DNA from: Fragilaria crotonensis
Taxonomy: Eukaryota; Bacillariophyta; Fragilariophyceae; Fragilariales; Fragilariaceae
Direction of reading: 5' to 3'
Assembly: GCA_022925895.1 (NCBI GenBank)
Contig: JAKSYS010000460.1
Coordinates: 1 to 50,919 of the forward strand
DNA length: 50,919 nucleotides
The notes under the pieces are model-generated. The model did not search any database, had not been told where the DNA came from, and was given only the letters and a program-made list of their open reading frames with translations. Made by a program: the position numbers and the translations under genes. Positions 1-50,919 of the stretch are shown here, in pieces; the first letter of the stretch is position 1; the number at the start of each line of letters is the position of its first letter.

Positions 1-192
1 GAAAAGGAATTTGAGCGCGCGGAGAACGCCCTACTCATGTGCCAACGAGTAGATCTTTGGTGCGCCGGTGAAGCGGAGGTGGAACGCGCTGTCAAGCACT
101 TGCTCATGCTGGGCAAGCGGTACAACGCGCTGGAACCAAACTTTCCAGAGTTTATCAATGAATACTACCCTGGTGCTGGAGATATGGACTAG
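1..192 (+). CDS. C-terminal end of an unidentified protein (partial)
   Basis: Frame 1 is open from the first base of the window to a TAG at 190-192 and gives 63 residues. The piece is acidic and helical-looking and ends in an Asn/Tyr/Gly-rich tail (NEYYPGAGDMD). The 5' part lies outside the window. I do not recognise the family. It is called coding because the frame is open to the edge, codon use resembles the neighbouring genes and no other frame reads well. The tail of an RNA or an unspliced exon cannot be excluded. Confidence 0.5.
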   Translation, partial: EKEFERAENALLMCQRVDLWCAGEAEVERAVKHLLMLGKRYNALEPNFPEFINEYYPGAGDMD

Positions 193-290
193 GACGGAAA
201 GTAAAAGAGTTATTACGTGGAACTTTCATATCATTTAACTAGCATACAGCTTGCTTCTTATTCGTTGGAAAACAAAATCTTGTGTTTTGC

Positions 291-1117
291 TCAGAATCCT
301 AGCGTTCTCAGGCTGGGGGCCTGTTCGGGTGGACTTGTACAGTATCCATCCTCATTGCGCAAGCAGGAGACAATCGCTTCAATAGCGTTAATCGCTGCGA
401 GGTCTACACCATTCTCCTTGACGTAAAATGTCTGCAGCGTACGACAACAACCGATGAAAGGGGATGTGTGAGAGAAGCCATTCAACGCATCACAACCACA
501 ACACAAGGAATACCGAACTAATCTGAACAACATTGTTAACTCACTGTTCCATACTTTCCACTGAGACGGGTCCAAAAAATGTTGGGCAATGCAAACTTGA
601 GTCCATCTCCCACATTAAAGTTCAGCACATTCCCACGTCCTCCAAACTGATCTACTACTAGCACGACGTATTTGTCATCCTTCTGACCTTCCTTCCCGAG
701 ATCCCAGTAATCACGAATGGCCAAACCTGGAGTATTGGGATAATTCTGGCACAAGACACGCACTCGAAAGCCAGTGTCTCGCTCCAATGCCTTGAGCATG
801 TCATTCATGCGACGCGCCTGACCGGGAGTGAAGAATTTCTCCGTTTGGATGACATTGAGACCCGATTCGCTAGGCAAAAGATCGGGCCGATTTACAGGTT
901 CCAGACGCGCCAAGGCAGGAGGGGGAATCATGAGCATGGCGGCGGTAGCAGCGGTTGTTACCAAGATATTGCGACGAGATGACTGCCCATTATCGTTGCC
1001 GATACCGGTCGGCAAAAGGTTGGTCTCGACTCTCTGTTGAGACATCATAGCGGGGCTGAAACCAATTGCAGTGTTCATGGTCAGCAATGCGGTAACAAAC
1101 GAAAGAGAGCGCATCAT
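291..1117 (-). CDS. Thylakoid-lumen TLP18.3/Psb32-type protein (TPM domain), plastid targeted
   Basis: Two exons, 1117..545 and 431..291, joined across a GT-AG intron (544..432, donor GTGAGT, acceptor CTGCAG, phase 0), give 237 residues. Residues 1-20 are a signal peptide with a diatom-like cleavage site just before Phe (AIG/FSP), as in plastid preproteins. A second leader follows with a twin-arginine pair (SSRRN), a hydrophobic stretch and an ALA cleavage site near residue 70, indicating Tat-type transfer to the thylakoid lumen. The mature part (FFTPGQARRMNDML, YVVLVVDQFGG, NVGDGLKF) matches the TPM/TLP18.3 fold. The family is linked to photosystem II repair and acid-phosphatase activity. 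Without the intron the first exon stops four codons later. The short C-terminal exon is Cys/Pro rich, and no C-terminal membrane anchor is visible. Confidence 0.85.
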
Positions 1118-1705
1118 GGGTTTTCGGCAGTGAGGTGTACGAATTGTGACGGTGATGGTCTTGGTCCTGACGCGGTGGGCCTATCGGACGTTAAAGGTAA
1201 TCTGTGCCTGACATACATCAGATCGATGTCTGTGGGTCGGTGAGCTGAAGTGTCGGGGGGAGGTGTCACTTCGTAACGTACACATGTTTACATTATGCAT
1301 GTGGGCTACTGTACGGTAGGCTCTATGTATAACGAAAACACGTCAGTATTAGAGAGATCCTCTTTTGAATTTTTACAATACAAATTTACAAAACTCCGGA
1401 CCCAGTACCGGTTCTGGGTCCTCAGCTTCGTAAAATTGAGATTCGATTTTCCCTTAACTTCATGAATTTTGGGGTCCTTTGGTAAATTTGAAGCCCGAAT
1501 TTCCCTTCGACTTGACACTGAACAAATTCCGTTCCACGTGTTTACTTCGTTCGGAAAGTACCTCCACGTGGAAAACAATATGTGTATATCAGCGTACGTT
1601 CTAGTAGTTTGTAGACTTTTCATCGTGCGGCGCGCTCTGAATTGAGGCGGCGCGCTTTGGCATGTCCCTGGAAGTTCGCGAACACAAAAAACTGTATCTT
1701 GTATC
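1118..1705. other. Intergenic, no gene seen
   Basis: This is the upstream region of the TLP18.3 gene, followed by AT-rich spacer. The ORFs here are short, lack family resemblance and overlap each other. No RNA gene or clear repeat was found. Confidence 0.5.
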
Positions 1706-2457
1706 ATGTCCTCATCGGAACTCGACGATGACGTTTGCCATTCCGATGTGGTTGTTCTAGAACAACCACATCGCGATGTAGGTCATTCGATCGCCCTTGT
1801 TTCGGGTGATTCAACGGAAGAAACGACATCTTCCTCCGGCAACGTGGACACGAGAAACTTGGCGTCTTCGTCACGTGCTCGATTGAGGTGATTGCCCGCG
1901 TCAACAGTCTCAACTGTCAAGAATGGAAGGGTCATGCAGGTGGCTCCATTCTTGACAGATCCCACAAATTTGATGGACATCATGCTTGTGCGGCAGTTGA
2001 TTGCAGACTTACCGTTTGAGGCTCCTCATGGGAAGAGCATGGCAGCCTGGGCGACAAGTGCCAAGTATCTGAGCATATCCACGGCTCCGGATGGAAATGC
2101 AGTGTTCCCTTCAGTTTGCAATGGGCAATGGGCGTGATCACTTGAAGAGTCGGTTCCTTTAACATGCCATTGAATTCTGGTTGCGATGAGGATCCATCAA
2201 GTGAGAAGCTAAATGCTGGCGGCACCAAACAATGCAGCGATGACATACACTCCTTGGCCACTGCAAGAGCCTATGATGAAGAAGAGAAGGCAGACACCCG
2301 TCACAATGATGCAATGGGTTATCTAACTGTAGAACAGCTTCGAGGTTTGAGAGGTTGAAAGATGAAGGACGTAGTACCCAACTGTGCGTCGCCAATGCCT
2401 GCTAACAATGACATACTCATGGCTTTCAATGAAGCCATGGCCGAACGACAAAGGTAG
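1706..2457 (+). pseudogene. Decayed Myb/SANT-like domain gene
   Basis: Three fragments line up head to tail. The frame opening at 1706 (MSSSELDDD) meets an in-frame TGA at 1889-1891 and continues to 2137 with a SANT-like helix set (LVRQLIADLPFEAPHG, then AAWATSAKYL). About 30 bases before the end of that fragment another frame supplies the usual third-helix motif (GRDHLKSRF). A shifted frame from 2164 to 2355 then gives an acidic tail (ARAYDEEEKADTR), and another reaches about 2457 (NDILMAFNEAMAERQR). The order hydrophobic helix, NPF-like turn, APHG, Trp helix, RDHxKxR is typical of Myb/SANT-like proteins abundant in stramenopiles, often near transposons. One stop and at least two frame changes make it look dead. 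The class is inferred from motif memory, not from a search. Confidence 0.4.
1747..1770. repeat. 24-bp perfect palindrome
   Basis: TGTGGTTGTTCTAGAACAAC plus CACA reads the same on both strands. It lies in the N-terminal part of the Myb/SANT-like relic. No function is assigned. Confidence 0.6.
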
Positions 2458-3364
2458 CCGCAGTAGTGATGAGTAGCCAATCTAGCTGTCCTTTTTGTAA
2501 TGTCTAAGAGTTAGGAGAGGGACAACTGATAGACTCTACACGTTGCATCTCCGCACCAGTCAGGAGTGTTAGGAGTTAGGACTGGCATTTAGGTGCAGTC
2601 TACATGTGCATAGAAACAACGAACAATTGTACTGGTACCTACCGCTACTACTAGTAGGAGTACTCCGAGAATAGCAATCAGTGGTACTCCGAGTACCAGA
2701 CAAGAGAAATTTCGAAGGAATCTGAGTTGTGAAATTTATCTTGTTTTTTCTAAAAAGAGGACATCAATTTTACACTGTAAATTACAGGAACAAGTTTACA
2801 CAAATCTTCGTAAGGTTACGGGTTCCGTACTGTAAACAATAAAAAGAGGATCTCTCTATTTATTGATTCCGCTGATTGCTTGATTTTTTCGACACACACT
2901 CTGGTCTTGGGGGTTCCGGAACTTTGATGAATGTCTAAGCACATTCTACACGATTTTATTACTAGGTGAATAAGAATTCTGGAACCTCTCATATCGAGCA
3001 TATGGTAGCATGGCGTATGGTACCAGTACTCCAGTAGCTCTACCGGTTTGGGTTTGGGGTAATGTCATCAAAACGGTGCAATGTACTATTTACTACGTAC
3101 TACATGATGTCATATATGTGCATACTACAGTATGTATGTGTAGCACACCAGTGGACCAGTGGAGGTACTGGTACGAGTACACTACAAGTGCCCAAGATTC
3201 AAGCCGAATTCATCGCGTTTCCTCCGCGAAATCATTTTATTTCACATCAACATTCCAATTCACGATACTATAGCGCCTCAACAGAGTCGCACCCCGAAGT
3301 GATCCTACCGTTGATCCTTACTACCTTGACGGTTTCGACTCGACCATCAGTGGAAGAGTGAATT
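2458..3364. other. Intergenic, GTAC-palindrome-rich spacer before the selenoprotein gene
   Basis: No coding frame of note. The stretch has several short GTAC-centred palindromic words (about 2630-2700 and 3015-3180) of the kind found in most spacers of this window. The 5' UTR and promoter of the selenoprotein U gene must lie in its right part, but I see no clear core-promoter motif. Confidence 0.45.
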
Positions 3365-4170
3365 ATGGCGTGTGCTCGCAAAGTCTTTCCGGAGAAAGTC
3401 ATCGCCCATGTGACTGAAGAACTCTCGAAGGTTCCTTGCAATGAACCTGTTCCCAAGGGCATGCTACTTTCGGAATCAATGAAGCGTTCGAGGTTGAAGG
3501 ACACAACAGTAAGTTATCTGCAGGATGAGATCGCTCGCTCCTGCCACTTCAGGTAGAAAACACTCATTTCTCTTTTGTTGATTCACATCAGTTGGTAGAG
3601 ATTACGGTTGACAACGATTCCAAGTCAATTTCGGAAACTGATATCCTTCGAGGTCGTGAGGTCTTGCAGCGGCATCGAGGAACATCGGGAACCATGGTCC
3701 TTGTCGTTCGGAGACCTGGGTGATTCTTCTGCCGCGAGCAGGCACTCTCGCTGTCTGTTCTCGCGGCGCAGATGGACATGAAACAAGACTTTGGAATAAT
3801 AGCAATCATCAAAGAAACTGGTGTCGACAATGAGGGTATTGTGGGATTCCAACACGATTACTTTGACTATCAATTGTACTGCGACAAGACATATGCTTTC
3901 TACCAAGCTCTTGGGGATCGTAAATTGGGTGTCCAGTTCGCTTTGAACCCTCTTGCTTTGCTTGACTTGCTTTGTAATGCCTTTTCCCGCCTCTCGTCGA
4001 AAGGTGTGGAGGGAAATATGGTGGGAGAAGGTTTCACGCAGGGAGGACTGATTTTCTTTGGTCCTGATGGCGAACCAAAATTTGCGTACGAAGAAGAAAC
4101 GGGGAAAGATGTGCCGATCAGAGACCTGGTTGCGGTTATTAATAACATGCGAAGGCTGTCGACCACCTAG
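3365..4170 (+). CDS. Selenoprotein U / PRXL2-type peroxiredoxin-like protein with in-frame UGA (Sec)
   Basis: Exon 1 is 3365..3508 (48 codons) and exon 2 is 3592..4170. The intron 3509..3591 has a GTAAGT donor, a CACATCAG acceptor and phase 0. Exon 2 is open except for TGA at 3721-3723, which falls exactly at the redox position: VVRRPG-U-FFCREQALSL. PRXL2/FAM213/SelU proteins have RRPG(C/U)xxCRxEA here, so this TGA reads as selenocysteine 92 of a UxxC motif with Cys95. The protein is 240 residues, a normal length, with a thioredoxin-like fold continuing as GIIAIIKETG and ending in a GxDGEPKFAYEE-type C-terminal part. The expected role is thiol redox/antioxidant activity. A SECIS lies 16 bases past the stop codon (4187-4240). 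Standard gene callers would end at 3723 or start at 3772, losing the active site. The start is set by an in-frame stop at 3359-3361. Confidence 0.9.
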
Positions 4171-4186
4171 TATGCGAAACCATCTC

Positions 4187-4240
4187 TTGTTGCGAATGAC
4201 ATGGCAACGCAAGTATTGCGTTGTCGTTGACGAGCAATAA
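4187..4240 (+). promoter_or_regulatory. SECIS element (eukaryotic, 3' UTR)
   Basis: All parts of a eukaryotic SECIS can be paired by eye. Helix 1 is TTGTTGC (4187-4193) with GCAATAA (4234-4240), 7 bp including one G-U. The internal loop is GAA against GA. The non-Watson-Crick quartet is TGAC (4197-4200, in the context ATGAC) opposite TGAC (4228-4231), so the tandem G-A/A-G pairs are present. Helix 2 is ATGGCAACGC (4201-4210) with GCGTTGTCGT (4218-4227), 10 bp. The apical loop is AAGTATT, with the required unpaired AA at its 5' side. It recruits SBP2/eEFSec to decode the UGA at 3721 as Sec. The short apical loop suggests a form 1 SECIS. Confidence 0.88.
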
Positions 4241-5663
4241 TAGAAATCAAGTCACTGCTTTCTCGCAAACTCGATGACACCTTTCAATAATGAAAAACAT
4301 GATTGGTCTCGTTCCAGCACAAGACAAAAACTGGGCGTTTAAGTGCGTTGTCAATGCTTCTAACTCTCACCTTTCACGTAGCATTCCTAAATTGTGAAGT
4401 TCGGTGAATTACCGCGTGACAAGGTCACCATTTCTTCTCGGTATATACTTCTGTCCGTATTTATCTTGGTCGAGTCGAAGTTTACTCTACATTCCTGCGT
4501 TCCATGAGCGTCTCGTCGACGTAGCCACTTCATGGCCAAGGGCTGTGACTGCCCAAATGTTGTTGCCAAGTCGTCTTCGAATGATGGCTGCAGCATAGTC
4601 CATTCTTTGGTTAATTCCATACTTACCAGGTATGCTGCTCTGCTGTTGGAACTTCTTTATGCATGAAAATGTCATCTGTCCTCAAGGCTGCACCGCAAGG
4701 CTCTACTACCGAACATGCTTGAATCATGTTGTGAGATCTGAGCCGCAGCTGTGTTTTCCAGAAGGCTCTAGCAAAGCCAAATGATCGGGATTAATTACAA
4801 CCGTATAGCTTCAGTTTCTTGCCAAAGTCTTGGCTTGTTTCCAAGAAAAAAAACTGATTTATCCATCCCCTCTTTGACATGATAAGCTTCAGAGGCGGCA
4901 TCTCGATGCTCGCAGTTCACCATCGACCTCGAGTTGATCCTTCAAGGCGTCTTGGCGTTGTGGATACGACTTTATTTCAAGGGACACGCGCCGCGAAAAC
5001 CGGTGATTAAAGTTGTGGAGACGAAGAGAGCGCGAACCAACTCGATGTTGAAATTGGTGATTGGCGCGATTCGGCTGAGGAACAATTCTGTTGCTATTCG
5101 TCGGAAGAAACCCAGGTCGCACTCCTGACAGCTTCCTCGCGGCTAAGTTGCATTGACCTTGACTGTATCACGATTGCCAAGCTTCACATTTTCTCACGTA
5201 TGCACAGGCATTCAGTCAACTGTTGGCTAGCTTGTGGTTCTTGTAAACAATGAACTTGTATGGTCGATTGATCAATTACTGCGAGCGTTCGTGTCGTTTC
5301 ATCTTTGTTTTACGCATTCTGTACGGCAAATTACTATATTGTCGCTTTATTTAGCAAGATAGTGCATCTGTTGCATTCGAACGACATGAGCTTGAGTTGT
5401 TCTGCGAGCGATACCCTTGTTCCCTGCGATCTCTTGAGAAATAATGTGGACAAAAGATGCGCCAAACTGGGTTTGAAATCGATGCCCTCCCCTCCATCAG
5501 CCGGGTTTATAACATCCCACAATCATCCACGACACCAAGGATTCCATTTTCCCACCGATGATCATGATAACATTGCCGTGCGTGAGCAAGTATCATCAAC
5601 TTCAGTCTGCCTCGTAACGGTGTCCTACAGCATTATCATTAGTGAACGCAAGTGTACCCTCAC
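4241..5663. other. Intergenic, no gene recognised
   Basis: About 1.4 kb between the SECIS and the end of gatC. Several ORFs of 60-120 codons exist on both strands (for example 4934-5128 and 5305-5667) but overlap each other, share no motif with known families and have no clear splice partners. An unrecognised short gene around 4.9-5.3 kb is possible. Confidence 0.35.
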
Positions 5664-6143
5664 TTAGGATGGGCCATTTGTTCCTGCACCGTCAGTTTTC
5701 ATTGTATCAATCGCAAAATATTCATGCCCTCCATATTTGATCGTTTTGCACTGCAGTAGCTCTTTCCATACTTGCTTTGCTTCTTCCTTTTCTTCGTCGG
5801 TGGCCTTGATCTCCTTCCGAACAGGAGCAGCTGTCAAACGGCGTGGAGCATCGTATATTTCCTCGGCCGTCATGTCAGGTAAGTCAATACTCATGACATG
5901 TTCCATGCAGTGCAACATATTTGACACGTCTCGGCGGAGGCGGGTGGTATCTGCGATGTGATCCAAGTCGACACAAGCACGGCTAGCTAAAATCTTCAGT
6001 TCTTCTTCCGATATTGGTTCTGACGAAGAAGTTAGGTTCAAATCTGTAAGTGACCATGTTGGAGCCGGAAGCTGAAAGAAGCGAGAAGTTGTCGATTGAG
6101 GAACGCGGAAGCCTCGGATAGCTTGCATTGATGATCGCAACAT
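5664..6143 (-). CDS. gatC: Glutamyl-tRNA(Gln) amidotransferase subunit C (GatC), organellar
   Basis: 159 residues if translation starts at the ATG 6143-6141 (MLRSSMQAIRGFRVPQ), a basic, Ser-rich leader typical of mitochondrial or dual targeting. The ORF stays open upstream, but that part is low complexity and would lie in the divergent promoter. The core is the GatC signature: ISEEELKILASRACVDLD, then a helix with DVSNMLHCMEHVMSIDLPDM, the small wrap-around subunit of the GatCAB complex. GatCAB turns Glu-tRNA(Gln) into Gln-tRNA(Gln) in organelles. The C-terminal extension, rich in Glu/Lys (DEEKEEAKQVWKELL), is longer than in bacterial GatC (about 95 residues). GatA and GatB are not in the window. 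Confidence 0.8.
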   Translation of the reverse strand: MLRSSMQAIRGFRVPQSTTSRFFQLPAPTWSLTDLNLTSSSEPISEEELKILASRACVDLDHIADTTRLRRDVSNMLHCMEHVMSIDLPDMTAEEIYDAPRRLTAAPVRKEIKATDEEKEEAKQVWKELLQCKTIKYGGHEYFAIDTMKTDGAGTNGPS

Positions 6144-6513
6144 TGTCGGACTCTCACGTCGGTGTTCAAAGTGTGTTGAAATACATTGCTGATACAATGT
6201 GCTGATTGTCGTTGTACAAGGTACAAGTAGTGTTGTTGTAGCGCGCTGTGCACTGCACACTGAACACCGTTTTGAGCCGTTTTTCGTGCGGAAAGATGAT
6301 GCTTCGCTCGAAGTCGCGGGAGGCGGGAGGGGGGAGGCGGGAGTGATCATTTCTGAGTTTCAGATTTTGATGCAATGCTGACATCACTTTCGGAAGGGAA
6401 AACGTCAGCAATGTTTGCGTTCGTCATCAGAAAAATCTTGTTGATTTCTTACATCAAATTCGCAAGTAACATCACAAAACCCAAGCACTGTACAAGATAT
6501 AGATCTTTCGACG
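6144..6513. promoter_or_regulatory. Divergent promoter region between gatC and the OCD-family gene
   Basis: A 370-base spacer separates the two start codons, which point away from each other, so it must hold both promoters. It contains a G-rich run (GGAGGCGGGAGGGGGGAGGC, near 6318-6340). No defined core element was found. Confidence 0.4.
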
Positions 6514-7548
6514 ATGTTTTCTTCCCTCGCACGACGCTCGCTTCGGTCAACAGCGACAGTAACGCGCTCCTTTTCTGCCTTCCCCACCCCTCGTCTCTTC
6601 GATTATGCTACTGTCACAGCAAACCTTACCGTCGGGGATGCCATAGAAGCAGTAGAGGACGCCTTCAAGGCCCTCGCCAAGGGAAAGGTCGATGTCCCCA
6701 TGCCCATGCACATTTCGATTCACGAATCGTCAGTTGCCGGTCCAGGTGACTGTCACATTAAGGGAGGATATATCTCGGATACCCCAACATTTACTGTGAA
6801 ACTCGCGTGTGTCTCCTTTTACAAGAATCTTGAAAAGAACTTACCTCCTGGATCTGGTATCTTCATTGTTGTTGACGCTGTCACAGGTGCCCCATTGGGC
6901 CTTTTCCAAGAAAATCGCTTCATGACGGACTTGAGAACTGGAGCAGCCGGAGCTGTAGCGATGAAGTACTGCTCCTCACCAGAACAAGATGTTGTGGGTT
7001 TCATTGGGACTGGAGCCATTGCGCGTAACATGGCCAGAGGTGCTGCAGCGATTCGCCCCTACAAGGGTGTCGCCTATGCATTCGCCGGCGCCGAGGATTT
7101 TTGTAAGGAAATGGAGGCAGAACTTGGCATGCCTTTCACGGTGGCCAAGACAGCCAAGGATTTGTGCGCACAAGCCGACATCATCTACACACAGACTCCT
7201 GGCGGAGAACTCGTCTTGGAGAAGGACTGGCTGAAGGCATCGGGAGTGACAATAATCGCTTCTGGTTCTGATCAACCAACCAAACAAGAGATCCCTAACG
7301 ACGTCTTGGCTGCTGGAAAGTATATCTCTGATCTCACGAAGCAAACGTCGAAAGTTGGAGAGCTTCGAAGTGCGTTGAAAGCCGGTGTCATGACGGAATC
7401 TGATGTGTATGCTGAACTTGGCGAAATAGTCAACGGAGACAAACCAGGTCGCGAAGGGAACGAAATCATTGTTGTCGATTTGACTGGCACTGGGGCACAA
7501 GATGCTGCAATTGGAGCAGTTGCCTGGAAAAAATTGAGCAGCATGTAG
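6514..7548 (+). CDS. Ornithine cyclodeaminase / mu-crystallin family protein, organellar
   Basis: Single exon, 344 residues, near normal length for the family (about 315-350). Residues 1-22 (MFSSLARRSLRSTATVTRSF) form an Arg/Ser-rich amphipathic presequence, likely mitochondrial. The body has the family hallmarks: MTDLRTGAAGAVAMKY near 137-152 and the Rossmann nucleotide loop VGFIGTGAIA at 161-170, followed by DIIYTQTPG and ITASGSDQ-like strands. Members use NAD(P)H and act as ornithine cyclodeaminase, ketimine reductase or alanine dehydrogenase; which applies here cannot be read from sequence. It is divergent from gatC. No frame break is seen. Confidence 0.88.
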   Translation: MFSSLARRSLRSTATVTRSFSAFPTPRLFDYATVTANLTVGDAIEAVEDAFKALAKGKVDVPMPMHISIHESSVAGPGDCHIKGGYISDTPTFTVKLACVSFYKNLEKNLPPGSGIFIVVDAVTGAPLGLFQENRFMTDLRTGAAGAVAMKYCSSPEQDVVGFIGTGAIARNMARGAAAIRPYKGVAYAFAGAEDFCKEMEAELGMPFTVAKTAKDLCAQADIIYTQTPGGELVLEKDWLKASGVTIIASGSDQPTKQEIPNDVLAAGKYISDLTKQTSKVGELRSALKAGVMTESDVYAELGEIVNGDKPGREGNEIIVVDLTGTGAQDAAIGAVAWKKLSSM

Positions 7549-8355
7549 ATTAGGATGGGAAACGGCAGCTACTAGTGGGTAGCGGATGACTTCCCCTTAG
7601 ACATTTTTTCGTTTGACCTGCTTCTTATTCTTCATACAGGCACTTGCATCCTATTTGGAGTACAATGCATGGTGCATTGAGTACAGACTTGTGGCAGTCA
7701 CTGCACTCCCTTTATTTGCGACTCCAAGAACCTGACGCGGGTATAGCATCTGAGCTCCTGAGCATGATGTACTGGACTAATTAATCATTAACTCCACACT
7801 GATAAATAGTCTATTTAAGCACGGTTATAAACGAGTAAGAGTCATGTCGAAAAGTTTGACTCTCTTTTTCAACAAGGCAGGAAACATGAACATCGAAATT
7901 GCTGCGGAGGGAGGACTGGAGCCAGGTACACTCGCTCCGGTACTACCGGTAGCACATTGCAACAATGCTTGGAGTATGATGGTATGGAAGTACCATATAC
8001 AATGTACAAGTACTGTAGAACCCGGTACTCAGCACTATGACTTATGGTACAAGTACTGTAGGACAGACCTTCCGTAACGGCCGTATCCAACTTCTCTTCC
8101 GTTGTGTAGAAATAATACTAAAGCGGTGCGGCAATGTCCTCTCACGGTCGACATTTCTCGCACCAGCCAGCATCCAGCTCTCATGCAAATTGTCAACCTC
8201 ATCTCATTCCGGGCGCCACTCTGAAAGCGACGACTGAAGGTGTCGGAGCCTTGACGTCAAATCTCTCGAGTCGTTTTGCGTGACTTAGTTCAGACGCCTC
8301 TGCTTTCTTGGACAGTATCCAACATCAATAGGTGGGGGAAGTCTCGATCCGGGTA
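7549..8355. other. Intergenic, no gene seen
   Basis: Spacer between the OCD-family gene and Sec10. It contains GTAC-rich palindromic words around 7935-8060. The short ORFs have no recognisable content. The last ~150 bases are probably the 5' UTR and promoter of the Sec10 gene. Confidence 0.4.
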
Positions 8356-11300
8356 ATGTCGATGAATCAGACACCAAAGGAGCGCAAACCGCATTCCTCG
8401 CAGGCTGGTGCAGCCTCCACATCATCTGTAGGATCCTCGCGCACATCTCGAAGTGGTCTCATATCTTCGAAAGAAGATACAGGTGACGATCAGCCATCGT
8501 CAGATCGCAGAAAAAAAGATGAATCGAAGGAAGCCAAACCGCAGTTGTCCGCAAAAACAGCTTTGTCAGCTCCCGTTCCAGACTACGATCCTCTCGAAGT
8601 GATCCCCGAAGAATATCGCAAGCACGGGGTCGACACTGAACCCATGCTATATTACATTCGTCAAAAGACTGAGGAAGAAGAGTTGGATGACTTGTTGGAA
8701 GCCGCACAGCGCGATGTGCGACTCCATCAGGCTCGCATCCGGGCGGCGTTGCTCAACAATCCCGCACTGTTGGCGTCTTATGACTTTACGCAAGATTCAG
8801 CCTATGTAGCGCGGCAAGAACGCAAAAAAGAGCGCATTGCAGTCGTCGAGAATTTGTCCAAGGAAGCAAAGATAATTCTGAAGGAACTTGATGAAGAGAA
8901 GAAAAATTTGACCCCTGCGGAAAGAACGCAGGTCAAGTTGGCTCGTTGGCAACGTGCTTTGGAATTGTATGTTTACTGTCCATCGGAAATGAGCTTGGAT
9001 CTCCTAGGATTACTGGAAAAGCTATTGAACGGAACCAGCGAAGTAAGTGGAACAAGACTGATAAGCGTTTTGAATAATGCGGTGATCTTGTCGAGGTACT
9101 CATCCAACCAATGTTTTGTCCACAGGAGCAGGAACTCTCGGAAGTCCTTTCCCAGGCTTCAACCATGTGCTCCTCGCTGGTAGATGTTAGTCATCATTCG
9201 GTCCGGGATGCCACAGAGGATGCCGCACAATCCGAAGATGCCTACATGATTCGTCTGGAGGCGCATCAAATGTTTGCCAATAGCGCGCTGCGCAAGGTGG
9301 AAGAAATACAGTCACAGTTCAAAACTAATGGTCGAGCGGCACTTCAGATTGGTCATCAATTGGAATTTGCTGAGTCAAAGCGCGCTCAATGTGAAGCAGC
9401 ATCCATTTTGATTCGTCGATGGTGGATGATGGAGCAGCTGGCCGAGAGTGAAGAGATCTCGAAGGAAGAACTCAAGGTTAACGAGGAAGTGAGAGGAGTT
9501 ATTCCTCCAGCATCGTGCCGTATGGATCCACTCTTTACTCTGCCTGAACAATCGTTGGAGGCTGCCAAGGCACTGAAACAGCTTCGGGCCGTCGTCAAGT
9601 CTCGGGGAAATGCGGCAACTGCGGCAGCAACATCTGGAGGAGGGTGGAGTGATCCCAATTCCGCTCGTCGCTTTGACTTGACTGCGAACCTTATTCGCCG
9701 TACCAGTCAAGCACTAGAGCAAAGACTCTTGAACTCATTTGCGCAAGTCTATTCCGCTGGAGGATCCTATGACTTTTCTGATAAGCCTCGACCTGGATCC
9801 ATCGATTGGGTCCACTTGAGGGAACTGGCGCAGGCTTTGTTGATGTTTGATTCCGGCCGTAACCTTCACAAGACCTACGTTAGTATGGTCATTACCTCTC
9901 GGTTTCCAGAGCTCTTCCAGGCCAAGAAAAAGCGTCAAGTCATATCCGAAGGTGAAGACAGTGATGAAGACATGGACTTTGACATGGATGCGACTAGATC
10001 CGAGCTTTCAAGTCTGTTTCATCGCGTGAGTGACGTTTGTACGGCCGAGTTTGAGCTTATCGCTCATGTCTTTGGACAGAGTGGGGGTAACGAGGAAATG
10101 ACTCTGACTGTTGCCAGAGCCTTGCTGCAAAGAGTTATTTCGGACCCTAAGAATGGTCTCCAATCTCGTATCAGCGACTTGTTGGAAAGCATTGACCGAC
10201 GAGGGGACTATGACGCAGGCTCGAAAAAGCTGGATACATTTGTGGTAATTCACGAGAAGGCAGCTGGTCTCTTCCATCTGTTGCGCGATGCTGCTGAAAA
10301 GATGATCGCGCACAGCAAGAGTGTGATTGGCAACAAAGATTCGGTCAGCGAGTACGAAACAGCTGTGAGTGCTGTGACTGCCCTGAAGCAATTCCTGACG
10401 TCGCAAGAGATCGCGCTAAGTAGTGGACATAGAAAGGGCTATCTCAATCTTGAATTGCGATTACTGCACCACAATTGCTGCGACATTCTTTTGAAAGCTG
10501 GATGCGAGTTGGATCGTCCGAAGGTTAAGAAAATGGATTTCAGTCGTGCCGACAAGGGTCTTTTGGAAGAGTACACGGCTCCAGTCCTCCCTATCAACTT
10601 CAAGCACCTTTTGACGTGTGATATTCTAAGCGGTCCACTGAAGTCATCCGTTGTCCGACAACCACTCATTTGTGCCACTGATTCCCTGGCCCGAGCCCGT
10701 CTCATGTTTGGGGATGGTAAGAAGGGAGGAGAACAGACTGCTCGTGTTATTACCTCGATCTACACACAAATGTGCAACTTTTACGGCCCCGCTTACTTGT
10801 ACCCCATTGTACAAGCACTTGGAGAGAAGCTCAATCCAACCTCGCCAAATAATCCACCTACTCTTCCTTTCGACGAAAGTGATTCTGCACCTGATCTGGG
10901 GGGTACAAGCACAATTCTGGGTTGCACTCGAGTACGTTCATACTGCTGCCAAGTCATTTGACAGAGAGCTGTGGGCTGAAAATCGCCCAGGGAGTGGGCG
11001 AGTATGGGAAGTTCTTCAAAATACGGGAGGTCACTCAAGTATGGCCATTGCTCGCAAATGTCGGCTTCAATTTTATGCGGAGTTGGAGAGCCGTGGAGAA
11101 ACTGCAATTCACAAAGCCTTGCAAACGCTGAGTGAACATATTCGATGGATCTTAGTCGCTGGAGGTGAATCCATGTTTGCCACAGGTGGTAATCGCTTCT
11201 TTTCAGGTGGAGGAGGCGGTCCATACGCCATTGCTCATGGTTCATCGTTGGAAACCCCTAACAGCCCGGCCGTCAAATCTCTCACGTTCTGTCTGCGTTC

Positions 11301-11800
11301 GCAGTTCGTAAACATCCAGGCTGCTCTCACTCCACAGTCTTTGTCAGCGTTTTGGGCGGCGCTCTCGATGAGACTATACGATATCTTCATCCCCTCGTCT
11401 TCTTCAACACTACACTATCACTCAAGTTGGGGCTGTCATTTTGTCACGTGACGTCGAAGCCTTGCGTTCCGTCTCCATGTTGGCTGGAAACGAGCATCCG
11501 CATTGGGACAATCTTCGCGAACTCGTGACACTCTACATGACACCTCCCGGAGCACTGAAATCCATGTTGGTGGGCCCCGAGGGTGATATCAATTCGGGCA
11601 GGGGCCTCTTTAAGCGAGTGGGACGGTATCAATCGCTGGTGTTCATGTCGCGACGTTCCGATTTTCGTGTGAAAACCAATCAAGGTCCTCGAAAAGGGGC
11701 CTGGGTGTTGGAGCTCTTGGAAGAATTGGGGGTACAAGACCCGACAGATGGCCACATTAACATGGGCCTATTCGCGGCCGAGCGAAAGCATTTGAATTGA
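8356..11800 (+). CDS. SEC10: Exocyst complex subunit Sec10 (EXOC5-like), with two apparent +1 frame breaks
   Basis: Exon 1 is 8356..9042 and exon 2 starts at 9126. The intron 9043..9125 has a GTAAGT donor, a TTTTGTCCACAG acceptor and phase 0. The ATG at 8356 (MSMNQTPKER) is the first in frame. After a disordered N-terminus comes the Sec10 order: coiled coil and GHQLEFAESKRAQCEAASIL, then LRELAQALLMFDSGRN, RALLQRVISDPKNG, and near the end LSMRLYDIF, LLQHYTITQVGAVILSRDVE. Sec10 is a core subunit of the octameric exocyst that tethers secretory vesicles to the plasma membrane. To stay in frame the reading must skip one base near the six-G run at 10898-10903 and another near 11391-11397. A 31-base GT-AG segment (10879-10909) could restore the first but is shorter than other introns here. 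The product would be about 1,120 residues, against about 700 in animals. Confidence 0.85.
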
Positions 11801-11850
11801 AAGATTGCTCCATAGTGTAATGTGAACTGTGAACTAAGTGTCGTGCATGG

Positions 11851-13062
11851 CTATCTCTCGATCATCTCGAGCGAAGTACTCTTGTCGTTGTGAAGCGGTG
11901 GCTTTACCTTTTCATAACGATTGGCATCTCCGCCTCCAGGATCCTCTTGACTGGCGACAACATAGACAGCCAGGGCGATAAGGACAGCGCCAGCCGCTGC
12001 AGCTTGTCCTAATGTTTCACCCAAAAGCAGGTACGCAAAAAAGGCCGTGAAAAGCGGTTGTATAGTGTAAATAAGATTGGCTTCAGAAGGAGTCACCCTT
12101 GCTTGACCGAACGATTGAGCATAAATGGTATAGGCACACGTCACCAAACCGGTCCAGAGCACGGCGCCAATGGCTGGTGTGAGGGTCGATACTCTGATTG
12201 TACCAGCCGTCCATCCGCTGACGAGAGCGCTGAAAAAGGTTGCGACTTCAGGACCTCCAACATTCAACCGACACAGTCCAGATACGGCAACGACACTCAG
12301 GAGTGCTTCTGTTGTTGCTTTGGATGCTGCCAATCTCAACGGTGTTGTTTCTGTCGCGTACCGACTTAATCGAACAACATGCAGCGAATACAGGACGGCA
12401 GCTCCCATAATTAGAAGGTCTCCGTTGGACAAAGAAGCCATCAGGCTCAAACCCTCTTCTTTCCCATCCAGTCCCATGACGACAACTCCAGCGAATGCCA
12501 AGATACAAGCAATCCACGTACGAAGCGAAACGCTGGTCTTAGTCATGACTGCCGACATGATAGGCACGATAAGTGTGGTAAGCTGGACAATAAAGGCAGC
12601 TCGACCGGATGGAATGGTTTCTAACCCCTTGACTTGGAGAAAGTTGCCCACGAATAGATATGAACCAAGTTCTAATCCACCTTGAAATGGAAATTTTCTT
12701 CCAAAGTCTTCGATGGACTCCTCATTCTTTGATGATGAAAAGCAGGACAAGGCATTCAATACAACAGAGGCTACAATGTAGTAGGCAGATGAGAAGACGA
12801 TTCCTGGCACTGCTGGTTGGACTTCGTACAAGTATTTAACCACGGGTCCGTACGTTCCCCACGCAAGTGGGACGCTAGCAAGGACCAACAGGCCTGCGGT
12901 TCGATCTGGGCCGCCACTGTCCATGGGGTTGTCCTCCTCAGAGAGGTTCAAAGGTGTCACAGCCTTGTCGTCATTCCATCGATGAAGTACGACCTGCGGA
13001 GAGGGTACAACAAAAGAGGCAACCAGAGGGCTCAAGAGGATGAGCAATAGGAACCGTTTCAT
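11851..13062 (-). CDS. EamA/DMT-superfamily transporter, plastid-type leader
   Basis: Single exon, 403 residues. The N-terminus MKRFLLLILLSPLVASFVVP is a signal peptide with cleavage before Phe (VAS/F), the diatom plastid motif, so the protein is likely in a plastid envelope membrane. Two EamA repeats follow, each with about five hydrophobic helices. The first begins LLVLASVPLAWGTYGPVVKY and includes PSGRAAFIVQLTTLIVPIMSA. The second begins NGDLLIMGAAVLYSLHVVRL and ends in SEANLIYTIQPLFTAFFAYLLLGE, the usual signature at the end of EamA units. The family carries small metabolites, amino acids or phosphosugars; the substrate is not predictable. The gene lies tail to tail with Sec10, 50 bases apart. 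No frame break is seen. Confidence 0.82.
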   Translation of the reverse strand: MKRFLLLILLSPLVASFVVPSPQVVLHRWNDDKAVTPLNLSEEDNPMDSGGPDRTAGLLVLASVPLAWGTYGPVVKYLYEVQPAVPGIVFSSAYYIVASVVLNALSCFSSSKNEESIEDFGRKFPFQGGLELGSYLFVGNFLQVKGLETIPSGRAAFIVQLTTLIVPIMSAVMTKTSVSLRTWIACILAFAGVVVMGLDGKEEGLSLMASLSNGDLLIMGAAVLYSLHVVRLSRYATETTPLRLAASKATTEALLSVVAVSGLCRLNVGGPEVATFFSALVSGWTAGTIRVSTLTPAIGAVLWTGLVTCAYTIYAQSFGQARVTPSEANLIYTIQPLFTAFFAYLLLGETLGQAAAAGAVLIALAVYVVASQEDPGGGDANRYEKVKPPLHNDKSTSLEMIER

Positions 13063-13560
13063 CGTTCTAGCCTTCCATCATGATGAACACTCGTTGCGGC
13101 GAATAAAGCTAATTGCTAATAACAGTAACAGTCCGTAGTCCGTGGTCGTCGGTCGTTTGGCATGTCTGGCATGTGTCGCTGTGGCGGATGCTGGGACCCG
13201 GGACTCGGTACAGTACGAGGGACGCGTACAGTACCTGGTACACCATGAATCAGTACCAGGTACTTGTACATTGTACGGTACTTGTACGCACGCATCAAAC
13301 ATACATACTGTACTCGTTTTTGACGCTTGTCTCCATCGTTCTCGGAGTAGATGCGTATTTGATGTTCGTGACATTCTGCTATGTCATATGTCATACAGCT
13401 ACTGGTAGAGTGGGACCAATCCTTCGTAACAGGCGACAGGCAACCGCCAACCGTCACGTCGGTACTAGTACTGTACCATACGTGAGGCATGCGATAGACA
13501 GAAGTGAGCAGTACGAATTTGATGAGGTTCACAGCAGAGTCCTGCACCGGGTATGACGCC
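13063..13560. other. Upstream region of the DMT gene, GTAC-rich
   Basis: No credible coding frame. Dense GTAC palindromic words occur between about 13205 and 13320. The DMT promoter lies immediately left of this region's centre. Confidence 0.4.
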
Positions 13561-13596
13561 TGTGCCCATGGGTACCCAAGGCTACCGGTAGGCAGC

Positions 13597-13980
13597 CTTG
13601 GACCACCCATGACCCAACCACGCTTCGCGCGGTCACGCTTGGACCACCCGTACCCACCCACGCCGGCTAGGCCGTACCCATACCCACCCAGTACCCATTT
13701 TCCCTGCAAAAATTTAGCCCGCCGCAGGCTATTTTTCTAAAAGTTGCTCTCACCGTGTACTATACTCTACTACTCCTTACTAGCTACTGTATACTCAGAG
13801 TACACACTGGTCGATTCGTGTGGGCAGGTTAGACCACCCATTACCCACCCACGGTTTGCTCAGTGGAGTTTGGACCACCCATACCCACCCACCCACTGGT
13901 TGGGCATGCCCATACCCACCCATTAACCATGGGTATGGGTGGGTAGTGGGTGGGTACTGGGTATGGGTACCCAGTGCAGG
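13597..13980. repeat. TACCCACCC minisatellite with inverted G-rich arm (G-quadruplex-prone)
   Basis: A degenerate unit (T-T-G/A-G-ACCACCCATACCCACC) starts near 13598, 13639, 13829 and 13869. The sequence then inverts: 13931-13967 on the + strand reads GGG seven times with loops of 1-4 bases (GGGTATGGGTGGGTAGTGGG and on). C-rich units to its left and this G-rich arm can form a long imperfect hairpin, and either strand alone fits the canonical G-quadruplex pattern. It lies 340-700 bases upstream of the CtIP-like gene. Confidence 0.8.
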
Positions 13981-13996
13981 ACTCTGGTTCACAGTT

Positions 13997-14065
13997 CTCG
14001 GCATGCAATTGTAGGTTTTAGGTTAACCTTGTGACTTGTGATTGTATCTCGGCATGCAATTGTAG
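13997..14065. repeat. Short direct repeat upstream of the CtIP-like gene
   Basis: The word TCTCGGCATGCAATTGTAGG occurs twice about 49 bases apart. It contains a SphI-like GCATGC core and CAATTG. It may be the remnant of a small duplication; no function is assigned. Confidence 0.6.
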
Positions 14066-14307
14066 GGATAGCCGCGCCATTTTGGGTGTGGTATGCTGTA
14101 CGCAACATACATATGACGTAGAGACGATGTCTGTACGAGCGTCACGCCTTTCGCTCAACATTCAAATTTCTACTCTACACGTCCTCTCGATTCTTCGAAT
14201 CACGTATCCGTATCCTCCTTCCACCTTGATCAATTTCGACCGAGGCTGGAAGTCCACTGGTTGAGTAGTTCCTCGCCTGTTTGACACAGCACCTCTACAT
14301 CAATTCA

Positions 14308-16848
14308 ATGTCTACTACTAATGTGAAGAAATTTCTGGCAAGGAAGAAACGCAAGCGATGCAACAGCAGTAATGATTCAGGAAGTGACCGACCCAATCAC
14401 ACATACGACGACAAGAACCAACATGGGGTTATCCACCTAGAAACTAAAGAAGACGACAGGGATGAAGTCCGCCTTGATGTTCCGGAATCACGCCTAGGGG
14501 AAGAACGAAGTCAAACGCATCGATCTGAGACTGATGATAACTGTCGGAAACTGCAACAAATAGAAGCACAAGAAGTGCGTCAGTATGATCCTGATCAGAA
14601 CGAACAGCTGTTTCAAAGCATCAACCTCAGCCCTCTGGACAGCCCCCAATCCTCAAATTCAGATTTCCATCCGAATCCGAGAGACTTTAAATCGGATGTA
14701 CAACGTCTGGAACAGCTTCTGGAGAAAAAGGACATCACAATTCAACACCTCTCGGAAGATCTTCAACAGACCCGCGCCGTGTTGTTTCAGACTCGCAATG
14801 AGTTGCAAGCCTCGCGTAAACAATCGCTCAGGCTCAAGACCAGAGCCTTCGATATTCATCAAAAGTTTTTACGGTGGGATAAAATGTTGAACGATTGGAT
14901 GGTGCAGAATAGAGGAAAACCTCATCAGGAATGGGACGCGCGACCAGCATTCAGTACAGTTGTGACGCCAACGGTGAAACAGACAGCTGTCACTGATCCA
15001 GAAGCACAAGGCAGTCGCCATGGTCCACCTACAAAATCGACGGCAGAAAATATTGAAACGAATGTCGAAAAACCTACGCCAACGGGTGCGGCGGGTGGTG
15101 TGAGTAAAGAACATGATTCAGACCATGCTGCGACGACGCATCCACCCATTCCTCAAGCGGTCGTCATGTCTGGCGATTCGGAAGAAACTTCGATTGATTC
15201 CTTGGTGACGACACTCACTGTAACTAAACCGCAGTCACTTCCTAAAACCTGCAGCGAAAAGACCGGTGCTGAGTTGAACAAACTGACCTTAAACACGATG
15301 CAACCCCCGCTACAAACGACATCCAAGAAACTGCCGCTAACACAAAAAGGTCGCTCTGAGGAGGAATCAATACAATCAATGATTTCCTCGGTCCCTCTTG
15401 TGTCGAAACCTACGGAATCTTCACGGACGCTCACTCCAGATCGAACGTCGCATGATCCAAACCGATTGAATTCACCTGCCGATAAGACCCGAGACTCTTC
15501 CCTGACAACGTCGCAAGCGAAACAGGAACCAAGCCAATGCCTTTCCGAATCGACACAGCGGCTGTTCACCAGCTCTCATCCCACATTTGGTGCTGTTCTT
15601 ACGCCGATGTGTCCCAGTCCTACGAGGAGGGCATCCTCCAGCAGCGAAGGTAGCGACGACGAGGGCTTGCTTCGCGATGCTTGGATTTTGGCGCAACAAC
15701 GCAAGCCGGGATTAAATGAAAAACAACCAAAAAGGACAAAGGCTGAACCTGAGAAAGCAGTTTCACTTTTGGTGCCATTGTGCGACAAAGAGAATTTCAG
15801 CCCTAGTATTCAGGATCCAAGGAGAGTGACACTGACACCAAAAAGAAAATCAGAACGCTCTTTGTCGCAGAACTCTGATAATACAGAAGGTAGCCCAACC
15901 AGATTGGAAAAAGCTCGTCGTTCTGTCTTGCTTGAAAGACCGCCAAACGAACCAGTAAACAAATCGAGAGATGCGCTCTTGCCACAGAGGCCATTTTCCC
16001 CACGCCCAGAAAATGCTACTTCGCCGAAAAAACTCAAGGCAATAACGCAGAACGAGACTTTCGACACATCTTCATCGAACAGTCCCTCGTCGGACGAATG
16101 CGCCTCGTCTGAGGCGTTGTTGGCTCGGGAGTCTATTGATAAACTGGTCGTGCGTGCATTGCCAACGCCAATGGTTCCCGTGGCCTCAGAAGAGAAAACG
16201 AAAAACCAAGAGTCGCCCACCGCCAACGATTCAGTCCCTGTTCCTCAGAAATCGACTGTATCCAGCACCAGTTATTCAGTAGCGCGAGCCCTGAACGGAT
16301 GGAGATCTAACGTTATGGCACGTACATTTGTCGACGAAGCGCTTGGCCCACAACCTCACACCGAGTCATTCGAAAATCTCACGAAGGTAATCAACCCGTA
16401 CAAGAAAACTGCATTTCATATGAAGGCTCAGAGCCCATCGGTCACGGAGTCTACGACGATGCCAGCCCCCAAAGCGGTTACTGTCAACACGTCCTCGTCG
16501 CCCATGTGGTTGAATACGTCGAAGGCTACATCCTACAAAATGAAAGACGATGAGGAGTCGCAGATTGCTTATAAACACGTTGAAGTTATCCGTGGCAAGA
16601 AAAAACGAGAATGTTTGCCCGGCCATTCTTGCCAGGGTTGCGATCCATTTTGGGCTGCTGTCTGTGATGGAAACGATGTGTTTGATCGGAAGCAGTTTCA
16701 AGACTGCTCACGGCATCGCGCAGCACACAGTCCAGAAAGTACGCCTCCTAATTTCTGGGACTTATCGTTTCGTGATGAAGTCCTTGCGCGTGACGAATCC
16801 CGAAAAACCGATGAAAAGCCACCAGCTAGAGAGTCAACAGAAATATAG
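14308..16848 (+). CDS. CtIP/Sae2/Ctp1 (COM1)-type DNA end-resection factor
   Basis: Single exon, 846 residues from the first ATG at 14308 (MSTTNVKKFLARKKRKR, nuclear-localisation-like). Residues about 127-195 form a coiled coil (RLEQLLEKKDITIQHLSEDL and on), matching the N-terminal oligomerisation domain of CtIP. The middle is disordered, Ser/Thr-rich with many SP/TP and SQ sites. The C-terminus is the diagnostic Sae2 domain: YKHVEVIRGKKKRE, then GHSCQGC (Cys775, Cys778), DCSRHR (Cys800, His803), and STPPNFWDLSF with Thr812-Pro813 at the position of the CDK site Thr847 of human CtIP. CtIP proteins activate Mre11-Rad50 to start resection of double-strand breaks, so this is likely a nuclear homologous-recombination or meiotic factor under CDK control. 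It ends 16 bases from the converging TrmH gene, so the 3' UTRs overlap. Confidence 0.88.
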   Translation: MSTTNVKKFLARKKRKRCNSSNDSGSDRPNHTYDDKNQHGVIHLETKEDDRDEVRLDVPESRLGEERSQTHRSETDDNCRKLQQIEAQEVRQYDPDQNEQLFQSINLSPLDSPQSSNSDFHPNPRDFKSDVQRLEQLLEKKDITIQHLSEDLQQTRAVLFQTRNELQASRKQSLRLKTRAFDIHQKFLRWDKMLNDWMVQNRGKPHQEWDARPAFSTVVTPTVKQTAVTDPEAQGSRHGPPTKSTAENIETNVEKPTPTGAAGGVSKEHDSDHAATTHPPIPQAVVMSGDSEETSIDSLVTTLTVTKPQSLPKTCSEKTGAELNKLTLNTMQPPLQTTSKKLPLTQKGRSEEESIQSMISSVPLVSKPTESSRTLTPDRTSHDPNRLNSPADKTRDSSLTTSQAKQEPSQCLSESTQRLFTSSHPTFGAVLTPMCPSPTRRASSSSEGSDDEGLLRDAWILAQQRKPGLNEKQPKRTKAEPEKAVSLLVPLCDKENFSPSIQDPRRVTLTPKRKSERSLSQNSDNTEGSPTRLEKARRSVLLERPPNEPVNKSRDALLPQRPFSPRPENATSPKKLKAITQNETFDTSSSNSPSSDECASSEALLARESIDKLVVRALPTPMVPVASEEKTKNQESPTANDSVPVPQKSTVSSTSYSVARALNGWRSNVMARTFVDEALGPQPHTESFENLTKVINPYKKTAFHMKAQSPSVTESTTMPAPKAVTVNTSSSPMWLNTSKATSYKMKDDEESQIAYKHVEVIRGKKKRECLPGHSCQGCDPFWAAVCDGNDVFDRKQFQDCSRHRAAHSPESTPPNFWDLSFRDEVLARDESRKTDEKPPARESTEI

Positions 16849-16864
16849 AAGCGTGAGGAATAAA

Positions 16865-17998
16865 CTAGCAAGCTCCATTCGAATTATCTTCCTTTGTCAA
16901 TCTCCCTCTGAAAAAGTCTGCCATAGAGACGCCCGCCTTCGTATCATACCCGGTCGTGGCTGGCATGTTGGTCCACCCATTTCTAGAAATGGTCTTTTTG
17001 CCCACGTAACAGGTTCGATGTTCATCGGCGCGTCGCATATCTGTGATCGGCGCAGGTGGGTGATCTACCAAATCGGCCACTGATTCCTCTGCCAATTTCT
17101 GCAGACTGGCATCCCAGTCTCTCAACTGGCGTTGCATCGCTGGTAGCTTAGCAATCTTGTCCAATTGATCCACATGCATTTTGCTCCCAGCATGCTGTTT
17201 TCTTTCCAGCTCTTCGTATTTTGTAAGTTTAGCTAAAAGCCGTCCCCGTTCCTTCTTTTTCGTTGCCGATTGTAGCCGTTGACTGGCCAATTTGGGAAAC
17301 CATTGTCGTCTCAACTCCCTTCGTTCCGCTTCACTCATAGCCCCTTCAATTGTGGGATCCAACAAGAACAAATGATGCACAACCAGCGCTGTCGCAACAC
17401 TGAGGTTGAGAGAATCAGCAAACCCACGTAGTGGCAAATAGACGCGTTGGTCGGCTCCATCCAAGAGCTCCGGCGTACACCCTACGGCTTCCGTCCCAAA
17501 GCATATGGCCAATTTAGGCGGTATGTGATCTCTCGTGACGGATTGGTCCAAACAAATGGCTTCCTGGGACAGATCAGTGACCCAAACAATATGTCCCGTC
17601 GCACGAAGCTCTTCCAAGCACTCCTTCGTCGACGCAAATTCCCGGACCGTCAGCCACTCCGTCGCTCGTTGTGCATACAAGTGATGCAGTTTCCGGGCCT
17701 CCACGTCATCAGTGTTGGCATGGATCTGGGTCCCCCTCATAGAAATAAGCATTTCTCCCTCGTCGGGTTCTCGTACTACTGGCGGGCAAATGATCCACAC
17801 ATTTTGAATCCCCAACGCTTCCGTGGTTCGTAATATGGCCGAATAGTTGTAGTCGTTGGTGCAGCGCTCCACCACGACGGTGATTCGAGAGGTTCGCTTT
17901 TGAATCGCCCCTTCGGCCTTCCGAATCATGCGCATATCAAGATGAGGGGGAATCCAGTAATATGGAAGTAGAATCGTCCGTATTGGAGGGTTTTTCAT
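16865..17998 (-). CDS. SpoU/TrmH-family RNA 2'-O-methyltransferase
   Basis: Single exon, 377 residues, starting at 17998 (an in-frame TAA sits directly upstream, so the start is firm). All three SPOUT motifs are visible: motif 1 NYSAILRTTEALGI, motif 2 LAICFGTEAVGCTPELL, and motif 3 LPLRGFADSLNLSVATALV. These build the trefoil-knot SAM site, with the motif 1 Arg catalytic. TrmH proteins methylate Gm18 of tRNA; related SpoU enzymes act on rRNA, so the exact target is open. A C-terminal extension of about 150 residues, basic and coiled-coil-like (ATKKKERGRLLAKLTKYEEL), is longer than in bacterial TrmH and may bind RNA. A short overlapping ORF just upstream (18170-17937) begins with a signal-anchor-like segment in another frame. 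Confidence 0.86.
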   Translation of the reverse strand: MKNPPIRTILLPYYWIPPHLDMRMIRKAEGAIQKRTSRITVVVERCTNDYNYSAILRTTEALGIQNVWIICPPVVREPDEGEMLISMRGTQIHANTDDVEARKLHHLYAQRATEWLTVREFASTKECLEELRATGHIVWVTDLSQEAICLDQSVTRDHIPPKLAICFGTEAVGCTPELLDGADQRVYLPLRGFADSLNLSVATALVVHHLFLLDPTIEGAMSEAERRELRRQWFPKLASQRLQSATKKKERGRLLAKLTKYEELERKQHAGSKMHVDQLDKIAKLPAMQRQLRDWDASLQKLAEESVADLVDHPPAPITDMRRADEHRTCYVGKKTISRNGWTNMPATTGYDTKAGVSMADFFRGRLTKEDNSNGAC

Positions 17999-18300
17999 TT
18001 ATGGTGTTTGCTGTCGTGTCATGTGTCAAGGTGTGATCCCGTGTCTCGTCGTCCTCATGTCTTTTGGGGGGAGGAATACTCGTCCTTGAAGAAGCTAAAC
18101 AGCATTGCAGGAGTAGGATTGTCGCAGCCGAAACAACGGCGCCGGTTACGAACGGTTTCCAAAACGACATGAGCCGAAAAATGTGGGCTCATCAAGTTTC
18201 TTTGTTTTTAGGATGATATGAGGTCAATGAGTGGTGAGTGCGCGAAATGTGTGTAGACACCTGACAGGACGACTGGACCCATATTCTTATCTTATTGATT

Positions 18301-18320
18301 ACTAGTGTCTACCCTCCCAA
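18301..18320 (+). repeat. Left terminal inverted repeat of the piggyBac-type element
   Basis: 20 bases starting ACTAGTGTCTA and ending CCTCCCAA, mirrored at 21086-21105 with one mismatch. Confidence 0.85.
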
Positions 18321-18615
18321 CGGCATTATTTAAGGCCAAATGACCTTATATAAGGCCGTTTTTGCCAACCTCCATTATGCTTTGCCAATTCTGTAGCAAG
18401 GTCCGTTGAGCTCCAGGTTTGGCATGTCTCTTCGTAACACTTGCAGCAAGGTTGGGGTAAAGGGGTTTTGGCTGGATATCCTTCCTTGAAGAGTAATTAG
18501 AAATCTTCGGCGGCTAAATTTTTTTGCTAAGGAATTTTGATCGTATTTGTCGACGGTCGCCCCCTGAACTTTGAAGGATCACACCTCCTTCAGATCAAAG
18601 CGAATTGAGCTCTAA

Positions 18616-20917
18616 ATGCCAAGAGTCGATCCTCGTTTCGTGATTGGAGCAAGGGTGCAGGCGAAAGCTCACCATGTGACATCACTGTCTGAGTGTCACC
18701 GAAGATACGGAGCCAACGCCAAAACGAAGCACGTTATCGGGACTGTGACTTCAGTAAATTCAGTCCCCTCGACCAACAACAAGCGTGCTGTCACTCTCAT
18801 CACCGCAGCTTACGAGCTTGGTGGTGGTACTATCAAGGAGTTGTGCTTGAATTCGCGATCAATCAAGTTGGCAGAAGAGGGATCGACGACAAACCCAAGT
18901 AATGAACCCGTGACTGGACTCGAATGGAAACGACGCTCCCATCGACGACGCAATTGGAGCTCATGTCGCAAGAGTGAGCAATGAAGAGATGGCTGCAGCT
19001 CTCGAGAGCTCAGATGAGGAGGTCGAGGACGAGGTAAGAGCTGCTGAGACGACAAGAATTGCAGCTGCTGCAGCAGCTTTGTTGCATTGCCAGGAGGGCC
19101 ACCGCAAGGACCAGCAGGACCCTCCCTTTGTTGCAACTGTTCACGATGTACACTGGCGTGCGTCAGCCGCCACTGAACCACCATTGAATGGTGCTGTTCC
19201 TCCTCGTCAATGGAGTGTCAGGACTGCTGTGGGAGATGTCTTGGTTCCAGGAGCAGGAACAAACGTAGCCGCCGTGTCTGAGATGTCAGGGCTGGATTTT
19301 TTCTTCTCATGTTCCCTCCAAAGCAACTCAGGGCCATGGTCGAATTGACTAACACCGAATTGATTAAGTTGGAGCTGCAAACCACAAACACCTCTGAAAT
19401 ACTCAAATTCTTTGGCCTCTTGATCTTGATAACGACGTACGAGTTTACGTCCAGGGCAAGCTTGTGGGCGACGACGGCACAAATGAAGTATAGACCAGCA
19501 CCTCACTTTGGTCGCACAGGAATGTCAAGAAAACGATTCGACGACTTGTTTCGGGCAGTAAGGTGGAGTAAACAACCTGCTGAACGTGAACAGCAGGACG
19601 AATGTTCAGAGGTACACAGGTGGAAGTTGGTGGATGACTTCGTCGATGCATTCAATGAACATCGAGCAAATTTCTTTGTTCCGTCGGATCACATTTGTGT
19701 TGACGAGTCCATGAGCCGTTGGTACGGCCAGGGAGGCCATTGGATCAACCATGGCCTCCCACAATACGTTGCAATCGATCGCAAGCCTGAGAATGGCTGC
19801 GAAATCCAGAACTCTGCTTGTGGTCGGAGCGGTGTGATGCTTCGTCTAAAGTTGGTGAAGGGTGCTGACCTCGTTGGTGAGGAGGACGAAAATCAAGGGA
19901 ACCAGGAGGTCGGTCTGTTGCATGGTACTCAAGTCTTGAAACACGTTGTCTCACCCTGGTTTGGAACCAATCGAATTGTTTGTGCAGACTCCTACTTTGC
20001 TTCGGTCGGCGCAGCGAAGGAGCTTTATCGAAACGGACTTCGATTCATTGGCGTCGTCAAGACGGCCACGAAAGGATTTCCAAAATCCTATCTCACGAAC
20101 GTTGAACTCCATGAACGCGGCGACTTCCATGCCGTAGCTTCCGACAAGACTGACGCTATGGATCCTGATATGGCTGCCTTTGTGTGGATGGATCGTGAGC
20201 GCCGGTATTTCATTGCAACGGCAGGCAGTCTTGCGGAGGAACACCATATACTCGTTGTCGCTGGCGGCAAGTGAACCGTGCTCCAAACGCAGCTCCAGAG
20301 AGGTAATCATGACAATCAAGCAACCTCAAATTGCAGAAGTCTACTATGATACTTGTGGGGCTATTGACCGTCACAATCGATACCGACAGGACGACCTTCG
20401 AATGGAAAAGAAGGTCGAGACAAAGGATTGGTCGGTAAGAGTCAATCTATCTATTTTTTCCATGATTGTTGTCGATACATGGCTTGTTTTCAATGCATTC
20501 AAGAATGCCCCAGACCTTCTTGCGGGCAAAAAAGCGATTCTGCAGAAGGACTTCTATGCAATGCTTGCAGAGGAGTTGATTGACAATACCTACGGCAGCA
20601 GCATCAGCAGTGCACGGCGACCGAGGTCGTCACCGACCAACTATCAAGATGCGTGCATGAGGGCGCTGGAAAATGGATCTGCACGCGCTGGTGTCCTCAC
20701 TCATTTAACTCCAGTCAAGAGGCTTAAGACTTCTGGAGGTAAAGCAACGAATCATCGGTACCAAGGGCGATGCAGAGAGTGTCAGAAGAAGTCAACTTGG
20801 CAATGCAGCGACTGCGGCGACAGTGGAAAAACGGTGTTTCTTTGCTCAACAATATATGGCAAACGGTGCTTTTTGGACCACATTGCTCGCAACCATGCAC
20901 ACATAGATGAAGAATAA
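18616..20917 (+). pseudogene. PGBD (piggyBac) transposase, frame-broken
   Basis: The product is readable but spread over three frames. 18616-about 18915 gives an N-terminal beta-rich domain (VIGTVTSV, YELGGGTIKELCLNSRSIK). A shifted frame to about 19290 is acidic and Ala-rich. From about 19290 the DDE_Tnp_1_7 core begins (LLMFPPKQLRAMVELTN, KFFGLLILIT, HICVDESMSRWYG with an active-site Asp, IVCADSYFAS with another). After about 20265 it continues in another frame (EVYYDTCGAIDRHNRYRQDD, DWSVRVNLSIFSMIVVDTW) and ends in a Cys-rich tail (CRECQKKSTWQCSDC). One break falls in a six-T run (19290-19296) where one extra T restores the frame; two more lie around 20265-20310. All domains and probable catalytic Asp residues survive, so decay is recent or partly sequencing error. 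Confidence 0.8.
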
Positions 20918-21085
20918 AGCATCGTATCAATGTTTCAATCAACTTTTATTAGTGTCAACATTGCCGTATTGACCGTCATGGTCAAACCCCTTTTTGAGTG
21001 GAGTACAGTATCTTTTCCACGAATGCTGGCAAAAAATGGATGACCTTATTTAAGGCACTCGATGGCATTACTTAAGGCCAAGGGC

Positions 21086-21105
21086 TTGGGAGGCTAGACA
21101 CTAGT
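21086..21105 (-). repeat. Right terminal inverted repeat of the piggyBac-type element
   Basis: Mirror of 18301-18320. Read on the minus strand it starts ACTAGTGTCTAG and ends CCTCCCAA. Confidence 0.85.
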
Positions 21106-21110
21106 GGGTG

Positions 21111-21212
21111 CCTCCCAATTGGTCGGACTTTTGGAATACGTGTACGGTAAAAACGAAAAAACCCACGCCTCCCAATCGGTCGGACTTTTGGAATACATGT
21201 ACGGTATGGGTT
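21111..21212. repeat. Two copies of a ~40-bp direct repeat (62-bp period)
   Basis: CCTCCCAATTGGTCGGACTT and following bases at 21111-21150 recur at 21173-21212 with few changes, separated by an A-rich linker. Each copy begins with the same CCTCCCAA that ends the piggyBac-type inverted repeat. They may belong to the 3' end of the neighbouring Helitron or to a related element. Confidence 0.75.
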
Positions 21213-21344
21213 GTGCACGGTTGTGTGTAGTGGCAAGCGTGCTGCAAATGATGTGTTTTACAACACAATTAGATGAGGAAAAAAGTGACAAATTCATAGA
21301 AATTTGCTAATTTAGATTGCCAAAATACACAGTATTGAAGTTGT

Positions 21345-23178
21345 TTACAAATCCTGTTGATGATACTGAGGGCACAGTTTTGATATCAGGACCTCCTTAT
21401 AAACAATGTTGTGCAGAAGATGACCATCAGTAAATATGAAAAGATCATGTGGGTTACGAACTCTTGAGAGAGCAACGTAAAGCTGGCCATGTGCAAATAC
21501 ACCTTGTGGCAAGAAAATGCCAACTCTTCGCAATGTTTGACCTTGACTCTTGTTGATCGTCATTGCATATGCTGGTTGAACTGGAAACTGACGCCGCTTG
21601 AAGACAAATGGCAGCTCATCTTGAGGTGATAGGAGAGCAATCCGTGGTATGTCCACAATTTCTGCAGTGGTAGGAATCAAACACTGGAGGACAGACTGTG
21701 AGATACGGCGAACAATGAGACGGGTGCCATTGCTGAGTGTGCTTGATAGGTTTCGAGCAGCATGACCAACATGCCTTTTTCAGAGTGAGGCAATGTGGTG
21801 GAAGGCCAGATAGCTCCAAAGAGTTCAGGAATTCAGGAGGATAGAGGGTATGTGCAGGATCATTAGGTTCCTCAGATATGATGTTGTCAATACTGAGAAA
21901 CACATGTTCATCATGAGGTAGCCTTGAGGTTACCATATCATTGATTCTTTGAACATCTTTGTTTTTAGGACATAGAATAGCACGCTCAGACCAATAGGCT
22001 GGTTCATTGGAAGAAAAATCATCAAACACATGCTCAACCAGTTCGCTTGTATCCTGAGGCTGGAATATATAAGATGGTAGATTTATTGGGGAAGGCTCCA
22101 TATCCTCGCCGATCCTCAACAGGAAAGATGCAAAATGGGAAAGTACTTCTTGGAACTCTGGGTTAGCATTTGTGTTCTGTAAGTCCATTCGCAATCGCAT
22201 ATTTTCAGAGAGTTGCATTACATTCACAGATGATGTTTGCCAGACTTTGGATTGTAGGACAGTTGAATGCACAGTGGTAGCTCTTCCAGCATGGCGTAGT
22301 ATGGGAAGCACTTGACGAAAGTCACCACCCATGACGACAACCAAGCCACCAAATGGAGCATCATTACGCTCAAGTAAATCACAAAGAGACTGTGAAAGAA
22401 CATCAAGACCAACACCCTTAAGCATTGTGATCTCATCAATGATCAAAATCTTTGCAACCTTCATAACTTCTGCCTTCTCTTTGATAGGTTGCACATGGAT
22501 GTTTCATATAATTGAATTGAAGCCCGGATATATAGTGCAGAGTACGGCCCAAAGGGGCAAAGTTTGAGGCAGCAATGCCTGATATGGCCGTTGCAAGGGC
22601 AACCTTCCTTCACTGCGCACCTTGGCAAGGATCATCCTGAACAACTCCGTCTTACCTGAGCCTGCAGGTCCATCAACAAAATAAACATTTTTCTGATTTT
22701 CAGTACCAGCATTGTTGTTCACAGAAGCAAGTACAGCATCAAAAATAGCACGCTGTTCAAGATTCAGGAGAGGGAGGCGATCCAGCTGCTGTTGAATATC
22801 AGTGTTGGATGATGACAGCTGCAATTCTAACAAATGGTTGACTGAATTGTTGTCCATGGCACTCCCATGCTCCTCAACCAGAAGTGTGCGGAGGGATGGT
22901 ATCCATTCGAATACAGAACGGCTGTGCATTATCCCCAGAAGGGCATCAAGTTTACGCACAAGGAGGTCCTGCAGGTGTTGTTCACTAAGGCTGGGTTGAC
23001 GGTGTGCATAGTCTTCTGACAGGGCAGCCCAGTGAGAGTCATAGAGTGACCTTGGGTCAGAGACATCACAGTTGAAGAGGATGATTGCAAAAAGTCTTCT
23101 GAGCCTTGCTGGGGAGAGTGTCTGTGTGGCTTCCTGCATGGCTCGATGCCACTCAGTATCATCATCTAGAAGACCCAA
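21345..23178 (-). pseudogene. Helitron helicase module (Pif1/RecD-like)
   Basis: C-terminal half of the Helitron protein, in at least three frames (23178-22504, 22494-21616, 21680-21345). The order is the linker LSPARLRRLFAIILFNCDVSDP, Walker A VYFVDGPAGSGKTELFRMIL, Walker B KILIIDEITMLKG, motif III GGLVVVMGGDFRQVLPIL, and the C-terminal signature AYAMTINKSQGQTLRRVGIF followed by GQLYVALSRVRNPHDLFIF. These are all superfamily 1B motifs of Pif1, which unwinds DNA 5'-3' during rolling-circle transposition. A frame break lies near 22500 between the Walker A and B regions and another near 21680. Confidence 0.82.
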
Positions 23179-23288
23179 TGTACGACAGGCATCTTGAAAT
23201 GTTGGACAAAGTACATCATCAACGGTTCAGAGCTTCAAAGCTTGTTGCACCTTTCACTACAGTCAACATCCTTCGCAGGAAGTATCTC

Positions 23289-24757
23289 TCACCAGAAGAA
23301 GGGGAAGCACTGTAGAGGCGAGACACAGTGGGGAATGTCTGCCGGTGATTGGAGCGTCACCCAGCACTTCTCGACACCAGCACTTTTCCATGTGTAGTGT
23401 TGTGGGATGTCATGATAAAGGAACTGGCGAGCATACTGATCATGCCGATTGAGGTCCAACCAGGCAGTCAATTGTGTACAGGGTGGTCCTCTTGCAAGCA
23501 CTTGAGCAACATTTTCATTTTCCTCAAAAACCACTGATTGCTGATTGGGAAGATGGAACATTAGGCGCATCACATTGGGCTTCTCTGAATGTAGACGAAG
23601 GCTGAAGAGGCGCCAGCATGCCTCTGATGCAGAGACATAACGTCCATCAAGATAGAGCTTGATCTCATCAACATCTTCCCCATCTGACTGCAGCACGGTC
23701 GTGTCCCTTGTATACATACTTGTAGAGGTACTTGACGGCCTGCACTGAATTGCACACCTCAACATTGATATGACAATCATACTTCTTGGTAAGATGGCAA
23801 TTATATGGCACAACCCAGCGGTTGTCCAACTCAGCTCCTCGAACAGTTACAGTCCTTCCATCATCACGTCGATGATATTGAGGGAATCCATCATCATTGA
23901 GTGTTGTCTCATCTTGAAAGGGCCGGGGATACTTGTCCTTGCATTCACCTGCTGGCTTTGTAGAACTATTACAACACTTCAAATTTTTCCATCGATTGGG
24001 GGAAACTTTGGTGCCACAGGGCCCATGCAACATACACCTCTTCACAGTTGCAAAAGTTCAGGATCTATCAATGCATCTGGGATCTCAGCTGAAACAATAT
24101 GGTCAATGTCAGATTCTGTGCGCGGTTTGTCATTCTCTGCCAAATGACCAGTACATGTGCATGTGGCAATCCTCGCTTCTGAAATTCGATGGTGTAGATA
24201 GCAGCCACAACCCTTCCAAGCACTTGCCGCTTCTGGAGGTCAAACATCATCTCTGTAAATTTGAGATGGAACACTCGTGCCACCAAATCTGGTCTGTCAT
24301 TTACAGTTTGGCCAGGAAGAAGGTTTTCAACAACTTCTGGCCACTGCGGATTGGTTGTCATTGTAATAAAGAGGTCTGGCTTGCCCATTCGCGCACAATT
24401 GCCAATGCATCCTGGCAAAGCTGGTGCATGTTTCTTGCACTTCCAATGTGAGATGAAGGCAGAATGATTCGTCGCCCCAGCTGTCGAGTGTTTGTCACAT
24501 CCTCACCAGCAACAGCATCTGCAATGCCTTGATAAAGTTCAGCACGCAATCTTGGTTGATTAAGACGGATGAAATTAAGACGGCCTTGTTCCACTTGGGC
24601 ATAGCAGTCCACAATGTATTGGTGAAACAGCTTCCTGCAAAGTGAAGGTGATTGGAGAACTGAGCAGCAGGTCGCATAAAAGCCGAAATGCAGCATGCAT
24701 GAGGCAAGTTAATCTTGTCAAATGTGGAGTCGTAGCATTTGGACCAGTTTGCATCAT
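23289..24757 (-). pseudogene. Helitron Rep (HUH/Y2) module
   Basis: Fragments 24757-24068, 24045-23668 and 23813-23289 on the minus strand. They read as RLNFIRLNQPRLRAELYQGI, then PDLFITMTTNPQWPEV, the HUH metal-site segment KRGLPHAHVLVIW (His-Ala-His), the Cys-rich CMLHGPCGT segment, and SVQAVKYLYKYVYKGHDRA with the two catalytic-type tyrosines. Downstream is the accessory DEIKLYLDGRYVSASEACWR. The Rep nicks and joins single strands. At least four frame changes make it non-functional as read. Confidence 0.8.
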
Positions 24758-26243
24758 GCCAGGATGCCAGCCTCTTGGGAGCCTGTTGGAAAAAGGAGTA
24801 CATATGCCAGTGGAGAATAGTCGGGATGGAGCTCTGAGATTGACTGAATTGCTCCAGCACGAAGCAATACTCGAATATCACGGTTACCTGAACCTTCGTC
24901 AGGAAGAATCACAGCTACCTCACTGGAACTTGGTGCATTGTACCGTCTGTTGTCCAATTCAGGTTGATCCAGGATATGCATTGCAACATTGTGGCCAGGC
25001 AATTCAACATCATGATTACCATCAGTATTACTGGCCAAGGTTTCTCATCAAGAGCTTGCTTGAATAATCCATACAGCCGGTTTTGATTCTGAATCATTTG
25101 CTGCAATAAAACCAAAGTATTCCTGTCCAAGGTATTCAAATGATGTAAACGATTGTCCACCTCATGGTTAGTGTCATAGAAATAGAGTTGTGCAAAAGCA
25201 GGATGCTGTCCAGGTTCTGGGAGCAATGATCCTAACCGGTGGTACATTGAGCCATGAATGCGAAAAGTATAAATTCCACAACTCCTATCAATCAAAGCAT
25301 CATCCACATTAGCGCCTATTGAGGCAAAACTCAAGGCAGAGTTGTAGGCACGGATGTGTGGCATGAACAATTCATGTGCATGAAAAAGATCCATCAACAC
25401 ATTTGGTGTGGGATCGAGAGGGAGGAGAGATACCTTGCCCTTGGCACAGCAAGATGAAAAGTAGCCCCTTTCAGACCTTGATTCATTTGGAAAATGCAGT
25501 GCAGAGCAGCCCTGACATTCAACTGTGCATGGGCCAAGGACATGACGTGCTGGAGCAGGAGCAGATGAATAGGCTGCGCCATTGGTGCGTTGGCAACTTT
25601 GGCGTGTTTGTCTCATGTGCTCTTGGTGCTGAGTGGTGATGGCAGCCATCTGTGTGGCAGCAACAGGGTCACCTTCTTGAGATCTCTGGAGGCGCTCCAG
25701 ACGTGTTTGTCTCATGTGCTCTTGGTTCCTAGTGGTGATGGCAGCCATCTGTGTGGCAGCTACAGGGTCACCTTCTTGAGATCTCTGGAGGCGCTCCAGA
25801 CGTGTTTGTCTCATGTGCTCTTGGTGCTGAGTGGTGATGGCAGCCATCTGTGTGGCAGCAACAGGGTCACCTTCTTGAGATCTCTGGAGGCGCTCCAGAC
25901 GTGTTTGTCTCATCTGCTCTTGGTGCTGAGTGGTGATGGCAGCCATCTGTGTGGCAGCAACAGGGTCACCTTCTTGAGATCTCTGGAGGCGCTCCAGACG
26001 TGTTTGTCTCATGTTCTCTTGGTGCTGAGTGGTGATGGCAGCCATCTGTGTGACAGCAACAGGGTCACCTTCTTGAGATCTCTGGAGGCGCTCCAGACGT
26101 GTTTGTCTCTTCTGCTCACGGTTCCTGGTGGTGATGGTGGCCATCTGTGTGACAGCAACAGGGTCACCTTCTTGAGATCTCTGGAGGTGCTCCAGACGTG
26201 TTTGTCTCTTCTGCTCACGGTTCCTGGTGGTGATGGCGGCCAT
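24754..26243 (-). pseudogene. Helitron N-terminal region with tandem-repeat leader and zinc segment
   Basis: The longest open stretch of the Helitron is 26243-24915, 442 residues. Residues 1 to about 215 are six full copies and one partial copy of a 33-residue unit (consensus MAAITTQHQEHMRQTRLERL plus QRSQEGDPVAATQ). Then come CTVECQGCSALHFPNE and FSSCCAKGKVSLLPL, the Cys pairs typical of Helitron N-termini, and AHELFMPHIRAYNSALSFAS, the Helitron-like N signature. The next fragment (25038-24754) continues with HNVAMHILDQPELDNRRYNAP. Before 26243 the frame stays open and coding-like (KRAKLRNLSQEEGGDPVAATQ) to a TAA near 26360, so the true start is unclear. Confidence 0.75.
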
Positions 26244-26297
26244 CTGTGTGGCAGCTACAGGGTCACCACCTTCTTCTTGGGACAGGTTGCGAAGTTT
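25600..26297 (-). repeat. 99-bp tandem repeat within the Helitron coding sequence
   Basis: Period 99 bases = 33 codons. Six complete copies plus partial copies at both ends, with few base changes between copies. The repeat also keeps the antisense strand open (25590-26381), which is a by-product and not a gene. Confidence 0.9.
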
Positions 26298-26310
26298 GGC
26301 ACGCTTTTCC

Positions 26311-27858
26311 TTGCTGCAATGGCAGCTGGCTTTGTTGATAGTGAATGTTTACTTGGGTGTGACATAATGGTTATATGCTGATTGGAAAGAATTGGAAGCA
26401 AGGAATTATGTGAGCGGTACAATTACTGTAGGTGTATGAGGTACTGAGTCTACAGTACAGCGTACAGTACCATACTGTACAGTACTCGGAGTACATCTTA
26501 TAGTGAGTGAGTGTATGAGGTACTGGAGTACAATGTAGAGTCGTAACAGGGACTACAGTACAGCCAGCGTACAGTACTGTGCAATGACCACCAATAATAC
26601 AACTTCACGACGCAACCCGCCGTTAATTAAGCGTTATTTTTCAAAAAACCAAAACACCCACCGTTAATAAAACGTTATTTGAGTAAGGGATGGCTTTTGT
26701 ATTCAAAAAATTTGCGTTCATGGGGGGGCCAAGCACCAATACTGGCGAAGCTTCTTGGTTACTGTTACTTTCAGTACTCAACCCTGGCGAAGCTCCGTAG
26801 TGAAAAAATTCAGACAGTATTCATTTGATCCAGTACCCCAGAGTGGTCATACTCCGTAACAGACGGACGCACGCACGCACACACGCACACAATTAATTTA
26901 TAATATAGTAGGATAAGTCACGAGTATTCGCATATAGAATTTCTTGGATTACAGTACTGTTCCGTACAACTCATATCACATGGTACAAGGTACAAGTACT
27001 GTAGTAGAGTGTCCGAGGTCCGAGTTTTACATGTACTGTCTACTTCAAGTACAGTCGTCTTGATACTGTGCATACTCCAGTATGCAACCTGCAACACTGC
27101 GACCTGCTTCTCGGTATGCAATACTTGCACTCCAAGAATTGAGAACTCGTACTAAAGTAGTGGTCACTTGTATTGTACTACTACTTAGTCGGAGCGAGTG
27201 ATTGGTATTTTTTCGCCACGTGTAATTACATAGGGGAGAGATGCATTCATAACGGTTTTGCACCAGGCAACGCTCTGCTGATACGGTTCACCCAGCACAC
27301 CAGTCCACAGTATTTGTTCAATGTAGTACTCCGGTACCTGTACCAGGTACTGTTGATCCAGTACTACCGGTAGTGTTATTGATGAATTTGGGATGTATCA
27401 AATAACGTATATAAAAAATTAGAGAAGGTATGATAGTATGCATATGTCATAGGTACAAGTACCGTACAATGGCACACGGGAACAAGTTGGTACTTGGGGT
27501 ACGTGGTAAAGTAGACGTGGAACAGCAGTTCTTCGGTAGAGAGCTTCCATCTGACCCGAACAATGCGTCACGTGCGTGGCTGGTGGGAACAGTTCAGAAT
27601 TGTGGTGAGTGAGCCAATCAGGTCGCACCGCAGCGACTGCTGTGAGCAGTGTTCAGTGAGTGGAAGGAACATAATTTTCAACTGTGTGATTCCTTGGAGA
27701 TCTGTCAGGAGGTTGTGTGGTATTGTACCAGGTACCGTATACTACTATTGAGTAGATATAAAAAGCGTCACATTTTCGGGATTCGTTGTGCTACCGCGCC
27801 GATGATCTCAACAAACCACAGGTAAGGCAAGCGCACATGTGAACGAAAGATCTAGCTT
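26311..27858. other. Intergenic, GTAC-rich spacer right of the Helitron
   Basis: No gene seen. Dense GTAC palindromic words (26410-26580, 26950-27060, 27330-27370), an imperfect direct repeat around CGTTATTT (26625-26680), and a short CACG/CACA microsatellite (26868-26890). The 5' end of the Helitron should lie near its left edge. Confidence 0.4.
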
Positions 27859-28158
27859 GTGCCACAACGGATGGAGTGGATGAGACACCGACGGAGACTA
27901 CAGTGGAAACGACAACCTCCGATCCAAGAAAAAGACGCGTCCACAAAAATGAGGTTGACTGTGATCGAGGACGTGTCAGCAATTACCGATATCGATACCG
28001 ATACCATTAACTCAGGCTCGTCGTTCACTAAATATCCAAACAGAGGGAATCGAATCGCGACATTAGCTTGTGCGATTTCTGTCCTCTTCCTTGTCAGCAT
28101 TGCCGTTCCGTCATCTATTTTTTCTATCAATATATTTTCTCATGAGGTATGTTTTCCT
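27859..28158 (+). CDS. Possible small membrane-protein exon upstream of the M16 protease
   Basis: An open frame with a basic N-terminus, an acidic Thr/Asp/Ser stretch (VIEDVSAITDIDTDTINS) and one membrane-like segment (IATLACAISVLFLVSIAVPS). It is followed by a good donor (CATGAG/GTATGT near 28146-28151). No acceptor puts it in frame with the protease start at 28264. I do not recognise it. It may be a separate short gene, a 5' UTR exon or noise. Confidence 0.2.
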
Positions 28159-28263
28159 TGTTCTCTACCTACCAATTCTATGATTGGACACTTCGTCGCC
28201 GAATTCATTATTTCAATGCCATGATGTTGGTGTTACCTTTCGGTTCAAAGACTCGCTGTAAGC

Positions 28264-31200
28264 ATGGCATGGCTGTTTCTTGCGACAACCGGTGGAGGTC
28301 GGGTCGCAGCGTTTGCCACATCCACCTTTCGCCCATTTTCATCTCAAGCATTTGTCAAAAAGTCTGCAGCGTCGACCATAGTGAGAGCATCGACGTTGGC
28401 AACTCCCTCCACAGATTTAATCAAGTCCCTGGATGTGACACATCCTGCATATGAAGTGCTTCAGAAAGATGTCGTTGCCGAGTATGGAGCCTTCTGCACT
28501 CTCTATCGCCATAAACAATCGGGTGCTGAACTTTTGTCGGTTGCCAGTGACGATGATAACAAAGTATTTGGCATCACGTTTCGCACTCCACCAAGTGATT
28601 CGACTGGTGTACCTCATATTCTGGAACATTCCGTGCTCTGTGGAAGTCGCAAATACACTACCAAGGATCCATTTGTGCAGTTGCTGCAAGGGTCTTTGCA
28701 AACCTTTTTGAATGCATTCACATACCCTGATCGCACGTGTTACGTGGTTGCATCTCAGAATGAGAAGGACTTCTACAATCTCATCAATGTTTACACCGAC
28801 GCGGTCTTCTTTCCTCGCGCTACTCAAGATCCTATGGTGCATGCACAAGAAGGTTGGCACTTGGAACTCGAGTCGAAGGATGATCCTCTCGTCTACAAGG
28901 GTGTGGTGTACAACGAAATGAAAGGAGTGTATTCTAGTTCCGATTCTCTTATGAATCGAGAATCCCAGCGAAGCATCTTTCCCGATAACACCTATGGCGT
29001 GGACAGCGGTGGTGATCCAGCCGTCATCCCTGAACTCAGTTTTGAGCAGTTTGCCGATTTCCATGCCAAATTCTACCACCCATCCAACGCCCGTATTTAC
29101 TTCGCTGGGGACGATGACGTACGCACGCGTTTGGAGTTGATGGATTCCTACCTCAAAGATTTCTCGCCGTCGCCAGAAAGTAAACCTGCGAGTGTGATCG
29201 AATTTCAAAAGAAAACGTTTAAGGAGCCCGTCAGACAGCGTCACTCGTATCCCGCTGGCGCGGACCAGGAAGAAACGCACTATCTGACAGTCAATTGGTT
29301 GCTCAATGACGAACCAATGACGTCCGAGCAAGAGTTGACTCTTAACATTTTGGATCATTTGCTGATGGGCACCACGTCGTCCATTTTGAGGAAGACGCTA
29401 ATGGAAAGCGGGCTTGGTGCGGCCGTCACTGGTGGTGGATTGAGCGATGAGTTATTGCAAGCGACTTTTTCAGTCGGTCTCAAGGGTATCCAACCTGAAA
29501 ATGTGCCTAAAGTGGAACAATTGATTTACGAGACTCTAGAGAAGGCGGCCGAAGAAGGGTTCACTGATAATGCCATTGCCTCATCGATGAATACCATTGA
29601 ATTTTCGGTACGTAGATGATTTTGTTTTGCTTCGCCTCTGTGGGCTTTTCATTCTCCTAATAACACACTCTTCTCTTATCAGATGCGTGAATTTAATACG
29701 GGATCCTTTCCCCGTCTCCTTTCCTTCATGTTGGGATCGATGTCCAAATGGATCTACGACGAATCTCCCACGGAAGGACTCAAGTTCGAAGAACCTCTCG
29801 CCGCTCTGAAGGCGAAGATCGATGAATCTGGATCTAAAGTCTTCCAAGATTTGATTCGTGACTTGCTAGTCAAGAACACTCACCGCACGACTATCGAAAT
29901 GGTGCCTTCCAAAACTATGGAAGCCGAACTATTGAAGGACGAACAGGATCGCTTGGCAGCTATCAAGGCTAGCATGTCGGATGAGCAATTGGAGGACGTC
30001 ATTGCTAAAACTATCGAGCTCAAGAAGATTCAAGCCGCCGAGGATCCTCCGGAAGCACGTGCGACCATTCCTAGCTTGCAGTTGAGTGATCTTAGGAGAG
30101 AGGTTCCGGAGTATCCAATTGCCGTTTCCGAGAATGAGTCCAATTCAGGGGTGACCGTTGTTCGCCATGAAATGGGATCTACTTCAGGAATCGCTTACGC
30201 TGCCCTAGGACTTGATATTTCCATGTTGCCATTGGAGGACATTCCTCTTCTTCCGCTCCTTACTCGCATCATGATGGAAACCGGAGCAGGTGACTATGAC
30301 TCAGTGGCCTTGTCGCAGCGCATTGGAATTTACACTGGTGGGATTGGAGTCGACATCTTAGACACCCCTGTCAAACGCACTGGAGTTGCGGGAACATCAT
30401 CACTGACTGCGAAGCTATGGTTACGAAACTTGTCATTAAAGGCAAAGCCACGAGCGAGAACATGGACGAGCTTTTCGCGCTCTTCGTTGATCCTCACTGA
30501 TGCGAAACTCGACAGTCAGAGCAAGGTGGTGGAGATGCTCAAGGAAAAGAAAGCGCGCATGGAGTCAAGCATTCAAGGCAGCGGCCACTCGTACGCCTTG
30601 TCGTATGCGCGCCCGATACACGGCGGCGGGGTACATTGATGAGAAAATGGGTGGAATCTCCCATTTGACCGTCGTTAAGAACTTTTGATCAGGCTGAGAA
30701 TGATTGGCCAACTCTCCTAGCAAGGCTACAAAAAATTCGCAGCAGCATCTTGGAACACCCTGCAGTCCGTGATGGCATGTTCCTAGATATCACAGGAGAC
30801 GCCGCTGTCTTGAAGAATGTGGAACTGTCAATCGAAGCATTCATAAACGAATTGCCCGGATCCAATAACGGCCAAAAACTCCCTGACTTTTACGGCCAGA
30901 ACCATCCGTGGGTAGAGGAGGCAAAGAAGGAAATGGCGGAGCGGGCACCTCTTGCCGATGAAGGGTTTGTCGTTCCCACCCAAGTGTCGTATGTGGGCAA
31001 GGGAGGACGCATCTATGACAACGGCGAAGCCTTGTCGGGATCAGCCACGGTTGTGTCAAGATTCTTGCGCACGGGTTACTTGTGGGACCACGTCCGTGTC
31101 ATGGGTGGCGCGTACGGTGGCATGTGCACATTTGCTCAAGGATCCGGATTTTTCGGTTTTCTGAGCTACCGCGATCCCAATTTGGCCAAGACTTTGGATA

Positions 31201-31547
31201 TCTACGACGCTGCGGCTGATGCACTCATGGCAGCTGCGGATGAGCTCGAGCAGGATCCGCAAGCGCTCGCTACTGCCATAATCGGTACCATTGGCGACAT
31301 GGATGGCGCACTCAGCGCCGACCAAAAGGGATGGACAGCGTTCACCAGATGGATGACGCGTGAGACCGCGGAAGATCGTCAGCGTTTCCGTGATGAGGTC
31401 CTGAATACCAAGGCTTCTGATTTCAGAGATTTTGCTGAGCGTCTCCGTAACATGAAGAACCCATCTGTAGCTGTAGTAAGTTCCAAGGCCGCTTTCGAAG
31501 CCGCTGCCAAAGACGGCAAGGTGTTGACTTTGATGGATGTTGTGTGA
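28264..31547 (+). CDS. M16C metalloprotease, presequence protease (PreP/Cym1)-like, with frame breaks
   Basis: Exon 1 is 28264..29607 (448 codons) and exon 2 starts at 29683. The intron 29608..29682 has a GTACGT donor, a TTCTCTTATCAG acceptor and phase 0. The product is about 1,070 residues, normal for PreP. The N-terminus (MAWLFLATTGGGRVAAFATS) looks like an organellar leader. The inverted zinc motif HILEH is at residues 118-122, with the distal ligand Glu218 in NEMKGVYSS. Further conserved blocks are GSLQTFLNAFTYPDRTCY, EFSMREFNTGSFPR, GSGHSYA, YIDEKMGGISHL and MRVMGGAYGG-type (VRVMGGAYGGMC). PreP degrades cleaved targeting peptides in mitochondria and plastids. Keeping these blocks joined needs base shifts near 30408-30411, 30486-30490, 30604-30613 and in the TTTT at 30683-30686. 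Confidence 0.85.
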
Positions 31548-32426
31548 GCAACAGCAGCATAGAATAAGTGTACTGGATAGAGTTACCGGAAATCGTCGTC
31601 CCTTTGTTAGTGCCTCCTGCTTTTAGTAGCTAGAAGCTAGATCCCATGTGAAATAGTGGCAGCCTAAATCGATTCCTCCTTTCCTGTTAGCTAGCCCTGA
31701 TATGTTGTTCGAAATCCTTGAAAGCACCCAATGCTTTGTGTCACATTTCTTTAGAAACGAAAGTGGGTTCCCTTGTCATGGACGATTTCAGAAACGCATA
31801 CTGTATACGTTCCTGTACGTACCGCACTGTCGCGTGGAGATTGTATGTAGCTCCTACACATGTATGCATGGTATAGGTCGATTAGAAGTAGGGATTCCAT
31901 AAGAATGCAGTTAAATGACGTCAATCATGACGTCACTGTATTAGGCCTTCACGTTCTCCCTACGGTCATACAGTACTCCAGTAAGACAGTAGAGCATGCT
32001 CATTGGTATCCCTTGACGTCATTTCACTGCATTCGGATCGGATCCATGCAAAATGCGACTTCTGCAAATACGATTGAAGGAAGTGTGTGCTGTACCACGT
32101 CACCACGTCATTCAACGTCTCCTTTACGCAATTGCAATCAATAGCATTTCGATTTCATGTGTGCTACTTTCTCTTTATGTTTTTCGTGTATCATATGTGA
32201 TATGACGAATACTCGTTCATTATAATAATACAATTCCGACGCTTCCCCAGAGTTCGCTGAACATATCGGTACGCTTGTACGAGGGATGTACACGCAGGCC
32301 TCGCATTTCCGACACACAAACGGCTCATCTGTTTTGCTGTTGCTCGTGTCCCGTGTGTGCCCATGTGTTTTCGCCAGAAACAGATTTATTTTATGTCCCG
32401 AGTCGTTGATCGAATCGTTCCGTCAG
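31548..32426. other. Intergenic with clustered TGACGTCA sites
   Basis: No gene seen. It holds three perfect TGACGTCA palindromes (31916-31923, 31928-31935, 32014-32021), the bZIP/CRE half-site doublet. In diatoms TGACGT elements have been tied to CO2/cAMP-responsive promoters. The cluster is over 1.4 kb from the next start codon (33521), with a MITE between. Confidence 0.5.
31916..32021. promoter_or_regulatory. Three CRE-type TGACGTCA palindromes
   Basis: Perfect 8-bp sites at 31916, 31928 and 32014; the first two are 12 bases apart. They are plausible bZIP binding sites. The target gene is unknown; the M16 protease (upstream) and the CRAL-TRIO gene (downstream) are the nearest. Confidence 0.4.
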
Positions 32427-33479
32427 GGGAATGCCTAATGCACTAAAACTTAAGGAGCAAACTAAACACTAAACCAATCAGAATCCGCGGAGACGTCATC
32501 ATTTCGAGTTTCGTCCTCAATGACTATTTGCACCCCCCCCTCTCTAAATAAAGCACTTCGATCGAGGCTTTGAAAAATTCGATCATGCATATTCGTATAC
32601 ATACATAATCTTAGACACATGTAAGAGAGGATCTTCATGTGCATTCGAGTTTTGAACTCACATTCATTTATGCAAATGCATGGGCATACGATATATACGA
32701 TATACGTAATCTGTATGCACACCAAGGACTTGTATGCATACATTGTACCAGGTTGGCGTGTCTTCGTACAAATCGGCTCCTGAAATACTACGAAGACAAA
32801 TCAACGATCGTCTGATACTGGATGTCTACGGGAGTTTGTCGTCGTGTGTACTACAGTAGCACGTGACATGTATTGATATGAAAAACAGTAAATCGATACG
32901 AATGCAACTACTTCAGTACGAGTAATGCTACTACGACAGTACGCCATACAACATGTTTCCGTACGCCGGTGTTGTTGTCAGGTGAGACCCTTGGAAAAAA
33001 TGCGATGAAAATCAATCAAAACAGCTTCACTCCCATGGTCACTACAACTGACAGACTACAATTGCTACATGAATAGAGGATACAGATTGGAAAGTTAAAA
33101 AAAGGGTCAACTACAAGAGAATGGACCCTCAACTGTCAACAGTTGAGGGTCCATTGTCGCAAAATACAATTTAATTGTTTTGTGCTCATCCGGATGCGTA
33201 CCAGTCTTTTCAAGACCGTTTCTACGTGATTCTACCTACTGTGGACTACGTAAGTTTAATAGTGCAGTACTATTTTCCTTATCTAATTTCAAAACTGGAC
33301 GTTGAAAACGTAGCGTTGCGATGCCGGCGTGCAATTTGAATATACATTTATATGCATGTATAAGATAACGATCACCTCAGATGACTATTTTTACCCCTCT
33401 CCCCTATGACGTCTCCGCGGATTCTGATTGGTTTAGGGCTTTAGTTTGCTCCTTAAGTTTTAGTGCATTAGGCATTCCC
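32427..33479. mobile_element. ~1.05-kb non-autonomous element with ~70-bp inverted ends (Mutator-like MITE)
   Basis: The left end, from GGGAATGCCTAATGCACTAA at 32427, is repeated inverted at the right end, finishing at 33479. About 70 bases match with few differences (through AACCAATCAGAATCCGCGGA and on to GACGTCAT). Flanks TCCGTCAG (32419-32426) and TCCGTGCAG (33480-33488) look like an 8-9-bp target duplication with one indel. Long inverted repeats and 8-9-bp duplications are typical of Mutator-like elements. There is no transposase inside. The right end lies 41 bases before the first ATG of the CRAL-TRIO gene. Confidence 0.8.
33120..33155. repeat. Perfect long hairpin inside the MITE
   Basis: AATGGACCCTCAACTGT followed by CA and then its exact reverse complement: 17-base arms, about 15 of them able to pair. 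It is far more stable than expected by chance and could be transcribed. Confidence 0.8.
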
Positions 33480-33520
33480 TCCGTGCAGGTTTCAATTATA
33501 TTTTATAACACCATAATTGC

Positions 33521-34564
33521 ATGGCCAAGCGCATGCATACAAACATAAAAAAGACAATGTGCCTCCAACCTCTTCCTGCGCCCGGCTGCGAAAGCTCACG
33601 ACGAAAGACAAAGAAGGATGGTGTAGAGTATCGGCTTAGGGCAAAAGTCCGAGTTCTCTGTAACTCGACCATGCTGGAGCAGAAACAAACTGACCCTATG
33701 CCTTGCAACAGTGATCCTTCAGGCACTTCTGCTTCAATCGAGGACACATGGGAGAATGTTGCCTTCTTTATTCAATATTGGAATCTCTCGGATCAAGAGG
33801 CTGTCAACTTACTAGAAGTCCGAGATCGCTTGTCGGACATTCAACATCCGCTCAATCGACCTGGTCCCGTGGTACGATTCATGCGCGCAAGGGAGTTTCA
33901 TGTTGATCGAAGTGAAAGTGTGTTTCGGGAGGCAGTGGCATGGAGGTCTCAAAATGGCGTGGACAGTATTCTGAAGGATTGGAATCCTCCGCAGGAGATT
34001 TTGGATAGTTATCCGGGAGCCATTATCAAGGGCACTGACCACTGTGGTGATCCAATTTTTGTTTCACGAACGGGAGTGACGGACCTCTATGGGATGGTGG
34101 AAAAGTTCGGTGAAGAGGCAATGATTCGATATGAAATCTACAGACGTGAGGCTGCCATGGAAGGCGCTTGGGTTCAAGAATGGGAGAGGGCTGCAGGTCG
34201 ACCCATTCGCCACACAGTGGTCATTGAAGACCTTAAAGGTCTCAATATGCGCCATTTGGCGAAAAAGGTGACCAAATTCTACGGCCAGGTTTGCGATATT
34301 GATAGCAAATATTATCCCGAGACGAACAAAAAGATTGTCATTATTCGAGCGCCAACCGTCTTCCGACTCGTTTGGAGTGTCGTGAAGCACTTCTTTGATC
34401 CACGCGTGGTCAGCAAAATGGAATTTTGCGGGGAGAATTATCATGATGTTCTCGGGAAGTACATGGATCTCCATGTGTTGCCCCCGTGCATTTTTCCGGA
34501 AGGCAAGGGCGAAGCAGTGGAGGGTTTGCCGTCACGTTTCGAAGGTGGAACTGTGGCCTACTAG
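33521..34564 (+). CDS. Sec14-like CRAL-TRIO lipid-transfer protein
   Basis: Single exon, 347 residues from the first ATG. A second ATG at 33671 (MLEQKQTDPM) may be the real start, since residues 1-50 are basic and unconserved and lie close to the MITE. CRAL-TRIO N domain at about 72-135 (VRFMRAREFHVDRSESVFRE). Lipid-binding domain at about 160-330, with IVIIRAPTVFRLVWSVVKHF following YPETNKK and a closing strand block (LHVLPPCIFPEGKG). Sec14 proteins exchange phosphatidylinositol and other lipids between membranes and support phosphoinositide signalling and secretion. There is no GOLD domain or membrane anchor. No frame break is seen. Confidence 0.86.
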   Translation: MAKRMHTNIKKTMCLQPLPAPGCESSRRKTKKDGVEYRLRAKVRVLCNSTMLEQKQTDPMPCNSDPSGTSASIEDTWENVAFFIQYWNLSDQEAVNLLEVRDRLSDIQHPLNRPGPVVRFMRAREFHVDRSESVFREAVAWRSQNGVDSILKDWNPPQEILDSYPGAIIKGTDHCGDPIFVSRTGVTDLYGMVEKFGEEAMIRYEIYRREAAMEGAWVQEWERAAGRPIRHTVVIEDLKGLNMRHLAKKVTKFYGQVCDIDSKYYPETNKKIVIIRAPTVFRLVWSVVKHFFDPRVVSKMEFCGENYHDVLGKYMDLHVLPPCIFPEGKGEAVEGLPSRFEGGTVAY

Positions 34565-34930
34565 TTCAAGGAGCAGTGTATCGCAGCCTACTTTAACTGT
34601 TTTAAGATTTGCACTTGTACAGTCCATTGTTGTGCGCTGGAATTTATTTCGGGTGGATTAGAGATCATGAATTCACGATGTGTCGGATCTCGTTGTTGAG
34701 CTTAATGAGAGTAACCAGCATGCTTTTTTCGCGGTGCGACGATGACGGCCGTTAGGATGCGCACCTCAACAGGCAGCAGCGGCAGGTCGTGACCGTAATC
34801 CGAGAATGGATTTTTTATTCGAATGATTCAAATTCTCTTTTTCATCGCGATTTCCTCCTCTACAACAACTTTGTTGTCATACCGGTTTGTCATTTAGTGC
34901 TTCGCAATTGTGTGGAGTGAACATATCGGA
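34565..34930. other. Short intergenic spacer
   Basis: 366 bases between two genes on the same strand. They must hold the polyadenylation region of the CRAL-TRIO gene and the promoter of the aminopeptidase. AT-rich near 34800-34870. No defined motif. Confidence 0.4.
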
Positions 34931-36564
34931 ATGATTTCCTCAACTCGATCATGGTCACATTCCTCCGTGCTTAGAAGCAGGAGTCTTCCATCGTGGAGAG
35001 GCCTCTCGTCGTATGATTTTCTGCAGGCATCGTTGCGGTGGAGGACGCGACTTGCTTTGGACGCAGAGTCGACCGAAGCCGATTTGGTCCCTTTGGACCG
35101 TACCGAATGGGACGCCTTGCTGCAAAAAATCAAGTCTCCTTCCATAAAGGAATGGCTCGAAAGTCAAACTGGAGTGATTCGGGTGCCGAAAAGTCTCGTC
35201 TCGGATGTTGCTCCAGAGTTGCCTGGTTATCCCTCCACGGCAGAGAGTGTTATGTTGCTTAGAATGGAAGCCGACTCCGACCCTTCCGAAGGGGGCTTCT
35301 TGCCTCCATCCAAGCATTGGCATGCTCTGGCCAATGTTAGATCGGAAACAGCGCATCGAGTACAAGGTGTTGGTAGTGTGACGGACGCTGTCGATTCCTA
35401 TCTCTCGTCCTGCTACACGTTTGATCGATATCAGGCACGCAAGAAGACTGAAAGCACAAAGCCACTTCTCAGACTTTACTTTCCGGACCTGCCTAAAGAA
35501 TCTGCAGCACTCATGGGCGCTATCTATTGGGCTCAAGATCTCATTTCGGCTCCAGCAAATGACTTGACACCGGGCGCCTTGCAACACGCGGCTCAAGACT
35601 GGGCCAACTCTGTGGCACACGTGGAAATTGAAACCGTTGTGGGAGACAACCTTCTAACTTATAATGGCACTCTTTCCACCCACTATGGTTGTGGCATGAT
35701 CCATGCTGTTGGTCGAGGTGCGCAAGAACCGGATCGAGAACCTCGTTTGATAATGCTCCGATACAGGCCGCCGGCAACCACAACAACCACCAACACGCCC
35801 CAGCGTCACCACGCGCACCAATAGCCTTGGTTGGCAAAGGAGTCACTTTTGACACGGGTGGTCTCAACTTAAAATCTGGGGAGAATATGCTGAATATGAA
35901 GAAAGACATGGGCGGAGCAGCACTTGCGCTGGGACTTCTGCGAGTTTTGGTGGAGAGGAACTTCCCGAACCCCATTGATTGCTGGATTCCAGCAGTCGAG
36001 AATGTAATGGACGGCAATTCGTATCGACCAGGAGATATCTTGACGAGTGTCAATGGCACCACGACCGAGATTGGAAATACCGACGCTGAAGGCCGACTAA
36101 TTCTGGCTGACACCCTTGCCTTGGCTTGTGCAACGAAACCTGACATGATCTTGGATTTTGCCACTCTGACTGGTGCCCAGCGCGTGGCTCTTGGATTGGA
36201 TATACCTGCAGTTTTCGGAAACGTCCCGCAGCTCATTCCCGAAATCATGATTGCTGCCGAGATGGAACGAGATCCTATCTGGCAGCTTCCGTTATGGGAG
36301 GGATATCGTCATCGTGTGAAGTCTAAGATAGCAGATTACAGAAACGTCCCAAGCGATGGTGGCATGGGCGGAGCCATCACTGCCGCTTTATATCTGAGTG
36401 AATTTGTCGACAGAGATATTCCTTGGTTGCACATTGACTTCAACGGACTCGACAAGAACACGGGTTTAGGACAAGCACAGACGTTGAGAACATTCAATCG
36501 ATTTCTCTGGAGCCACTACGTAGACGATGACATCAATTCCAGAACAAACAATAAACGCAAATAG
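34931..36564 (+). CDS. M17 leucyl aminopeptidase, one frame break
   Basis: The first ATG in frame is 34931 (MISSTRSWSHSSVLRSRSLP), a Ser/Arg-rich organellar-type leader. The N-terminal M17 domain leads into DLISAPANDLTPGALQHAAQ. The catalytic domain carries ALVGKGVTFDTGGLNLKS, NMKKDMGGAALALG and the family signature NTDAEGRLILADTLAL, with metal-binding Lys, Asp and Glu in place, and ends near HIDFNGLDKNTG. About 543 residues, normal length. M17 enzymes form hexamers with two metals and remove N-terminal residues; they also handle Cys-Gly. The frame moves between about 35762 and 35815, inside a CAA/CCA-rich low-complexity run, where no normal GT-AG intron is available. Confidence 0.88.
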
Positions 36565-36673
36565 ACTTTTCAAAACATTTACATTGAATCTGACCGCGCC
36601 AGCGCTGTATCTAGGTCACTCTAGGATTCAAGATTTCCAAAATCTTGTTCCGAGTTGTTGACACTCACTACGG

Positions 36674-39600
36674 TCAGAATTGCCACAGTTCTTCGTCCAT
36701 CGCCAATCTGCTCCACTGTTTGCACACCAATCCAGCATTGTAAATCTCATCGTTGGACAAAAACGAAAAGACCGCCAATGCAGTCGTCTTGGGCTGCTCT
36801 GGGAGCTCCCCAAAGTACGGCAGAGTAGCTTCCTTTTGTCCTGGACTGAGCTGTCGCTTTTGTTTACTTGAATAGGGGTCGTATCCGAGGCGAACCCCTG
36901 GTGTTCTTGGAACGGTTACTGTGGGGGATTCCGGTCGGGATTCTTTTATTGCCTCGTTAATTTCCAACGCCACTTCAGGCAGCACCGGTTGAGAAGCTTC
37001 AGATGAAGACACTGGATGAAGTCCTACCGATGCTTCAACCACTTCCTCTACTTGGCATTGAAATGGTTTAAGAGCTTCAGTCGGAGTTGACGGATGCGCT
37101 TCTTTCAACGACTCGTCCATTTCCATCACCTCGTCAGGCTGCACTGGTTGAAAAGGTTGAGTGGGAGGTGGTTCTTTCGATGACTTATCATCGGTCAACG
37201 CCACCAAGTCAGGTTGTCTTGGTTTAGACTCGACAATTGGCGTTGCCGGAGGTAGCTCAGTCGACGACGATTCAAGGGTATCGACTGGTTCGGATCCAGC
37301 AACAAATTCGTCGTCTTTTGGATCAGGGTCGGACATGACTGTGTCTAGCGGAGGATCACTAATTGGTGGCGACACCGAGGTTGCGTTGGGTTCCACTGGA
37401 GGTGTCGACATAAGCCTTACAGGTTCGGCAACACCAAGTGTCGCAGTAGGATTCATTTTCTTTTCAGCAACTGGTGTCGCAACCGTTTTCGCGGTTTCAG
37501 GAGCATCAGTGGTCGTGACAGACTTAGGCTCGCTAACGTTTGTTTTGTTAGATACCGAGGCTGCACGTGGAGGCGGTTTGGTTGTTGCTGTTGCAGATTC
37601 ACTTTGCCTACCACTCTTTGACACGTTGCCAGAGCTTTGCTGGGCATGAGCATGCGAAGAGGAGCCTTGATGATGCATCGCCATACCCATTGTGGGGTAT
37701 CCCACTGGAGGGTGCGCCATCGAGGGATGTCCCATGTAGTGAGGCGGAGGACCTGGAGGCGCACTGCGTGGGGAGTACAGGTGATGCGGGGGAGGACTGG
37801 GGCGCATCATGTGATGCGGCGGGTGATGCTGGCCGTGGTGACCGTGAGTGTGATGAGTAGGGCTTGGAGATGGTGCAGCATGCCTCCACCGGATGCCGAT
37901 GGCGGGGCGTTAATAGTACGGGGTTGTGGTGGAGGAGCGTTTTACCTTTCCAGCATCATCGGCTGTTTGCATGGCAAACTCAGCGCCTCGGTGATCCTTA
38001 TCTTTCGTCGTTTGTCGATCAAAGCTTGCGATCCCACGTAATTCAAACAATCAACGCACTTGCACTTGTTTCCACACATGACGCCTGCTTGGAAACACTG
38101 AACAGGCGGAGAGGGGCATGTGAGGGCGGAGTAGATAAAACAAAACAAAATGAGGAACGGCAACACTAACCTCGCAGTACTTTTTAAGGCATTCCGACCG
38201 TTTACATTTGCATCCCATATTGTGCGCACTTTGAGGTGTTGCCCCAGTCGGACGGGGGTCGACTCGAGCAATAATTCGGGGTTTGAATGCATTAGGGTTC
38301 TTGGCACGAGTATCCTTCATCGCCTTGTTTCGAATGTCCTCGTGCTCAATGTTGTTTCTGCAGTCGTTGCAATTACAGCCGTCACAAACCAATTCAGCAG
38401 CGAAGCATTCACAGTACAACTTAAGACATTTAGATTTTTTGCAATTGCAAGGGTTGCGTCGGTCACTGGATGATACCGTCGACTTTTCTGACGGCGTACT
38501 TGCTACCCTTGGAGGCCTGTGGGCACTGGTTGGAGTTGGCAAGTTCGGGTTTGGTTGGGCTGGTGGATACCGAGAAGCGGAGGCCGATATGGAAACGGGT
38601 TGACGGCCTGAAATAGACGACGCCGTGTGGAATGGCGATGGATGGCGTGACTGCGAGGGCGGTATACGACTTGGAGGTGGAGCACCAACTTTGACAGGTG
38701 TGTTGATGTCAGCGCGATATGGAGTTCCTCTGTTGTGTTCATAGGCTTGTCCAGGGTGTGTCAGCGATGGTGGTGCCGAGCGTGTAGGCGCCGCATTGCC
38801 ACGGACCATGCTGTTGATTCCTTCCAAACTCCGTCTTGTTTCCAGATTCTTAGCACCTATGTCGCCGATTTCTAAGCGAACGGGACCAGGTGCCTGACGA
38901 CTATCGTACCAAGGCGACCTTCTGTTTCCGCTCCTTTGATGAGATGGTGCTAGGGGCGAGGGGAAAATCTGTCGTTTCGTACTTGATGGCGGTTGACTCA
39001 ATCGTTGCGCCGACGCTGGGTGCGAATGAGGTAAAGTGGACGGATTATCTCCACCACCTTTTTTATCGTAGTACAGTGGAAAATCCTTTCTCTGGAAGGT
39101 CTCACTGGTGAACCGAGAGGCATAGTGCCCGGCATATGCGCTAATTCGTTAATGAAGTTCAAACCAGGCGATTCAAGACGAGTGGATCTGGTTCGACGCT
39201 GGTGAATAGACGGAGGAACTCGCATGCGATCACCATCCTCGACAAGACTCAATCTAGCGTCCAAAACTTCACCTTCCATTGGCAAAGCAGGAGAATCATC
39301 CTCGAAAGAGGCAAACGAAGGTCCCATTGGGGAGAAACCATCCAGATGCCCTCCAGGCGTATCCATCATCCCAAAGCTACCGTACATGCCTATACTTGGC
39401 GTGCCCGCGCTAGTTCCCCAAATGGGCGACCTCTTGAATTTCTGCGGTGAGGTATGCATCCAATGAGTTTCCGCGACGGTGGTGCGATTTAAGTCCCACG
39501 AACAAAACGGCGAATAGCTTACCTTCGCAGAGCCTGTGTTTGACACTGGCGAACGAAAAGGAGACCGGACTTTGGATTTATCCTTTTCAGGTGTACTTTC

Positions 39601-40923
39601 CCACCTGCGAGCCTTCTTGCTAATTGGTGATGTACTGCGACTTTCGTATGGAGGCTTTTGAGGTGGCGGAGGCCTCTCATAGTCGTATGCTCGAGGTGAC
39701 GACCACGGTGGTAAATCTGGCTGGTAACCACTGGAATGATAAGGCGGCGGGTAACCATAGCCCGGCGGGGGAACTCCGGGAGATGGACCACTGTAGTATC
39801 CTGCTGGAGGGTGGTTCTGTGTGTAGCCTGGGGGTGGAGAAGCCCTGTACCTGTAAATGTTTCGGTTGTACGAAGGAGACCCTCTCTCAGGAGGTCTCCT
39901 ATGCGCTTTCGGGTCTCTAGGAGGGGATCCAGTATCGAAGCTGCCAAGATCAAGGATGGGCGGACCAAAATAGTCATCGTTGGTCATCAAATCCAAATCA
40001 CCATGGCTGTATCCGGATGAGTCTAATTTCATGGTTTCACTTGAACGTCCTTGTTGCCCAGCTGCTCTGGAATCTCGATCCTGATAAATTGTGAGTTGCA
40101 GTCGAATTAGTGGTTTATCAATCAGAGTTGAGCAATCGTGCCAATGGCATCGAAGAGCATACAAAATCATCGCAAGTAGAAATGAAGGAGACATGGTGAA
40201 TACATGAGGTCCATAACGATTCGTGAGACGCGATGGTGAGTGGAATATAGGAGGAAGGCAATGGTGAGAACAATCATAGGATGCTAAGCAAACGAGATAG
40301 CAATCGGATTGGAGGCCAAAACTGACGCTCTGCGTAGAAATGCACCAGCGTCTCAATGTGAGCACAACGGTAACCACGACTGTTCCAGCTACGATGATGT
40401 GAATCCAACTGACTTGGTCATCATAGTTTTTATGGATTGCAGACGTGTCTTGACTCCGGCTCGATTTGTGACCAAAACATAGTCATGACAGTTTTGAGTC
40501 ACCTTCAACAATATAGAGAAGTAATTAGGTGCGCATGCCGCCCAAACCGTGTAAAGGACGCGCTAGGAAACGAGTCGCAGTGATCATACGCACCTGAGAA
40601 TAGGAATGGCCCGTATGGATTGGACTGGATCTAGGTTGCATTGATGCGGACGTTGATTCTCGACTTCTGCTCCATTGGCTGTTACGGGTCGGACTTAGAA
40701 TCTTCTTCGCAGTCGACGGTTTTTGTTTACTTCTTCTGGACGTCAAAGGTGACGGGGGCTGGAACGCACTATTCTTAACGTTCTCCTTGTCTAGTGATTC
40801 AGACCTTTCTGTCTTGCTTTCAGTCTGAGTCGCATCATTGGAGCACGCTGTTGCGTCGATGATCATGCCACTTGACAACGATGAAGATGGGGGTCGACTC
40901 TTACTCCTTGTGCGATGAGGCAT
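36674..40923 (-). CDS. CXC/CRC-domain protein (tesmin/TSO1/LIN54-type) with C-terminal F-box-like segment
   Basis: Five exons give one open frame of 1,167 residues: 40923..40594, 40080..39114, 39015..38171, 38097..37946, 37883..36674, with all phases consistent (0, 1, 0, 2). The 39113..39016 intron is less certain because a better GTGAG donor at 39105 is out of phase. The N-terminal half is disordered and Pro/Tyr/Ser-rich. The CRC domain has two Cys-rich units: CNCKKSKCLKLYCECF with CDGCNCNDCRNN, spacer NPNAFKPR, then CKCKRSECLKKYCE/CFQAG with CKCVDCLNY, the second unit split by an intron. The DNA-contact tyrosines (KLYCECF, KKYCECF) are present. LIN54-type CRC domains bind TTYGAA-like CHR elements of cell-cycle genes. 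After a Pro/Ser/Thr linker, the last 40 residues read as an F-box (LAVFSFLSNDEIYNAGLVCK, RLAMDEELWQF). Confidence 0.8.
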
Positions 40924-42312
40924 TTGCGAGCAGTTTTGAATTCGAGAAACGTGCCTGCAGCAAAAACTGCAAACTACGACGTCAAAAGACTCCCAATCAG
41001 AAGCAAAAGCAACTACGGAAGCAGAAGGTAGTTTCTGATCGTCGCCCCCTTCGTAACTGATCAGCAAACACACCTCTAAATCTGGATGTAGTGCAGCAAC
41101 TGGCCCCAGTAATCCCCCCTTAAAAATCTCTTGACAGCCTCAATAATGTTCCTGTCGTAATGTGGATATAATCTTCAACTCCCACGGCATCAACAACCTC
41201 GCGTAGGGTTTCTAGATGGCGCCTTTGTTGGAAATGTTGCACCAACGAGGAAACTCGGACTTCCATCAAGTTGGAACAGAGACTTTGGCGACGCAGAGGT
41301 AGCTTACTACGGAAAAAGTCGACGAATACGGCGGGAAAACATGGCGCGGATCCAATTGAGCCCTGTTTCCACAAGACTCCATGATATGTTTTTAATACAT
41401 TTCTGTAGCTTGATATCCGCCAACGGAGGGAATGCGATGAATTTGACAGATTTTGACCTCACCCACTCTTATTCCAAAGTAAGCAATTAAATTCAAATTT
41501 GTGGGATAGAGCTTAAATCCCGCTCTATGTTGGACATTGGCGGTACTTTTCGTAGGTTGATTTCTACTTAGTAACCGTTGGATCTTATTTTTGGCGAAGA
41601 ATGCTATGATTGTATTTAGATCTGTATAAGATAAGGAAAACATGTACATCGTAGGTCACGGTTCAAGGGCCATCGATCACGGACCACACAAGGGACGTCA
41701 TGAAATTTCGCGCACCCTACTCAAGAGGTGCAAAAAGGGAGGGAACAGGGCCGAACACACAACGCAACAGTGTAAGTAGAATTACTTGCACCATCAGGTA
41801 CTGTACATGAAGTACAGTCGCACGTTGCTGGTTGCGGGTAGAATTTCGTCTACTAGTAGTAGTAGTAACAGTAGTACCGTTCAACTTTTAGTCCGGTACT
41901 ACTACCAGTACCACAATTCCTAATTCCTTGTGACCTCACTGTACTCTTGTAATCGTTGCACTCAGTATGGTACTCCAGTACTTGTATTCCGTAATATATG
42001 TATGTCAGTATGTTAGCACCTTTATGTACGACAGTAGAAGAGATCGGTACCAGTGTACAAGTACCTGGTATGCCTGGTACTGTACTGTAGATTCCGAAAT
42101 TGATTTTGAATATGGCTCATAACCGCACCCCTTCACCAATCGAATTTCACTCTACGCAACACTTTCTGAGTCGAGAGTCTACTCTCTACTCTCTACTCTA
42201 CTAGAGAGAGGACAAGTAGAGTTGAGAGGCGAGAGGCGCGAGACCAAGACGAGGTGGCAAGTGACAAGACTCGGTTCATTCTTCACTAACTGAAATACCG
42301 AAGCAGCGAACC
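40924..42312. other. Intergenic, GTAC-rich, no clear gene
   Basis: Contains the promoters of the CXC gene (left) and RIO2 (right). An 84-codon minus ORF at 41120-41374 has no recognisable content. TAGTAG microsatellite and GTAC palindromes at 41790-42080; CTCTACT repeats at 42175-42205. Confidence 0.4.
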
Positions 42313-44016
42313 ATGAAGCTCGATCCCACAGTGTTGAGGAACATGAACCGCCAAGACTTTCGAGTTTTGGCGGCTGTTGAAACAGGCATGAAATCCCATG
42401 AGCTTGTACCGGCTCCTTTGATTGCGTCCATCGCCAATCTTCGTCACGGAGGGAGTGCTAAGGTTCTGTCAACCCTGTTGCGTGACAAGCTGCTATCCCA
42501 TGACAGAAGCTGTGGCTATGACGGATATCGCTTGACGACGTCGGGGTATGATATCATGGCACTGGAGAATCTGAAAGCCAGAGGAATAGTGGCTGCACTC
42601 GGTGATAAGATTGGAACAGGGAAGGAGTCGGATGTGTACCTGGCTGCGACTCCCGACGGCAAGCAGGTTGTTCTCAAGTTTCATCGATTGGGAAGAACGT
42701 CGTTCCGTGATGTTAAAAAGAAGCGAGACTACTTCAACGTTAATGCTGTATCCAAGAATAGGAAGGGAGTGGCTACTTTTCATCAACAACCAAACTCATG
42801 GTTGTTTTTGAGTCGAATTTCGGCCTTAAAGGAATATGCCTTTATGAAGGCCTTGCATGAAGTGGGCTATCCTACCCCTCAACCTGTGGGTCATAATCGT
42901 CACATTGTTGCAATGGGCTTAGTCCGTGGGGTTCCTCTCTACCAAGTCCACGTCAACCGCGTCTCCGCCGAACAAGCCGAATCCATCTTCCAGCAGAGCA
43001 CTGCGTTGGCATCTCGTCTCGGTGCCCACGGGCTGGTACATTGTGATCTGAACGAGTTCAACCTAATGGTTGACCTCAGCGGAATTCAAAATACAATCGC
43101 CGATGACAACGATGTGGCAGAACACTACGTTCGGCACTCGGGTATGTCAGTAGTGAGCCAGGGGGCACTCAGTGCACACGGACCGTTGCAAAAACATCAA
43201 TTTGACGGCACTGGCGAGATTGTCACTGAGGCACCTCCCGAACCAAAAGAGTTCTTGGAAAATGGCGAGCCCAAGCCCACTGTCACGCTGATTGATTTTC
43301 CGCAAATGGTTAGCACTCGTCATCCGAATGCGAAAGAATTGTATGACCGTGATTTGAATTGCTTGAAGCGATTTTTTGTCACGAAGCTTAAGTGTGTTCC
43401 CGAGCAGGGATGGGATGAATTGATCCCAAAATGGGAGGACGTGATAAAGTCACAGGACGGCGAAAGGATTGCTGCATTAGACGACGAATCCACGTGCGAG
43501 GGATCCAAACTACAGGTTCGACTTGACGAAGAACTCCAGGCTAGTGGATATTCAGAAAACGACTCCAATCGGGATATGGAACTTTATTACTACCACCGAG
43601 ATCCCGCCCGAGGTCTTTGCCAGATTAGAGATGTTGAAGAAGAAGATTCAGATCAAGATGATCGAGGTGACGAGGAGGGATCGGTCGAAGGAGGACACGA
43701 CGTCGCAGCTGAGATCCTCGAGTCTCAACCTTCAAGTTACCCTGGCCTCGGAACGGAAGTTCCTGACATTGATGACGACTCGATTGAGTCGGAGAAAGGG
43801 ATGGCCATACCAGTGTTCAATTTGCTGGATGACGAGCAAAGGTCAGTCTTTACATCTCAGACCCGTGCGATGGCGGAAGAGAAGGCCAGGGCTCGTGTTC
43901 GCATGCACTTAGAGGAGCGCAAGAAGAAGTCTAGTCGAAAGAGTGCATTTCAGTCACGCAACAACAACAAGACTTTCGTCAAGGGCAAGCGTGTGTACGA
44001 TGATTTGAAATTCTAA
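42313..44016 (+). CDS. RIOK2: RIO2 family atypical kinase/ATPase (40S ribosome maturation)
   Basis: Single exon, 567 residues. Residues 1-95 form the RIO2-specific winged helix (MKLDPTVLRNMNRQDFRVLA, GYRLTTSGYDIMAL). The kinase core has the flexible loop GTGKESDVY at 101-109, ATP-binding Lys122 in VVLKFHRLGRTSFR, catalytic loop HCDLNEFNLMV (Asp245, Asn250) and metal-binding Asp328 in LIDFPQMVSTRHPNA. The usual short segment between catalytic loop and metal-binding strand is about 60 residues longer here (about 258-320). The C-terminus is acidic, then basic (RKKKSSRKSAFQSRN). RIO2 binds pre-40S particles and its ATPase drives late cytoplasmic maturation of 18S rRNA. No frame break is seen. Confidence 0.92.
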   Translation: MKLDPTVLRNMNRQDFRVLAAVETGMKSHELVPAPLIASIANLRHGGSAKVLSTLLRDKLLSHDRSCGYDGYRLTTSGYDIMALENLKARGIVAALGDKIGTGKESDVYLAATPDGKQVVLKFHRLGRTSFRDVKKKRDYFNVNAVSKNRKGVATFHQQPNSWLFLSRISALKEYAFMKALHEVGYPTPQPVGHNRHIVAMGLVRGVPLYQVHVNRVSAEQAESIFQQSTALASRLGAHGLVHCDLNEFNLMVDLSGIQNTIADDNDVAEHYVRHSGMSVVSQGALSAHGPLQKHQFDGTGEIVTEAPPEPKEFLENGEPKPTVTLIDFPQMVSTRHPNAKELYDRDLNCLKRFFVTKLKCVPEQGWDELIPKWEDVIKSQDGERIAALDDESTCEGSKLQVRLDEELQASGYSENDSNRDMELYYYHRDPARGLCQIRDVEEEDSDQDDRGDEEGSVEGGHDVAAEILESQPSSYPGLGTEVPDIDDDSIESEKGMAIPVFNLLDDEQRSVFTSQTRAMAEEKARARVRMHLEERKKKSSRKSAFQSRNNNKTFVKGKRVYDDLKF

Positions 44017-45549
44017 GGTTCAGTTCTCTTTTCAGGGGCTTGCAATCGTTCCTTCATCCTCAAGGCTGAAGGCAGTGAATCGGAAGTATAAATAAACTTT
44101 GCATCGATCTACGGTACGCTGGAGCTCGTTGGAGCACACCTTATCAACGTCGATCGAAGTAAGTGTCAGTGAGATTGAGGATCCGATTATGAGTCTGAGG
44201 TGCTGAAAAGTGCGTTCGATACGGATGTTGCAGACATGATGTTGTGTTACTCCCTGCCGTTCGACAGCGTTATGAACCTTGGGATCGCAAATAGCTCAGC
44301 CGACATGTTAGAAGATCTGAAACTGTGGGAGGGCATTTGAGCTACGATGGAAACACCGCGTCAAGCATCCTTGGGCCAGACGGTTCCGGCCGTTTTTCCT
44401 GCCAGACTTTCCATCTACTGGAGTCTTGACAGGTACGCGCAGTCCAAGACAAGGTATGGACTACGTTTAGACTGTTGAACATCGAAGTAAAATCCTTATA
44501 AAAGAATCACTGTAATAAAAAAGCGAGCTCACCATTTGTTACGGCAAGAAAGTTACAGCTAGTGCCCTAAGCTTGTCTCGTGGTCAGCCGCAAAATCCGT
44601 GTTTACTCCTGGGAGGTCCGGTAAAATGACGTTTCTTCTCGTAGCTTCTACATGCAATTAATACCAAGCAGAGGTGCGTGGCCGGACCTTCCTGCAGTCG
44701 CTAGCCTCTAAGCCGCCCACGTGCATAGACAGAGGTGCGTCTCCAAACGCCCCCGCTGTCAATATGGCGCTTGAGCCTTGACAGGCTTATGCCATCGCAG
44801 CGAAGGCATGGACAACAACTCTTTCGTACGACGTCGCAGCAAATGCTTGTCAAAAGAAGCGCGGGAACAGGAACTTGTAGCCAGCTGTACACTAGGTACA
44901 GCATTGGCATTTTATCTTGCTACCAAGCCAGTCCTGCCCACACGACGCTCAAGTCTCGTCACTAAATATAATATGACCTCCCAGCAAAAGCACGGACAAC
45001 GACTATTCCGTTCAACATCGCAGCAAAGAGCATCGGCAAAAGGTTGTGTATGCAAGGTGCTTGTGAAGGAACCACAGGAATAACTAGACAGTTCTCCTTT
45101 TGTTACGGCAATGAAACTTCATCCAGTAACCATGCCTGTTCAACTACAGGGCGCTAGAGTCTTGCCAGGACTATGTGCCCAACGCGCAAAGTATTTGTAG
45201 CTAGTTTTTAAGGGGGTAATAATTGTAGACTATAAAAGTTATGAGACTGATCAACAACAAGTTGAGATCAGTCCCATCCCTGGTGGGATTGAACTGATCC
45301 TCTTGGATTACCTAGGAGACTCAGTGAGTCTCCAGGAGTTGTCAACCAGTTCTCATTTCTACTGGTTACTCACTTAATGTGTACGGTTGTACTGTTGTAC
45401 AGGGCCTGTGCTCTACTGTTGCACTGTACTATTGTATTACTAGCCTACCGGTATATCCAAGTACTATACATGGCCATTGTATTGTAGTATCATACTGGAT
45501 ACCAGGTACTAGTAATTTTAGTATACTGTGTGGCACTAGTGTCTATTTG
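44017..45549. other. Gene-poor stretch with LTR-like and repeated debris
   Basis: No credible gene. TGTTACGGCAA occurs twice (44538 and 45098). A segment with GCATGGACAACAACTCTTTC (about 44807) recurs in degenerate form near 44990 and again near 46855, and the word CTACCAAGCC(A/T)GTCCTG(C/T)CCACA near 44920 recurs near 46960. This suggests old tandem or retro-element copies. Confidence 0.4.
45098..45375 (+). repeat. Possible solo-LTR-like segment with TATA box and three hairpins
   Basis: It begins TGTTACGG and contains a TATAAAAG box (45231-45238). Three adjacent stem-loops follow: ACTGATCAAC with GTTGAGATCAGT (45246-45272), ATCCC/GGGAT (about 45276-45290) and GGAGACTC/GAGTCTCC (45315-45333). 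The layout resembles the promoter and R region of a Copia-type LTR, but no matching 3' end or target duplication was found. Confidence 0.3.
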
Positions 45550-45554
45550 ACATT

Positions 45555-45590
45555 TGTCTTTAATTAAAGATAATTCTTTAATTAAAGACA
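45555..45590. repeat. Left TTTAATTAAA palindrome pair
   Basis: 16-base arms (TGTCTTTAATTAAAGA and its reverse complement) with a TAAT spacer, flanked by direct ACATTTG copies and followed by GAGCC. Confidence 0.85.
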
Positions 45591-45609
45591 CATTTGAGCC
45601 TACCCCGAA

Positions 45610-46500
45610 ATGGGCCTTCCCTACACATTCATCGAAAGCCGTGATCACCATCGTGTTCAGCAGAGTCTTAAACCCCTTGGCACATATGGGTTTGCTTTAA
45701 CTCCCACCATAACAGGGGTAACATCACTGCAACGAAGGAGGGAGGCATGATTTTTTCTCGATTTTCCTCAGTTTTCACGACTCACAAAATTACGTAGAAT
45801 ATATACCAAAGCCAACGACAGATGGCCGTTTTATTACACATTTTGACCCCATGGTTAGAGCATGCTCATGTCATTTTCAACGGAAAGTGAAATTACCATT
45901 GTGTTCATTATCCTTTTTAACGTGGGGGCCATATGGGGTGTTTGGCTTAATTTCAAGAATTTGACGAGCAACTGCGACCGTAATAAGATGTCCAACAGGG
46001 GAAAAAACCGCTTAAAAGTCACGTAGAATTTGTACCATCCCTACGACAGTTTGCGTCACATATTGGCACTATGATTTGGTCATGTTCCTTTCACATTCGA
46101 CTGAAAGTGAGGACACCGTTGTATTCGGGATGTTTTAAATAGTGGGGCATATCAGGCGAGGTTTGTCTAATCTTCAATTTGTACAGTACGTGTCCAGCAG
46201 CATCGACTTGAAAAGACTCCAGCAGCAAAAACACCGTGCAAAACTCACGTAGAATGTATACCATGCACCAGCACAAATTGCTGATTCATGACACATGTTG
46301 ACCCTACGGTTATGTCATGCTCTTATCACATTCAATTGAAACCACGTTAACCTTCGTGTTCAGCATACATTGAAACGTGGAGGGGCATATGGAATGTTTG
46401 ACTTAGCTTTAAGTATTCAAGCAGCAGCATCGCATGGAAACAAGGAGCTCCAACGGTTTCTTTTTACAAAACTCACGTAGAAGACATACCGTAGTCCACG
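45610..46500. repeat. ~228-bp tandem repeat, about four diverged copies
   Basis: The anchor ACGTAGAA occurs at 45792, 46021, 46247 and 46475, spaced 229, 226 and 228 bases. Each unit also carries a CATTCAACTGAAAGTGA-like word, a (T/C)GTGTTCAG-like word and GGGGCATATGG. A partial unit precedes 45792. Copies are strongly diverged, so the array is old. No coding potential. Confidence 0.8.
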
Positions 46501-46742
46501 ACAGATTGCCAAGTGCCTGAGAGTGGCGAATTGCTGAATAAAAAATCAGATGTAAACATTGCCACCAACATATCTGCATGTCATGATGAAAAAAGAAGTG
46601 GATTGAAAGGTTCTCATTACGTGTATAGGTGTCTGTTTATTGTGTTCTTGATGTTTGCAATACACCATGGCCCATGTCGAATTTCTAGTTGCCCGTAGTA
46701 CTAATTCTACTGGAGCCGGTCTTGCAAACGTACGAAAAATGG

Positions 46743-46782
46743 TGTCTTTAATTAAAGATAAATCAGTCTTTAATTAAAGATA
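46743..46782. repeat. Right TTTAATTAAA palindrome pair
   Basis: TGTCTTTAATTAAAGATAAA, then another CTTTAATTAAAG, followed by GAGCC as at the left copy. It lies 1,188 bases from the left one. Confidence 0.85.
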
Positions 46783-47098
46783 GAGCCCTGGTAAATAGAC
46801 AACTAGGCTAAAGGTACATGCAGTGTACTGGCACTATGTCCTGCAAGCGAAATCATGGACAATGACTATGCTCTACGCTGCTCGACATGGAACCAAAAGC
46901 AAACGAGAGAGGCACAGTAACAGATAGGAAGTTCTAAATGTGTTGAAATTGCAGCTGGTTACCAAGCCTGTCCTGTCCACATGGTTTGTTGTTGTCGAAC
47001 AAGATGTCGCGCACTTCAATAAATACTTCATTCCTCGTCGTCAAGCAGGCGGTTTCTTCTTCTTGTCAAATTGCCTCTTCAACGCTAAATGCAGCTCC
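46783..47098. other. Intergenic, no gene seen
   Basis: Holds the third degenerate copy of the 44.8-kb repeat (near 46850-46985) and the 3' flank of the zinc-ribbon gene. Confidence 0.4.
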
Positions 47099-48641
47099 TC
47101 ATCTGCACCGCACGGGCGATGGTATAGTCGTGGTCGCTGCGGAAGGTTCATCGATTGGAGAAACCCCGTCGCACACTGTACAGTATAGAAGTTGGGCGGA
47201 CGAATCAACTTGAAGAACCGTTTGGCATCCAGGACATTGAACAAGATTGCTTTTCCCAGAGCGATGGCGGCTAGAGTGCTCCTGTTGTTGCGAACGAGTA
47301 GTTTCTTCGACCGTACAGCACGCACGACTTATCGTCATCGGGCTTTGACGTCTTTGACGACTTCGAGCCCCTCGGACGGAGTTGATGCGTTTCTATCCCG
47401 CGCGCCTTGAGTGACGCAGTATTCGACGCCGAAGGATTCTTTGTAGATGCAAATGCTGCTTGCTTGGAGGACGATAGTGCATCCGTACTTCGGGGGTTGG
47501 CATATGCCCTGCGCTGGAAACCATAAGCCTCGACGGGTGATCCTGATGGTTCCGGCAAACGCGATCCGTCCCAGGTGGCCATTTTCGATGAAGATCCGTT
47601 AGACCCTTCAGCTCTTCCATGGATTGAGGAACTTTCACAGCTAATTCGACTGCGTAGTCGCTCCTCTTCAATCTGCTTCATGATTCGATGTTGCTCTGCA
47701 ATCACAGCAGGGTCGGTGCAGTCGATACTATCAAGCTCTGCCCTGCTCGACGCGCTCGCCATTCGATGAGGGCTTGAATCTTGACACTCAGATGCACTTT
47801 TCTCACGGGATGATGCTGACGAGGAGGCGAGAGATTCTCGACAGAATTGGAGGTGCTGCGATGATGGCTGTGATGTTAAGGATGTAACAGCGTCATCTTC
47901 AGTTCTATCACCTTTGAAATTGACATCATGTGATGATTCTTTGGGTCCAGCTTTAGACGCCGGTCTCTGTTTACCTTGATCGTCGCGTATCTGTCTCATG
48001 ATAGTATGTTGTTGCAGGATAAGGTCTCTGCTTTCAGGTGTTTGAAGCATGATATCCCAGGACAACTCAACTATTTGTGATAGCCCGATGGACGAATCTT
48101 GATCATCTTCAATTCGCGTTTCCGGCGCGTATGGATTTGCGATGTCATCCTGCTGTTCGCTTCTACTGCGTCTGAGATGAAGCCCTGCGTACCCGTTGAG
48201 GATTGACTTGACGTTGCGGATGACGATGATACTGAGTTTGGCGATGTTTCGAAGCTCGTTCCAAGAGCGATTGACTCTGACTTTGATTGTGATTGCTTCG
48301 CGAATCGCTTCCTTTGAATTCTAACGCATTCGATTCCTTCCCTACCTTCGTCGATTCGTGTTCGCGGACCTTACCGCTTAACCATGGAAGCGGGGTGTCT
48401 TTTCCACATGTTCCGCCTTCTGTTTTATAGGATGTCATTTGATGGAACGATTTGATCGTTTGATGGCCCCACCAAAAAGTAATTTGAACTGAAGCCCGAC
48501 TCGGGCATGAGGAAACCTTTCAACACATTTTTGACTACCTGGTTCCACCCAGCGGGCAACAGTTTCACTTTTCTCATACGCTTCAGTCGTATGCACGAAC
48601 CTCTCGAGGATGTATGCCTTCCGTGTATCATAAATGTCCAT
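47099..48641 (-). CDS. Unknown protein with repeated QHxIMxQI motifs and a C-terminal zinc ribbon; frames broken
   Basis: A likely N-terminus is at 48641 (MDIYDTRKAYILERFVHTTE), then segments in changing frames. One, down to about 48165, is Ser-rich (SIALGTSFETSPNSVSSSSA). The longest open stretch, about 48150 to 47350, carries LILQQHTIMRQIRDDQ and VIAEQHRIMKQIEEE, the same short motif twice, with disordered Ser-rich links. The end (47338-47099) gives NLVQCPGCQTVLQVDSSAQL followed by LYCTVC, a CxxC...CxxC zinc ribbon resembling LSD1-type fingers. I do not recognise the family and assign no function. Frame changes fall near 48440, 48170 and 47345. Introns, sequence error or decay may explain them, so exact exon limits are open. 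Confidence 0.5.
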
Positions 48642-50102
48642 TTTGACAATACAGCGTATTTACTACCAGGTACAAGTACCAGGAATAATACACACTTCCT
48701 GCCTAAACAGGTATGATACTGTACCTTGATGTTTTCATCAAGTGTGAATCAGGACCAAATCGACCTTTGTGAATCTCTGAGGTCGGTTAAAGCGACATCA
48801 CATTTCCGGACCGCAAGACCCATCCCCATCCCCGATCCCCCGCACGCCGCGTCCCGTACTCGTATTAGAGGGGTTCTGCGGTGCTGCTCGCCAATGCAGG
48901 AACACAGGTATGTATAGACATTGAAGTGTGTCTGAGATGTCTTTATGACTTTCTCAACGATTGGAGGTGAGCGATTCCAGATGACATATCTTTTGCTGCG
49001 TTGCTTCGTTTTGTCATACCGGTAATCGGAGTATGTTTCCACTCGAGTCTTTGGGACATCCGGAAAATCCCGGCTTTTCCTTGTACTGGATACTCTAAAT
49101 AAGTACTCTGAGTATTTGAGGGCTACTGGAGAACATACTATATAAACTAATACAGGAAGCAGATGTGTTTCCGGAGGTCCTTGATTCTTGATTCCTGATT
49201 ACTTGGTACTCGTACAGTTGTAGATGGTACAAGTACAAGGTATGTACTCGTGAAGATTGATCTGAGCATCACATCCGGAATACCAGAAATCGTGGTCGAC
49301 AATACGTCACGATGCGCGACTGACTTAGATGGAAAACAGAATGCATCAGATCGTGGTTCCTCTCTCTCTACTAGCTAGTACTCGTAGTACAAGTAGAAAC
49401 TGTTGTTCGAAGGTCGAATGAAAGTGCATACAGCATACATTACCTAAAACACTGGAGTACTGTGGTTCTCAGTTATCAGTACGGAGTGCAGTACTAGCTA
49501 GTAGTACTACTCACTAATTAGGTATGCATACAAGTACTCGGAGTATGCATATGACATATGTAGAAATGTGATTCAAATATGTATGTCATACTCGGAGTAC
49601 TTGTACAATGTATGTTGTACTACCGTACCAGGTAGTACCCTGGTACTCTAGAGTTTCCACTACTTCGTCGATTCCCTTCATGCTCAAGTCACCTCACCAA
49701 GGCATCAAGCCATGGAGCTGTGGAGCCACTTCGACACATGACAATGATTGAATCAGGTATGCAATATGCAGGAAAATAACTTTGACTCTATCACCTTGAT
49801 AGAACTCTGGCACTTCCACGGAGTGTAAGGCGGAATCCCTTGCCGGAAATCCCAAAATAATCCGGTTATTGAACGTATAAGAATGGGAAGTCATCGCAAG
49901 CTGGTGTTATTGTTTATGGCATAATTGTTGGTCTCATATTAATTTCCCCATTTATGCTACATGAACCTTGACCGGGGCCTACTCAAATTGTACCCAATTT
50001 GAGAAAACGTTTTCATCTAGAATGTGTCCTTTGTCGCAAACTTAACACTGTGCTACCAATACGGCGACTGCACGTGAGCGTCGCATATCATTACAGACGT
50101 TT
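48642..50102. other. Intergenic, GTAC-rich, no gene seen
   Basis: Many GTAC palindromic words (48665-48690, 49205-49240, 49370-49640). A minus ORF at 49694-49894 has no recognisable content. The right end is the 3' flank of the CDF gene. Confidence 0.4.
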
Positions 50103-50919
50103 CTAAACTGAATGAAGCGAGGCGCTTGTCTGCTTCGAAGTCCGGTATTTTTCCCTTAATTCCGGCACCTTACTCACGACGTGTTCATCGTATGGTCGTG
50201 TTTCGTAGTCAATGTGCACGAAGCACCTCTCAACTTCTTCTCTTGATTCAATTTCATACTGCAATTCCATACCTAAATCATGACTCTCAAACAGCAACGT
50301 GTCTTTTGGGAGCACCACTTCAATTTCCACCAAGAATTTCGGTCCAAAGTGATAGGCACGACATACATCAACAATCATGCGTTCGTCGAACGTATTGGCC
50401 ATTTCCTGCAATTCTTCCAAAAACTCCGACGGCGCAGCCTTTCCCGTCAGCTGCTCGACTTGTTCCATACCGGTCGAGAACCAAGAATGAATAATGTATA
50501 GAGAAATTAAAATCGCGCCGACCGGATCGACCCACCACAAAAACGGGTATCGCAGCGCCACCAATAGCGCTATCGCGGCGACGCCGTTGCTCAGCGCATC
50601 GTTCCAATGATCCTGCGCCAGTGCAGACATGGTTGGATCAGCCTGCTGGACTGTTTGGTGAGCACTTCCGGTGCCGACTTTCAATTCGGCGGCCCTTTGG
50701 CATAGGTACAATAGGCCCAGTTTCAAAAGGATCACACCAAAAAGTGACCAAAAGGAAGCCATAGACGCGTCAACGAAGGGCGAGCTGTCAGTGGATGCCA
50801 ATCGCTCGACACTTTCTTTAATTACCTCGAAGGATGCCATGCCCATTAGTGCGGCGCATGTCAAAACGCCGACTGGTTCCAGACGAGACGCGCCGGCCGG
50901 GTAAAACGCAGAGGATCGC
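50103..50919 (-). CDS. Cation diffusion facilitator (CDF/MTP) transporter, C-terminal part (partial)
   Basis: The frame is open from the window edge to a TAG near 50103, about 272 residues; the N-terminus with TM1-TM2 lies outside. It enters at the family motif YPAGASRLEPVGVL (just after TM2), followed by TM3, TM4 (FWSLFGVILLKLGLLYL), TM5 with DHWNDALSNG (near 50585-50612) and TM6 (WWVDPVGAILISLYIIHSWF). The C-terminal cytosolic domain (FGPKFLVEIEVVLPKDTLLF, CFVHIDYE) is the ferredoxin-like dimer unit. The TM5 metal site is DxxxD, as in manganese-type CDFs (plant MTP8-11), where zinc types have HxxxD. The likely role is H+-coupled export of Mn2+ from cytosol into a compartment. Confidence 0.85.
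   Translation of the reverse strand, partial: RSSAFYPAGASRLEPVGVLTCAALMGMASFEVIKESVERLASTDSSPFVDASMASFWSLFGVILLKLGLLYLCQRAAELKVGTGSAHQTVQQADPTMSALAQDHWNDALSNGVAAIALLVALRYPFLWWVDPVGAILISLYIIHSWFSTGMEQVEQLTGKAAPSEFLEELQEMANTFDERMIVDVCRAYHFGPKFLVEIEVVLPKDTLLFESHDLGMELQYEIESREEVERCFVHIDYETRPYDEHVVSKVPELREKYRTSKQTSASLHSV

Follow-up and report, generated by a model that had tools for sequence, protein, structure and literature searches.

We propose that a nuclear gene of the diatom Fragilaria crotonensis very probably encodes a selenocysteine-containing member of the SelU/PRXL2 (AhpC-TSA_2) family, in which an in-frame UGA would be read as selenocysteine (Sec). The proposal is based on what can be read from the sequence, namely the open frame, its intron, the homology, the position of the TGA, a hairpin beyond the stop codon and an eEFSec gene in the same genome. 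The locus lies in a stretch of 50,919 bases, hereafter the window, which is contig C403 of the 62.1 Mb, 881-contig assembly that was searched (Table 1). A comparison of the plastid EF-Tu, in which 8000 proteins were scored, also points to a diatom: the nearest matches reach 95–98% identity, and among the 120 listed the one that bears a species name is the diatom Asterionellopsis glacialis at 90%. A first-pass annotation had described it as a SelU gene with a recoded TGA, and the gene model, the family assignment, the TGA, the additional exon and the hairpin all stand as sequence evidence for that description.

Gene model and redox site

The only in-frame stops in frame 3592–4170 (+) are the TGA at 3721–3723 and the terminal TAG, which confirms the earlier claim that this TGA alone breaks the frame. 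The product of the joined exons has 240 residues, as does the full-length relative P0002, and the junction between the two exon peptides (LKDTT/LVEIT) matches that of P0002 without extra residues. Six in-frame acceptors are listed and the P0002 junction is given by the one at 3590–3591 alone. The exon 1 peptide is identical to P0002 at 43 of 48 positions, to P0008 at 24 and to P0015, a record from the diatom Grammatophora oceanica (NCBI taxid 210454), at 21, and it is this peptide in P0002, together with the identical junction, that supports the spliced N-terminal exon suggested in the first-pass annotation. Within exon 2, identity to P0002 is 37/43 upstream of the TGA and 119/148 downstream, and conservation as a single protein thus extends over both halves. 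The strand opposite exon 2 contains an antisense open frame of 195 codons (window 3625–4212, –), which is probably a by-product of the coding sequence. At a distance from the gene, the window also carries a transposase frame (DDE_Tnp_1_7, 19309–20274, +, Pfam E 3e-35), which we take to be of the piggyBac type.

Table 1. Features of the putative SelU gene and its 3' hairpin, in window coordinates
Feature	Position	Strand	Description
Exon 1	3365..3508	+	48 codons from ATG 3365; conserved N-terminal extension
Intron	3509..3591	+	83 nt, GT-AG, phase 0; donor GTAAGT at 3509, acceptor AG 3590-3591
Exon 2	3592..4170	+	PRXL2/SelU thioredoxin-fold domain; TAG at end
In-frame TGA, putative Sec codon	3721..3723	+	Exon 2 residue 44 = joined-protein residue 92
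TGC, Cys codon of the UxxC motif, putative resolving residue	3730..3732	+
SECIS-like element	4183..4244	+	ATGA 4196-4199, AA 4211-4212, TGA 4228-4230
Helices of the SECIS-like element	helix II 4201-4212/4216-4227; helix I 4187-4193/4234-4240	+

The family assignment comes from the match of exon 2 to the Pfam AhpC-TSA_2 model (PF13911; E 7.3e-16, 59 bits against a cut-off of 27), which spans residues 54–169, downstream of the TGA site. A genome search for a second PF13911 gene gave four candidates, with a match at the present locus alone. The TGA corresponds to the U of the redox motif RRPG-U-FFC; in PRXL2/SelU proteins a Cys or Sec opens the C/UxxC motif that follows RRPG, an arrangement also seen in the relatives. 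The solved relatives recognized by sequence at E ≤ 0.001 are two structures of human prostamide/prostaglandin F synthase, 9us9 and 9usa, and no others. Exon 2 residue 44, the one encoded by the TGA, has as its counterpart a Cys in 9us9 (chain position 44) and a Ser in 9usa, which is titled as the C44S/C47S mutant. This alignment with Cys44, along with the Cys found at the site in 10 relatives, places the TGA exactly at the PRXL2/SelU redox Cys/Sec, as had been claimed on first reading.

The AlphaFold2 model, built with 36 sequences, has a mean pLDDT of 79.9, with residues 110–120 and 122–147 below 50, and residue 44 is predicted to lie immediately before the helix formed by residues 45–60. The best Foldseek match of the model among PDB structures is 9usa (E 1.7e-6, TM 0.52/0.61, rmsd 9.3 over 184 columns), the model being of low confidence at residues 110–147. 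The two human structures together head the results with E from 1.7e-6 to 6.2e-6 at an rmsd of 8.3–9.9, so the superposition is loose overall, and among the 50 matches listed peroxiredoxins and thioredoxin-like proteins rank after them. The predicted fold is thus thioredoxin-like and matches the solved PRXL2 structure. The diatom protein would have this fold in common with human prostamide/prostaglandin F synthase (PRXL2B), its U44 and C47 aligning with Cys 44 and Cys 47; the human enzyme, however, has Cys where the present gene would have Sec, and at 20–22% identity its substrate is not transferable. A weak profile match to the SelL-related redox protein (NF040769; 19.5 bits, E 0.00059) falls far under the 120-bit cut-off.

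The SECIS-like hairpin and the Sec machinery

The hairpin begins 12 nt beyond the terminal TAG, and its ATGA follows the recoded TGA at a distance of 472 nt. Folding of the RNA from 4175 to 4260 gives –24.4 kcal/mol (z = –2.6), and none of 200 shuffled sequences was as stable. The ATGA faces the TGA of the opposite arm, 11 nt separate it from the AA, and helix I has 7 pairs. The AA of a canonical SECIS lies in the apical loop, whereas the minimum-energy fold obtained here, with 12 pairs and a loop of 3, has it base-paired at the tip, where it would need to open. A custom SECIS scan, using rules written after the candidate had been seen, picked out the hairpin and nothing else on either strand of the window when at least 9 of 10 helix II pairs and at least 6 helix I pairs were required. 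In simulated single-strand sequence with the dinucleotide frequencies of the window, the same setting gave 2 matches in 1.02 Mb and a stricter one (≥10/≥7) none in 1.02 Mb, while a looser scan of the window itself (≥8/≥5) gave six, two on the plus strand and four on the minus strand. Rfam gave no SECIS family above its gathering cut-off in the whole window, and at E ≤ 10 between 3900 and 4500 it gave no SECIS and a single match, to an enterobacterial sRNA model (E 0.89, 4195–4232). The full SECIS that had been claimed is supported by the stable hairpin and the strict scan match, and not by an Rfam SECIS family.

The first-pass annotation had also held that the organism has Sec machinery and had named eEFSec, SelD and tRNA-Sec for a genome search. 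The case for eEFSec is clear: it is a 781-aa open frame on contig C415 (locus L008) with both PF21208 and PF21131, the models of eukaryotic SelB domain III and eEFSec domain IV, and it matches human eEFSec (5izk) with E 4.7e-124. A PSTK-like kinase on contig C482 (L034) is a candidate, matching TIGR03575 with E 2.5e-24 and 86 bits, below the cut-off of 382. SelD was found above cut-off as a domain (262 bits against 125), solely within a fusion on contig C753 (L006:79-2643, +), where a pyridine nucleotide-disulfide oxidoreductase and SelD, the latter with CGAK, form one 855-aa frame. This frame also matches the model for the oxidoreductase/SelD-related fusion protein (fusion_not_SelD) with 367 bits against a cut-off of 700, and the selD model has no match elsewhere in the assembly. 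The Sec machinery that had been implied is therefore seen in large part, with eEFSec clear, PSTK as a candidate and SelD as a fusion; SepSecS and tRNA-Sec were not found in the searches described below.

An independent sign of Sec use comes from a GPx gene (L020, G000:C76:97959-98174, –), a second selenoprotein candidate, with an in-frame TGA within NVASQ-U-GLT, the usual Sec site of GPx. Rfam gave no SECIS match in this locus, and a SECIS candidate 3' of the gene was set aside as not convincing (z –0.2, 77 of 200 shuffles folding as well). The loose SECIS scan gave one match in locus L023 and none in four other GPx loci scanned.

As for the missing components, SepSecS had no match with PF05889 or TIGR03531 in the 881-contig assembly. 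For tRNA-Sec, the Rfam model RF01852 gave none above cut-off among the 53 of 5073 candidates that were scored, the control genomes containing no eukaryote, and of the pattern searches one had no match at all. Four RF01852 matches below cut-off, all on contig C881, were identified by ARAGORN as Leu, Leu, Ser and Gly tRNAs, and the candidates from other patterns (3 and 8) had no tRNA in their loci by ARAGORN with the bacterial code. The patterns would miss a gene with an intron in the anticodon loop. Because few candidates were scored, no eukaryote served as control and the assembly may be incomplete, we do not read the missing tRNA-Sec and SepSecS as a loss; an assembly gap or the limited search is the likeliest explanation. 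It is also conceivable, and in our view very unlikely, that the tRNA-Sec and the Sec synthase which serve to decode the UGA as Sec are diverged or non-orthologous, a reading suggested by a genome in which SepSecS and tRNA-Sec went unrecognized although it has eEFSec, at least two redox genes with a TGA (SelU and GPx) and a PSTK-like kinase. One publication mentions both a predicted tRNA-Sec in the diatom Fragilariopsis cylindrus and an intron-containing tRNA-Sec in Daphnia (PMC5330540).

Relatives and other readings of the TGA

Thirty-five proteins among 241 candidates were found with the single sequence, and 72 among 6745, the first 35 included, with a profile made from the query (P0001) and 7 of the 35. 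When these 72 relatives are aligned, 13 have a residue at the TGA site (10 Cys and 3 Trp), one has a gap and 58 start past the TGA codon, 43 of them with Met. Records that begin past the site are what results when gene finders take the TGA as a stop, although truncation on short contigs can inflate the count of 58, the relatives being compared as protein records. P0004, a 132-aa sequence with 99% identity that represents 8 member sequences and 5 contigs, starts at the first Met past the TGA, and with so many relatives also starting after the site, the suspicion that this locus is probably mis-annotated proved well founded. The closest full-length relative with Cys is P0002, at 82% identity. 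Searches for relatives outside this set gave 5 and 9 pattern matches in viral contigs (queries P0001 and A1) and 57 in prokaryote genome contigs (query A2), none of which was confirmed.

The history of the site was followed on a tree of 72 rows, which comprised P0001 and every homolog except P0189 (28% identical over an alignment covering 36% of the query), with no vertebrate reference set; a row was labeled TGA-like by inference when its record was truncated, had Trp or showed a gap. Seven changes between the Cys and TGA-like states are required, at least five of them forced by well-supported branches, while shuffled labels average 9.5; with a bootstrap that had not settled and the possible false joining of some long branches, the seven changes are only suggestive. 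Judging from the tree, Sec forms and Cys forms seem to be close relatives within the family. On the same tree P0010, which has Trp, is sister to P0157 with support of 100/99, and since P0157 is recorded only after the site, the Trp in P0010 is probably a translation of TGA by software.

These data bear on three further readings. The locus might be a recent pseudogene or truncated allele, derived from a gene that once had Cys at the site and now genuinely stops at the TGA, as could be argued from the Cys of the closest full-length relative and from the tRNA-Sec and SepSecS that were not found. We regard this as very unlikely given that there is no further in-frame stop, that the TGA falls exactly on the expected Sec site with a SECIS-like hairpin at the expected place, and that the same interruption is apparent in many relatives. 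Highly improbable, in turn, is that the residue inserted at the UGA is Trp or some other one instead of Sec, whether through code reassignment or through plain read-through: Trp does occur at the site in three of the 72 relatives, but it would have no redox role there, that of P0010 probably originates from translation software as its grouping with P0157 indicates, and both the SECIS and eEFSec would be left unexplained. A sequencing or assembly error at this one codon is exceedingly improbable, for although TGA is one base from TGC and TGT, the near-identical P0004, with its several member sequences and contigs, also starts at the first Met past the site, and a SECIS would not go along with an error.

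Proposed decoding and relation to known SelU proteins

The reading that we prefer is that the UGA specifies Sec, and we envisage the following sequence of events. On the spliced mRNA the ribosome would reach the UGA at codon 92, where the type-I-like SECIS in the 3' UTR would recruit SBP2, whose presence we assume, and eEFSec carrying Sec-tRNA(Sec), such that the UGA is decoded and Sec presumably inserted. Together with the Cys three residues on, the Sec would form a UxxC selenenylsulfide redox center at the N-terminus of the thioredoxin-fold helix, and the outcome may be a peroxiredoxin-like or thiol oxidoreductase activity.

SelU proteins with Sec have been described in diatoms before and rank among the most widespread algal selenoproteins. 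Published work lists two SelU selenoproteins in Thalassiosira pseudonana (PMC2375036), and reports that more than half of 36 algal genomes contain Sec forms of GPX, SELENOU, SELENOT and TXNRD and that the number of selenoprotein genes in diatoms is between 20 and 44 (PMC7539508). The present gene would have in common with the SelU (SELENOU) of T. pseudonana and other algae its family, the combination of UGA and SECIS and the diatom or algal host, a likeness drawn from those publications. Vertebrate SelU1 (PRXL2A) offers a further parallel in that Sec and Cys are exchanged at one site in both, and the present gene is placed at the level of the SelU/PRXL2 family. According to PMC3316567, the vertebrate Sec forms all belong to SelU1, which underwent a Sec-to-Cys conversion in mammals, as did SelU1b in stickleback.

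As Sec-containing SelU proteins of diatoms and other algae have already been published, the finding is conventional and of low surprise, and the present gene leaves existing knowledge of selenoproteins unchanged. It provides a clean example of a gene cut short by standard annotation, and the closely related Sec and Cys forms that the family seems to hold would lend themselves to work on Sec/Cys exchange in diatoms.
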